A stretch of 47,711 bases of DNA from Oscillospiraceae bacterium (GTDB taxonomy: Bacteria > Bacillota > Clostridia > Oscillospirales > Ruminococcaceae), in NCBI GenBank assembly GCA_902362965.1, contig CABIYQ010000015.1, positions 1-47,711 of the forward strand. The letters run 5' to 3'. The position numbers and the translations under genes are program-made. Position 1 is the stretch's first letter. Each line of letters starts with the position of its first letter. This document shows, piece after piece, positions 1 through 47,711 of this stretch. The notes beneath the pieces were generated by a model. It did no database searches. It saw only the letters and a program-made list of their open reading frames with translations, and had not been told where the DNA came from.

Positions 1-30
1 CCCATTCATTTTGAAAAATCTTTACTTTAA
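1..30 (+). pseudogene. IS3-family transposase (OrfB), last 9 codons only, cut by window edge
   Basis: Frame 1 reads PIHFEKSLL followed by TAA at 28-30. This matches the C-terminal end of IS3/IS150-group OrfB proteins, where a Y-N-x-x-R-x-H-S-A segment is followed by L-S-P-x-x-F-E. The longer version of the same tail is seen on the minus strand at the right end. Only the extreme C-terminus is visible, so intactness of the transposase cannot be judged. Confidence 0.7.
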
Positions 31-78
31 TCTTTTTTCTTTTCGCCTTTTTCTGTCCAACTTATTGACTATGGTCCA
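1..78 (+). mobile_element. 3' end of an IS3-family insertion sequence (left copy)
   Basis: These bases are nearly the reverse complement of the far right end of the window. They contain the last codons of an IS3-type transposase, a short AT-rich tail and a terminal inverted repeat ending TGGTCCA-3' at 78, with the CA-3' end usual for IS3. Homology between the two window ends stops exactly after this base, which defines the IS edge. The copy points rightwards and most of it lies outside the window. The flanking bases (ATAT) do not match those next to the right copy, so the two ends are not one insertion with a simple target duplication. Confidence 0.8.
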
Positions 79-196
79 ATATATCCCTTTCGAGGAAGAT
101 ACTGATCCCAACTTTACAGGCTATACGATGACGCCGCAGGAATTTGCCGATGAGGAACTCGATGAAAATCAGGAATTCGGAGGAATGCAGCTATGA
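79..196 (+). pseudogene. C-terminal remnant of an ICE gene interrupted by the IS
   Basis: An open frame runs from the window edge through the IS and continues after base 78 as about 38 residues ending DENQEFGGMQL. It includes an acidic TMTPQEFADEELDE stretch. The part before 78 is IS sequence, so the ATG codons there are not genuine starts; the gene's 5' part must lie beyond the IS. The stop TGA (194-196) overlaps the next ATG (193) as ATGA, the tight spacing expected inside an ICE operon. I do not recognise the family; the C-terminus of a large ICE protein is possible but unproven. Confidence 0.5.
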
Positions 197-561
197 GCAT
201 TAAAAAAATCACTACGAAGGATCTTCGCCGGATGAATGACAGCGATGGACTTGTTCTGCAAGGCTGCGGCGGAGATTTGCAGGAATGGCTGGACGAGATC
301 AATAGTCTGTTTACCGAGGAAAAACTGCTGCTTAACGGAACGAAATTTGAAAACATTTATGCTTTCGAAAACGAAGGTTTGACAAACCTCCTCTTCCCGT
401 TTAACGACAGTGCCAAACTTGACATGGGCAGGCTTGCCATATGGCGGCTTGGTTCTCATGAGCAATTCGGCGGCACATGGCTTTCCGATTATGTTCCCAA
501 TCGTCTCAGCGATTTCACAGAGGATGAGGCGGAAAATATAGACGAAGGGATGGTGATGTAG
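193..561 (+). CDS. conserved ICE accessory protein of unknown function, 122 aa
   Basis: A soluble acidic protein starting MSIKKITTKDLRRM, with no signal peptide or membrane segment. GGAGG (179-183) precedes the ATG, and the start overlaps the previous stop. Repeated L-Q-G-C-G-G-D-L and WLSDYVPNRL motifs resemble small proteins found near DUF3789 and Dam genes in Clostridia ICEs; this is recognition from memory, not a search. It is followed after one base by the 48-aa membrane ORF, so the two are probably cotranscribed. Function unknown. Confidence 0.7.
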   Translation: MSIKKITTKDLRRMNDSDGLVLQGCGGDLQEWLDEINSLFTEEKLLLNGTKFENIYAFENEGLTNLLFPFNDSAKLDMGRLAIWRLGSHEQFGGTWLSDYVPNRLSDFTEDEAENIDEGMVM

Positions 562-562
562 G

Positions 563-709
563 ATGAGTGAGCTTGCATGGCTGCTGGCAGGACTTCTGAT
601 CGGCGGCTGTATTGCAGTAACGGTACTCTGCTGTGTGCAGATTAACCGAATAAACAACTATGAGCAGGAAATCAGAAGGCTTCAGCAAAAGCTGAACGAC
701 AAAATCTAA
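563..709 (+). CDS. small single-pass membrane protein, DUF3789-like, 48 aa
   Basis: Reads MSELAWLLAGLLIGGCIAVTV at its start: one N-terminal hydrophobic helix (about residues 4-26) with a small-residue L-I-G-G-C motif, then a charged, coiled-coil-like tail ending QQKLNDKI. Size and glycine-rich helix resemble DUF3789 proteins of ICEs. The start lies one base after the upstream stop and a terminator follows, so it is the last gene of this short operon. Role unknown. Confidence 0.6.
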   Translation: MSELAWLLAGLLIGGCIAVTVLCCVQINRINNYEQEIRRLQQKLNDKI

Positions 710-713
710 CAAG

Positions 714-758
714 CTGGTATCAATCGCCCTGAAAACGATTGGTATCGGCCTTTTTTTA
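714..758 (+). terminator. intrinsic terminator after the small ICE operon
   Basis: GGTATCAATCG pairs with CGATTGGTATC, allowing G-U pairs, around a nine-base loop, and is followed by seven T. It lies between the 48-aa ORF and the Dam gene. Confidence 0.6.
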
Positions 759-790
759 TTTCAGGGCGGTTGATGTCGCCAAAGGAGGTG

Positions 791-1888
791 GTGATTATCA
801 AAAGCCCTGTCAGTTGGATGGGAAACAAAACTTCCATCCTTCACATTTTATACGCTTTGTTTTCGCTGAGCTACGGGCGGTATATCGAGCCTTTCGGCGT
901 ATCGGGCGCTGTGCTGCTGGGCAAAGCTGTTCCCGACAAGTTTGAAGTTTACAACGATTATAACGCAAACCTTGTCAATCTGTTCCACTGTATGCGTGAC
1001 CGGCCGATGGAATTCATCCGGGAGCTTGGCTTTCTCAATTTAAACGCAAGAGACGATTTTCTCGTCCTCAAGCGTTTTTTTGAGAAGCAGGAATTTACCG
1101 ATGAGTTTTTGAAACAGGAGCTTGACCTGACGAACATCCTGCTCCCGGCGCCAAAGGCATCGGAAATCAGGCTGCTGTATAAGACGGCCAAAGAAGATTA
1201 TGATTTGCGCCGTGCGGTGATGTTCTTAAAGCTCGTCCGCTACAGCTATTCCAGCGGAGGAAAATCCTATGCCTGCCAGCCTTTCAACATTGCAAGCCTG
1301 TTTTCTCTGATTGAGCAGCTTGCAAAGAGGCTTGCGAATGCAATCATCGAAAATCAGGATTTCGAGGTGCTGATCCGGCACTATGACCGACCGGACGCTT
1401 TTACCTACTGTGATCCGCCGTACTTCACCAGCGAATATGTGTATGAGTGCGGCTTCACATGGGATGACCATGTCCGGCTTCACCGTGCGCTTGCAGAAGC
1501 AAAAGGCAAGTGGCTGGTCTCCTATAACGACTGTCCTGAAATCAGGAAATTGTATCAGGACTATAATCAGTTCGGATTTAAGCGAATCCACTCAAAGGAA
1601 TCGCTTATGAAAAAACAAACAGACATGGAAGAAGTAAAATCCATTGCAAAGATGCTGCTCATGACCGATGTTTATGAAACGAAATTCTCGCCAATCGTTG
1701 TGCAGCATCCATGCACTTCCTCCGGTATTGTTGTTTTGCCGGAAAAGGACATCAAGAATTTCAAATCGGTGGATATTACGCAGGATGAGGAAAATCTGCA
1801 GGCATGGAGAAAGGCGGTCAGTTCAGCAATCGACCATACGGAAAATCCCTATGAGCTGTACATGATGGTCAATAAGCCTACGGTCTGA
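791..1888 (+). CDS. DNA adenine methylase (Dam/D12 class), ICE-borne, about 365 aa
   Basis: Transfers a methyl group from AdoMet to adenine N6 in DNA. It opens with a conserved SPVSWMGNK segment, then the EPFGVSGAV AdoMet motif (usually FGGSGAV) and the catalytic DPPY (about residues 208-211). The C-terminal ~90 residues (PIVVQHP...PYELYMMVNKP) go beyond the usual Dam core and look like a tail seen in other ICE proteins. Start choice: a perfect AAAGGAGG at 781-788 lies inside the longer frame, which favours a start at GTG 791 (or ATT 794) over TTG 770 or ATG 773, which have no ribosome site. It probably protects or marks the element's DNA; no cognate nuclease is visible nearby. Confidence 0.85.
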   Translation: MIIKSPVSWMGNKTSILHILYALFSLSYGRYIEPFGVSGAVLLGKAVPDKFEVYNDYNANLVNLFHCMRDRPMEFIRELGFLNLNARDDFLVLKRFFEKQEFTDEFLKQELDLTNILLPAPKASEIRLLYKTAKEDYDLRRAVMFLKLVRYSYSSGGKSYACQPFNIASLFSLIEQLAKRLANAIIENQDFEVLIRHYDRPDAFTYCDPPYFTSEYVYECGFTWDDHVRLHRALAEAKGKWLVSYNDCPEIRKLYQDYNQFGFKRIHSKESLMKKQTDMEEVKSIAKMLLMTDVYETKFSPIVVQHPCTSSGIVVLPEKDIKNFKSVDITQDEENLQAWRKAVSSAIDHTENPYELYMMVNKPTV

Positions 1889-2116
1889 CATTCCTCAAAT
1901 ATTCAGCTCCCCATTTATCCAAGAAAGATTTCTCTGAAATCCTTTCAAGTGCATGGATTATGTGTGAGGCTCCCCACAATGATCCGGATGTGAGTTTAGG
2001 TCGTTATGTTTCAATCCGCCGATCCCCAAGTCCTCATGGATGAGGATGAATACAGGGACTTTCAAGGGCTTAGCGATTGTATCACTGCTGCCGAGAGTGA
2101 TTCTGTAGCCTCCCTT
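1878..2116 (-). pseudogene. frameshifted ICE ORF remnant of unknown family
   Basis: On the minus strand, after AAGGGAGG, the frame reads GYRITLGSSDTIAKPLKVPV, then a H-E-D-L-G-I-G-G segment and DHCGEPHT, and stops at 1958. The sense continues in another frame as an ALERISEKSF / DKWGAEYLRN stretch and stops at 1878, inside the end of the Dam gene. A single indel near 1960 explains the break. I recognise the style as ICE-encoded but cannot name the family. No start codon is left in a usable place. Confidence 0.5.
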
Positions 2117-2125
2117 AAACAAACT

Positions 2126-2510
2126 TTATGCTATGCTTTCAGGATTTAAGTAAATAACGCCTTTAAGGTCTGAAATTATTTCACTTTTTTCTTTACCGTT
2201 CATAAGCTCGGACATGAAATCAAGGTTGACGTCTGCTTTTTCAGAAATGGAAACGGCAAGAGCGTCTGCGGTGGTATCAACGTGCGTTATCCTTACAGGA
2301 GGCTGTAATGTACGTTTTGTAAAAATGTCCGATTTACCGATAAGCTTGCCGTCCTTGACCTTTTCCAGTGAAAGAACAAGGGGAAGTGAAACGTCCTCAC
2401 GGAAAATGTTTCTATTGGTTTTATCATTTAATAATCCGTTTTTCTTTGTGAAATCATCATAAAGCTGATTCAGTTCTGTACGCTTAAAATAACTTTAAGA
2501 TCGGCAATAG
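2126..2510 (-). pseudogene. decayed fragment of the giant ICE helicase/DNA methylase
   Basis: The minus strand encodes about 119 residues: ELNQLYDDFTKKNGLLND, then an F-R-E-D stretch, SDIFTKRTLQPP and HVDTTADALAVS, ending in a stop at 2126. These motifs match the middle part of the very large SNF2-helicase/N6-methylase proteins of Firmicute ICEs (motifs F-T-K-R-T and V-D-T-x-x-E-A-L). A frameshift near 2485 separates it from an upstream ADLKVIL piece. Only about 5% of such a gene is present. It is the same protein family whose N-terminus stands at 46683, on the opposite strand here, so it marks an older ICE loss or a rearrangement. Confidence 0.6.
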
Positions 2511-2725
2511 CAAGCAATTAGAAAAAGAGATTTATTAAAAGCGTTAGAGCTTGTGGAAAAGTGATTACAAAATAAAAAATGAAACTTATGAAACTATTGC
2601 AAGCGGAGAATAGTCATGTTCCAGATCACGAATTATATAAGCAAGATCAAATTTTATAAATACAGAATTTAGAATAAATGTTGAAATTAAATTTATATTA
2701 TTTAATATTAAATTAACAAAATTAG
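2511..2725. other. AT-rich intergenic stretch without recognisable genes
   Basis: About 215 bases of very AT-rich DNA lie between the ICE remnant and the promoter of the CBM2/peptidase gene. I see no ORF, RNA motif or repeat here. It probably marks the boundary between element debris and the chromosomal core. Confidence 0.5.
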
Positions 2726-2754
2726 TTGCTTTTTTCCATATTTTGTGTTAAAAT
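2726..2754 (+). promoter_or_regulatory. sigma-A-type promoter of the CBM2/peptidase gene
   Basis: TTGCTT, 17 bases, TAAAAT, about 100 bases before the start codon. The -10 is good and the -35 is imperfect. Confidence 0.5.
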
Positions 2755-2770
2755 ATAAATATGGCTTTTA

Positions 2771-2814
2771 CATTTATCAAGAAGATTAGTATTATGATGT
2801 ATAATTGATAAATG
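2771..2814 (+). repeat. 10-bp perfect inverted repeat in the leader of the CBM2/peptidase gene
   Basis: CATTTATCAA (2771-2780) and TTGATAAATG (2805-2814) are perfect reverse complements 24 bases apart, just after the expected transcription start. This could be an operator or an RNA stem. It has no T-run, so it is not a simple terminator. Confidence 0.55.
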
Positions 2815-2851
2815 GAATGCTAATATTTAAATAAAATTTATAAGGAGGAAG

Positions 2852-5473
2852 TTGAAAATGTTAAAAATCAAAAAGATATTTTCTACTTTTGTAGGTGTGG
2901 CTATGGCAGCCAATGCTTTTATTACCATGCCGATTTCTGCTTTTGCAGATGAAGAAACCAGTCATACATATACATATGACGGTTATGAAGTTTCGTATGA
3001 CGTTACAAATGCATGGGGAAATACGGAAGTTGTTTCAGTAACATTATCCAATACCGGCGACAGTGCAATTGAAAACTGGATGCTGTATTTTGAACCTAAT
3101 GGACAGGTACACAACACTGTCAATGTTCAGGAAGCACAGACTTCTACCGGAACAACATATTTTAGAAACAGCGGATATAATGCGAATATTAATCCGGATT
3201 CGTCAGTTTCGTTCTGCTATATGGTTGATGACTGTGAAGCTGTGCCGGACAATTTTACGCTTTGTCAGACAAGAGAAGAAAAAGAATCTGGTTACGAAGT
3301 TTCACTCAAGGTAAACCAAACTTGGGGAGATTCATTTAATGGTGAAATAATTATTCAGAATAACACTGACAAACCTATTGAGTCGTGGGAACTGACAGTT
3401 GATACTAACTTTACTATTACAGAGATAACCAACAGTTGGGCGGCAACTGTAAAAGAGCTTGAGCCTTACAGCTATATGCTGAAAGGTACGTATACCGGAA
3501 CTGTATATCCAAATTCAAGCGTTTCTCTTGGATTTAACGGTGTAAGATCCGGCGAACCGACAATTACTGATTATTCACTGACGGAAGTGGTTGCAGATGA
3601 AAATTTAATTGCAAGTGCAGATAATTATCTTACTTCAAGTGTAAAAGAAATACTGGTAGGAAAAGACAACAGTGAAGTGTATTTCTATCTTAATTCCCTT
3701 GAGACAGATACTAATATAACATTGTATGAAAATGATATTCCTGTAGCAGTATTCTATGATGATGGTAATTATGCAGCACATGGTGATGATATTCAGGGTG
3801 ATGGTATCTATTCTGTAAAGTATAATGTAGATATAAATACTGATATTGATTCATCTAATGTTTATTATGCAAAATCTGATAATAATTTTGCTTCAAATGA
3901 GATTTCAGTTGACCTCATCATTCCATTTACAGAAAAGGAATTGTCTGATATGGCATACGTGGACAATGCAATATCAGCTGTTATTAATGACAATAGTTAT
4001 CAATCTTCTACCATTGATGAGAGAAAAGAATCAATGTTAGACCTTCTTAATGAACTTGATATTAATAATAAGATAGTTGAAGATTCAATTGAAATTGATG
4101 AAAAAAATAGCATCTTATCTTTTAAGTATACGAGAGATGTAGTTGGAGATATTCTACTAGAAGAGTTTGATGATGAAACTGACGGTATTGATTTAACTGA
4201 TTCAATAATGCCAAGTGTAGATGCTGTTAACCTTTTAAATACAACTCAACCATTGAGTCAGGTAAATGTTGCAATATTAAATTCATTTGAAAATACACCA
4301 TTTAGAACTGATTATTACGAATCTCTAGTTTCTGATTGGACTGAACAGGGATTAAATGTATATTATGACGATACTGTTACAGTAAATGATTTGAAAACCG
4401 CATTACTTAATAAACAAGTTATTTCATTAAGCGGACACGGAACAATTGAACGTTTTTGTCTTAATGGTGAAGATGAAATTGCAAATTCAGAGAAAGATCA
4501 AGAATATGAGACCGATATATTAAAGGGTAGAATAGTTAAAAGCTATAATTACGGCAAGACCTATTTTATTAAGCCTGAATTTTTTAGCTATTATTATGAT
4601 AAAGGCTCTTTAGATGGTAGTTTTATTTTTGGAAATTCCTGTTCACTCATGGGGCATGGTGAAAAAATTAATGAAGCATTTGCCAACGCATTTTTAGGTG
4701 CTTCTGCAGAAGGATTTGTAGGTTATTGTAATAATGTTGAATCAGGATACTCAAGAAATGTCATGAGAAGTTATTTTGAAGCATTGATGACCGGAGTTAC
4801 TTCAGCTGAAGCTCTTGATATGTCTGTTTCAGAACATGGAGAACATTGTTATTGCGGAGCATACCCGGTGTTACGTGGAGATCCTAATGCTATACTAATA
4901 GGAACAGATATTGAAAATGGTGATTTTGAAGGATATACCCAAAAATATGTTTCTACACCGCTAAGTTGGAAATGTACTGGTGATGTTCGTGTATTATCCA
5001 AATTAGGTGATGATATTATTCCTTATGACTCAAGAATGGCTTTCTTATCAACAGGAATAGGCTCTAAGGAAGAAAGTTATATTTCTGGAACGCAAGGTAG
5101 TTCCATGTCTCAGATTGTAAAGGTAGGTAGCTATTCCACACTTAGTTTTAATTATGATGTTGTTTCAGAAGAACCTGAAGAATGGGTCGGATCTATATAT
5201 AATGATAAATTTGAGATTCAAATTCTTGATGAAAATGATAACATACTTTCTAGTGAAATAATTGAAGCTGTAAATACGTCAACTTGGTATTCCGTAAGTG
5301 GAATTAATTTTGATGGCGGAGATGATACAGTATATCATACTGGTTGGGCAACTAAAACAATAGATATTTCTAACTATCAGAATAAAATTATTCAAGTTCG
5401 CTTTTTGGTATATGATGTCGGAGATTCCATTTATGATACCGCAACTGTTTTAGATAATATTAGATTGAACTAA
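2852..5473 (+). CDS. secreted protein: two CBM2-like domains, choice-of-anchor-X-like module, clan-CD-like peptidase domain, C-terminal jelly-roll
   Basis: 873 aa, with a signal peptide ending near SAFA-DE (residue 33). Residues ~37-130 and ~138-245 are CBM2-like cellulose-binding modules (N-T-G-D-x-A-I-E-N-W; P-N-S-S-V-S-L-G-F-N-G). Residues ~262-440 form a module starting KEILVGKD with a D-D-G-N-Y...G-D-D-I-x-G-D-G-I-Y motif. Residues ~470-690 look like a caspase/gingipain-type fold: SLSGHGT with His529 and FGNSCSLMG with Cys597 are the candidate dyad. The last ~180 residues (N-G-D-F-E...V-L-D-N-I-R) are a jelly-roll typical of carbohydrate binding. It has no dockerin and no cell-wall anchor. 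Ribosome site AAGGAGGAAG precedes ATG 2852. Likely a cellulose-attached extracellular protease; substrate unknown. Confidence 0.75.
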   Translation: MKMLKIKKIFSTFVGVAMAANAFITMPISAFADEETSHTYTYDGYEVSYDVTNAWGNTEVVSVTLSNTGDSAIENWMLYFEPNGQVHNTVNVQEAQTSTGTTYFRNSGYNANINPDSSVSFCYMVDDCEAVPDNFTLCQTREEKESGYEVSLKVNQTWGDSFNGEIIIQNNTDKPIESWELTVDTNFTITEITNSWAATVKELEPYSYMLKGTYTGTVYPNSSVSLGFNGVRSGEPTITDYSLTEVVADENLIASADNYLTSSVKEILVGKDNSEVYFYLNSLETDTNITLYENDIPVAVFYDDGNYAAHGDDIQGDGIYSVKYNVDINTDIDSSNVYYAKSDNNFASNEISVDLIIPFTEKELSDMAYVDNAISAVINDNSYQSSTIDERKESMLDLLNELDINNKIVEDSIEIDEKNSILSFKYTRDVVGDILLEEFDDETDGIDLTDSIMPSVDAVNLLNTTQPLSQVNVAILNSFENTPFRTDYYESLVSDWTEQGLNVYYDDTVTVNDLKTALLNKQVISLSGHGTIERFCLNGEDEIANSEKDQEYETDILKGRIVKSYNYGKTYFIKPEFFSYYYDKGSLDGSFIFGNSCSLMGHGEKINEAFANAFLGASAEGFVGYCNNVESGYSRNVMRSYFEALMTGVTSAEALDMSVSEHGEHCYCGAYPVLRGDPNAILIGTDIENGDFEGYTQKYVSTPLSWKCTGDVRVLSKLGDDIIPYDSRMAFLSTGIGSKEESYISGTQGSSMSQIVKVGSYSTLSFNYDVVSEEPEEWVGSIYNDKFEIQILDENDNILSSEIIEAVNTSTWYSVSGINFDGGDDTVYHTGWATKTIDISNYQNKIIQVRFLVYDVGDSIYDTATVLDNIRLN

Positions 5474-5594
5474 TATTTTTATTATTTAGATATCATAATT
5501 AGATAGAAAATATTATATAATTAAAATAAGTGTTGACTTTTTAAGCATCACTCTGTTTTATAAATATAAAACTAATGAAAGGAAGTTATTACTT

Positions 5595-6545
5595 ATGAAA
5601 AAAATATGTAAAGTCACTAATTCTGCTCTTGTTAGTGGAGCATTACTTTTATCGTTGATTGGTATTACCCCGGTGCATGCTTTAGAAACAGGAGATGATT
5701 CTTCATTAAAAAATGTATCAAACTCAGATTCATACGTTTCAGATCCACACGTTGATGAAAGGGTTTTGAGTGCATCAAAAAAAGAAATTCTTGTTGGAAA
5801 AGACAGTGATGAAGTGATTTTCTATTTTGAAACGCTTATTGATTCTGATGAGTATGTATTATATCAAAATGATGTTCCGATAGGTTATTTGGTTGACAGC
5901 GGAAATTATGCTCAGGATGGTGATGATATCAAGGGTGATGGCATTTATTCGATTAAAATTACTGTTGATGTTACAGGTAATAATGCCAAACCTACAGAAA
6001 ACAGTAAAATAGTATATAATACATATAGTGTTCGATGTGGCGATTCACTTGTTTCTAATGAGATATCAATCGATTTGATTACGCCTTTTTCTGACCAGGA
6101 TCTTATTGATATGTCTGTAGTAGATAATGATATTGACGAACTTGTGAAAAGTGATAAATTTAAGTCGATGAACCAACAGGAAAAGATAGATGCTTTAATG
6201 GAACTGTTGACAACTCTTTCAGAAAATAAATTAGTAAATTCAATTGTATTAAGTGAGGATCGAATTGAATTTATCTATTCTTCCGATGCGTCAGGAATGA
6301 TCTTATTTAGTTCTTTTGGTGAAGGAATTGATGGTATTATAACAGGAGATGCGAACGGTGACGGAAAGCTTGCAGCAAGCGATGCAGCATTTATCGCAAA
6401 AGAGCTTGCAGAAGCATCAATTAACAGTGAAAAGATAACAGCTGAGGCTTATCCGGCTATGGATTTCAATCAGGACGGTCAGGTTACAGCCAAGGATGCA
6501 GCGGATATTGCAAAGTATTTGGCAGAGCAGTCGATAAAGCAATAA
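5595..6545 (+). CDS. secreted dockerin protein sharing the central module of its neighbour
   Basis: 316 aa with a signal peptide (cleavage near VHALE). Residues ~64-235 (KEILVGKDSDEV, D-S-G-N-Y-A-Q-D-G-D-D-I-K-G-D-G-I-Y, SNEISIDLITPF) repeat residues ~262-440 of the upstream protein in the same order, so the two genes share a duplicated module. The C-terminus is a type I-like dockerin: GDANGDGKLAASDAAFIAK and MDFNQDGQVTAKDAADIAK, each with a calcium-loop D-x-N/F-x-D-G. ATG 5595 follows GAAAGGAAG. It is separated by 121 bases from the upstream gene and may be cotranscribed or have its own promoter. A dockerin without any visible catalytic domain suggests a structural or partner role in a surface complex. 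Confidence 0.75.
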   Translation: MKKICKVTNSALVSGALLLSLIGITPVHALETGDDSSLKNVSNSDSYVSDPHVDERVLSASKKEILVGKDSDEVIFYFETLIDSDEYVLYQNDVPIGYLVDSGNYAQDGDDIKGDGIYSIKITVDVTGNNAKPTENSKIVYNTYSVRCGDSLVSNEISIDLITPFSDQDLIDMSVVDNDIDELVKSDKFKSMNQQEKIDALMELLTTLSENKLVNSIVLSEDRIEFIYSSDASGMILFSSFGEGIDGIITGDANGDGKLAASDAAFIAKELAEASINSEKITAEAYPAMDFNQDGQVTAKDAADIAKYLAEQSIKQ

Positions 6546-6698
6546 ATAATAATCATTGATTCTCAAAAACAAATACTATAGCAATGAAACGTCAGAATGT
6601 GATCACAGGAAGTGCAGAGCTTTTGACTGAATAAAGAGGACAGAATTCTTTTTAAACTAAAAAATACTGTTCAACATAAGTAAATTGATTTTATAAAA

Positions 6699-6727
6699 AA
6701 AGCACGTCATGAGACGTGCTTTTTTAT
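6699..6727. terminator. bidirectional terminator between the dockerin gene and the ANTAR gene
   Basis: AGCACGTC and GACGTGCT form an 8-bp stem with an ATGA loop, preceded by seven A and followed by TTTTTT, so it works for both converging genes. The remaining bases between 6546 and 6816 hold nothing else I can identify. Confidence 0.8.
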
Positions 6728-6816
6728 TATTATTTGCCAACGGCGAATTCATCAAAGTTTCATGCTTATTATCTTTTACTAGATTGATGTATTAATAATT
6801 ATGCCGCAGTATATTA

Positions 6817-7386
6817 TTATGTTTCATAAGTAGACAGTATACGCTGCGCAACTTCCTTACGGGTCTGACGGGTATCCATAGCCTGTTTTTCAATATATCT
6901 GTGAGCCTGTGGTTCAGAAAATTTTAAGTATTGGATCAAGCAGCATTTGGCTCTGTTAACAAGACGTATTTCTTCTATTTTGGTCTGTAGCTTAAAATTT
7001 TCATTCTGAAGTCCCAGCATTCGTGAACGTGTTGCAGAAACAAGTCTTACCGACTGGTGAAAAACAACTTTGTTTACCGGTTTTGGAACGACGCATACTC
7101 CATAACAGCTGAGTTTGTCTGATACATCTTCTGAAATATCCGATTTACAAATAAGTATGATGCCAGAATTTGAACATTCTGCCGCCTTTATTGAAAATTC
7201 ATGCCCGAACTCATCAGTAAGAGGTGTGTTAATAACAATAAGCTCATATTCGGTTTGATTTATGCAGCGGCGTGCGTCGTTTCCGCTTTTTGTATTAGTA
7301 ATTTGATTGTATCCTGATTCCCGCAAAAGCTGTGATAATAATGTTATGCCTTTATCTGAACCTGAAGCCAAAAGCACTCTTTCCAT
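6817..7386 (-). CDS. ANTAR-domain response-regulator-like antiterminator
   Basis: 189 aa: an N-terminal pseudo-receiver (MERVLLASGSDKG, with TPLTDEFG near the usual phospho-Asp site), a linker coiled coil (QNENFKLQTKIEEI), and a C-terminal ANTAR helix bundle (VNRAKCCLIQYLKFSEPQA ... ARK-like MDTRQTRKEVAQRIL). ANTAR proteins bind paired RNA hairpins with hexaloops and prevent transcription termination. It lies 15 bases downstream of the glnA-like gene and is presumably cotranscribed, as in Clostridium glnA operons. ATG 7386 is preferred over TTG 7398 because the frame aligns from MERV. The receiver lacks the usual D-D at its start, so phosphorylation control is doubtful. Likely regulates the nearby amt and glnA leaders. 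Confidence 0.85.
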   Translation of the reverse strand: MERVLLASGSDKGITLLSQLLRESGYNQITNTKSGNDARRCINQTEYELIVINTPLTDEFGHEFSIKAAECSNSGIILICKSDISEDVSDKLSCYGVCVVPKPVNKVVFHQSVRLVSATRSRMLGLQNENFKLQTKIEEIRLVNRAKCCLIQYLKFSEPQAHRYIEKQAMDTRQTRKEVAQRILSTYET

Positions 7387-7401
7387 AAAATTCCACAACC
7401 T

Positions 7402-8691
7402 TTAAATACAATTAAAATAAAATTCATCTTCAAATTTAGATTTATCATCTGCCAAATTATATTTTGTAAGAGTATATGATAAGTGTGAGAACATTGTTTC
7501 ATAAATTTCTTCAGACAGATTATTTTTAACAAAATCGCTTTTTTCAGCAATGGCAACAGCTTCTTCAAGGGTTCCCGGAAGCTCGTCAAAATTAGAAGTA
7601 GAACCGCATGTAAACGTTTTTTCGCTTAACGGCATTTTATTTTCAATGCCTTCAAATCCGGCTGCGAGAAGCAGTTTGAATACTATATAAGGATTGCATG
7701 AAGCGTCTGCGGAACGCACTTCTATTCTTGGGTGTTTTCCGGCAGTATAAGGAATTCTGATAAGCTGTGAACGGTTTTCAAATGACCAGTTTACATATTT
7801 TGGAGCAAAATGCTCTCCCAAACGCTTATAAGAATTGGTTATAGGATTAAGAAAACATGTTATTTCCCTTATTCTGTTTAAAATTCCCGCAACAAACTGA
7901 CTGCCGAGCTCAGTTTGGGTTTCCGGAGTAGGAGAAAAAATGTGTTCGCCGTTCTTTTTTATAGCTATTCCTATATGCAGTCCGCTTCCGAACTGGTTTT
8001 CCAGAGGTTTAGGCATGAAAGTTGCAAACAGACCGTTTTGTGCCGCAACATTTTTAACGACAGTTTTGTAGTATACCATGTTATCGGCAGATGTCAAAGC
8101 ATCACTTCTTTTAAAATCGATTTCATTCTGTCCTGCGCCGTAGGTATGCCGTGAACTTTGGGGATTAAATCCCATTTCTTCAAGAGAAAGACAGATTTCA
8201 CGTCTTACGTTTTCACACTTGTCCAGCGGAGCGATATCAAGGTAACCTGCATTGTCATGAGGAATTTTTGTAGGTTCTCCGTTTTCGTCTGTATTGAACA
8301 GATAAAACTCGCATTTTGTATCAATTTCGCAGCTATAATTTTTTCGTTTTAAGTTATCAATATAACTGCTGAGTTCATTTCTTAGGTCGCCTTTATAATC
8401 AGAGCCGTCAGTACATTTAATGTTGCAGAAAAAACGTATAACCCGACCTGTTTTGGGCCTCCACGGAAGAACAGAAAGAGTAGATATATCCGGAAAAAGC
8501 AGAAGATCGGAATGGCATCCGGCAAGAGTTGTTGCGTCAAAAGGAATGCCGTGTTCAAAAGCGTAGGGAAGCTCGTCAGGCATAATGGCGATATTTTTCA
8601 GATTACCATGGATATCAGCAAAAGTAAGTCTGATAAATTTAACGTCGTTTTCCTCTACAAAGCTTAATATTTCTTTAGGTGTGTAATTCAT
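7402..8691 (-). CDS. glutamine synthetase-like protein (GSI family, divergent active site)
   Basis: 429 aa from ATG 8691, where GGAG precedes MNYTPKEI; the upstream TTG has no site. GSI landmarks are present: FADIHGNLKN, GAGQNEIDF (Glu220 equivalent), FMPKP, GSGLHIG (His269), NSYKRL, and RIEVRSAD. However, the usual HEV before GxGQxE is HTY, the usual P-E-x-E-F is T-K-C-E-F, and the D50 loop (F-D-G-S-S) is F-D-A-T-T. Two classical metal-ligand glutamates (E129 and E212 in enterobacterial numbering) thus appear replaced. It could still amidate glutamate or may have another amine substrate. It is first in an operon with the ANTAR gene and has its own promoter and structured leader. Confidence 0.75.
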   Translation of the reverse strand: MNYTPKEILSFVEENDVKFIRLTFADIHGNLKNIAIMPDELPYAFEHGIPFDATTLAGCHSDLLLFPDISTLSVLPWRPKTGRVIRFFCNIKCTDGSDYKGDLRNELSSYIDNLKRKNYSCEIDTKCEFYLFNTDENGEPTKIPHDNAGYLDIAPLDKCENVRREICLSLEEMGFNPQSSRHTYGAGQNEIDFKRSDALTSADNMVYYKTVVKNVAAQNGLFATFMPKPLENQFGSGLHIGIAIKKNGEHIFSPTPETQTELGSQFVAGILNRIREITCFLNPITNSYKRLGEHFAPKYVNWSFENRSQLIRIPYTAGKHPRIEVRSADASCNPYIVFKLLLAAGFEGIENKMPLSEKTFTCGSTSNFDELPGTLEEAVAIAEKSDFVKNNLSEEIYETMFSHLSYTLTKYNLADDKSKFEDEFYFNCI

Positions 8692-8721
8692 ATCACTAAA
8701 CTCCGTTTTCAAATATTAATA

Positions 8722-8760
8722 TACAAAAATAAAGCAGGGATAGCTTCAATTCTATCCCTA
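8722..8760 (-). terminator. attenuator-type terminator in the glnA-like leader
   Basis: On the minus strand AGGGATAG and CTATCCCT pair around an 8-base loop and are followed by GCTTTATTTTT, 31 bases before the glnA-like start codon and downstream of its promoter. A terminator placed in a leader is the expected target for ANTAR antitermination. The loop contains ATTGAA, which also has A at 1 and G at 4. Confidence 0.7.
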
Positions 8761-8834
8761 TTATTATACGATATTTTTTAACCGATGTAAATAGTACAGA
8801 TTAAAATCATAGTATTTTTATTTACTTAATAATC

Positions 8835-8897
8835 AGAATAAAGGCGTTCACTAGTACTGTTTCAATTGGATGCAATACTGATGAACACCTTTGTTCT
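8835..8897. repeat. long imperfect inverted repeat in the glnA-like leader
   Basis: About 25 bases (8835-8859) pair imperfectly with 8873-8897. On the transcribed minus strand the 5' arm contains the small hairpin with the AAAGGT loop, and the 3' arm carries the matching CCTTT. The two structures exclude each other, so this region could switch. Confidence 0.6.
8883..8896 (-). promoter_or_regulatory. ANTAR-type hairpin, AAAGGT hexaloop, 5' end of the glnA-like leader
   Basis: Minus strand: GAAC-AAAGGT-GTTC, a 4-bp stem with a 6-base loop having A at position 1 and G at position 4, the known ANTAR contact rule. It lies only about four bases from the predicted transcription start. The amt leader has the same loop at the same place. 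Confidence 0.6.
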
Positions 8898-8906
8898 ATT
8901 TTTAAT

Positions 8907-8935
8907 ATAATACTATATTTTTACTAAAATGTCAA
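8907..8935 (-). promoter_or_regulatory. sigma-A promoter for the glnA-like/ANTAR operon
   Basis: On the minus strand TTGACA, 17 bases, TATTAT. The start is expected near 8900, giving a leader of about 210 bases. Confidence 0.75.
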
Positions 8936-9015
8936 GAAAATTCTTAAAAAAATATAGTATTATATATATGCGGGTGTTGAGGACGGAAATAAAAATATTT
9001 TTTTTGAAAAAATGC

Positions 9016-9044
9016 TTGACAAATTGAAATATTTGTTATATACT
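9016..9044 (+). promoter_or_regulatory. sigma-A promoter of the amt-PII gene
   Basis: TTGACA, exactly 17 bases, TATACT. The predicted transcript begins near 9051 and has a leader of about 105 bases. Confidence 0.8.
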
Positions 9045-9055
9045 TAAAACATAGA

Positions 9056-9069
9056 CAGCAAAGGTGCTG
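9056..9069 (+). promoter_or_regulatory. ANTAR-type hairpin, AAAGGT hexaloop, in the amt leader
   Basis: CAGC-AAAGGT-GCTG, a 4-bp stem and hexaloop with A1 and G4. Its 3' half overlaps the 5' arm of the terminator at 9062-9107, so forming this hairpin would disrupt the terminator. This is the arrangement expected for ANTAR control; the second stem of the classical two-hairpin target is not evident. Confidence 0.6.
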
Positions 9070-9107
9070 AGAAAGAAGTTAAAATTTCTTTTTCAGTACC
9101 TTTTTTT
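9062..9107 (+). terminator. attenuator terminator in the amt leader
   Basis: AGGTGCTGAGAAAGAA pairs with TTCTTTTTCAGTACCT (two G-U pairs), followed by seven T. It stands between the promoter and the ribosome site, so transcription of amt would stop here unless the stem is disrupted. Confidence 0.8.
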
Positions 9108-9156
9108 ATTTTCCGGAAAAGCAGTCAATAAATACATATTTTGGAGGATGATTAAT

Positions 9157-10902
9157 ATGGATGCTACTTTTAATGTATGGTTTTTAATCGGCGCTGCGCT
9201 GGTATTTTTCATGCAGTGCGGATTTGCAATGGTGGAAACCGGCTTTACAAGAGCAAAAAATGCCGGTAATATTATAATGAAAAACCTTATGGATTTCTGT
9301 ATCGGAACTGTTGTATTTATTTTAATAGGCTTTGGCTTGCTTTTCGGTGAAGATGCAGTGGGTCTTATCGGTAAACCAGGCTTTGATATTTTTACAAATT
9401 ATCAGAATTTTGACTGGTCAAATTTTGTTTTTAATCTTGTGTTCTGTGCTACAACTGCTACAATTGTTTCAGGCGCTATGGCAGAAAGAACAAAGTTTAT
9501 TTCATATTGTGTTTATTCAGGTGTTATTTCAGCTCTTATTTATCCGATTGAGGCTCACTGGATCTGGGGCGGCGGCTGGCTGTCTCAATGGGGATTCCAT
9601 GACTTTGCAGGTTCATGTGCAATTCACATGGTAGGCGGTATTTCCGCATTGATTGGCGCTAAAATCCTCGGACCTCGTATTGGTAAATTTGAAAAGAAAA
9701 ACGGTAAAATTACTAAAGTTCACGCAATTCCGGGACACTCTCTTACACTCGGTGCATTAGGATGTTTTATTCTTTGGTTTGGATGGTACGGATTTAACGG
9801 AGCTGCTGCAAAAACTGTAGAAGGTCTTGGTTCAATATTCGTAACAACGACAATTGCCCCCGCAGTTGCAACATTTGTTTGTATGATATTTACATGGCTT
9901 AAATACGGCAAGCCTGACGTTTCAATGTGTCTAAATGCTTCGCTTGCAGGTCTTGTCGGAGTTACAGCAGGTTGTGATGTTGTTGACGCTTTAGGTGCAA
10001 CAGCAATCGGTGTGGTTTCCGGTTTGCTTGTTCCGTTTGGCGTATGGCTTCTTGATCATAAGCTGCATATAGACGATCCTGTCGGCGCTGTAGCAGTACA
10101 TATGATGAATGGTATCTGGGGTACTATAGCCGTAGGTCTTTTTGCAACAGGCAATGCTCCTGAAAATGCAACATATGACGAACCTTTTAAAGGCTTATTC
10201 TATGGCGGAGGTTTTGATCTTCTCGGTAAACAGCTTGTAGGTATTCTTGCAGTCGGCGCATGGACAGCCGTTACAATTACAATTACATTCCTTGCAATCA
10301 AAGCTACAATCGGACTCAGAGCTTCCAAGAGAGAAGAAATTATTGGTCTTGATGCTACAGAGCATAATCTTCCATCCAGCTATGCTGACTTTATGCCGTC
10401 GTTTGAAAGTGTTACAGAAATGCAGACTCAGGGTGCAAAGGCTGGGGTAAATACTGCCGGAGTCGTACCTGTGGCACAGGCTGTTCCGGTTTCCGTTGAA
10501 ACTAAATCTACAGCTCCGTCAGACGGAACGCCTAAGCTGACAAAGCTATCAATTATCTGCAAACCGGAAAAACTTGAAACGCTTAAATCATCTCTCAGTT
10601 CTATAGGCGTAAAAGGCATTACAGTAACTAACGTTATGGGATATGGTACTCAGAAGGGTCAAAAGACATATTACCGTGGTGTTGAACGTGATGAAGTTCA
10701 GCTGCTTCCTAAAACAAAGGTTGAAGTTGTTGTTTCCAAAGTACCAGTTGATACGGTCGTTAATACCGCTAAACAAGCTTTATATACCGGTAATATCGGC
10801 GACGGTAAGATCTTTATCTTTGACGTAGAAAATGTTGTAAAGGTTAGAACAGGTGAAGTTGGTTTTGATGCCCTTCAAGGAGAAGATGAAGAATCATTTT
10901 AA
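9157..10902 (+). CDS. ammonium transporter fused to a PII signal protein (Amt-GlnK)
   Basis: 581 aa. Residues 1 to ~410 form an Amt/Rh channel with about eleven membrane helices (FMQCGFAMVETGFTRAKN; AHWIWGGGWL; HMVGGISALIGA; HMMNGIWGT), carrying ammonium across the membrane. After a linker (~430-480), residues ~485-575 are a PII domain (KLTKLSIICKPEKLETLK; T-loop YRGVERDEVQLLPK). In PII the T-loop plugs the Amt pore when ammonium is high. Tyr51, the uridylylation site of enterobacterial GlnB/K, is Arg here, so that switch is missing. ATG 9157 is chosen because GGAGG lies nine bases upstream. The gene is preceded by an ANTAR-style leader and followed by a terminator. No separate PII gene lies nearby. 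Confidence 0.93.
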   Translation: MDATFNVWFLIGAALVFFMQCGFAMVETGFTRAKNAGNIIMKNLMDFCIGTVVFILIGFGLLFGEDAVGLIGKPGFDIFTNYQNFDWSNFVFNLVFCATTATIVSGAMAERTKFISYCVYSGVISALIYPIEAHWIWGGGWLSQWGFHDFAGSCAIHMVGGISALIGAKILGPRIGKFEKKNGKITKVHAIPGHSLTLGALGCFILWFGWYGFNGAAAKTVEGLGSIFVTTTIAPAVATFVCMIFTWLKYGKPDVSMCLNASLAGLVGVTAGCDVVDALGATAIGVVSGLLVPFGVWLLDHKLHIDDPVGAVAVHMMNGIWGTIAVGLFATGNAPENATYDEPFKGLFYGGGFDLLGKQLVGILAVGAWTAVTITITFLAIKATIGLRASKREEIIGLDATEHNLPSSYADFMPSFESVTEMQTQGAKAGVNTAGVVPVAQAVPVSVETKSTAPSDGTPKLTKLSIICKPEKLETLKSSLSSIGVKGITVTNVMGYGTQKGQKTYYRGVERDEVQLLPKTKVEVVVSKVPVDTVVNTAKQALYTGNIGDGKIFIFDVENVVKVRTGEVGFDALQGEDEESF

Positions 10903-10904
10903 AT

Positions 10905-10938
10905 ATAAAAAATCCCTTGATTTTCAAGGGATTTTTTA
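10905..10938 (+). terminator. terminator after the amt-PII gene
   Basis: AAAAATCCCTTGA pairs with the mirrored AAGGGATTTTT over a short loop, then T-rich DNA. Confidence 0.85.
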
Positions 10939-10949
10939 TTTATGATATT

Positions 10950-10982
10950 GTTAATAAAATGTTAATAAAATGTTAATAAAAA
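10950..10982 (+). repeat. three tandem 11-mers upstream of the GH9 gene
   Basis: GTTAATAAAAT occurs three times end to end (10950, 10961, 10972, the last copy partly changed). It lies directly before the probable GH9 promoter, so it might be an AT-rich upstream element or operator array; simple slippage is equally possible. Confidence 0.6.
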
Positions 10983-11009
10983 AGCAATAAAATAAAATCG
11001 TGAATATTG

Positions 11010-11015
11010 TATAAT
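11010..11015 (+). promoter_or_regulatory. probable -10 element of the GH9 gene
   Basis: A perfect TATAAT lies 61 bases before the start codon. No good TTGACA is found 17 bases upstream, so this promoter may need an activator. Confidence 0.4.
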
Positions 11016-11075
11016 ATAATTATTGCAATGTGTATTTTTTTATATATTTTTACTGTTAAGAGAGGAAGGATATTT

Positions 11076-13403
11076 ATGAAGAGTTCAGGTATATTGAACA
11101 AAATTAAAGCTGCAGCAGTCAGTATATCGGTACTGGCGGCTGCTTTGGTTTCGCCGGGCGCCTTGTCGGAAGATTCTGCCGACGCTGCGGAAAGTATTAA
11201 CTATGCCAAGGCTTTGCAGTATTCGCTTTATCTTTATGACGCTAATATGTGCGGATCTGAGGTGGGAGAAAAATCACAGCTAGACTGGCGTGACGACTGT
11301 CATACTTATGATTCTAAGGTTTCAACGCCGTACGGAACAATGGATTTAAGCGGCGGTTATCATGACGCAGGCGATCATGCAAAATTCGGTCTGCCGGCAG
11401 CATATTCTGCCACTATGCTTGGTTGGGGGTATTATGAATTTAAAGACGCATATACCCAGACAGGTCAGGCGAATCACCTCAAAACAATAACGGATTATTT
11501 CTGTGATTATTTCAAGAGATGTACGGTATTTAACGGAACTTCTGTTAAGGCTTTCTGTTATCAAGTTGGCGATGGTAATACTGATCATGACGAATGGAAA
11601 TCACCTGAAAGTCAGACTCTTGCAAGACCTGCATATTTTGCTGATTCAAGTAATCCATGTACCGATGTAGTTGCAGAAACAGCAGCTGCGCTTGCTATGA
11701 ATTACCTGAATTTTAAAAATGAAGAAGATCTTTATTATGCAAAGGCTCTTTATGAGTTTGCAAAGACAAATAATAAGGGAAACCATAATTCCGCTCCGTT
11801 TTATCAAGGCACATGCTATCTGGACGATCTGGCACTGGCTTCAATTATTCTATATAAGGCAACAGGAACTTCTTCATATAAAACCGATTGTGCAAATTGG
11901 ATCAGTCAGTCTAACTGGGCGTATACAACTCAGCAGCCGCTATGTTGGGACAGTGTGTGGCCTGCTGTGAATGCGATATATGCAAACGAGTGGAACAGGG
12001 TGGCTGAAAATATTGACGTACTTAAGGGAAAAGCTAATTCCGAGGGCTATGCTTGTCACGATAATTGGGGATCGGCAAGATATAATACAGCTGAGCAGCT
12101 TATATGTCTGGTATATGATAAATATAATAATTCAAATTCTTATACGACATGGGCGAAAGGTCAGATGGAGTATCTTTTCGGAAACAATAAACTTGGAAAT
12201 TGTTATATGGTAGGTTATAGCAGTAATTCAGTAAAGCATCCGCACCATAGAGCAGCAACAGGCTTTACTAATTTTCCGTCAGAAAATAAGGGAAAAGAAC
12301 ATGCATATGTGCTTGTAGGCGCTCTTGTAGGCGGCCCTGACAGAGACGGAAATTATTACGATGTTACTGATGAATACCACTATACAGAAGTATCTGTTGA
12401 CTACAATGCCGGGTTTGTGGGTGCTTTGGCAGGACTTTATCTGAAATATGGTTCAGGACAGTCTGTGGATTCAAGTATTCCAGGTGTTTCCGGATCAACC
12501 CCTGTAGTTACTACACCGGCAGTTACAACAACTCCAGTTGTTACAAAACCAATTATAACATCAGCTTCAACCAGTTCTTCGTCATCTTCAACTTCATCAA
12601 AAGTGACACAAGAAATTACAACTACATCAAAGTCTGTTGTTACCAGTACTTCTGCAACAGGCGGGGCTGATAGCGGAACAAAGGTTGTTAATGTAAATAC
12701 CTCGCTTAATTATTCCAGTGACAATAATAAGATGTATAAAGTAAATATTTCTGATTTAGTACCAAGCGGAGCAAAAGCAGAAAAATTTATTATAAAGCTT
12801 TCTGCTAACGGTAATATTGGTTCTCCGTCTATCGGCGGCGGAATTTCAGTGACTAACAATACTAATAATTGGCTTGATTTAAACGGAATTCAGAATTTCA
12901 GCGGTTCGTCGGGTACAATAGAATTTGATGTTTCTTCAATTAAGAATGATATTCAATACGATGGAGGTATTTTCCAGATAGGATACTGGTGGGGAGAACA
13001 GTCAAATATAAATGTTGATTCAATAACATGTATTTATACTTCTGAAAGTCAAGCGGTTACTACTGCTTCAACTGCGGTTACTACCAGAAAAACCACGGTG
13101 TCTTCAACTGTTTCAACTAAGATAACGGCTGGTACTACTACTGCTGCAACGACGCCGGATTACGGCGACATTGACTGGGATAAGGTAAAGTACGGTGATG
13201 TTAATCAGGACGGTTATGTAGATTCGGCTGATATAGTTGTTATTAATAAATACCTGTTGAGTCAAGTTGAATATCCGATGAAAAATGCAACTGCTATGGA
13301 AAATGCGGATTGTGACCGTGACGGTGAAATTACAACCAAGGATTCATTTGTGATAATAAATTGCGCTTTGGGATTAATTAATGAAAGTCAAATTGGAAAA
13401 TAA
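11076..13403 (+). CDS. cellulosomal endoglucanase, GH9 catalytic domain + CBM-like domain + dockerin
   Basis: 775 aa, secreted (signal peptide to about residue 35). GH9 domain, residues ~40-455: SGGYHDAGDH (catalytic base/nucleophile pair Asp97/Asp100), HPHHR (388-392) and acid Glu438 in YTEVSVDYNAG. A Thr/Ser/Pro linker leads to a ~130-residue beta-rich module (VNTSLNYSS ... GYWWGEQSNI) that looks carbohydrate-binding but whose family I cannot fix. A second T-rich linker leads to a dockerin: GDVNQDGYVDSADIVVIN and ADCDRDGEITTKDSFVI. Hydrolyses beta-1,4-glucan on the cell surface or in a cellulosome. ATG 11076 follows GAGAGGAAGG. It has no scaffoldin nearby. Confidence 0.92.
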   Translation: MKSSGILNKIKAAAVSISVLAAALVSPGALSEDSADAAESINYAKALQYSLYLYDANMCGSEVGEKSQLDWRDDCHTYDSKVSTPYGTMDLSGGYHDAGDHAKFGLPAAYSATMLGWGYYEFKDAYTQTGQANHLKTITDYFCDYFKRCTVFNGTSVKAFCYQVGDGNTDHDEWKSPESQTLARPAYFADSSNPCTDVVAETAAALAMNYLNFKNEEDLYYAKALYEFAKTNNKGNHNSAPFYQGTCYLDDLALASIILYKATGTSSYKTDCANWISQSNWAYTTQQPLCWDSVWPAVNAIYANEWNRVAENIDVLKGKANSEGYACHDNWGSARYNTAEQLICLVYDKYNNSNSYTTWAKGQMEYLFGNNKLGNCYMVGYSSNSVKHPHHRAATGFTNFPSENKGKEHAYVLVGALVGGPDRDGNYYDVTDEYHYTEVSVDYNAGFVGALAGLYLKYGSGQSVDSSIPGVSGSTPVVTTPAVTTTPVVTKPIITSASTSSSSSSTSSKVTQEITTTSKSVVTSTSATGGADSGTKVVNVNTSLNYSSDNNKMYKVNISDLVPSGAKAEKFIIKLSANGNIGSPSIGGGISVTNNTNNWLDLNGIQNFSGSSGTIEFDVSSIKNDIQYDGGIFQIGYWWGEQSNINVDSITCIYTSESQAVTTASTAVTTRKTTVSSTVSTKITAGTTTAATTPDYGDIDWDKVKYGDVNQDGYVDSADIVVINKYLLSQVEYPMKNATAMENADCDRDGEITTKDSFVIINCALGLINESQIGK

Positions 13404-13454
13404 TTAAAATACAGACCGCAAAATAACCAGGTTTTAAATTTATATTTATAGGTA

Positions 13455-13483
13455 TTGACAAAATAAGAGCATAAGTGTATAAT
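13455..13483 (+). promoter_or_regulatory. promoter of metK and its SAM riboswitch
   Basis: TTGACA, 17 bases, TATAAT; the S-box begins about 20 bases downstream. Confidence 0.85.
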
Positions 13484-13501
13484 ATAGACAAGAAATAAAT
13501 T

Positions 13502-13610
13502 CGCCTTATCAAGAGCGGTGGAGGAACAGGTCCTGTGAAGCCCGGCAACCTAATTGTGATATAATCAAGAAAGGTGCTAATTCCTGCGGTTTATCCGAGA
13601 GATGAGGATT
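13502..13610 (+). ncRNA. SAM-I riboswitch (S-box)
   Basis: Contains the hallmark segments CTTATCAAGAG, GGTGGAGG, AAGCCCGGCAACC, AAGGTGCTAATTCC and GAGAGATGAGG in the right order. It binds S-adenosylmethionine and turns off the following gene by termination. Here it senses the product of the enzyme encoded downstream. Confidence 0.95.
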
Positions 13611-13624
13611 TTAATAAAAATCAC

Positions 13625-13655
13625 AGTGTCCGGATATGATTCGGACACTTTTTCT
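13625..13655 (+). terminator. expression-platform terminator of the SAM riboswitch
   Basis: AGTGTCCG pairs with CGGACACT around a nine-base loop, then TTTTTCTTTT. Formed when SAM is bound. Confidence 0.9.
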
Positions 13656-13718
13656 TTTATACAGGGTGAATTTTTCTTGAAATTTTGAAAGGAGGCTGCC
13701 AAATGGCAGCGAAAAGAA

Positions 13719-14906
13719 ATGGCAAAAAAATTTTTTACATCTGAATCAGTTACTGAAGGACATCCTGATAAAATCTGCGATCAGGTATCTGATGCAATTC
13801 TGGATGCCCTTCTGGAGCAGGATCCTAATTCGAGAGTAGCTTGTGAAACTGTCTGCACAACAGGTATGGTAATGTGCATGGGCGAAATAAGCACTAAAGC
13901 TTATGCTGATATTCCGAAAATTGTAAGAGAGGTTATTGTTGATATCGGATATGATCGGGCTAAGTATGGATTTGATGGCTATACATGTTCAGTGATTACA
14001 ACAATCGACGAGCAGTCGGGCGATATTGCAATGGGTGTGAACGAGGCGCTTGAATCAAAGGAAGGCGATATGTCGGACGATAATTCAACAGGCGCCGGCG
14101 ATCAGGGACTTATGTTCGGATATGCCTGCAATGAAACTCCGGAGCTTATGCCTATGCCGATTTCTATGGCTCATAAGCTTGCGCTGAAGCTTACCGAAGT
14201 AAGAAAGGACGGTACCTTGCGTTACCTTCGTCCTGACGGAAAAACGCAGGTTACTGTTGAATATGATGATGATAAGCCGGTAAGAATTGAAACTATTGTA
14301 GTTTCATCACAGCATGCTCCGGAAATCACACTTGATCAGATAAAGAAAGATATTATTGAATATGTAATCAAACCTGTTGTTCCGGCAGAGCTGATTGACG
14401 AAAATACTAAATATTATATTAACCCTACAGGTCGTTTTGTAATTGGCGGTCCTCAGGGCGACAGCGGTCTTACAGGAAGAAAAATTATAGTTGATACTTA
14501 CGGCGGTTATTCCCGTCACGGCGGCGGAGCATTTTCAGGTAAGGATCCTACAAAGGTTGACAGATCTGCGGCATATGCGGCGAGATATATTGCCAAGAAT
14601 GTTGTTGCTGCCGGACTTGCAGATAAGTGTGAAGTTCAGCTGGCATATGCAATAGGAGTTGCCAAACCTGTTTCCATACTTATTGACACATTCGGTACGG
14701 GAAAGGTTGACGAAGAGAAGCTTTCAGCTGCTGTTGACAAGGTGTTCGATCTTCGTCCTGCCGCAATCATCAAGATGCTTGATTTAAGAAAGCCTCAGTA
14801 TAGAAAGCTTGCCGCTTACGGTCATATGGGACGTGAAGATTTAGGCGTTGTATGGGAAAAAACTGATAAAGTTGACGCAATAAAAGAGGCTTTGGCGGAA
14901 CTATAA
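13719..14906 (+). CDS. metK: S-adenosylmethionine synthetase
   Basis: 395 aa, full length. Makes SAM from methionine and ATP. Diagnostic motifs: [17 protein letters not shown] (N-terminal ATP/Met binding), [33 protein letters not shown] and [20 protein letters not shown]. The SAM riboswitch and terminator directly upstream regulate it. ATG 13719 begins [10 protein letters not shown] as in other MetK proteins. Monocistronic: a terminator follows. Confidence 0.98.
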
Positions 14907-14924
14907 TTTTTAGTAAATGTTGAT

Positions 14925-14950
14925 AAAGCCCGTTAATACGGGCTTTATTT
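14925..14950 (+). terminator. terminator after metK
   Basis: AAAGCCCG-TTAATA-CGGGCTTT, then ATTTAT. Confidence 0.8.
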
Positions 14951-14975
14951 ATGATTATAAAAAGGAGGAATAAAA

Positions 14976-16061
14976 ATGCAGTTAAGAAAAATGTTCAGCG
15001 GAATTTTGACTGCTGCGGTTTCCTTTACGGCGGTGTTATGTATTGGTCAGAATAGAAGCGATAATCCTGTAAGAGTATCTGCGGCGGAGGAGCCGGTAAA
15101 AATTATGGCGTTGGGCGATTCCATAACAGACGGTTATTTCGGGACCGACGGATATCGCAAATATTTTTATCACAATATGACTGAAATGGGTCATGACATT
15201 GATATGGTCGGCGCAAAGGATTACAGCGGCTGGAATCCCTCATATACTGACAGTAACGGGGTGACCTTTGAGTATGACGGAGACCATTCCGGCTACAGCG
15301 GATATGCAATTCAGTATATGACCGGTACTGAAACAAGACAAGGACTGTTGGAAACAGTGCAGAGTACTGATATGATAAAAAAATGCGATCCGGATATTGT
15401 TTTGCTGCAAATCGGAACAAACGATATTTTAAGCAATTATAATGAAGGTATAATAGACCGTCTTGAAAATCTTGTAAACGTTATACTTGAAGATATGAAT
15501 GATTCTGATGACGTTGTTTTTGTTTCTACTATTCCGTATATGGACGTTTTAATGGTTTATGATTGGTTCTGGTCATACGGGGAGGTTAAATCCGATAATT
15601 CTCAGGAGGACTTTGCAAAGATTGTTCATGGATATGTAGACAGTTACAATGATCAGATAAAGCAGATGGTAACGGAAATGCAGACGCAGGGAAAACCCAT
15701 AAAATTTGCAGATATCAACAGTGTTATTGATCCGTCAACTGATTTGCAGGATGGTATTCACCCTAATGAGACAGGCTATCAAAAAATGGGAACTTACTGG
15801 TCAAATCTTGTGGATGATTATTTGAGTACTGAGCCTGAAACTACAACTGAGGAAACAACATCGGCTGATAAGTATAAAAAAGGCGATGTAAATACTGACG
15901 GTGAGATTAATGTTTCTGATATGATTGTTTTACAGAAATATCTGCTGAAAAAAGGCGGTATTCTTCCGGAACAGACTTACTATGCAGATATGGACAATAA
16001 TAACATGCTGAATATATTTGACAGTATTCAGCTGAAACGTTTGCTGATATTAAACGAATAA
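14976..16061 (+). CDS. secreted SGNH/GDSL esterase (CE3-like) with dockerin
   Basis: 361 aa with a signal peptide (to about residue 37). SGNH hydrolase domain, residues ~42-285: block I GDSIT with Ser49, GTND (147-150) and DGIHP with Asp259/His262 complete the triad; layout fits carbohydrate esterase family 3 acetyl-xylan esterases. A TTTEETTS linker leads to a dockerin (GDVNTDGEINVSDMIVLQKYLL; second loop DMDNNNMLNIFD is degenerate). Removes acetyl groups from plant xylan alongside the GH9 enzyme. ATG 14976 follows AAAGGAGGAA. Its dockerin resembles that of the GH9 protein rather than those of the LRR proteins. Confidence 0.85.
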   Translation: MQLRKMFSGILTAAVSFTAVLCIGQNRSDNPVRVSAAEEPVKIMALGDSITDGYFGTDGYRKYFYHNMTEMGHDIDMVGAKDYSGWNPSYTDSNGVTFEYDGDHSGYSGYAIQYMTGTETRQGLLETVQSTDMIKKCDPDIVLLQIGTNDILSNYNEGIIDRLENLVNVILEDMNDSDDVVFVSTIPYMDVLMVYDWFWSYGEVKSDNSQEDFAKIVHGYVDSYNDQIKQMVTEMQTQGKPIKFADINSVIDPSTDLQDGIHPNETGYQKMGTYWSNLVDDYLSTEPETTTEETTSADKYKKGDVNTDGEINVSDMIVLQKYLLKKGGILPEQTYYADMDNNNMLNIFDSIQLKRLLILNE

Positions 16062-16098
16062 AAAATAAGAATCCTCCCTTTTGGAGGATTCTTATTTT
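16061..16098. terminator. bidirectional terminator, esterase / DUF1294 gene
   Basis: AAGAATCCTCC and GGAGGATTCTT form an 11-bp stem flanked by A-rich and T-rich runs. It overlaps the end of the DUF1294 gene. Confidence 0.85.
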
Positions 16099-16418
16099 AA
16101 TATACAAATAATTCCGTTAATAATAATCAGAATATGAACAATCAGTAATGCCGGAACCAGTATGTAAAACTTAGGATGTTTGGTTTTATGTCTGAAAATT
16201 TTCATACCGGCTGCTGCACCGAAGCTTCCTCCAATAAAGGCAGATAAAAGAAGTGCAGATTCTGAAATTCTCCATTGGTGCTTTATAGCACGCTGCTTAT
16301 CAATATAAAACATAGATATTGATATAATATTAATTAGTATAAAATACAAAATAAGTATTAACGGAAACCTCATAAAGCCGTTACCGATAAATTCAGCAAT
16401 TTTAAATAAAGTATTCAA
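16092..16418 (-). CDS. DUF1294 membrane protein
   Basis: 108 aa with four probable membrane stretches: residues ~15-37 (FPLILILYFILINIISISMF), ~53-72 (LLLSAFIGGSFGAAAGMKIF) and ~85-106. The family signature Y-x-D-K-x-x-A-x-x-x-x-W-R-I-x-E and G-G-x-x-G-A-x-x-G-M-x-x-F-R-H-K-T-x-H is complete. Function unknown in all bacteria. Transcribed away from the P-type ATPase operon end; no clear partner. Confidence 0.88.
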   Translation of the reverse strand: MNTLFKIAEFIGNGFMRFPLILILYFILINIISISMFYIDKQRAIKHQWRISESALLLSAFIGGSFGAAAGMKIFRHKTKHPKFYILVPALLIVHILIIINGIICILK

Positions 16419-16515
16419 TTTTGTATCCTTTCAAACTGTTTGGGCAGAGCAGTATATTTCCGCTCTGCCCCTAAGCTAATTATAACATACATATAGCCAT
16501 GATTCAATAGACAGA

Positions 16516-19089
16516 TTACTTCTTAACTGATTTTTTAATAAACTTAATAAGCTGAATTAAAATCAATGTGCCAATTGATGTGGCTGCAATCATTATAATC
16601 TGTACAATATTTAAAGGTTCAGCTTTAAATATTGTAGAAACTGCCGGTACAAACAATACTAAAGCCAGCAGTAAAACACCGATTCCGAAAGCTCCGAAAA
16701 TAAATTTATTGTTGAAAAACTTTTTGGTAAATAAAACAGGGTTATCAGATTTGCAGTTGAAACCATGAATCAAACGTGAAAGACATATACTCGCAAAGGC
16801 CATAGTACTTCCTACGGCAGGACTTGTTTGCAGTCCGAAAAGGAAACATGCAGCAGAAGCCGCTGCAATAATAAGTCCTTCTGACATTACACTCAGAATA
16901 AATGATTTTGTAAGAATGGATTCGTTGATAGGACGTGGCTTTTCTTTCATTACATCATTGGTATGAGGTTCAAGACCGAGAGCGATTGCCGGAAGTGAAT
17001 CGGTCAGCAAATTGATAAATAAAAGATGAACGGCGGCAAAAGGTACAGGAAGCGCAAAAATTGAGGCGAAAAGTACTACAAGTATCCCCGCCGTATTTCC
17101 GGAGAGAAGAAATTGAATGGAACGTTTTATATTGGCATAAATATTACGTCCGTTATTTACTGCTTTAACAATTGTTGCAAAATTATCATCAGCTAAGACC
17201 ATTGAAGCGGCGTCCTTGGAAACCTCTGTACCCGTAATGCCCATTGCGACGCCTATGTCAGCCTGTTTCAACGCCGGAGCGTCGTTTACGCCGTCTCCTG
17301 TCATGGCAACAATGTTTCCTCTTTCCTGCCATGCTTTGACTATTCTGATTTTATGCTCCGGAGAAACTCTTGCATAGACAGATTTTGTCGGAACATATTC
17401 CTTTAACTGCTCATCGGTAATATTGTCAATTTCACTGCCCTCTGCCGCTTCGGAATAGTCTTTTAATATACCGATTTCTTTTGCGATAGCAGCGGCTGTT
17501 ACCTTATGGTCTCCGGTTATCATAACGGGTTTTATTCCAGCGCTGATACACTCGGCTACTGCTGCTTTAGATTCTTCTCTGGGCGGATCCATCATTGCAA
17601 TAATTCCCATGAAAGTAAGACCGGATTCATCTTTAACAGAGATATCTGCACTTTCTATTTCTTTATATGCAAATGCCAGAAGTCTCAGTCCTTGAGCTGA
17701 AAGTTGAGCAGTTATCTCAGAAATGGCAGATTTTTCTGGATCAGTAAGATTCATTCGGTCAAGCAGAATGTCTGCCGCACCTTTTGTGATCATTGTAAGG
17801 ACGCCGTTTACATTGTGAACTGTAGACATAATCTTTCTGTCTGAATCAAATGGAATTTCTGTAATACGGGGATATTTTTCACGGATATATTTAAAATTGA
17901 AATTATACTTTAACCCGAAATTGACTAACGCTGTTTCTGTGGGATCGCCGATTTCTTTTCCGTCCTTACAGACAGCGTCGTTACAAAGAATGCTTGAAAG
18001 AAGAAGTCTTTTTTGATGATTGATATCAAAGTTACCGTTTTCACAGTCAATTATTTCGTTATCTACATAGAATTTTTTTACGGTCATTTTATTTTGAGTC
18101 AGCGTACCTGTTTTGTCAGAACATATTACAGAAACGCTGCCAAGACCTTCAACAGCATGAAGCTTTCGTATTATAGCATTTTCTTTTGACATCTTTTGAG
18201 TACCAAAAGACAGTACAATTGTAACGATTGAGCTTAAAGCTTCCGGAATAGCGGCAACGGCCAGAGCTACGGCAAACAAGAACGAATTCATTATATCTTC
18301 GCCACGGAAAACATTAAGTCCGAAAACCAGTGCGCAGATAATAAGAATTCCTATAGAAAGCTTTTTTCCGAAGCTGTCAAGATTTGCTTGAAGGGGAGTT
18401 TTTCTTTCCTTTGCACTGTTGATAAGTCCTGCAATTTTTCCGACTTCAGTATTCATACCGATATCGGTAACGAGAAATTTTCCTCGTCCGTACGTAACAA
18501 AACTTCCGGAATACACCATATTTATTCTGTCGGCAAGAGGAAGATCATGATCAAATGTTTCATCGGATTTTTCAACGTTCAGACTTTCGCCAGTCAGTGC
18601 GCTTTCGTTTACTTTAAGACTGGCATTTTCAATAATACGCCCGTCAGCACATATATAGTCGCCGGCTTCCAGTAATACAATATCTCCGATAGTTACCTGT
18701 TCTGAAGGAATGATAACAGTATTTCCGTCACGTAATACCTTTGCACTGGGAGCAGAAAGCTTTTTCAGACTGTTTAGAGATTTTGCCGCTTTGACTGTCT
18801 GTACTGTGCCGAGAATGGCATTAAGAGTAATTACCGCAATTATTACAACAGTACTTTCAACATCTCCGAGTATTGCTGAAACAACTGCGGCGGCAATAAG
18901 TATAATAACTAAAAAGTCTTTAAACTGTTCCAGAAAAATCATAAAAATACTTTTTGATTTTTCTTCAATTAGTTCATTTTTGCCGTATTTTTCCTGATTT
19001 TTGTTTGCTTGTGCTGAACTCAGTCCGGTTTCAGAAGAACTCAGTTCAGCAAGCAATGTGGCTTTAGATTTCTGATAATTTTCTTTCAT
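16516..19089 (-). CDS. P2-type cation ATPase (Ca2+/Mn2+ class)
   Basis: 857 aa. Motifs in order: TGES in the actuator domain, PEAL in membrane helix 4, phosphorylation site DKTGTLT (Asp325), MTGDGVNDAPALK in the hinge and six C-terminal helices. Exports a divalent cation using ATP. PEAL is the form typical of bacterial calcium-type pumps. A yybP-ykoY type Mn2+ riboswitch in its leader points to manganese (or calcium and manganese) export. ATG 19089 is chosen since AAGGAG lies seven bases upstream; the longer frame begins in the leader terminator. Monocistronic. Confidence 0.92.
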   Translation of the reverse strand: MKENYQKSKATLLAELSSSETGLSSAQANKNQEKYGKNELIEEKSKSIFMIFLEQFKDFLVIILIAAAVVSAILGDVESTVVIIAVITLNAILGTVQTVKAAKSLNSLKKLSAPSAKVLRDGNTVIIPSEQVTIGDIVLLEAGDYICADGRIIENASLKVNESALTGESLNVEKSDETFDHDLPLADRINMVYSGSFVTYGRGKFLVTDIGMNTEVGKIAGLINSAKERKTPLQANLDSFGKKLSIGILIICALVFGLNVFRGEDIMNSFLFAVALAVAAIPEALSSIVTIVLSFGTQKMSKENAIIRKLHAVEGLGSVSVICSDKTGTLTQNKMTVKKFYVDNEIIDCENGNFDINHQKRLLLSSILCNDAVCKDGKEIGDPTETALVNFGLKYNFNFKYIREKYPRITEIPFDSDRKIMSTVHNVNGVLTMITKGAADILLDRMNLTDPEKSAISEITAQLSAQGLRLLAFAYKEIESADISVKDESGLTFMGIIAMMDPPREESKAAVAECISAGIKPVMITGDHKVTAAAIAKEIGILKDYSEAAEGSEIDNITDEQLKEYVPTKSVYARVSPEHKIRIVKAWQERGNIVAMTGDGVNDAPALKQADIGVAMGITGTEVSKDAASMVLADDNFATIVKAVNNGRNIYANIKRSIQFLLSGNTAGILVVLFASIFALPVPFAAVHLLFINLLTDSLPAIALGLEPHTNDVMKEKPRPINESILTKSFILSVMSEGLIIAAASAACFLFGLQTSPAVGSTMAFASICLSRLIHGFNCKSDNPVLFTKKFFNNKFIFGAFGIGVLLLALVLFVPAVSTIFKAEPLNIVQIIMIAATSIGTLILIQLIKFIKKSVKK

Positions 19090-19110
19090 TTTTTTCTCCT
19101 TATTTTTTAG

Positions 19111-19178
19111 GGAAATAAAAAAGACTTTTGCCGAAATCAACTATTAAATACGTTAATAACTGATTTCAACAAAAGTCT
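19111..19178 (-). terminator. terminator of the Mn2+ riboswitch
   Basis: On the minus strand AAGACTTTTG/TTGAAATCA pairs with TGATTTC/CAAAAGTCTT, followed by TTTTTTATTT. It overlaps the last conserved part of the aptamer, so metal binding prevents it. Confidence 0.85.
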
Positions 19179-19262
19179 TGCCGTTTAGATATGCTACGGA
19201 CTGGTAAAGCAGTCGTACTGACGCAGACATAAACAGGAAATCCTGCCGGCTACTCCCTTTTA
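19165..19262 (-). ncRNA. yybP-ykoY manganese riboswitch
   Basis: Minus strand shows the conserved GGGAGTAGCC, then GTCTGCGTCAG, CCGTAGC and the closing GGCAAGAC element. This class binds Mn2+ and switches on exporters, including P-type ATPases. The overlap with the terminator gives an ON switch, consistent with an efflux pump. Confidence 0.85.
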
Positions 19263-19272
19263 TTTGAGTACA

Positions 19273-19301
19273 ATTATATATTATAATTGACAGTTTGTCA
19301 A
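19273..19301 (-). promoter_or_regulatory. promoter of the riboswitch-ATPase unit
   Basis: On the minus strand TTGACA, 17 bases, TATAAT. Confidence 0.8.
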
Positions 19302-19331
19302 GAGCAAAATTAAATATTTATGTATTTTTAT

Positions 19332-19360
19332 TTGACATTAAGTTTAGTGTATGGTAAAAT
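19332..19360 (+). promoter_or_regulatory. promoter of the first LRR-dockerin gene
   Basis: TTGACA, 17 bases, TAAAAT, 32 bases before the start codon. Confidence 0.75.
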
Positions 19361-19392
19361 ATAAATATTATTATAAAGGAATAGCGAACGAT

Positions 19393-20700
19393 ATGAAAAT
19401 GAATAAAAAAATTATAAATCTTTTAGCGTCTGTGATATGCATTTCAAGTATTGTCGGTGTTCAGCCTACAGTTTTAGCAGTAACTGAAGATATGACAAAT
19501 AAATCAAGTGATTTATCTGTGTCGGGTACAGCTGACATTATAGCGTCAGGAGAGTGCGGAGCATACGGCGATAATCTTATGTATAAGTTGAACTCCGAAG
19601 GTGTTTTAACAATAAGCGGTCAAGGCGAAATGGCTGATTGGTTTACAAATACAGTGCCATGGAAGGATTACAAAAATAGCGGTAAGATAACCAGAGTAAT
19701 AATTCATGAGGGTGTAACATCTGTATCGACTAAAGCTTTTGTTTCTTGCGAGAGTTTGGAATATGCGTTTATACCTAGCTCTATGAAAGATATTGACGGC
19801 TTTACAGCATGTTCTTCTCTAAAAAGTATCAATTTACCGGAGGGACTGGAGACAATTGGAATTCAGGCATTTTGCGATTGTGACAGTCTGAAAACCGTAA
19901 TCATTCCTTCAAGTGTTAATAGTATCGGATTCGGCGCTTTTGAATGGTGTGATTCATTAACTGAAATAAAAGTAAAATCCAATAATGCGTATTTTACAGA
20001 TATTAACGGAGTACTTTACAACAAGGATAAGACGAAGATAATACAGTATCCTAAAGCTAAAACACAAACTTCGTATATAATTCCTTCAAGTGTAACTACA
20101 GTAGGTAGGGACGCCTTTGAAGAATGTGAAAATCTTAAAAGTATTATTCTTCCTGAAAAACTTACATCAATAGAAGAAAGTGCATTTAGCAGCAGCGGTA
20201 TAAAAACAATTGAAATACCAGCAGGCGTTACAACTATAAGTAGGTCTGCGTTTAACAGTTCGTTTATCGAAAGTATAGTGCTTCCAAACAATATTGTAAA
20301 AATAGATGAAATGGCTTTCAGAAACTGCAAAAACCTTAAAAAAATATTTATTCAGAATCCTCAATGTGAAATTGATGATAGCTTTGGTACTATATGCAGT
20401 AATCTGGCTTTTGAGAATGCATATAGACAATTCGACGGTATTATTTACGGCTATGAAAATTCTACAGCTCATGCTTATGCACAAAAATATGAATATCCTT
20501 TTTCTGCCTTTATTTATGGTGACGCTAACAGTGACGGTAAGCTTACAGCCGGTGACGCCGCATTTATAGCGAAAAATCTTGCAGAGCAGAAGGGTCATAC
20601 ATTGCCTGCATATGCAGACTTTACAGGTGACGGTAAAGTAACCGCTTATGACGCAGCAATGATTGCAAAGTATCTTGCAGAACAAAGTCTGAAAAATTAA
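19393..20700 (+). CDS. secreted BspA-type leucine-rich-repeat protein with dockerin
   Basis: 435 aa with a signal peptide (to about residue 31). Residues ~60-360 are BspA/LRR_5 repeats (pattern I-P-x-x-V-x-x-I-x-x-x-A-F-x-x-C-x-x-L), as in surface proteins that bind host or polymer ligands. The insert DINGVLYNKDKTKIIQYP is typical of this family. C-terminal dockerin: GDANSDGKLTAGDAAFIAK and ADFTGDGKVTAYDAAMIAK. ATG 19393 lies after AAAGGAATAGCGAACG; the longer frame from 19351 begins inside the -10 region and is rejected. The dockerin is the same kind as in the genes at 5595 and 32068, not the enzyme kind. Confidence 0.85.
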   Translation: MKMNKKIINLLASVICISSIVGVQPTVLAVTEDMTNKSSDLSVSGTADIIASGECGAYGDNLMYKLNSEGVLTISGQGEMADWFTNTVPWKDYKNSGKITRVIIHEGVTSVSTKAFVSCESLEYAFIPSSMKDIDGFTACSSLKSINLPEGLETIGIQAFCDCDSLKTVIIPSSVNSIGFGAFEWCDSLTEIKVKSNNAYFTDINGVLYNKDKTKIIQYPKAKTQTSYIIPSSVTTVGRDAFEECENLKSIILPEKLTSIEESAFSSSGIKTIEIPAGVTTISRSAFNSSFIESIVLPNNIVKIDEMAFRNCKNLKKIFIQNPQCEIDDSFGTICSNLAFENAYRQFDGIIYGYENSTAHAYAQKYEYPFSAFIYGDANSDGKLTAGDAAFIAKNLAEQKGHTLPAYADFTGDGKVTAYDAAMIAKYLAEQSLKN

Positions 20701-20708
20701 AAAAACTA

Positions 20709-20737
20709 TTGACAAATTTGTAAAAATGTGATAAAAT
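20709..20737 (+). promoter_or_regulatory. promoter of the rplU operon
   Basis: TTGACA, 17 bases, TAAAAT. Confidence 0.8.
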
Positions 20738-20741
20738 AACT

Positions 20742-20822
20742 TTTAGCCGCATGTGTACGGTTTTGAAGTTATGTTTTTATAACACCGTAACTCAGCGAGT
20801 TTTATAGAAAAGGCAGGTGCCG
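20742..20822 (+). promoter_or_regulatory. structured leader of rplU (ribosomal protein L21 leader candidate)
   Basis: The ~85-base leader contains ACGG...CCGT and GTTAT...ATAAC nested stems and ends in GGCAGGTGCC just before the start codon. Its position and size fit the L21 autoregulatory leader known in Firmicutes (RF00559); I cannot verify the consensus base by base. Confidence 0.5.
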
Positions 20823-20826
20823 GAAA

Positions 20827-21138
20827 ATGTACGCAGTTATTGAAACAGGCGGTAAGCAGTATCAGGTTAAAGAGGGAGATACTCTTTTTATCGAAAAGCT
20901 TAACGTTGAAGCAGAACAGTCAGTAAATTTTGACAAGGTAGTAGCAGTAGGAACAGATAATGGTCTTACAGTTGGTGCTCCATATGTTGAAAACGCTGTT
21001 GTTGAAGCTAAGGTTTTAAAGAACGGTAAGGCTAAGAAAATTACTGTTTTTACTTACAAGCCTAAGAAGGGTGAAAAGAAGAAACAGGGTCACAGACAGC
21101 CTTATACACAGGTTAAGATTGAAGCTATTAAGGCATAA
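20827..21138 (+). CDS. rplU: 50S ribosomal protein L21
   Basis: 103 aa beginning [14 protein letters not shown], the conserved start of bL21, and ending with a basic [21 protein letters not shown] region that contacts 23S rRNA. It is first in the rplU-prp-rpmA operon, the order found throughout Firmicutes; three bases separate it from prp. Confidence 0.97.
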
Positions 21139-21141
21139 TTT

Positions 21142-21459
21142 ATGATCGTCGCTGAATTCTTCAGAAAAAACGGCGAAATTACCGGTTTTAAAGTAAGCGG
21201 ACATGCAGGATATGATGAATCCGGAAGAGATATTGTATGTGCCGGCGTATCTTCTGCGGTTATGATGACGGCAAATCTGATAACAGAAATTTTCAGATTT
21301 GAAGCGGAAGTATCGGCGGTCGACGATACGGTTACTTTAAAAACTGATATTCCGTGTAATGATGTTTTGCAGGGCATTTATAAGGGTCTTGCTTTGCAGA
21401 TTGAACAGATATTATTGGAATTTAACGGAACGATTAAAATGAAATATTCGGAGGTGTAA
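21142..21459 (+). CDS. prp: ribosomal-processing cysteine protease Prp
   Basis: 105 aa. Carries the catalytic His in GHAGY (about residue 21) and the catalytic Cys in DIVCAGVS (about residue 34). Prp removes the N-terminal extension of ribosomal protein L27 in Firmicutes. Its substrate is encoded next to it, and that L27 does carry the extension. Located between rplU and rpmA with three-base gaps on both sides. Confidence 0.93.
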   Translation: MIVAEFFRKNGEITGFKVSGHAGYDESGRDIVCAGVSSAVMMTANLITEIFRFEAEVSAVDDTVTLKTDIPCNDVLQGIYKGLALQIEQILLEFNGTIKMKYSEV

Positions 21460-21462
21460 TAG

Positions 21463-21744
21463 ATGCTTAAGATCAGTATGCAGTTCTTTGCTCATAAAAA
21501 AGGTTCAGGTTCTACAAAAAACGGACGTGATTCTGAATCCAAGAGACTTGGTGTTAAGAGAGCAGACGGTCAGTATGTAGTAGCAGGTAATATTCTGGTA
21601 CGCCAGAGAGGTACGCATATTCACCCTGGCGAAGGCGTAGGTATCGGTTCTGACGATACTTTATTTGCTAAAGTTGACGGCAGAGTCAGATTTGAACGTG
21701 TTGGACGCGACCGTAAGAAGGTAAGCGTTTACGCTGAACAGTAA
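21463..21744 (+). CDS. rpmA: 50S ribosomal protein L27 precursor
   Basis: 93 aa. Starts [21 protein letters not shown]: the extension up to MQFF is the Prp cleavage signal, leaving mature AHKKGSGS that reaches the peptidyl transferase centre. Remaining motifs ([29 protein letters not shown]) are standard. Followed by a terminator. Confidence 0.97.
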
Positions 21745-21763
21745 TCAGTTACTTCGGTTCATT

Positions 21764-21796
21764 AAAATCCCGGGCTTCTTGGCTTGGGATTTTGTT
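21764..21796 (+). terminator. terminator after rpmA
   Basis: AAAATCCC pairs with GGGATTTT; a 14-base loop (GGCTTCTTGGCTT-like) separates them and T-rich DNA follows. A moderate terminator; some read-through into obgE is possible. Confidence 0.6.
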
Positions 21797-21832
21797 GTAT
21801 AAAATTAATGACTGGAATTTATGAGGTGAAAT

Positions 21833-23110
21833 ATGTTTGTTGATAAAGCGAAAATAAAAATTAAAGCAGGAAACGGCGGAGACGGTGCAATATCATTTCA
21901 TCGAGAAAAATACGTGGCTGCGGGCGGTCCGGACGGCGGAAACGGCGGAAAAGGCGGAGATGTGATTTTTGTGGCAGACGACAATTTTTCATCTCTTATT
22001 GATTTCAGATATAAACGTAAATATGTTGCTCAGAACGGTGAAAACGGAGGAGCGAAAAGATGTACGGGAAAAAGTGCTCCGGATTTAATAATCAAGGTTC
22101 CCAGAGGAACAGTGATAAAGGACGCTGAAACCGGACGAATTATGGCGGATATTTCTACGGACGAACCTCAGATACTTGCTCATGGCGGAAGAGGAGGCAG
22201 GGGAAACTGTAATTTTGCCACTTCTACCAGACAAATTCCGAGATTTGCAAAGCCGGGTTACCCCGGAGAAGAATTTGAAGTAACTCTGGAGCTTAAACTT
22301 ATAGCAGATGTGGGACTTGTAGGGTTTCCAAATGTAGGAAAATCCACTCTTATATCTGCGGTAAGCGCAGCAAAACCTAAAATTGCCAATTATCATTTTA
22401 CTACCCTCACTCCGGTTCTTGGGGTAGTTAAGGTAAGCGAGGAAAAATCCTTTGTAATGGCTGATATTCCCGGACTTATAGAAGGAGCCAGCGATGGTGT
22501 GGGACTGGGACATGAATTTTTAAGGCACGTAGAAAGATGCAGACTGATCGTGCATGTTTTGGACGCATCAGGAGTTGAGGGAAGAGATCCGCTTGAGGAT
22601 TTCGACATTATCAATTCTGAACTTGAAAATTTCAGCAGTGAGCTAGCACAGTGCCCGCAGATAGTTGCCGCAAATAAATGCGATATGGCAGATGAAAAGC
22701 AGATTGAACATATCAGAAATTATATAGAACAAAAGGGTATGAAATTTTTTGCTGTTTCTGCTGCAACAACTCATGGTACAAAAGAGCTGATAAATGAGGT
22801 TGCGGCTGAATTGGAAAAGCTGCCGCCGGTCAAATCCTATGAGGCAGAGCCGATTACTCAGGCTGAAATTGAAGAAAAAGCTCTTTCCCATACTAAGTTT
22901 GATATTGAAATTGAGGACGGAATTTACTATGTCGACGCAAAGTGGCTTGAGCCTGTAATGCGTACTATCAGTATGGATGATTATTCATCTCTTCAATATT
23001 TCCAGCAGGTTCTTCGTAAAAGCGGAATTATAGACAAACTTGAGGAAATGGGAATTAATGAGGGTGATACGGTTAATATTCTGGGATTTGAATTTGATTA
23101 TGTAAGGTAA
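21833..23110 (+). CDS. obgE: Obg-family GTPase
   Basis: 425 aa. Glycine-rich Obg fold, residues 1-158 (GNGGDGAISFHREKYV, GGNGGKGGDV); G domain with P-loop GFPNVGKST (164-172), DIPGLIEGA (G3) and NKCD (G4); OCT domain at the C-terminus, found in Firmicute Obg. Acts in 50S subunit assembly and stress control. ATG 21833 follows GAGGTGAAAT. It sits next to rplU/rpmA as usual and is followed six bases later by mrnC. Confidence 0.97.
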   Translation: MFVDKAKIKIKAGNGGDGAISFHREKYVAAGGPDGGNGGKGGDVIFVADDNFSSLIDFRYKRKYVAQNGENGGAKRCTGKSAPDLIIKVPRGTVIKDAETGRIMADISTDEPQILAHGGRGGRGNCNFATSTRQIPRFAKPGYPGEEFEVTLELKLIADVGLVGFPNVGKSTLISAVSAAKPKIANYHFTTLTPVLGVVKVSEEKSFVMADIPGLIEGASDGVGLGHEFLRHVERCRLIVHVLDASGVEGRDPLEDFDIINSELENFSSELAQCPQIVAANKCDMADEKQIEHIRNYIEQKGMKFFAVSAATTHGTKELINEVAAELEKLPPVKSYEAEPITQAEIEEKALSHTKFDIEIEDGIYYVDAKWLEPVMRTISMDDYSSLQYFQQVLRKSGIIDKLEEMGINEGDTVNILGFEFDYVR

Positions 23111-23116
23111 TTAAAA

Positions 23117-23524
23117 ATGAATAAAATACTAACTGAAAGAGAAGTAAATCAATATAGTCCCTTAGCGCTGGCATTTTTGGGTGACAGTATTTATGAACAG
23201 CTTGTAAGGGAAAAAATCATATTTGCAGCAAATATGCCTGCTTCAAAAATGCATGCGCTTAAAGTTTGCAGAGTTTGTGCGGAATATCAGTCAAAAGCCC
23301 TAGAAAAAATAATGCCTCTTCTTGATGAAAAGGAAACGGCAGTAGTAAAACGGGGTAGAAATGCTACAGGAAATACCGTTCCTAAGCATTCCAGTACTGC
23401 TGATTACAGACGTGCTACCGCATTGGAATGCTTGTTTGGATATCTTCATTTGCTCGGCAGAGAGGAACGTATTGATGAACTTTTTCAGATTATTTGGGGT
23501 ATGGAAGAATTTGTTATTAAATAG
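23117..23524 (+). CDS. mrnC: mini-ribonuclease III
   Basis: 135 aa, an RNase III catalytic domain without a double-stranded RNA-binding domain. LAFLGDSIYEQLVR is the nuclease signature (acidic Asp plus E), and ALECLFGYLHLLG the second. Mini-III trims 23S rRNA ends in Firmicutes. Starts seven bases after obgE and is probably cotranscribed. Confidence 0.92.
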   Translation: MNKILTEREVNQYSPLALAFLGDSIYEQLVREKIIFAANMPASKMHALKVCRVCAEYQSKALEKIMPLLDEKETAVVKRGRNATGNTVPKHSSTADYRRATALECLFGYLHLLGREERIDELFQIIWGMEEFVIK

Positions 23525-23551
23525 AAACTTTATTTAGGAGTGTGACTTTTT

Positions 23552-24280
23552 ATGTCAGGACATTCAAAATGGAATAATATAAAAAGAAAAAAGGAAGCGA
23601 CTGACGCTGCAAAAGGTAAAATTTTTACCAAGATCGGACGTGAAATAACAGTATGCGTAAAAGAAGGCGGTCCGGATCCGAATAACAATTCAAAGCTTCG
23701 TGATCTGATCGCAAAGGCAAAATCAAATAATGTGCCTAATGACAATATTGAAAGAGTTATCAAAAAAGCTGCCGGCGGCGGAGATAAAAATAATTATGAA
23801 ACCAATATTTATGAGGGATATGGTCCTAACGGGGTAGCGGTAATTGTTGAGTGCCTTACAGACAATAAAAACAGAACTGCCGGAGACATACGCCACTATT
23901 TTGACAAGTTCGGCGGAAATCTCGGTACAAGCGGCTGCGTTTCTTTTATGTTTACGAAAAAAGGTATAGTTATTGTCGAAAACAACGGTGTTGATGAAGA
24001 TACGATAATGGAAGATGCTTTTGAATTTGGTGCTGATGATATGTCTGTTGAGGAGGAGGTAGTTGAAATTTCATGTGAACCGTCTGAACTGGGAACGCTC
24101 AGAGAAGGACTGGTTTCAAAGGGATATAATGTTGTTTCAGCAGAAGTTGATCAGATTCCTTCAACATATACTACACTTACAGACGAGGAACATATTAAAA
24201 AAATGAATCTTCTTCTGGAACATCTTGAGGATAATGATGATGTTCAAAATGTTTATCACAACTGGGAAAATGCAGATTAA
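23552..24280 (+). CDS. YebC/PmpR family regulator
   Basis: 242 aa beginning MSGHSKWNNIKRKKEATDAA, the family hallmark, with GPNGVAVIVECLTDNKNRT in the middle. Members affect transcription and translation of difficult sequences. AGGAGTG upstream. Follows mrnC by 27 bases; terminator afterwards. Confidence 0.95.
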   Translation: MSGHSKWNNIKRKKEATDAAKGKIFTKIGREITVCVKEGGPDPNNNSKLRDLIAKAKSNNVPNDNIERVIKKAAGGGDKNNYETNIYEGYGPNGVAVIVECLTDNKNRTAGDIRHYFDKFGGNLGTSGCVSFMFTKKGIVIVENNGVDEDTIMEDAFEFGADDMSVEEEVVEISCEPSELGTLREGLVSKGYNVVSAEVDQIPSTYTTLTDEEHIKKMNLLLEHLEDNDDVQNVYHNWENAD

Positions 24281-24307
24281 GTATTATTAGTAATATATGC
24301 TATAACT

Positions 24308-24346
24308 AAAAGAGCTAACTGAAATATATTTCGGTTAGCTCTTTAA
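24308..24346. terminator. terminator shared by the yebC and que operons
   Basis: AAAGAGCTAACTGAAAT and ATTTCGGTTAGCTCTTT form a long stem; A and T runs at both sides suit the converging genes. Confidence 0.85.
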
Positions 24347-24391
24347 ATTATAATCTCTTAAGGCGATAAAATATTTTATATTAAAATAAAA

Positions 24392-24880
24392 TTATCGGTT
24401 ATCAATCTTTTCCGGATACATATCATGATTAAATAATCTGTTTTCAGCAAGCTTTTCCCATTTTGTACCGGGTTTGCCATAGTTGCAGTATGGATCAATT
24501 GAGATTCCGCCTCTGGGAGTAAATTTACCCCATACTTCAATATATTTGGGATCCATAAGATCAATTAAATCCTTCATAATTTTATTTACGCAATCCTCAT
24601 GAAAGTCACCGTGATTGCGGTAGCTGAAAAGATAAAGCTTCAATGACTTGCTTTCTACCATTTTTACATCCGGAATGTAGGAAATGTAGATCGTTGCAAA
24701 ATCCGGCTGACCTGTAATAGGGCATAAGCTTGTAAATTCCGGACAATTAAACTTAACAAAATAGTCATTTTCCTGATGTTTGTTTTCAAATGTTTCAAGT
24801 ACTTCCGGAGCATAATTATCAGGATATTTAGTTTGCTGATTACCCAGAAGTGTTAAGTTTTCCTTTTCTCTATTATCCAT
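24392..24880 (-). CDS. queF: preQ0 reductase (NADPH-dependent 7-cyano-7-deazaguanine reductase)
   Basis: 162 aa, the short unimodular form. [12 protein letters not shown] contains the nucleophilic Cys; [13 protein letters not shown] is the NADPH/substrate motif. Converts preQ0 to preQ1 for queuosine in tRNA. Last gene of the five-gene operon, four bases after queC. Confidence 0.97.
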
Positions 24881-24884
24881 TTTT

Positions 24885-25565
24885 TCACCTCATTGCAGGA
24901 TCGTTGACACCGTTTAATTCAAATGCCTTTGCACGGTCAATACATGTGCCGCATTGACCGCAAGGTTTATCTCCGCCTTCATAACAGCTCCATGTAAGTT
25001 CATAAGGAACCTTTAATTCAAGACCGATTTTTACAACGTCTGCTTTTGTCATATTTACGAATGGCGCTTCAATTTTAAGCTGTTTGCCGCTGCCCTCATA
25101 AACAGCTGTATTCATAGCGGTGTTGAAAACAGAAGAACAGTCCGGATAAGCATTGCCGGCAGCGTCGTCAGCGTGAGCGCCGTAATAAATTACACTGCAT
25201 TTCCTTGACAAGGCAATTGCTGCCGCTGACGAAATAAACAATCCGTTACGGAAAGGAACGTACGTTGAAACAGGAGAACCGTTTGTCTTTTCAAGCTGTT
25301 GTGCATATGATTCATGAGGAATGTCTTCATCAGAGCCTTTAAGTAAAGAACAATCTGAAAATCTGAAAATCAGTGACAAGTCCAGATCAATTTTTTCAAT
25401 TCCATAATATTGTACAATTGCGTTGGCGGCTTCAATTTCTTTTGTATGTTTTTGTCCATATGTTATAGACAGTGCGATAACATTTTCTTTTCCGTATTTT
25501 GAAATGGCAAGTCCAAGACAGGTAGTACTGTCAATGCCGCCGCTAAATAATACAAGCGCTTTCAT
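24885..25565 (-). CDS. queC: 7-cyano-7-deazaguanine synthase
   Basis: 226 aa. PP-loop [10 protein letters not shown] near the N-terminus binds ATP; the C-terminal Zn site is [15 protein letters not shown]. Converts 7-carboxy-7-deazaguanine to preQ0. Eleven bases follow folE. Confidence 0.97.
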
Positions 25566-25576
25566 ATTAAACTCCT

Positions 25577-26155
25577 TTATTTTATCTGTAAAAATAATCT
25601 GTTTTGCAAAGCTGTATCAGTTTTAAACTTACCTCTTAAAGTTGTTGAACGGGTGTATGAACTGCCGTTTTTAATACCTCTTGCGGTCATGCAGGAATGT
25701 TTGCCTTCAATATAAACAGCAACGTCCTGCGAACCGGAAGCTATGGAAATGATTTCAGCAATATCAGCTCCTAGCTTTTCCTGAAGCTGCAAACGCTTTG
25801 CTGCCATATCTGCAATACGTGCGATTTTTGAAAGACCTAAAACCTTTCCGTCAGGAATGTAAGCAACAGTAACTTTCATGTCATACATAAGCGCAAGATG
25901 ATGCTCGCAGTGAGAAAAAACTTCTATGTCTTTTACAATTACCATATCGTCATTTTCTGAGTCCGGAAGTTCAAAAGTCTTGCAGAACATATCTGCGATT
26001 TCACGGTTGGTATAATTCATTCCCTCAAAGATTTCTTCATACATATTTGCAACACGTTCAGGAGTTTCTTTAAGTCCTTCACGTTCCGGATCGTCTCCGA
26101 GAGCGATTAGTATTCCCCTGATATGCTCTATAATTGCATTTTTATCAATTGCCAT
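25577..26155 (-). CDS. folE: GTP cyclohydrolase I
   Basis: 192 aa. Zn ligands in SHCEHH and [21 protein letters not shown] is the family signature. Supplies dihydroneopterin triphosphate, the first intermediate of the queuosine pathway (and folate). Placement between queE and queC shows its role here is preQ1 synthesis. Three bases separate it from queE. Confidence 0.96.
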
Positions 26156-26158
26156 TGC

Positions 26159-26824
26159 CTACACTCCTCTCTTATCAGGATTCCAAATAAATTTATGAAG
26201 CTGAAGCTGAAAATTAATTCCGTTCATTTTATTTTCAAGCATGAAATCAACTATTTCACGAGGTTCGATTTTTCCGAAAACCGGACTCAAATAAACGGCG
26301 CATTTTTTTGTCAGGTGTTTTTTTTCGATTATTTCAAGTGCTTTCTGAAGATCCTCATTACTGCCGCATACGAATTTTATTGTATCGTTTTTTGTAAGAA
26401 AATCGTAATTTTTCATTTCCATAAACCGTTCCATACCGCTTGACGGCAGCTTGTAGTCCAGAGTAAAGGACGGCATTATTTTCATCTGTCTGAAAGGAGA
26501 TATGTCCTCGGAACCGTTAGTTTCAATTTCAACGTCCAGACCATTTTGACATAGCAAGTCAATAAGCTCGTAAATACCTGTTTGAATAAGGGGTTCTCCT
26601 CCTGTTAGTGTAACATTGGAGATACCTGTTTTTTGTATGTAAACAAGAATATCATTGGCGGTCATCATTTCTGCCGGACAATTATCAGAATTTGCCCAAA
26701 ATGTATCGCAGTAGGAACAGTTCAGATTACAGCCTTTAAAACGTATAAAAACTGCCGGCTGACCTGCTTTTCGTCCTTCACCGTTAATACTTACAAACTT
26801 TTCAGCAATGTTATATCTGTACAA
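26159..26824 (-). CDS. queE: 7-carboxy-7-deazaguanine synthase (radical SAM)
   Basis: About 221 aa from TTG 26824, which follows GAGGAGGG by seven bases; the longer frame would start inside queD. The radical-SAM cluster is CNLNCSYC (C-x3-C-x2-C), after INGEGRKAGQPAVFIRFKG, then TGGEPLIQ. Rearranges 6-carboxytetrahydropterin to carboxy-deazaguanine. The queD stop is one base upstream, so translation is coupled. Confidence 0.94.
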   Translation of the reverse strand: MYRYNIAEKFVSINGEGRKAGQPAVFIRFKGCNLNCSYCDTFWANSDNCPAEMMTANDILVYIQKTGISNVTLTGGEPLIQTGIYELIDLLCQNGLDVEIETNGSEDISPFRQMKIMPSFTLDYKLPSSGMERFMEMKNYDFLTKNDTIKFVCGSNEDLQKALEIIEKKHLTKKCAVYLSPVFGKIEPREIVDFMLENKMNGINFQLQLHKFIWNPDKRGV

Positions 26825-26825
26825 C

Positions 26826-27248
26826 TTATCCCTCCTCGTACATAGCGCAGTTGTTTGGCGTTTCATAAACTGTTACATTGTGCGGACGGAAGCCCCGTTC
26901 TTTTAAAATCATAAAAAAGTGTCTGGAAAGATTTTCAGCAGTAGGTCTGAATGGCAGTTCAACTAATCTGAAACCGTCTCGTTTAAGGAGTTCCATAGTA
27001 TCGGGTTTAAGTGTATTTTTTTCATAAATTAACGAGTGGTCGTAATGGTCGGCAATAAGCTGCAAAGCCTTTTTCAGATCGGTAAAATCCATTATCATTC
27101 CTTTGTTCTGTCCGTTTCTTTGCAGGAATGCGTTTTGAACTGTCACTTCAATTTTCCATCTGTGACCGTGAATATTGCTGCATTTGCCTTCATAGCCATA
27201 TAAAAAATGAGCGCTGTCAAATGCGGCTTCAGTTTTGAGAAAATACAT
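26826..27248 (-). CDS. queD: 6-carboxytetrahydropterin synthase
   Basis: 140 aa. Zn and catalytic residues in FDSAHFL and KCSNIHGHRW; DFTDLKK and DHSLIYE are the other family motifs. Second step of the pathway, after GTP cyclohydrolase. First gene of the operon, directly behind a riboswitch-like leader. Confidence 0.95.
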   Translation of the reverse strand: MYFLKTEAAFDSAHFLYGYEGKCSNIHGHRWKIEVTVQNAFLQRNGQNKGMIMDFTDLKKALQLIADHYDHSLIYEKNTLKPDTMELLKRDGFRLVELPFRPTAENLSRHFFMILKERGFRPHNVTVYETPNNCAMYEEG

Positions 27249-27270
27249 TTATTACACTTCCTTTAAAATA

Positions 27271-27301
27271 CAAAAAGGGTATAGAGACACCTATACCCTT
27301 A
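27271..27301 (-). terminator. terminator in the que leader
   Basis: AAGGGTATAG and CTATACCCTT pair around a short loop, with T-rich DNA after (minus strand), 27 bases before queD. It is the probable expression platform of the riboswitch. Confidence 0.8.
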
Positions 27302-27322
27302 AATTACTTTAAGCTTATGATG

Positions 27323-27368
27323 TCCTGGTTTTGTTTAGGGACAGGATGGCACAAACGAACTGTCCGTA
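27323..27368 (-). ncRNA. preQ1 riboswitch candidate
   Basis: Minus strand: stem GGACAG/CTGTCC with TTC right after the 5' arm and an A-rich CTAAACAAAACC tail, the shape of class I preQ1 aptamers. It begins at the predicted transcription start and precedes a terminator and the complete preQ1 operon. The pseudoknot pairing is not perfect in my reading, so the class is uncertain. Confidence 0.55.
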
Positions 27369-27371
27369 TTT

Positions 27372-27400
27372 ATTGTAACATATATATTGAATTTCGTCAA
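27372..27400 (-). promoter_or_regulatory. promoter of the que operon
   Basis: On the minus strand TTGACG, 17 bases, TACAAT. The -35 overlaps the stop codon of the upstream gene. Confidence 0.75.
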
Positions 27401-28557
27401 GATACTGTTTTTGCGGAAATAATATTATAGTAGTCAGAGGTTTTCTTTAAAGTAAATACCATTTTCTTTTCCGGAGCGATTTTCTTTTCCCTGTTCCAGG
27501 CGGGAGAATCCTTGTAGCATTCAACATTTAAAGTATAGATATCATCGGAAACGGACACGTTTGTCACTACCGGATACATTGTATAAATATCAGTATTTTC
27601 CGGAATGACATAGCCTTTTTGGTCTTTATCATAAATAATAGAAACATCGCCGATTCCTGATGTAATATTTTCAATTTTGTCCTCGCTGCCGAATAGTTTT
27701 TCAATTACATATTCAATTTGGGTTTGAGGTATCAGGGTTTCCTCTGTTTCTGAGTTGCGGAATATTTTTATATCTCCGTTAATGATGATTTCCCATACTG
27801 AAATATTAATAAGCTCTTCTGCCGGAATATCATCAAAGCTTTCAAAGTCGCTTACTTGGGTTTCAACTAAAGGATATATAACCTTTTGTACCTCTGCTCT
27901 TAAAATATTTTCTTTTTCCTGTTTGTCAGCAGGAGTCATTTCAAGTTTTTCAAGACAATAAATTGCAGAACTGAATATGCCGATAATAGTAAACGCTGCG
28001 ACTACTGCTGTGTATATAATACGCCAAGCAGTTTTCCATGGACTTCTCCTTCTGGGAACATCGTCTCTCATACTGTCATCTTCAGCGTCAAGGAATTCGG
28101 CAAATTCCTCCGTATTCATCTGATGTGCGTCATTAAATTCATCGTCATATTCATCATCGCCGTAATTATCATTATATCCGTCGTCGTCACTGCCGTAATC
28201 GTTGTTGTTATCATTGTATCCTGAATCGTTATAGCTATGATCAGGTTCATTTTCGGAAATATCGTTTATTGAATAGATCCTTGTAGCGTCACTTTCAGGA
28301 GGTTGTGAGGAGGACAGAGAACGGTTATATTCTTCCCGTTCTTCTGCTTCTGATTTTATATTATAGTCGGAATAATTATAAGATGAGGACTGATAAGAGA
28401 GTTTCTTTCCGGATTGAATATCTCTGTTTTCAGCAGAAAATTCTCTCAAAAGTTCATCTATCAGGGCATCTGTTTCACTTTTTTCTCTCATAGGCGTATA
28501 ATTCCATTTTCTCTTTTTTTCATTTAGTGTTTCCTCGATTTCCTCAAGTATATCCAT
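27397..28557 (-). CDS. single-pass membrane protein of unknown function
   Basis: 386 aa. N-terminal ~165 residues are charged and disordered (many S, D, N, Y), followed by one membrane helix (IIYTAVVAAFTIIGIFSSAIYCL, ~ residues 179-202) and an extracellular part of about 180 residues (YVIEKLFGSED ... YTMYPVVTNVSV). Type II topology is likely. Follows proA by 11 bases on the same strand, so it is in the proBA operon. I do not recognise the family; the layout resembles some cell-envelope or division-linked proteins. Confidence 0.75.
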   Translation of the reverse strand: MDILEEIEETLNEKKRKWNYTPMREKSETDALIDELLREFSAENRDIQSGKKLSYQSSSYNYSDYNIKSEAEEREEYNRSLSSSQPPESDATRIYSINDISENEPDHSYNDSGYNDNNNDYGSDDDGYNDNYGDDEYDDEFNDAHQMNTEEFAEFLDAEDDSMRDDVPRRRSPWKTAWRIIYTAVVAAFTIIGIFSSAIYCLEKLEMTPADKQEKENILRAEVQKVIYPLVETQVSDFESFDDIPAEELINISVWEIIINGDIKIFRNSETEETLIPQTQIEYVIEKLFGSEDKIENITSGIGDVSIIYDKDQKGYVIPENTDIYTMYPVVTNVSVSDDIYTLNVECYKDSPAWNREKKIAPEKKMVFTLKKTSDYYNIISAKTVS

Positions 28558-28568
28558 AGGAATTCTCC

Positions 28569-29816
28569 TTATCTTATTTGACCGTTTCCGTTTATAAGAT
28601 ATTTTACGGTTGTAAGCTCATGCAGTCCCATAGGACCTCTTGCATGGAGCTTTTGAGTTGAGATTCCGATTTCTGCTCCGAATCCGAATTCGCCGCCGTC
28701 TGTAAACCGTGTGGAAGCATTTACATATACTGCGGCTGCGTCAACTTCTCTCTGAAATTTTTCAGCGTTTTCAAGGCTTTTTGTAACTATGCATTCGGAA
28801 TGTCTTGTTGAATATTTTTGAATATGCTCAATTGCCTCTTCAATAGAATCAACCACTTTGACGGAAATAATAAAATCGAGAAATTCAGTAGCATAATCAT
28901 CATCAGAAGCTAAAGTAACGCAGTCGCCGAGAATCTCCGCTGTTTTTTTGCAGCCTCTGATTTCTACGTTGTGTTCGTCCAGTTTTGATTTAATAACAGG
29001 CAAAGCGGCTTCGGCAATATTTTTATGAACAAGAAGGCTTTCTACTGCATTGCATACGGACGGACGCTGAGTTTTGCCGTTATTGACAATATCGGCAGCC
29101 ATTTGAATATCGGCTGATTCGTCAACATAAACATGACAGTTTCCTGTACCTGTTTCAATAACAGGTACTGTAGCCTGATTGACAACAGCGTTTATAAGTC
29201 CTGTGCCGCCTCTTGGAATGAGTACGTCGAGATATTTGTTGAGCTTCATAAGTTCAGCAGCCGCTTCACGGGAAGTATCTTCAACAAGCTGAATTACATC
29301 AGCCGGCAGACCCGCTTTTTCAACTGCTGCTCTCATCACATCGGCAAGACATTTATTGGAGTTTATCGCTTCTTTGCCGCCCTTTAAAATAACCGTATTT
29401 CCGGCTTTGAGACAAAGGGTTGCGGCGTCGACGGTAACATTCGGACGGGATTCAAAAATAATTCCGATAACTCCAAGCGGTACTCTTGTTTTGCAGATTT
29501 TAAGTCCGTTAGGACGGATAACGCCGTAATCGACAGAACCTATCAGATCTTCGGCTTCAATGAGTTTAAGTACGCTTGAAGCGATGTCGCTTATACGTTT
29601 TTCATTGAGCATAAGCCTGTCCTGCATTGAAACGGACATGCCGTTTTTTACTGCATTTTCAAGGTCGAGCTTATTTTTTTCAATAATAAGGCTTGTATTT
29701 TGAATAAGTGCGTCGGCAATTGACTTTAACGCTTCGTTTTTCAGCTTTGCCGATGCTGACGCAGCAGCGTGTTCCGCAGCTTTTGCCTTTGCGCCGAGTG
29801 TTTCAATATAAGTCAT
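28569..29816 (-). CDS. proA: gamma-glutamyl phosphate reductase
   Basis: 415 aa from ATG 29816, which has GGAGG upstream; longer frames are unsupported. Motifs: FESRPNVTVDA, LIPRGGTGLI, and catalytic Cys in RPSVCNAVE. Reduces glutamyl phosphate to the semialdehyde in proline synthesis. Sixteen bases downstream of proB. Confidence 0.96.
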   Translation of the reverse strand: MTYIETLGAKAKAAEHAAASASAKLKNEALKSIADALIQNTSLIIEKNKLDLENAVKNGMSVSMQDRLMLNEKRISDIASSVLKLIEAEDLIGSVDYGVIRPNGLKICKTRVPLGVIGIIFESRPNVTVDAATLCLKAGNTVILKGGKEAINSNKCLADVMRAAVEKAGLPADVIQLVEDTSREAAAELMKLNKYLDVLIPRGGTGLINAVVNQATVPVIETGTGNCHVYVDESADIQMAADIVNNGKTQRPSVCNAVESLLVHKNIAEAALPVIKSKLDEHNVEIRGCKKTAEILGDCVTLASDDDYATEFLDFIISVKVVDSIEEAIEHIQKYSTRHSECIVTKSLENAEKFQREVDAAAVYVNASTRFTDGGEFGFGAEIGISTQKLHARGPMGLHELTTVKYLINGNGQIR

Positions 29817-29832
29817 AGTGGACACCTCCGTA

Positions 29833-30621
29833 TTAGTGTGAAATAAAAATCGTTCCTGTTTCATCGTTTTCAAAAAGTCCATAAAGTTTGTCAGGATTAT
29901 TGCCGTTCATAATTATCATATCGATTCCGGCTTCATTTGCAATTTTGGCAGCATTGATTTTTGTAGCCATTCCGCCCGTACCTAAAGAGGTTCCGGCTCC
30001 GCCCGCAATATTTTCAATATGCTCATTGATTTCCGTAACCACCGGAATCAACTTTGCTTCTGGATTTTTATGGGGATCGCTGTCATAAAGTCCGTCAATA
30101 TCAGAAAGAATTATAAGCAAATCGGCTTTTGCAAGCTTTGCTACTATCGCAGATAATGAATCATTTTCACCAATTTCCAGTTCCAGCTCGTCAATGGCAA
30201 CAGTATCGTTTTCATTTACGATGGGAATAACTCCCATGGAAATCAGCTTATCAAAAGTATTTTCAACGTTTTTCTGACGTTCGGTTTCAATAATGGTTTT
30301 AGTCAGAAGTATCTGTGCTACTGTAATGCCGTAATTATCAAATAAATCGTCATACAGATACATTAATTCGCATTGTCCTACAGCTGCCGCAGCCTGTTTT
30401 GTAGGAGTATCATCTGGTTTATGGCGAAGTCCCAGCTTTCCCACACCCAAACCGATAGCGCCGGAGGATACAATAATCAATTCTTTTCCGGAATTTTGCA
30501 GGTCTGCAAGAACACGTACAAGATTATTCATTCTGCGGATATTAAGCTTTCCGGTTTTGTGAGCTAAAGTAGAGGTGCCAAGCTTTATGACAATCCTCTT
30601 TTTATTTGAAATATTAAACAT
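29833..30621 (-). CDS. proB: glutamate 5-kinase, short form without PUA domain
   Basis: 262 aa: only the amino-acid kinase domain (VIKLGTSTLAHKTG, VSSGAIGLG, NENDTVAIDEL, GTGGMATKINAA). Phosphorylates glutamate, the first step to proline. Many homologs carry an extra RNA-like PUA domain at the C-terminus, absent here. ATG 30621 follows GAAAGGATC. Confidence 0.95.
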   Translation of the reverse strand: MFNISNKKRIVIKLGTSTLAHKTGKLNIRRMNNLVRVLADLQNSGKELIIVSSGAIGLGVGKLGLRHKPDDTPTKQAAAAVGQCELMYLYDDLFDNYGITVAQILLTKTIIETERQKNVENTFDKLISMGVIPIVNENDTVAIDELELEIGENDSLSAIVAKLAKADLLIILSDIDGLYDSDPHKNPEAKLIPVVTEINEHIENIAGGAGTSLGTGGMATKINAAKIANEAGIDMIIMNGNNPDKLYGLFENDETGTIFISH

Positions 30622-30641
30622 AAGTCTGATCCTTTCGGGGC

Positions 30642-31589
30642 CTAATTTACCTTGTTTACCGGACTTCCGCTAAGAAACGCCTTAATATTTGAACATACTA
30701 TATTTATAAGTCTCAGACGTGTTTCCAGAGGAGCCCATGCGGTATGAGGGGTTATAACGCAGTTTTTAGCGGTTTTCAGGGGCGTCTCAGGACTCATAGG
30801 TTCGTTTACCAGAACGTCCAGATATGCCGCTGAAATCCGTCCGCTGTTAAGAGCGTCGGCAAGTTCTTGTTCTTTTACAATACCGCCTCTTGCAGTATTT
30901 ATCACTATCGCATTGCATTTCATGAGTGAAAGATTTTCAGCATTGATAATACCGACTGTCTGTTCAGTCAGAGGACAGTGAATGGTAAGTATATCCGCGC
31001 GTTTAAAAGCGTTTTCCAGTGAAACCGTTTCATACGGACAGTTCACGGGAGCAGTTCTGGTATTTACCAATACTTTCATACCGAAAGCGTCAGCAATTTT
31101 GGCAACGGCTTTTCCTATACTTCCGAATCCGATTATAGAAATGGTTTTGCCTGAAAGCTCCATAGTTTTTATGGGAAATTTTGAAAAGGTTTTTGAATTT
31201 ATCCATCCGTCATTTTTTACAAATTTATCGTATTGTGAAATTCTGCTGTAGTGGTCTAGTATATAAGCAAATGTCTGCTGTGCGACTGCGTCTGTAGAAT
31301 AGCTGCCTGCATTGCATACTGTTATGCCGTGTTCCGAGGCACTTTTAAGGTCAATGTTATTATATCCTGTAGCAAAAAGTCCTATGTATTTTAAATTAGG
31401 ACATTTTTTTATTACATCGTCTGTAATAAGTACTTTATTGCAAAGAACCATATCGGCGTCTCCGATATACTCAGCCGCATGTTCATTATCAGTGAGCTCA
31501 TAGCACTTGATTTCGCCGAATTCTCTGAAAATATCAGAGCTTATATCGCCTGAGGTTACAGTTGTCCAGTCTAGAATACAGATTTTCAT
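30642..31589 (-). CDS. D-2-hydroxyacid dehydrogenase (glycerate/hydroxypyruvate type)
   Basis: 315 aa from ATG 31589 (MKICILDWTTV); the longer frame begins inside the upstream gene. NAD-binding GFGSIGKAVAKIA, NTARGGIVKE and catalytic Arg/Glu/His (ARGG, NEP, PHTAW) are all present. Probably reduces hydroxypyruvate or a related 2-oxoacid; exact substrate not deducible. Twenty bases before proB on the same strand. Confidence 0.85.
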   Translation of the reverse strand: MKICILDWTTVTSGDISSDIFREFGEIKCYELTDNEHAAEYIGDADMVLCNKVLITDDVIKKCPNLKYIGLFATGYNNIDLKSASEHGITVCNAGSYSTDAVAQQTFAYILDHYSRISQYDKFVKNDGWINSKTFSKFPIKTMELSGKTISIIGFGSIGKAVAKIADAFGMKVLVNTRTAPVNCPYETVSLENAFKRADILTIHCPLTEQTVGIINAENLSLMKCNAIVINTARGGIVKEQELADALNSGRISAAYLDVLVNEPMSPETPLKTAKNCVITPHTAWAPLETRLRLINIVCSNIKAFLSGSPVNKVN

Positions 31590-31593
31590 AAGC

Positions 31594-31899
31594 TTATTCC
31601 TGTGTGTTTTCTTTTGGATTTTCAACAGTCTGTTCTGCTGCCAAAGCTTTTTCTTTTCTTTTTTCAATGATTGCAGTTATAAGAGCGGCAATCAAAAGAA
31701 TTAGTTCGCCGAATCCAATTATATAAAACCATGTTTTGTTTGAATTTACATAAAGTAGAAGCGTTGCCGGCACAGCGACAGCCATTATAAGCTGATGTTT
31801 ATGCTTTACCCTTGCGAACTGAATAATAAAAAATAAAAATGCAATGCATGAGAAAACCAGATGTGCTGTAAACGGAAGAGGAAAAATATTATTGTTCAT
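31594..31899 (-). CDS. small membrane protein of unknown function
   Basis: 101 aa from ATG 31899 (AAGGAG upstream). Three probable membrane segments: LVFSCIAFLFFIIQF, LIMAVAVPATLLLYV and FYIIGFGELILLIAALITAI, then a charged C-terminal tail (KRKEKALAAEQT). No known family. Four bases from the downstream dehydrogenase; likely first gene of the operon. Confidence 0.65.
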   Translation of the reverse strand: MNNNIFPLPFTAHLVFSCIAFLFFIIQFARVKHKHQLIMAVAVPATLLLYVNSNKTWFYIIGFGELILLIAALITAIIEKRKEKALAAEQTVENPKENTQE

Positions 31900-32004
31900 A
31901 AAAAACTCCTTAAAAAATACATAATTAACCAAGCTTAATTATAACATTCTGCAACTTTTTTGTCAAGAAAATATGTATGACGTTGGAATTAAATTATAAT
32001 TCAA

Positions 32005-32033
32005 TTGACAATATGTTCTGTAAATGTTAAAAT
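32005..32033 (+). promoter_or_regulatory. promoter of the second LRR-dockerin gene
   Basis: TTGACA, 17 bases, TAAAAT; start codon 34 bases later. Confidence 0.75.
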
Positions 32034-32067
32034 AATATCATATTTTATTCTGAGAAAGGTAATTATT

Positions 32068-33465
32068 ATGAAACATGTTAAAAAAATTTTAAGTATTACA
32101 TCGGCTTTATTGTGTACTGTCGGTTTATTGGGAACGCAATTTCCAGAAGTTAATGCAGCGGAAAATGTTTACGGTGAGTTTACTTATGTTCTTTATGACA
32201 GCAATAATGACGGAAAAAATGATTCTGTTGAAATAACAGATTGTGATGAGTTCGTTACTAGGGCAGACATTCCGGATGAGATAGAGGGAATGCCGGTAAC
32301 GAGGATAAAAGATTTTGTATTTGCATTCTGTTTTGGTCTAACAGAGATAACTATACCAGATAGTGTTATTTTTATAGATGATGCTGCGTTTAATATTTGC
32401 GTTAGTTTGGAAAATATAAATGTATCTGAAAATAGTAATAATTTTTGTTCTTTAGACGGAGTTCTGTTCAATAAAGAAAAAACAGATTTAATTAAGTATC
32501 CATCTGCCAAAAAAACGGAGAGATATACTATTAGCAACGGAGTAACAAAAATATCTGAAAATGCATTTGAAGATTGTAATAATTTAATAGAATTGACAAT
32601 ACCGGAAAGCGTAAAATATATGGGAAATACGGGAGAATGGGCAATTTCCGGTTCTGAAAAACTTGAGAGTATAAATGTATCAGAAAATAATGCCGATTTT
32701 TGTTCAGTAGACGGTGTTTTATTTAATAAGGATTGTACAACGTTAATAAAATATCCAATCGGTAAAACAGAAACGGAATATACGGTTAAGGAAAGTGTAA
32801 CAAAAATAGGCGGGGGAGCATTTGCCGGCTGTTATATTCTGGAATCAATAATTCTTCCCGATAAAATAAATTACATAGGTGAATTTGGTTTTAGCAATTG
32901 CAGGGGTTTGAAAACAATAAATATGCCAGATAAATTAACAAGCTTAGGAAAGTATGCGTTTTGGAACTGTACAAGTCTTAACGGGATAGTTATACCCGAA
33001 GGCGTTACAAATATAGGTGAGAATACATTTTTCTGTTGTGAAAGTTTAAAAAGTATAACAATAAAAAACCCAAAATGTGAGATATATGGTTATAATCTTC
33101 TATACAATTACAATAATACAATTTGTGATAAATATGACGAAGTAAACGAAGAGTATATTTATACCGGTATAATTTACGGTCATGAAAATTCAACAGCTCA
33201 GGCTTATGCAGAAAAATGTAATATAAAGTTTGCAGTTATAGGTACAGAATACAATGGCGTTAAAGGCGACGCCAACGGCGATGGAAAGCTTCGTGCCAGT
33301 GATGCGGCGTTTATTGCAAAAACACTTGCAGAAGCGTCTGTTAAAGGTGAAAAGGTAACTGCGGAGAATTATCCGAATGCAGATTTTAACGGTGACGGAA
33401 AAGTAACAGCAGCTGATGCAGCGGCTATTGCAAAATACCTGGCAGAGCAGAGTATAAAAAAGTAA
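32068..33465 (+). CDS. secreted BspA-type LRR protein with dockerin
   Basis: 465 aa with a signal peptide (to about residue 31). LRR_5 repeats from ~residue 65 to 385 (TEITIPDSV, LESIILPDKI, LKTINMPDKL). The ~75-residue unit around DGVLFNKEKTDLIKYP occurs twice (near 32458 and 32710), a recent internal duplication. Dockerin: GDANGDGKLRASDAAFIAK and ADFNGDGKVTAADAAAIAK. ATG 32068 follows GAAAGG. Same architecture as the gene at 19393; likely a non-catalytic binding component of a surface complex. Confidence 0.85.
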   Translation: MKHVKKILSITSALLCTVGLLGTQFPEVNAAENVYGEFTYVLYDSNNDGKNDSVEITDCDEFVTRADIPDEIEGMPVTRIKDFVFAFCFGLTEITIPDSVIFIDDAAFNICVSLENINVSENSNNFCSLDGVLFNKEKTDLIKYPSAKKTERYTISNGVTKISENAFEDCNNLIELTIPESVKYMGNTGEWAISGSEKLESINVSENNADFCSVDGVLFNKDCTTLIKYPIGKTETEYTVKESVTKIGGGAFAGCYILESIILPDKINYIGEFGFSNCRGLKTINMPDKLTSLGKYAFWNCTSLNGIVIPEGVTNIGENTFFCCESLKSITIKNPKCEIYGYNLLYNYNNTICDKYDEVNEEYIYTGIIYGHENSTAQAYAEKCNIKFAVIGTEYNGVKGDANGDGKLRASDAAFIAKTLAEASVKGEKVTAENYPNADFNGDGKVTAADAAAIAKYLAEQSIKK

Positions 33466-33494
33466 ATGCATTAAATTTGTATATTAGTAATCCA

Positions 33495-33523
33495 TTGACA
33501 AAGTACGGAAAATCATATATAAT
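33495..33523 (+). promoter_or_regulatory. promoter of greA-lysS
   Basis: TTGACA, 17 bases, TATAAT. Confidence 0.85.
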
Positions 33524-33571
33524 AATATGATGTAATGTTTAATTGAATTTTTAATAAGGAGAAATAAAGTT

Positions 33572-34042
33572 ATGGCAAAAAAGCAGATGTCCCGTGAAGG
33601 CTTTGAAAAGCTCCAGGAGGAATATACACGATTAGTAACAGTCAGAAGAGCAGAAGTGGCTCAAAAACTTAAAGAAGCCAGAGCGTTCGGCGATTTGTCA
33701 GAAAATGCCGAATACGATGAAGCAAAAAACGAACAAGCTATGCTTGAAGCGACAATTGCACAGATTGAAGAAACTATTTCCAATGCTGAAGTTGTAGAGG
33801 GAGACAGTATTTCTGTTGATGAGATCGGTGTTGGTTCCGTTATAAAAATTAAAAGAGATAACAGCGATGAAATTGAAGTTTTACAGATTGTCGGTACGAC
33901 TGAAGCAGACGCTGACAATAATAAAATTTCTGATGAATCTCCTATAGGCAAGGCGGCTATGAAGAAAAAAGTCGGTGACTTCTTTATAGTTGAAGCGCCA
34001 GTCGGTGAAATACGATTTGAGGTTATTGAAATATCAAAATAA
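33572..34042 (+). CDS. greA: transcription elongation factor GreA
   Basis: 156 aa. N-terminal coiled coil with the acidic tip FGDLSENAEYDEAKNEQ that reaches the RNA polymerase active site, and a globular C-terminal domain (SPIGKAAMKKKVGD). Rescues backtracked polymerase. AAGGAG before the ATG; lysS begins 21 bases later. Confidence 0.96.
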   Translation: MAKKQMSREGFEKLQEEYTRLVTVRRAEVAQKLKEARAFGDLSENAEYDEAKNEQAMLEATIAQIEETISNAEVVEGDSISVDEIGVGSVIKIKRDNSDEIEVLQIVGTTEADADNNKISDESPIGKAAMKKKVGDFFIVEAPVGEIRFEVIEISK

Positions 34043-34063
34043 ATTGGACGGTGGAATTTAAAA

Positions 34064-35650
34064 ATGAGCGACATTCAGAACAATAATATTGCTGAGGAAG
34101 AAATTACTGAGCAGGATATAAACATACTGAAAAAAGTTCGTCTTGAAAAGCTTAATGAACTTAAAGCGAACAATGCCAATCCTTATGAAATTACAAAATT
34201 TGATGTAAATGCAAAAAATGCTGAAATTAAATTAAACTATGAAGCAGAAGAAAAAGCAATAATTGAAGCGGCTGATGGCAATGAAGAAGTCGTTTCGGCA
34301 GGACTTGACAAAATCAAGGAAAGAATCGTGTTTATTGCCGGACGTATTATGAGCTGGCGAGATATGGGCAGGGCAAACTTTATTGACGTAAGAGATGAAA
34401 GCGATCGAATTCAGGTTTATGTAAGAATGAACGATATCGGTAAGGAAGAATTCAAGGAATTCAAGAAATGGGATATTGGCGATATAATCGGCGTTGAAGG
34501 TTTTGTTTTCAGAACAAAAAAGGGAGAAATTTCAGTTCATGCTCAAAAGGTTACCTTGCTTTCAAAGTCGCTTCTTCCTCTTCCGGAAAAATGGCATGGT
34601 CTGAAAGATCAGGATACACGCTACAGACAGCGTTATGTTGATCTGATTGTGAATCCGGATGTTAAAGATACGTTTGTAAAGAGAAGTCTTATCCTGCGTG
34701 AAATTAGGAATTATCTGGATAATCTTGGATATCTTGAAGTTGATACTCCGGTACTTCATACATTGGAGATTGGTGCGGCAGCAAGACCGTTTAAAACTCA
34801 TCATAATGCTTTGGATTTGGATATGTATCTGAGAATTGAAACAGAGCTGTATCTGAAAAGACTAATTGTAGGCGGTTTTGAAAAGGTTTACGAAGTAGGA
34901 CGTATTTTCAGAAATGAGGGTATGGATACTTCACACAATCCGGAATTTACAACAATTGAAATGTATCAGGCATATACTGATTACAAGGGTATGATGGAAC
35001 TGATTGAAAATATGTATGAAACGCTTGCAAAGAAAATCTGCGGTGATACTGTAATTGAATATCAGGGTGAAAGTATAAACCTTTCTGCTCCTTGGGAAAA
35101 GCTTACTATGGTTGAGGCTGTGAAGAAATATGCAGGCGTTGACTATAATGAATGGAAGTCTGATGAAGATGCAAGGGCATGTGCAAAGGAAAAAGGCGTA
35201 GAGGTAGAAGAAGGAGATTCTGCTACAAAGGGTCATGTTCTCATAGCTTTCTTTGATGAATTCGTTGAAGATAAGCTTATTCAGCCGACTATTATTTATG
35301 ATTATCCGGTTGAAAATTCTCCGCTTGCTAAAAGAAAACCGTCTGATCCGGCGTTTACCGAAAGATTTGAATATTTTATTTATGCTAGAGAAATGGGTAA
35401 TGCTTTCTCTGAACTTAACGATCCTATTGATCAGAGAGAACGTTTTGTAAAACAGGTTGAAGCAAAGAGAGCGCAGGGTGCTAATGCAGAAGTTGATGAA
35501 GATTTCGTTACCGCTCTTGAATACGGTATGCCTCCTACAGGCGGACTTGGTTTGGGACTTGATCGTCTTGTGATGCTGTTGACTGACAGTGCGTCTATAA
35601 GAGATGTACTTCTGTTCCCGACAATGAAACCTTTACCGAGCGACAAGTAG
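34064..35650 (+). CDS. lysS: lysyl-tRNA synthetase, class II
   Basis: 528 aa. OB-fold anticodon domain (INFIDVRDESDRIQVY), class II motif 2 RIFRNEGMDTSHNPEFT and motif 3 GLGLGLDRLVMLL. Charges tRNA-Lys. About 30 residues longer than common forms at the N-terminus. Last recognisable core gene before the accessory region. Confidence 0.97.
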   Translation: MSDIQNNNIAEEEITEQDINILKKVRLEKLNELKANNANPYEITKFDVNAKNAEIKLNYEAEEKAIIEAADGNEEVVSAGLDKIKERIVFIAGRIMSWRDMGRANFIDVRDESDRIQVYVRMNDIGKEEFKEFKKWDIGDIIGVEGFVFRTKKGEISVHAQKVTLLSKSLLPLPEKWHGLKDQDTRYRQRYVDLIVNPDVKDTFVKRSLILREIRNYLDNLGYLEVDTPVLHTLEIGAAARPFKTHHNALDLDMYLRIETELYLKRLIVGGFEKVYEVGRIFRNEGMDTSHNPEFTTIEMYQAYTDYKGMMELIENMYETLAKKICGDTVIEYQGESINLSAPWEKLTMVEAVKKYAGVDYNEWKSDEDARACAKEKGVEVEEGDSATKGHVLIAFFDEFVEDKLIQPTIIYDYPVENSPLAKRKPSDPAFTERFEYFIYAREMGNAFSELNDPIDQRERFVKQVEAKRAQGANAEVDEDFVTALEYGMPPTGGLGLGLDRLVMLLTDSASIRDVLLFPTMKPLPSDK

Positions 35651-35701
35651 GAAAAACCCAGTATTTATGCGGGTTTGCAAGGTTCGGCAAAGCCGAAAAT
35701 C

Positions 35702-35734
35702 TTACACCTTACACCAAACTTACACCAATCGGTG
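35702..35734 (+). repeat. triple TTACACC repeat and small palindrome after lysS
   Basis: TTACACC occurs at 35702, 35709 and 35720; CACCAATCGGTG forms a palindrome at the end. It lies at the boundary between lysS and accessory genes and could be part of an attachment or recombination site, but no matching copy is visible. Confidence 0.35.
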
Positions 35735-35779
35735 CAGGAAAATGTGCAGAGGCGAAAAAATCGCATAATTAACAGAATG

Positions 35780-35814
35780 AATGGGCAGTCCCATAGTGGG
35801 ATTGCCCATTTTCA
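35780..35814 (+). terminator. terminator after lysS
   Basis: AATGGGCA-TCCCA pairs with TGGGA-TGCCCATT, then TTTC. Confidence 0.6.
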
Positions 35815-35852
35815 AACAGATAGTGAAGCAATGAATGTTTGGAGGAATGATG

Positions 35853-36269
35853 ATGGAATATAGATGTAAAGTAACTGTACTGGATAAAAAATTGTTTCCT
35901 GAGCTTCAGGAACAGTATTGTGCCGTCCCAGACAGCGGCAAATGCCCTTGCTATAATGTGGGTGACGAGTTTATTTTCTATCGTAATGACGAAAGAGATG
36001 ATTATTGGCATTGCGGTGAGGGAACATTAGTCAAATCAGGAACGCCAGACGAAGGCTGTTTGCAGTCCCCCGGAACAGCGCACTGCGGCAGTAAAGGTGT
36101 TCCGTTTTGTTCAGAGGCGTGGGACGCTATCAGTAGATACATATATACGGCGCTTCAAGGCGGAAGCATCATGCACGGCTGGACAAAAGATGACCGGGTG
36201 ATGATTGCTTGTTGTAACGATGGTACAAGACCTGTTATTTTCAAAATCGAGAGATTGGATTGCGAATAA
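35853..36269 (+). CDS. TIGR04076 family protein
   Basis: 138 aa, cysteine-rich: PDSGKCPCYNVGDEF, HCGEGTL, GVPFCSEAWDAISRYIYTAL and IACCNDGTRPVIFKI fit the TIGR04076 family, whose function is unknown. ATG 35853 is picked among three close ATGs because GGAGG lies seven bases before it. Monocistronic with its own terminator. Confidence 0.75.
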   Translation: MEYRCKVTVLDKKLFPELQEQYCAVPDSGKCPCYNVGDEFIFYRNDERDDYWHCGEGTLVKSGTPDEGCLQSPGTAHCGSKGVPFCSEAWDAISRYIYTALQGGSIMHGWTKDDRVMIACCNDGTRPVIFKIERLDCE

Positions 36270-36303
36270 GACACTAAGTGACATTTGATTGGATTGCTAT
36301 ATT

Positions 36304-36347
36304 GCCCTTTGAGAGAGTAAATTTTCTCCCAAAGGGCTTTTTCTTTT
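36304..36347 (+). terminator. terminator after the TIGR04076 gene
   Basis: GCCCTTTG-GAGAG pairs with CTC-CAAAGGGC, then TTTTTCTTTT. Confidence 0.85.
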
Positions 36348-36419
36348 GCCTGTTCGCAAACTACGAAAAAATCTCCTTTTCCAATATAATGTAATCGCAG
36401 AGGAAGGAGAGGATTTGAT

Positions 36420-37841
36420 ATGAGTAACATTTTATCAACAGTCCACCCTGAGCTTGTTTCGGAATGGTCGGAGAAAAACCTGCCTTTAACGCCGGACAAG
36501 ATTACATACGGTTCAAATAAGCTGGTATGGTGGAAAGGCGCTTGCGGTCACGAATGGCAGGCAAGCGTTAAGGCTCGTTCAAAGGGCGAGAATTGTCCTA
36601 TCTGTTCGGGTGCAAGAGTTGTGGAGGGTATCAATGATTTGGCGACAGTAAAGCCGGAGCTTGCGGCAGAATGGTCGAAAAAAAACAAAGATTTAAAGCC
36701 CACAATGGTAACGGTCGGCTCTCATAAGAAAGTGATTTGGAAAGGAAAATGCGGTCACGAGTGGATAGCTACTGTTAAAAGCAGAGCGATAATCGGCACA
36801 GGCTGTCCGTATTGCTCCCACAATGCAATCTTAGAAGGCTTCAATGACCTTGCTTCACAAATGCCGGAGATAGCGGCGGAATGGTCGGAAAAGAACGCTC
36901 CCTTGCTGCCTAATCAGGTTACAGCGTTTGCCAACCGTAAGGTGTGGTGGAAATGTAAGAAGTGCGGCAATGAGTGGCATACGCTGATTTCCACTCGCTC
37001 CGGCGGCAGTAAATGTCCCTATTGCAGCGGACAAATTCTGTTGAAAGGTTTTAATGATTTTGCCACTACCCACCCGCAGCTTGCAGAGGAATGGTCGGTG
37101 CGTAATCTTCCGCTTGCGCCGGATATGGTAAATGCAAAATCCCGCAGAAATGTGTGGTGGAAATGCAGAGAGTGCGGGTATGAGTGGAAATCGGTGATTA
37201 ATGCAAGAGTGAAGGGAACGGTATGTCCGGTATGTGCCGACCGTGCGGTGTTAGCCGGATACAATGACTTGGCAACGACGGATTCGGAGCTTCTTTCTGA
37301 ATGGGACTATGAGAAGAATAAGAACATATCCCCTGAAAAGATTTCAAGGAATTCAATGCAGAGTGTATGGTGGAAATGCCCTCTCGGTCATTCTTGGAAA
37401 GGGAAAATATCAGAAAGAACGATTGAGGGAAAAGGCTGTGCGGTGTGCGAGAGAGAATACCTCACTGCCTTTCCAAAACTGGCGGTTATGTTCTATGCCG
37501 GAATGAAAAAACTGAGCGTTCAGACGGATTATGATGAGGTTATCGGCATACCGCTGGAAATATACATACCTGAAGAAAAGGTTGCTATTGAAACCTGCAA
37601 CGGAACAGAAAAGATAGAAAGCCTAAAAGAACATCTTTGTAAAAAGCGAAATATCAGGCTCCTGAAAGTACCTTATAAAGTTGGTAATGATGAAACCGAA
37701 TTTGCAGGCAAAATAAAAAAGGCGTTCCGCAGCATACATATTTTCATAACCTCTGATGAAACAAAAGACGCAGAGTTTATCCGAAAGAGATTTTTTGAAT
37801 GGCGAAGAAAACAAAATCAAAATAGGAGGTTGTCAGAATGA
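36420..37841 (+). CDS. multi zinc-ribbon (DUF4379 x5) protein with a nuclease-like C-terminus
   Basis: 473 aa. Five ~70-residue repeats, each with a leading DLATxxPELAxEWS element, a W-W-K-C/G-x-C-G-H-E-W core and a closing C-P-x-C, the DUF4379 zinc-ribbon pattern. The last ~120 residues (IPLEIYIPEEKVAIETCNG, then EHLCKKRNIRLLKVPY) resemble a Vsr/PD-(D/E)xK fold, with the expected first Asp changed. It may be a nucleic-acid-binding nuclease carried as cargo. GGAAGGAGAGG before ATG. The next small ORF overlaps its stop (ATGA). Confidence 0.75.
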   Translation: MSNILSTVHPELVSEWSEKNLPLTPDKITYGSNKLVWWKGACGHEWQASVKARSKGENCPICSGARVVEGINDLATVKPELAAEWSKKNKDLKPTMVTVGSHKKVIWKGKCGHEWIATVKSRAIIGTGCPYCSHNAILEGFNDLASQMPEIAAEWSEKNAPLLPNQVTAFANRKVWWKCKKCGNEWHTLISTRSGGSKCPYCSGQILLKGFNDFATTHPQLAEEWSVRNLPLAPDMVNAKSRRNVWWKCRECGYEWKSVINARVKGTVCPVCADRAVLAGYNDLATTDSELLSEWDYEKNKNISPEKISRNSMQSVWWKCPLGHSWKGKISERTIEGKGCAVCEREYLTAFPKLAVMFYAGMKKLSVQTDYDEVIGIPLEIYIPEEKVAIETCNGTEKIESLKEHLCKKRNIRLLKVPYKVGNDETEFAGKIKKAFRSIHIFITSDETKDAEFIRKRFFEWRRKQNQNRRLSE

Positions 37842-38017
37842 GAGATATTACATATCATCTTTATCTTGATGAAACGGAATACAGCAGAGTTATCGAGTCG
37901 CTTATCAGCCTGAAGAACAGCCTGATCCGGCAAGGCAGATACACCGACGCAGTAGATGATGTCCTTTGTAAGTTCGTGAAAGCAAGAAAGAAAAAAATCA
38001 AAATTGAATACAGATAA
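37838..38017 (+). CDS. small conserved ICE-associated protein, 59 aa
   Basis: MRDITYHLYLDETEYSRVIE, then LISLKNSLIRQGRYTDAVDD and a lysine-rich end. No membrane segment. The start overlaps the previous stop (ATGA) and AGGAGG precedes it. I recognise similar small ORFs in Clostridia ICEs; function unknown. Confidence 0.7.
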   Translation: MRDITYHLYLDETEYSRVIESLISLKNSLIRQGRYTDAVDDVLCKFVKARKKKIKIEYR

Positions 38018-38020
38018 GAA

Positions 38021-38058
38021 TAAGACCTCTTACCACATTGAACGGTAGGAGGTCTTGT
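38021..38058 (+). terminator. terminator after the 59-aa ORF
   Basis: AAGACCTCTTACC pairs with GGTAGGAGGTCTT over an eight-base loop. Confidence 0.75.
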
Positions 38059-38202
38059 GTGTAGTTATTGAGGTTGATAAACAGGAATTTGTTTATTAAA
38101 TTCTCGCCAACCCTTGTATTTTCAAGAAATTTTCGCTGTCAAAAGCCAAATCCTTGCGCTTTCAACATATTTATATCTGAAATCTTGTCATTTTTAATAG
38201 GC

Positions 38203-39033
38203 TCAAAAGTCAATTCGTACAATTTTCATTTTCATCAAGTTATCCCCGACTTTTGCCAATCCCCGATACATTTTTTTGACAGAGGGTACATTCAGACTTT
38301 GATAGCCCAACATATAGCCCCGACACGACAGCCGAAATTTTTCTGACCACGGGGCGATCTCCTTTTGGACATCTCCAACCGAAAAGTATGCGTTTACATC
38401 TTTGATTTCTGCTTGTTTTAGCCATGTCTTCGATATCATTTTGCTACCCGTCTTTCCGCAGGTATCAAATACGATTCTGCCTTCCGAAAAATGCTCTGAC
38501 ATTGCCAAAAACAAAGTTTTTACTTCTTCTGTCAGAAAATAATAAAACACTCCTGCAGCGAAGAAAATTACCCCGCCGTTTGCATTGATTTCGTCAAACC
38601 ATGATGTGTCTTTTAAATCAGCGGCGATATTTTTTTCACGTTCTCCCGCAGGAAGCAAGTGGTTTCTGACTTCAATAACATCAGGGAAGTCGATATTATA
38701 AATATGGCAGAATCCGTTATCGCAATTTCTCCCGGTATTGTCTAAACCGCAGCCCATATTTACAACAGCAGCCTTTGGGTGGCTTTTCAAATATTCCTTA
38801 ACTTCATAAGCCAAATCATTCTGGCGCATAGCAATCTCTAAAAAGCCAAACTCCTGTATAAAACTATCGCTCTTTTTTTCCACTTCGGAAAAATCATAAT
38901 CAATCTGTTCAATTAAACGTGTAGCGGTTTCATCACTATAGAGCTGCGGAAATTTTTGGGCGCATTTTTTTCTCCCGTATAAGGGAATAATCAATGTTTC
39001 CTGCACTGAATTTTTTTCAATATGGTATTTCAT
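38203..39033 (-). CDS. SAM-dependent methyltransferase, leucine carboxyl methyltransferase-like
   Basis: 276 aa. AdoMet motif VNMGCGLDNTGRN, then NIDFPDVIEVR, FFAAGVFYYFLTEEV and RIVFDTCGK, as in the LCM/PPM1 family of O-methyltransferases. Substrate not deducible: no polyketide or tailoring genes nearby. AGGAGGC before ATG. GC and codon use look like the core rather than the ICE genes. Confidence 0.8.
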   Translation of the reverse strand: MKYHIEKNSVQETLIIPLYGRKKCAQKFPQLYSDETATRLIEQIDYDFSEVEKKSDSFIQEFGFLEIAMRQNDLAYEVKEYLKSHPKAAVVNMGCGLDNTGRNCDNGFCHIYNIDFPDVIEVRNHLLPAGEREKNIAADLKDTSWFDEINANGGVIFFAAGVFYYFLTEEVKTLFLAMSEHFSEGRIVFDTCGKTGSKMISKTWLKQAEIKDVNAYFSVGDVQKEIAPWSEKFRLSCRGYMLGYQSLNVPSVKKMYRGLAKVGDNLMKMKIVRIDF

Positions 39034-39200
39034 AACAGCCTCCTGTACATTTTTTATTATAAACTCAAGTTCTATACTGATTAGCTTAAACTAACTGTTA
39101 TTTTAGCATAATTCCATAGCAAGTCAATGTGTACTTACCATTTTGCGAGAAGTTCAGTGTTTAGAAATGGTGTTTTCGCATAAATATGAAAAAATCAATC

Positions 39201-39233
39201 AACAGTCTGTTCCTTAATCGGAACAGGCTTTTT
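39201..39233 (+). terminator. intrinsic terminator in the parA upstream region
   Basis: CTGTTCC-TTAATC-GGAACAG, then GCTTTTTT. Confidence 0.8.
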
Positions 39234-39324
39234 TGCGTTATAGGGACAATTTTCAAGGTCGAGAAATTTTTTTGAAATTTTTTTCTGAAAATAGGGTGTC
39301 ATTTGGACTTCCAATTCCAAATAA

Positions 39325-39365
39325 GTGAGAGGGTTATTTCCCCATGCGGAAGTGTATCCCCTCAC
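39325..39365. repeat. nested hairpin upstream of parA
   Basis: GTGAG-A-GGG pairs with CCCCTCAC, enclosing TTCC-CCATGC-GGAA. A perfect two-level stem of this size in noncoding ICE DNA could be a replication or transfer start, or a partition site. Confidence 0.5.
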
Positions 39366-39737
39366 GGACTTTGAAAATTGAATACACATTCACTAAGACT
39401 TTATTTCTGATGATGAGCCGCAGCGTCGGGTACGCCAAGACTTTTAATAAACGAGCGAGAACTCCCGGCACAAATATCGGGTTGCCACCGATATGGCGAA
39501 GACAGTCAGAATGACAATGATACTTCTCTACGGAGCTGGCGGAGAAACCGGCAGAGGTGAAATTCCTATGATACAGATTAGCAGTCTGTTCCTTAGTGAC
39601 TTCCCATAGCAAGGGGTGTTGAGAACAAATATTGCTATAATGAATATTTCAGCCGGGGAAACGGTGCGTTTTCTCGGCTGTCTACATAGCCGCTTTTGGC
39701 AGGCGGCTATAAATCTAACGGAAGGAGGAACGCAGCA

Positions 39738-40562
39738 ATGCCAAACTGTAAAACGATTGCCATATGCAATCAAAAAGGCGGAGTTGGTAAAACCACAACG
39801 GCAGTCAACTTGGGCGTAGGTCTTGCTATGCAGGGGAAGAAAGTCCTGCTTGTAGACGCTGATCCGCAGGGCGACCTTACTACTTGTCTTGGGTGGAAAG
39901 ATACGGACAATCTTCAAAACACCATATCGGACAAAATGATGGAGGTCATTCAGGGCAAAGAAGGCAATCAGTATAATGGAATACTGAAGCACAAAGAGGG
40001 TGTTGATCTGTTACCGTCAAGCAGCGACCTGTTTGATTTTGAAATCAGCCTTGTAACTGCGATGAACAGAGAGGTTCTTTTGAAATCATATTTAAGCGAA
40101 GTTAAGGACAGATACGATTTTATTTTAATCGACTGTTCTCCCTCGCTTGGTATGATGACGCTGAACTCTTTATCGGCGGCAGACAGCGTAGTTATTCCGG
40201 TTCAGGCGCACTATCTTCCGGCAAAGTGTATGACGCAGCTTCTCAGAACCATATCTAAGGTAAAGAGATGTATCAATCCGGATTTGGCGATTGACGGTAT
40301 TCTATTGACTATCGTGGATAACAGAACCAACCTTGCTAAAAGCACCGTGGAAGCGCTCAGGCAGAATTTTGGCTCGCACATTAAGATTTACAAATCCCAG
40401 ATTCCAATGGCTGTAAAAGCTGCCGAGGTTGCTTCAAAGGGCGAGAGCATTTTCGCCTATGAGCCAAACAGTCCGGTGTCAAAAGCCTACTCCGAATTTA
40501 CGAAGGAGGTGTTAGCTGATGGCAAACAGAAAGAGCGACTTCACTCTGCCCACATTCGATGA
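39738..40562 (+). CDS. parA: ParA/Soj-type partition ATPase
   Basis: 274 aa. Deviant Walker A NQKGGVGKTTTAVNLG, Walker B-like LIDCSPSLGM and DADPQGDLT. Stabilises the element with ParB. ATG 39738 follows GGAAGGAGGAA. Overlaps parB by 44 bases, so their translation is coupled. Start of the ICE gene cluster. Confidence 0.95.
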   Translation: MPNCKTIAICNQKGGVGKTTTAVNLGVGLAMQGKKVLLVDADPQGDLTTCLGWKDTDNLQNTISDKMMEVIQGKEGNQYNGILKHKEGVDLLPSSSDLFDFEISLVTAMNREVLLKSYLSEVKDRYDFILIDCSPSLGMMTLNSLSAADSVVIPVQAHYLPAKCMTQLLRTISKVKRCINPDLAIDGILLTIVDNRTNLAKSTVEALRQNFGSHIKIYKSQIPMAVKAAEVASKGESIFAYEPNSPVSKAYSEFTKEVLADGKQKERLHSAHIR

Positions 40563-41454
40563 TATTTTTTCAACGCAGGAGCAGCGTGACGACGCTAAGC
40601 TATCCAAAATCCGGGATATTCCCATAAGCGAGATAGATGATTTTCCCGACCACCCGTTTAAGGTGCGTGACGATGAAGATATGTTGCAGCTTGTGGAGAG
40701 TGTCAAGGAAAGAGGCGTCATTACACCGGCTACGGTAAGACAGAAGGAAGATGGCAGATATGAGCTTGTGTCAGGTCACAGAAGAAAGCGAGCCTGTGAG
40801 CTTGCCGGATTTGATACCCTGCGCTGTGAGGTTGTAGACCTGTCAAAAGAAGAAGCCACTATCCTGATGGTCGAGAGCAATTTTCAAAGGTCGCAGATTT
40901 TACCGAGCGAAAAGGCGTTTGCCTACAAAATGAGATTGGAAGCGATGAATAGGCAAGGAAAGCGTACAGATTTAACTTCGACACCAGTGGTGTCGAAGTC
41001 GAGAACGAATGAAATGCTCGGAGCAGAAGTCGGCGAAAGTCGAGAACAAATCCGCCGATATATTCGCTTAACAGAGCTTGTTCCCGAACTGCTTGAGTTT
41101 GTCGATGAGGGGCGGATAAAAATGCGCCCTGCGGTGGAACTTTCCTATCTCGATGAAGATTGCCAGCGTGATATTGTTGATGAAATCGACTTAAACGACG
41201 CTACCCCGTCACACGCACAGACCATAAAAATGCGAAAGTTCTTTGAGGAGGGAAAGCTTACGACAGAGGTTATTTCCTCGATTATGGCTGAGGATAAGCC
41301 AAACCAAAAAGAGAAGATTGTGCTGAGGGGCGACAGAGTGCGTCAGCTTATCCCCAAAAACATTCCAATCAGCCAGACCGAGGAATATGTCTGCAAGGCA
41401 TTGGAACACTACAACAAGTTTTTGCGTAACCGTGCCGAGCGTGACAGCAGATAA
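40519..41454 (+). CDS. parB: ParB/Spo0J-type partition protein
   Basis: 311 aa. ParB nuclease-like domain with VSGHRRKRACELAG and VESNFQRSQILPSEKA (CTPase-type motifs GHRR and ENxQR-like), followed by a helix-turn-helix region (ESREQIRRYIRLTELVPELLE). Loads at parS-type sites. The TSTPVVSKSRT loop is typical of ICE ParBs. Confidence 0.93.
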   Translation: MANRKSDFTLPTFDDIFSTQEQRDDAKLSKIRDIPISEIDDFPDHPFKVRDDEDMLQLVESVKERGVITPATVRQKEDGRYELVSGHRRKRACELAGFDTLRCEVVDLSKEEATILMVESNFQRSQILPSEKAFAYKMRLEAMNRQGKRTDLTSTPVVSKSRTNEMLGAEVGESREQIRRYIRLTELVPELLEFVDEGRIKMRPAVELSYLDEDCQRDIVDEIDLNDATPSHAQTIKMRKFFEEGKLTTEVISSIMAEDKPNQKEKIVLRGDRVRQLIPKNIPISQTEEYVCKALEHYNKFLRNRAERDSR

Positions 41455-41544
41455 GACGAGTGTGTCTTTTCATTCCCCCCTTTCTCACACTCTAACCCCT
41501 GATTTACAAGCTAACTTACCGAAAAGGATATATACAATCTCCCT

Positions 41545-41578
41545 GAGTATATCTATCTCAGAGTATATGTCTATCTCA
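41545..41578 (+). repeat. direct repeat between parB and the adhesin
   Basis: GAGTATATCTATCTCA and GAGTATATGTCTATCTCA lie end to end. Each is also partly palindromic. They may be a promoter operator or parS-like sites; the remaining 41455-41717 holds no gene. Confidence 0.5.
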
Positions 41579-41717
41579 AAGGGCAATCGCACAGTTGAAG
41601 CACAAAGGAGGTGTTTGTTAAGATAAAAAATTAGCTTTAAAACAAAATAACAGTTAAGGACAGACACATCGTAGAAATGCGGTGTGCTTTTTATTTTAAT
41701 TAGGAGGAATTTTAGAG

Positions 41718-44700
41718 ATGATTAAGTCCAAATTCAAAAAGGTCACATCGCTGTTAATGGCAGCGCTTATGTGTGTGACCGCATTTGCAGGAATTGGCAC
41801 GACGACCGTTTATGCGGCGGGTGATATTGGAACAATCAGTTTTTCCAATACCTATGACAGTAACGGCAATGCAATGAGATACAATGGCAGCGCTAATATT
41901 GGAGGCTATACCGCAGGCGGTACGGGAAACTATAAATACCGAATGTTTGTAGACGGAGAAACCGCCTTTTGTATTCAGCCGGGTGTTCCGTTGAAAACAG
42001 GAAATACCTTGAAAAAGGCTTCTTCGGAAACTTGGAACGCTTTATCTTCCAATCAGAAAAAAGCGGTCGGTCTTGCATTGCTTTACGGCTATCAGGGAAA
42101 CCGCAGCAATCTTTCGGGAAGTGATGATGAGAAATGGCTTGCCACACAGACGCTTGTATGGGAGTTTGTAACAGGCTGCCGGGAAGCGACAGGCTCTTAC
42201 CGCAAGACGAGCAATAAGGTTTATAACCTTCACTTTGGCTCTAATTACGCAAACAGCGGTGCGAAAGCAGTTTATGACAAGATTGTGGATATGCTTGAAC
42301 AGCACAGCACGATTCCGAGCTTTATGGCAAGCGGAAAGAATGATGTGACCAAAAAGCTTGCCTATAAGGATGGGAAATACAGCATTACGCTTACAGATAA
42401 CAACGGCGTTCTTTCCGATTTCAGTTTTGTAAGTGCAGACTCTGATGTAAAAGTTTCAAAATCGGGCAACAAACTGACGATTACTTCTGCCAATGCTTTC
42501 AGCGGCTCTGTCCGTATTTCTGCAACAAGAAATAATGTACCTACGGTAAGCAGCAGCGCAAAGCTGATTGCCTACGGCGATCCGGATTTACAGGACTTGG
42601 TGACCGGCGTTGAAAATGCGGACAGCGTAAATGCCTATATCAATGTGGAAACGCCTACCGGAACAATCGCTTTGAAAAAGACATCGGAAGATGGAGTAGT
42701 AGCGGGTATCCGTTTTACCATTGAGGGCGAAGGCATTAAGAAAACGGTTGTGACTGATGAAAACGGCAATCTGACAGTTGAGGGATTGTTCCCTGCCACT
42801 TATACGATTACAGAGCAGAGTATTGACCGTTATGAGCCGCAGCATACGCAGAAAGTCACTCTTATCGGAGGCAAAACGACTACGGTAAACTTTAACAATA
42901 CCTTAAAGCGTGGAAAGTTGGAGGTTGTAAAGACTTCTGAGGATAATTTAGTGGAGGGAGTGAAATTCCATCTTTACGGAACATCTTTAAGCGGTCTGAA
43001 AGTAGATGAATACGCCGTAACAGATAAAGAGGGAGTTGCAAGATTTGAGAATATCCTGATCAGCGGCAATACGCCGTATGTCCTTGAAGAAGTGGATACA
43101 GCGGTGCGTTATGTTGTGCCTGATACACAGACAGCCACGGTGGAATGGAATAAGGTAACAAACAGGACTTTCCATAATGTGCTGAAAAAATTTACTGTAA
43201 CTGTAACCAAAAGTGACGCTGAAAAAGGCGAAGCTCAGGGGGACGCTTCCCTCGCCGGTGCGGTGTATGGAATTTATAAGGGCGATACACTCGTCGATAA
43301 ATATGTGACGGACAAGAACGGACAGTTTACTACGAAAGAATATATCTGTGATAACGACTGGACTATCCGAGAAATCACTCCGTCTGAGGGATATTTGCTT
43401 GATACCGCAGTTCATAAGGTCGGCGCTGAACCGGAGCTTTATACTGTGGAACACAACCTTACTTCAAATGATGTGACAGAACAGGTTATGAAAGGCAATA
43501 TCGCTATCATCAAGCATACGGACGATGGCGAAACGCAGATTGAAACACCGGAAAACGGAGCAGCTTTTGAAGTGTACCTGAAATCCGCAGGAAGCTATGA
43601 CGCAGCAGGTGAGGACGAAAGAGATATGCTTGTCTGCGATGAAAACGGATTTGCACAGACGAAGGATATGCCATATGGCATTTATACGGTTCATCAGACT
43701 TCCGGTTGGGAAGGCAGAGAACTGATGGACGACTTCGATGTGTTTATCGCACAGGACGGTCAGACTTACCGCTATATCATCAATAACAGAAACTTTGAGA
43801 GCTTTGTCCATATCGTAAAAGTGGACGCAGAAAGCGGGAAATCCATTCCTTATGCGGGAGCCGGCTTCAAGCTTTACGATCCTGACGGAAATCAGGTAAC
43901 AATGACTTTCACTTATCCGACTCCGACAACGGTTGATACTTTCTTTACAGACGCCGAGGGTTCTCTGGTCACGCCTGAAAAACTGGATTACGGCAAGGGA
44001 TATTCGCTTGTAGAGGTGCAGGCTCCGTATGGCTATGTGCTTGACAGTACGCCGGTTTACTTTGATGTTACGGAGGAAAATTCTTCTGACGAGGGCGGCA
44101 TTACGGTTGTCAAGGTAAACAAGCCGAATATGGCGCAGAAAGGCACAATCAGTGTGGAAAAGACGGGAGAAATCTTCGCCGATGTCACCGTCAGCGGCGG
44201 CGAGAAAACGCCGAAAATCTATCAGCCGGTATATGAAACTGCCGGACTTGAGGGCGCAGTCTATGAAATCCGAGCCGCCGAGGATATTTACACGCCGGAC
44301 GGTACGCTCCGCTATTCCAAAGATGAAGTGGTGGATACGGTTACCACAACCTCTGACGGCACGGTTAAGAGCAAAGAACTGTATCTTGGCAGATATACCG
44401 TAACGGAGGTTGAAGCGCCGTTCGGTATGGTATTAAACAGCGAAACGCACGAAGTGGAGCTTACCTATGCCGGTCAGGAGATTTCCGTAACGGAAACTTC
44501 CACTTCGTTCTATAACGAAAGACAGAAAGCGGAAATCAGCCTTGAAAAAACGCTTGAAACCAATGAAATTTTCGGTATCGGCAAGGGCGATGAAATTAAA
44601 AATATCAGCTTCGGTCTTTACGCCGCCGAGGATATTGCCGCTGCAAACGGTGCGGTAATTCCTGCCGACAGCTTGATTGAGATTGTAACCCTTGATGAAA

Positions 44701-45887
44701 ACGGGAAAGGGGTTGTCAAGACGGATATTCCGCTGGGCAGCTATTATGTCAAAGAGATTGCCGCCGATGAGCATTATATCTTAAACGACGCCGAATATCC
44801 CGTTGTCTTTGAATACGCCGGTCAGGATACTGCAAAAGTCGAGATCAGCGTAAACGATGGTAAGAAAATCGAAAACAAGCTGATTTACGGTTCTGTTTCC
44901 GGTAAAAAAGTCGATGAGAACGGAAAAGCGCTCGGCGGAGCTGTTATCGGTATCTTTGCTTCTGACGATATGGAGTTTACCGAGGAAAATGCGCTTATGA
45001 CGGTTACTTCCGCAGAGGACGGCAGCTTCGCTTTTGACAAAGTGCCGTATGGTATTTGGTATGTCAGGGAAATCAGCCAGCCGAAGGGATATGTGCTTGA
45101 TGATACCGTCTACGAAGTGAACATTGCTGAAAAGGAACAGGTTGTTGAAGTGGAAATCATCAACGAATTTGTGCGTGGCAATATCACGCTTACAAAAGTA
45201 GACGCAGACTATCCGGACAACAAACTGACGGGAGCAGAGTTTGAGGTTTACAAAGACACCAACGGGGACGGAAAGCTCGATAAGGGCGATGAACTGCTTG
45301 GAACGCTGGAAGAAACTTCCAAAGGCATTTATGAAATGCGTGACCTGCTCTACGGGAAATATCTTGTGAAAGAAACGAAAGCGCCGGAGGGATTTGTCCT
45401 TGATACAGGCGTGTACTCCGTATCCGTAGAGGAAGACGGCGAAAGCTATTCTGTGGAAAACAAAGCGGGCGTCGGCTTTATCAATGAAGTGATGAAAGGC
45501 AGCCTGAAAATTGTCAAGACTTCCTCAGACGGAAAGGTGGAAGGCTTCTCGTTCCGTGTGTTTGGTGCAAACGGATTTGAGCAGATTTATAAGACGGATA
45601 AAAACGGGGAAATCCTGATTGAAGGACTCCGTATCGGAGATTACACCATTTCCGAAGTGTCCGATCAGGCTTCTTCCGCCTATATCCTCCCTGCCGATAA
45701 AGAGGTAACGGTAAAGGCAGACGATACCACGACCGTAACCATGCACAACGAGCTTAGGGATACGCCGAAAACCGGAGATGACACCAATATGAGCCTTTGG
45801 TATGCGCTTGCCGGACTTTCCGCTGCGGGCATTGCGGCAACCTCTGTGATCGCCTTCAGAAAGAAGAAAAAGGAGGGGAAAGACTGA
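41718..45887 (+). CDS. sortase-anchored thioester adhesin with about ten Cna-B domains
   Basis: 1389 aa. Signal peptide to ~residue 34. Thioester domain ~40-195 with Cys85 (FCIQPG) and Gln144 (ATQTLVWEF), able to form a reactive Cys-Gln bond. Then about ten ~85-residue Cna-B repeats (e.g. GTIALKKTSEDG, GNITLTKVDAD, GSLKIVKTSSDG), each with K, D/E and N residues for isopeptide bonds. C-terminus: PKTGDD sortase motif (noncanonical), a membrane helix (LWYALAGLSAAGIAATSVIAF) and KKKKEGKD. AGGAGGAA upstream. Common cargo of ICEs; may covalently bind host or neighbouring cell surfaces. GC is higher than in the core. Confidence 0.92.
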   Translation: MIKSKFKKVTSLLMAALMCVTAFAGIGTTTVYAAGDIGTISFSNTYDSNGNAMRYNGSANIGGYTAGGTGNYKYRMFVDGETAFCIQPGVPLKTGNTLKKASSETWNALSSNQKKAVGLALLYGYQGNRSNLSGSDDEKWLATQTLVWEFVTGCREATGSYRKTSNKVYNLHFGSNYANSGAKAVYDKIVDMLEQHSTIPSFMASGKNDVTKKLAYKDGKYSITLTDNNGVLSDFSFVSADSDVKVSKSGNKLTITSANAFSGSVRISATRNNVPTVSSSAKLIAYGDPDLQDLVTGVENADSVNAYINVETPTGTIALKKTSEDGVVAGIRFTIEGEGIKKTVVTDENGNLTVEGLFPATYTITEQSIDRYEPQHTQKVTLIGGKTTTVNFNNTLKRGKLEVVKTSEDNLVEGVKFHLYGTSLSGLKVDEYAVTDKEGVARFENILISGNTPYVLEEVDTAVRYVVPDTQTATVEWNKVTNRTFHNVLKKFTVTVTKSDAEKGEAQGDASLAGAVYGIYKGDTLVDKYVTDKNGQFTTKEYICDNDWTIREITPSEGYLLDTAVHKVGAEPELYTVEHNLTSNDVTEQVMKGNIAIIKHTDDGETQIETPENGAAFEVYLKSAGSYDAAGEDERDMLVCDENGFAQTKDMPYGIYTVHQTSGWEGRELMDDFDVFIAQDGQTYRYIINNRNFESFVHIVKVDAESGKSIPYAGAGFKLYDPDGNQVTMTFTYPTPTTVDTFFTDAEGSLVTPEKLDYGKGYSLVEVQAPYGYVLDSTPVYFDVTEENSSDEGGITVVKVNKPNMAQKGTISVEKTGEIFADVTVSGGEKTPKIYQPVYETAGLEGAVYEIRAAEDIYTPDGTLRYSKDEVVDTVTTTSDGTVKSKELYLGRYTVTEVEAPFGMVLNSETHEVELTYAGQEISVTETSTSFYNERQKAEISLEKTLETNEIFGIGKGDEIKNISFGLYAAEDIAAANGAVIPADSLIEIVTLDENGKGVVKTDIPLGSYYVKEIAADEHYILNDAEYPVVFEYAGQDTAKVEISVNDGKKIENKLIYGSVSGKKVDENGKALGGAVIGIFASDDMEFTEENALMTVTSAEDGSFAFDKVPYGIWYVREISQPKGYVLDDTVYEVNIAEKEQVVEVEIINEFVRGNITLTKVDADYPDNKLTGAEFEVYKDTNGDGKLDKGDELLGTLEETSKGIYEMRDLLYGKYLVKETKAPEGFVLDTGVYSVSVEEDGESYSVENKAGVGFINEVMKGSLKIVKTSSDGKVEGFSFRVFGANGFEQIYKTDKNGEILIEGLRIGDYTISEVSDQASSAYILPADKEVTVKADDTTTVTMHNELRDTPKTGDDTNMSLWYALAGLSAAGIAATSVIAFRKKKKEGKD

Positions 45888-45976
45888 TGGAAGCAAAGAC
45901 AATCATCGCTGTTGTATTGGTCGCTGTGATTATCGGCGGCTTTATTTTTCTTCAGGTCAAAAACCGTAAGAAATAA
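45887..45976 (+). CDS. 29-aa single-pass membrane protein
   Basis: MEAKTIIAVVLVAVIIGGFI, then FLQVKNRKK: one helix with a basic end inside. Its ATG overlaps the adhesin stop (TGATG) after AGGAGGGG. Likely made together with the adhesin; function unknown. Confidence 0.6.
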   Translation: MEAKTIIAVVLVAVIIGGFIFLQVKNRKK

Positions 45977-45988
45977 ATCATCACACTT

Positions 45989-46025
45989 GGGGCGGAGCGT
46001 AAAAAACTCCGCCCTTATTTTGTTT
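45989..46025 (+). terminator. terminator after the adhesin operon
   Basis: GGGCGGAG and CTCCGCCC pair over a 10-base A-rich loop, then TTATTTTGTTTT. Confidence 0.8.
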
Positions 46026-46038
46026 TAGGAGGAACGCT

Positions 46039-46332
46039 ATGAACCAATCAAAAACGGTGGAGAGCCGGGTGCTTGAAATCTTGAAAGAGTGTCCGAGGTC
46101 GAGATACGACGATATGCTGCTCATTCTCCATTACTATAACCGTTACAGCTATATGCGTGTGGGAGAGCTGCCGCTGGAGGACATTGTGTTTAATTATAAG
46201 CTCTATGGACTGCCCTGCTTTGAAACCATACGAAGGGCAAGACAGCGTGTGCAGTCTTTATTTCCGGAGCTTTCACGCAGTCCGCAGCCGAAGCCGCAGG
46301 ATTGTATTTCTATCGTCATCAACATAGGGTAA
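46039..46332 (+). CDS. conserved ICE protein of unknown function, 97 aa
   Basis: Soluble, basic: LEILKECPRSRYDDMLLIL, RYSYMRVGELPLED and ETIRRARQRVQSLFPELSRS. This set is recurrent between adhesin and helicase genes in related ICEs. AGGAGG before ATG. Twelve bases to the next gene. Confidence 0.7.
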   Translation: MNQSKTVESRVLEILKECPRSRYDDMLLILHYYNRYSYMRVGELPLEDIVFNYKLYGLPCFETIRRARQRVQSLFPELSRSPQPKPQDCISIVINIG

Positions 46333-46344
46333 GGAGGATTTTAT

Positions 46345-46614
46345 ATGGCAGGCAAAAACAATGCAACATTTCAGAACAAGGTCAAGGTGCTGAATAAGCT
46401 CTTTGACGCAGGCTGTGATACCGAAAAGAAATTGCAGCAGCTCGATATGGCGGCGATTTTGGCAATCCCGAATATCACGATACCCGATATGACTTTGATA
46501 ATGGAGTTTCAGAAGCAGACGAAAGCCGGCAAGCTGTTCTCGTACTTGGGCGGAGGCAGTGAGGAAGCGGGAAAGAGTCAGCGAGGTGACGGCAATGGAG
46601 CAGAACAGGAATAA
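46345..46614 (+). CDS. conserved ICE protein of unknown function, 89 aa
   Basis: FQNKVKVLNKLFDAGCDTEK, then LAIPNITIPDMTLIMEFQ and a polar tail GEEAGKSQRGDGNG. No membrane helix. Appears helical. GGAGG before ATG. Confidence 0.65.
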   Translation: MAGKNNATFQNKVKVLNKLFDAGCDTEKKLQQLDMAAILAIPNITIPDMTLIMEFQKQTKAGKLFSYLGGGSEEAGKSQRGDGNGAEQE

Positions 46615-46699
46615 GGTTGAGCCAGTAAACCAGCCGAACAAGATAAGAATAAAGAAAAAAACGATAAGGAGGGACTTGGGGTATGGCACGAAAATATGA
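46595..46699 (+). CDS. possible 34-aa basic protein
   Basis: Overlaps the end of the previous gene and the start of the next, with GAGGTGA seven bases before ATG. MEQNRNKVEPVNQPNKIRIK, then KKTIRRD. Its ribosome site is good, but its length gives little evidence. Confidence 0.35.
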   Translation: MEQNRNKVEPVNQPNKIRIKKKTIRRDLGYGTKI

Positions 46700-47645
46700 C
46701 CTGATTTCTGAGCTGTATAACCGCACCTGTAAAACGGTTGTATCAAATCCTCAGAGCTGGCAGGCGTTTTTGCAGTCGGCTTGTCGGAACTATAAGCTGC
46801 GCTATGACGAACAGCTTTTAGTATTCGCACAGCGACCGGACGCAACGGCAGTCCTTGAGATTGAGCGTTGGAACAGAAGCTTTGGTCGTTGGGTAAATCG
46901 TGGGGCAAGAGGCATTGCGGTATTTGCCGATGAGAACCGTGAAAGGCAAAGGCTTACGCATTACTTTGATATTTCCGATACCCACGAGAGCAGATATTCC
47001 CGTCCCGTTCCCCTTTGGAATATGCGGCAGGAGTATGAAGCCGATGTAATCGAAACGCTGGAAAGTACTTTTGGAGAAATTGACAACAAAAGCAATCTTG
47101 CGGAAGCTGTTATATGTGCGGCGAAAAATGCCGCCGAGGACAATCTTCCCGACTATATCCGAGATTTGCTGTACTCGGTAAACGACAGTTTTTTGGAAGG
47201 ACTGGACGAGGACAGTATCACTTCTCTATATCGGGTGGTTGTTACTAACAGCGTGGCGTATATGATGATGTCCCGGCTCGGTATTGATACGGAAAGCTAT
47301 TTTGAGGACGATGATTTCAGAGATGTTACCAACTTTAATACGCAGGAAACGCTCAATGCGCTTGGATTTGCCACAAGCGATATTGCGGAAATGGGATTAT
47401 CTGAGATAGCAAAGACCGTTATGGCTTTGGATCGGCAAAATCGCATAATTGCCGGTCAGAACAGAAATGAGTACAATGGGGTTGAAAATAAAACCGAAAG
47501 GAGCTTTAGCGATGAACGAACTGACCTACACGATGGTGGGCGATTACAGCCTGCCGAACCTGAGATTGCCGGAGCAGCCGGAAGTGAGTGGACCATAGTC
47601 AATAATCTGGACACAAAAAGGCGAAAAGAATTAAGAAGAAAGTAA
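46683..47645 (+). pseudogene. N-terminus of a giant ICE helicase/DNA methylase, cut by the IS
   Basis: About 302 native residues, then 18 residues read from the IS. Begins MARKYDLISELYNRTCKTVV and shows LRYDEQLLVFAQRPDATAVLEIERW and RGARGIAVF, an ArdC-like N-terminal domain of proteins usually over 2000 aa with SNF2 helicase and N6-methylase parts. After AGAAG (codon ending about 47588) the frame enters the IS terminal repeat. The product cannot include the helicase. GGAGGG before ATG. A related decayed piece is at 2126-2510. Confidence 0.8.
47512..47598 (+). pseudogene. truncated TnpV, overprinted on the helicase frame
   Basis: In the frame shifted by one base from the helicase, AAAGGAG eight bases before ATG 47512 leads to MNELTYTMVGDYSLPNLRLP, the start of TnpV proteins (PF14198). 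After 25 codons the IS begins and the frame stops at 47598. Both frames here match known families, so this is a real overlap; the IS breaks both. Confidence 0.65.
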
Positions 47646-47711
47646 AGATTTTTCAAAATGAATGGGCGACAAATAATTAATAGCCGAGTGAATGCGATTA
47701 AGATTATAAAA
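47589..47711 (-). mobile_element. 3' end of an IS3-family insertion sequence (right copy)
   Basis: Begins at TGGACCATAGTC, the reverse complement of the left end, with about 90% identity over the shared 78 bases. The IS continues beyond the window. The edge is at 47589. It faces left and destroys the helicase and TnpV frames. Confidence 0.82.
47631..47711 (-). pseudogene. IS3-family transposase (OrfB) C-terminal 26 residues, cut by window edge
   Basis: Minus strand reads FYNLNRIHSAINYLSPIHFE, then KSLLSS and stop. R-I-H-S-A-I-N-Y-L-S-P matches the C-terminus of IS3/IS150 OrfB transposases, which act on the terminal repeats. The rest lies outside. Confidence 0.8.

Follow-up and report, generated by a model that had tools for sequence, protein, structure and literature searches.

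Two genes for nitrogen assimilation, glnA and amt, are transcribed away from each other in this Oscillospiraceae genome. The stretch between them (8692–9156 of the 47.7-kb window, by which we mean the whole 47,711 nucleotides analysed) holds two divergent promoters, each followed at once by a small hairpin with the loop AAAGGT. Hexaloops with A at position 1 and G at position 4 (A1/G4) are the hallmark of ANTAR-target RNA, known from the dual-hexaloop attenuators of eut, nas and ami (Ramesh et al. 2012, PMC3369931). The locus therefore raises the question of whether a lone hairpin at the very 5′ end of a transcript can serve as such a target and, if so, what reads it. With a probability of about 0.8, we consider these leaders to be reduced, single-hexaloop transcription attenuators of the ANTAR (NitR) type, controlled by the product of the ANTAR gene next to glnA. 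The relevant features of the window are as follows.

9016..9044, plus strand: amt promoter TTGACA-N17-TATACT, predicted by promoter scan
9056..9069, plus strand: single hexaloop hairpin CAGC-AAAGGT-GCTG, antiterminator and proposed ANTAR site, 11 nt past the −10
9060..9103, plus strand: amt intrinsic terminator, 20 pairs and then a T-run, from terminator scan and fold
9157..10902, plus strand: amt, ammonium transporter with a fused C-terminal PII domain (PF00909, 408.7 bits; PF00543, 88.6 bits)
8907..8935, minus strand: distal glnA promoter TTGACA-N17-TATTAT, predicted by promoter scan
8883..8896, minus strand: single hexaloop hairpin GAAC-AAAGGT-GTTC, 10 nt past the −10
8840..8892, minus strand: long competing stem, terminator-like, with the tail ATTCTGATTATT, a poor U-tract (fold, z −6.25)
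8763..8791, minus strand: second glnA promoter TTTACA-N17-TATAAT, downstream of the ANTAR-type leader
8736..8759, minus strand: hairpin AGGGATAG-N8-CTATCCCT, directly after the second −10, then a T-rich tail
7402..8691, minus strand: glnA, glutamine synthetase type I, from a profile match
6817..7386, minus strand: NitR-like ANTAR regulator, a receiver-like domain without phospho-Asp plus an ANTAR domain

On its own, the small hairpin folds at −5.5 kcal/mol in the amt leader and at −3.8 kcal/mol in the glnA leader. Loop and 3′ arm of the amt hairpin together make up the 5′ arm of the amt terminator (−25.3 kcal/mol, z −7.1), which is a textbook terminator; in the glnA leader, the corresponding loop and arm are likewise reused in the competing stem. 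An earlier note on this DNA had described divergent TTGACA-N17 promoters, a 4-bp AAAGGT hairpin about a dozen bases after each −10, a longer stem competing with it and an ANTAR gene next to glnA. All four points are borne out: the promoters lie at 9016–9044 (+) and 8935–8907 (−), the spacings are 11 and 10 nt, folds and overlapping coordinates set a much stronger stem against the small hairpin in both leaders, and the ANTAR domain of the protein is a typical one (PF03861, 60 bits). The note had also placed a terminator ahead of each gene, which holds for amt; for glnA, the stem 8892–8840 is terminator-like but has a poor U-tract and is absent from the list of the terminator scan. Missing from the note were the second glnA promoter and its hairpin at 8736–8759, which differs in kind, having no A1/G4 hexaloop; by eye, comparable 5′-end hairpins after a TATAAT-like box precede glnA in two related loci (L003 and L061).

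The proposed switch would work as follows. RNA polymerase would start a few bases before the hairpin. If the regulator is inactive, the AAAGGT loop and the 3′ arm would pair with the arm containing CCTTT, the terminator would form and transcription would stop. When nitrogen is short, the ANTAR protein would grip the single hexaloop by A1, G4 and the closing C-G and hold the small hairpin, and the polymerase would read through into amt or glnA. Unlike in known ANTAR targets, no P1 recruitment hairpin would take part: no structure precedes the hexaloop in the predicted transcript. Binding by the ANTAR protein is suggested by the match to the motif, by covariation and by the co-occurrence of the genes, and we infer the transcript starts, the direction of control and the nitrogen signal.

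Exactly two AAAGGT hairpins with four Watson-Crick pairs exist in the window, namely these. In 2000 dinucleotide shuffles of the intergenic stretch the mean was 0.0055 such hairpins and two were never reached. A1/G4 loops in general are not rare, since 173 of the 2000 shuffles gave two in that stretch, and the whole window has 39 A1/G4 hexaloop hairpins. Because such loops are common in the window, the weight of the case rests on relatives. The first sample came from a protein-only search for relatives of the ANTAR protein; of 544 loci, the best 80 were taken. For an amt sample, 50 genomes were searched, 43 had an amt match and loci were taken for 30. A second, class-wide sample was selected on the protein alone and comprised 91 loci with an ANTAR gene, from 90 of 91 matching genomes (all but G300). 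In the first sample plus the window, hexaloop hairpins overlap a terminator in 44 of 1394 cases for A1/G4 versus 51 of 19,958 for all other classes. A CAGC or GAGC hairpin is present in 24 of the 30 amt loci, six of these leaders repeating earlier ones; another four have a different A1/G4 hairpin only, and two have none in the stretch examined. In the second sample, A1/G4 loops account for 47 single leaders, spread over 30 loci, and the other 15 classes combined for 6. A control on 110 loci and the window, with duplicates removed, required a promoter matching at least 10 of 12 positions, a −10 ending 4–18 nt upstream of the hairpin and an overlapping terminator; this combination was found for 56 of 1568 A1/G4 hairpins versus 3 of 21,779 in the other loop classes. 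Thus, the leader is neither a chance occurrence nor confined to one genome, and its single 5′-proximal hairpin is conserved.

Altogether, 136 distinct leaders of the same form (43 distinct 14-mers) were gathered from related genomes, and the named source genomes are Clostridia. Pairing, A1 and G4 were filter conditions for this set, the other positions being free. Two rows had been dropped as chance before gene sorting and the stem count (L156 at 1663 and L192 at 263). Neither has the usual closing pair, and each departs at one loop position as well, position 2 in one and position 5 in the other. The gene behind the leader was assigned for 97 of the 136 by BLAST to one example each, with the examples for GSIII, asnA and both forms of glutamate synthase checked by Pfam. 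Ammonia assimilation dominates: 87 of the 97 precede amt (30), GSIII (25), glutamate synthase (19, of which 12 split and 7 large), asnA (7), glnA (4) or PII alone (2, L150 and L186). One more precedes a PurF-like gene (L190), and nine fall under other genes or too little sequence; two of these nine are accounted for, L003 being amt by its N-terminus and L024 being asnA in the longer locus L132. Further genes behind leaders, some of them outside the 97, encode CTP synthase, GatC, an AraC-type regulator, a family-5 binding protein and a Peripla_BP_6 binding protein. The search of relatives for such hairpins at promoters of nitrogen genes, which the earlier note had suggested, was thus productive. 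A 5′ single-hairpin leader in many gut and soil Clostridia, on mRNAs for ammonia uptake and use, suggests that the switch can work with one hairpin.

Stems ending in GC precede amt, GSIII or asnA in 62 cases, PII in two, the PurF-like gene in one and glutamate synthase in one, whereas stems ending in AC precede glutamate synthase or glnA in 22. That the stem dialect tracks the gene class is a lead only, given that the loci are related and that GAGC and AGGC stems blur the split.

Two further observations concern the range of these leaders. Tandem single-hexaloop attenuators stand within one leader in L263 (+, 9981 and 10070), L237 (+, 10594; by eye), L167 and L203. A spirochaete-labelled record (L075, +, 353) has the hairpin GGAC-AAAGGC-GTCC and a strong terminator ahead of a gene like split gltB, but no good promoter was found; either this is a similar leader outside Clostridia or the bin is mislabelled.

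Covariation in homologous leaders, which the earlier note had named as a check on its reading, was examined in the CAGC-type, the GAAC-type and the 136-leader sets; the outcome does not refute the reading. Across 39 CAGC-type leaders (alignment A2), 92.9% of the cells of the terminator stem are paired and both sides have changed in 12 of 18 pairs. The covariation score is 0.616 versus 0.253 for shuffled alignments, above all 500 shuffles, with slid controls reaching at most 0.170. Loop positions 3, 5 and 6 (columns 7, 9 and 10) co-vary with their terminator partners, as AU/GC, GC/AU and CG/AU/UA/GC, respectively. A1, A2 and G4 (columns 5, 6 and 8) are constant in the CAGC-type leaders, though the base opposite G4 in the terminator is C in some leaders and U in others. 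Among these 39, the small stem is nearly invariant. Terminator covariation in 22 GAAC-type leaders agrees. Over all 136 leaders, the small stem does vary, with CG/GC/AT/GT/TA/TG at pair 1, AT/GC/GT at pair 2 and GC/AT/GT at pair 3, while the closing pair is C-G in all 136 (and in 136 of 138 if the two dropped rows are counted). The loop consensus is A-A-N-G-R-N. The SELEX data on NasR reported in PMC7496416 show the same preference for a closing C:G, A1 and G4.

Curated Rfam families at the gathering score gave no match at the leaders in the window, nor anywhere in 20 loci. At permissive settings the best match was to a microRNA model (E 0.0053), which we attribute to a chance resemblance to a long hairpin. 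Elsewhere in the window, a SAM riboswitch (RF00162, 13503–13608, +, 76.5 bits) lies ahead of the ORF at 13719, presumably an S-adenosylmethionine synthase, and a pemK RNA match (RF02913) is located at 39514–39571 (+, 69.4 bits). Secreted proteins seem to be encoded at 11007–13403, 14976–16061 and 19351–20700 (+); their C-terminal regions resemble dockerin repeats, and one has a body like that of a glycoside hydrolase. If this resemblance is a guide, the source is perhaps a cellulosome-type rumen bacterium.

The ANTAR gene is as closely tied to glnA in relatives as in the window: glnA lies immediately upstream of it in 76 of the best 80 of 544 loci. The other four (L001, L073, L078 and L079) lie on short or truncated contigs and gave no glnA match. 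The receiver of the encoded protein gives a weak match of 25.5 bits, under the cut-off of 30.2. At the phosphorylation site stands N53, with N in 14 and S in one of 15 aligned relatives (alignment A1); N53 aligns to the Asp of 1s8n/Rv1626, and a phosphorylatable Asp of the EutV type is not found there. Met170 and Arg173 are invariant in the 15 relatives and, by hand mapping, match the EutV contacts Met172 and Arg175; the same mapping puts His162 at the position of EutV Tyr164, which stacks on G4 (PMC8934654), and Glu166 at that of Arg168. Without the usual phosphorylation site in its receiver, the ANTAR protein probably gets the signal from a partner, either glutamine synthetase or the PII domain. 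Glutamine synthetase is a candidate because of the adjacency of glnA, and the PII domain of amt is another. AmiR too has an aspartate-less receiver, and the enrichment of such receivers with ANTAR outputs, as given in PMC4395418, likewise suggests that the signal comes from a partner protein.

Leader and protein also occur together. A model of the leader (R1), as the earlier note had advised, was run against 245 genomes of one class and scores at least 40 bits in 42 of them; one genome, G024, contributed a leader to R1. Weak R1 matches that start at model position 5 resemble ordinary terminators, and we left them out of the target count. Among the 42 R1-positive genomes, 34 encode a NitR-like ANTAR protein (E at most 1e-25), compared with 32 among the remaining 203 (Fisher p 4e-16, uncorrected for kinship). 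Five of the eight R1-positive genomes without it carry another ANTAR domain, so that an ANTAR domain was not found in 3 of the 42, whose assemblies may be incomplete. Conversely, an R1 match at 40 bits is absent in 32 of the 66 genomes with a NitR-like ANTAR protein. No single leader was found in the fetched stretch of 35 of 65 NitR-like loci, where several stretches end at contig ends.

Of the alternatives, the one that fares best, though we regard it as improbable, accepts a true attenuator but lets the hairpin respond to a different RNA-binding protein, to a metabolite or to transcription speed, so that the ANTAR gene would be a mere neighbour. The three R1-positive genomes without any ANTAR match would fit it, and the role of the ANTAR protein is inferred and its binding predicted. 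However, A1, A2, G4 and the closing C-G stay fixed while other loop positions drift with compensation, and the co-occurrence with similar ANTAR genes is strong. For a metabolite, a 6-nt loop on a 4-bp stem would be small as a pocket.

Less probable still is a classical dual-hexaloop target whose first hairpin (P1) was overlooked. The −10 ends 5–20 nt before the hairpin in 99 leaders, in a set limited to 4–20 nt, and in 71 of them at 9–12 nt; between predicted start and leader hairpin, none of the 99 has a hexaloop hairpin of at least 3 bp. In the 60 nt upstream of these 99 leaders, A1/G4 hairpins number 4 versus a mean of 6.2 for other loop classes, so there is no enrichment, and a P1-like hairpin was found upstream of 1 of 42 leaders (L075, the one without a good promoter). 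We therefore rejected a hidden P1. More room for one is left by four GAAC-type leaders (L047, L050, L052 and L063), in which the predicted −10 is 35–52 nt away; in the unrestricted table from which these come, it lies within 17 nt in the other 36 of 40 leaders with a promoter. In the amt leaders of L005–L007, the terminator is capped by a second ANNGNN hexaloop, carried by a strong stem. As a general second site this apical loop was rejected, being absent in the window, L008, L014 and L015.

Beside less closely related ANTAR genes, dual motifs are present at L212 (−, 12749), L215 (−, 9824) and L294 (+, 11605). In ten loci at such genes, a similar detector found dual motifs in L212 and L215, both before glnA, with other loop classes giving up to two dual motifs each. 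Across the 91 ANTAR loci there are 3 dual A1/G4 motifs versus 5 in the other classes, so the dual count alone is not above chance; the three stand out by their common layout, with a loop spacing of 39 nt. All 30 single-leader loci are among the 65 with a more similar ANTAR protein and the three dual ones among the 26 with a less similar protein (Fisher p 4e-6 and 0.02, respectively). The leaders thus share with the canonical ANTAR target an A1/G4 hexaloop, a short C-G-closed stem and an overlapping, exclusive terminator (with a weak U-tract at glnA of the window), but not the tandem pair of hexaloops with a short linker, as judged from predicted starts. The view in the earlier note of one clear hairpin at the 5′ end, a reduced or variant target, gains support from this conservation of a single hairpin.

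The weakest alternative, to which we give almost no credence, is that these are ordinary terminators whose 5′ arm happens to fold a small hairpin and is A-rich to pair with the U-tract, which would favour A at loop positions 1–3 and would fit the somewhat more frequent overlap with terminators of A1 loops with another fourth base than of most classes (AA 10, AC 7, AT 3), but once a promoter is required these loops give 0 of 4538 (AA 1770, AC 1269, AT 1499) versus 56 of 1568 for A1/G4, and the genes behind the leaders, 87 of 97, are mostly for ammonia assimilation.

Within the single-hexaloop ANTAR reading, the glnA leader of the window calls for separate comment. In L002, L003 and L024 the ANTAR gene belongs to a GS/GOGAT cluster in which genes further upstream, between the GAAC leader and glnA, are glutamate-synthase-like; these names are partly our assumption, and the first such gene of L024 matches class-II glutamine amidotransferases. 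In the window, the GAAC leader directly precedes glnA. The stretches compared with window positions 8692–8840 are these:

L002, 209–5694: glutamate-synthase-like stretch
L003, 422–5681: glutamate-synthase-like stretch
L024, 265–5644: glutamate-synthase-like stretch

The L002 copies of these genes have no match in the 47.7-kb window, where only glnA and the ANTAR gene match. Judging from this comparison, the arrangement in the window may be the remnant of a deletion, with which the poor U-tract and the second promoter would fit, and this glnA copy may be a weakened attenuator.

As a kind, ANTAR attenuators and their use for nitrogen genes are already known: PMC3369931 predicts targets at PII, ammonium transporters, and glutamine and glutamate synthases. 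The leaders resemble the ANTAR-target RNA of that paper in the A1/G4 hexaloop, the short stem, the exclusive terminator and a regulator with an ANTAR domain. They differ in having one hairpin, which overlaps the terminator and comes first in the predicted transcript, and a receiver without phospho-Asp. The literature on binding to a single hairpin is mixed. Deletion of the second stem-loop abolished binding of an EutV ANTAR construct (PMC3369931), and NasR bound P2 alone at about 12 µM versus 1 µM for both hairpins, some twelve-fold worse (PMC7496416), whereas EutV bound isolated P1 and P2 similarly, making a single hexaloop the minimal binding unit (NAR 2022, PMC8934654). According to the latter paper, single-hexaloop sites may exist and are expected where a transcribing polymerase sets no time limit. 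Antitermination is held in that paper to require the two hexaloops one after the other, with P1 recruiting the dimer and P2 blocking the terminator. Unlike in that model, the leaders described here, known from sequence, look like attenuators with one hexaloop. NitR of Clostridium saccharobutylicum is said to induce the GS/GOGAT cycle genes on nitrogen limitation by antitermination (Stutz et al. 2007, cited in PMC6316151), a reported role with which the proposed nitrogen-limitation antitermination agrees; Stutz et al. may already describe this hairpin in that species. The partners of AmiR and NasT are AmiC (PMC4395418) and NasS, whose complex with NasT dissociates on sensing nitrate or nitrite (PMC3795266), whereas here glnA is the constant neighbour and its product a candidate partner only. 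A single-hexaloop, start-proximal ANTAR attenuator, its covariation and its spread were not found in the literature searched, mostly open-access main texts.

A bolder proposal, possible but on balance doubtful, is that these leaders form a separate clostridial class of ANTAR attenuator for nitrogen assimilation. One first-structure hexaloop would suffice, because an ANTAR protein without a phosphorylation site would load with no recruitment hairpin, perhaps on the starting polymerase, and would be released or held by glutamine synthetase or PII; the two stem dialects, GC-ending mostly at amt, GSIII and asnA and AC-ending at glutamate synthase and glnA, would give one protein two response levels. 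On the main reading, a widespread, covarying attenuator with only the second hexaloop makes the requirement for two hexaloops testable on a leader of about 60 nt. It also provides a specific search model for a nitrogen regulon of gut and rumen Clostridia that two-hairpin models would be likely to overlook. Finally, it draws attention to an ANTAR protein lacking a phosphorylation site, for which glutamine synthetase itself is a possible signal input.
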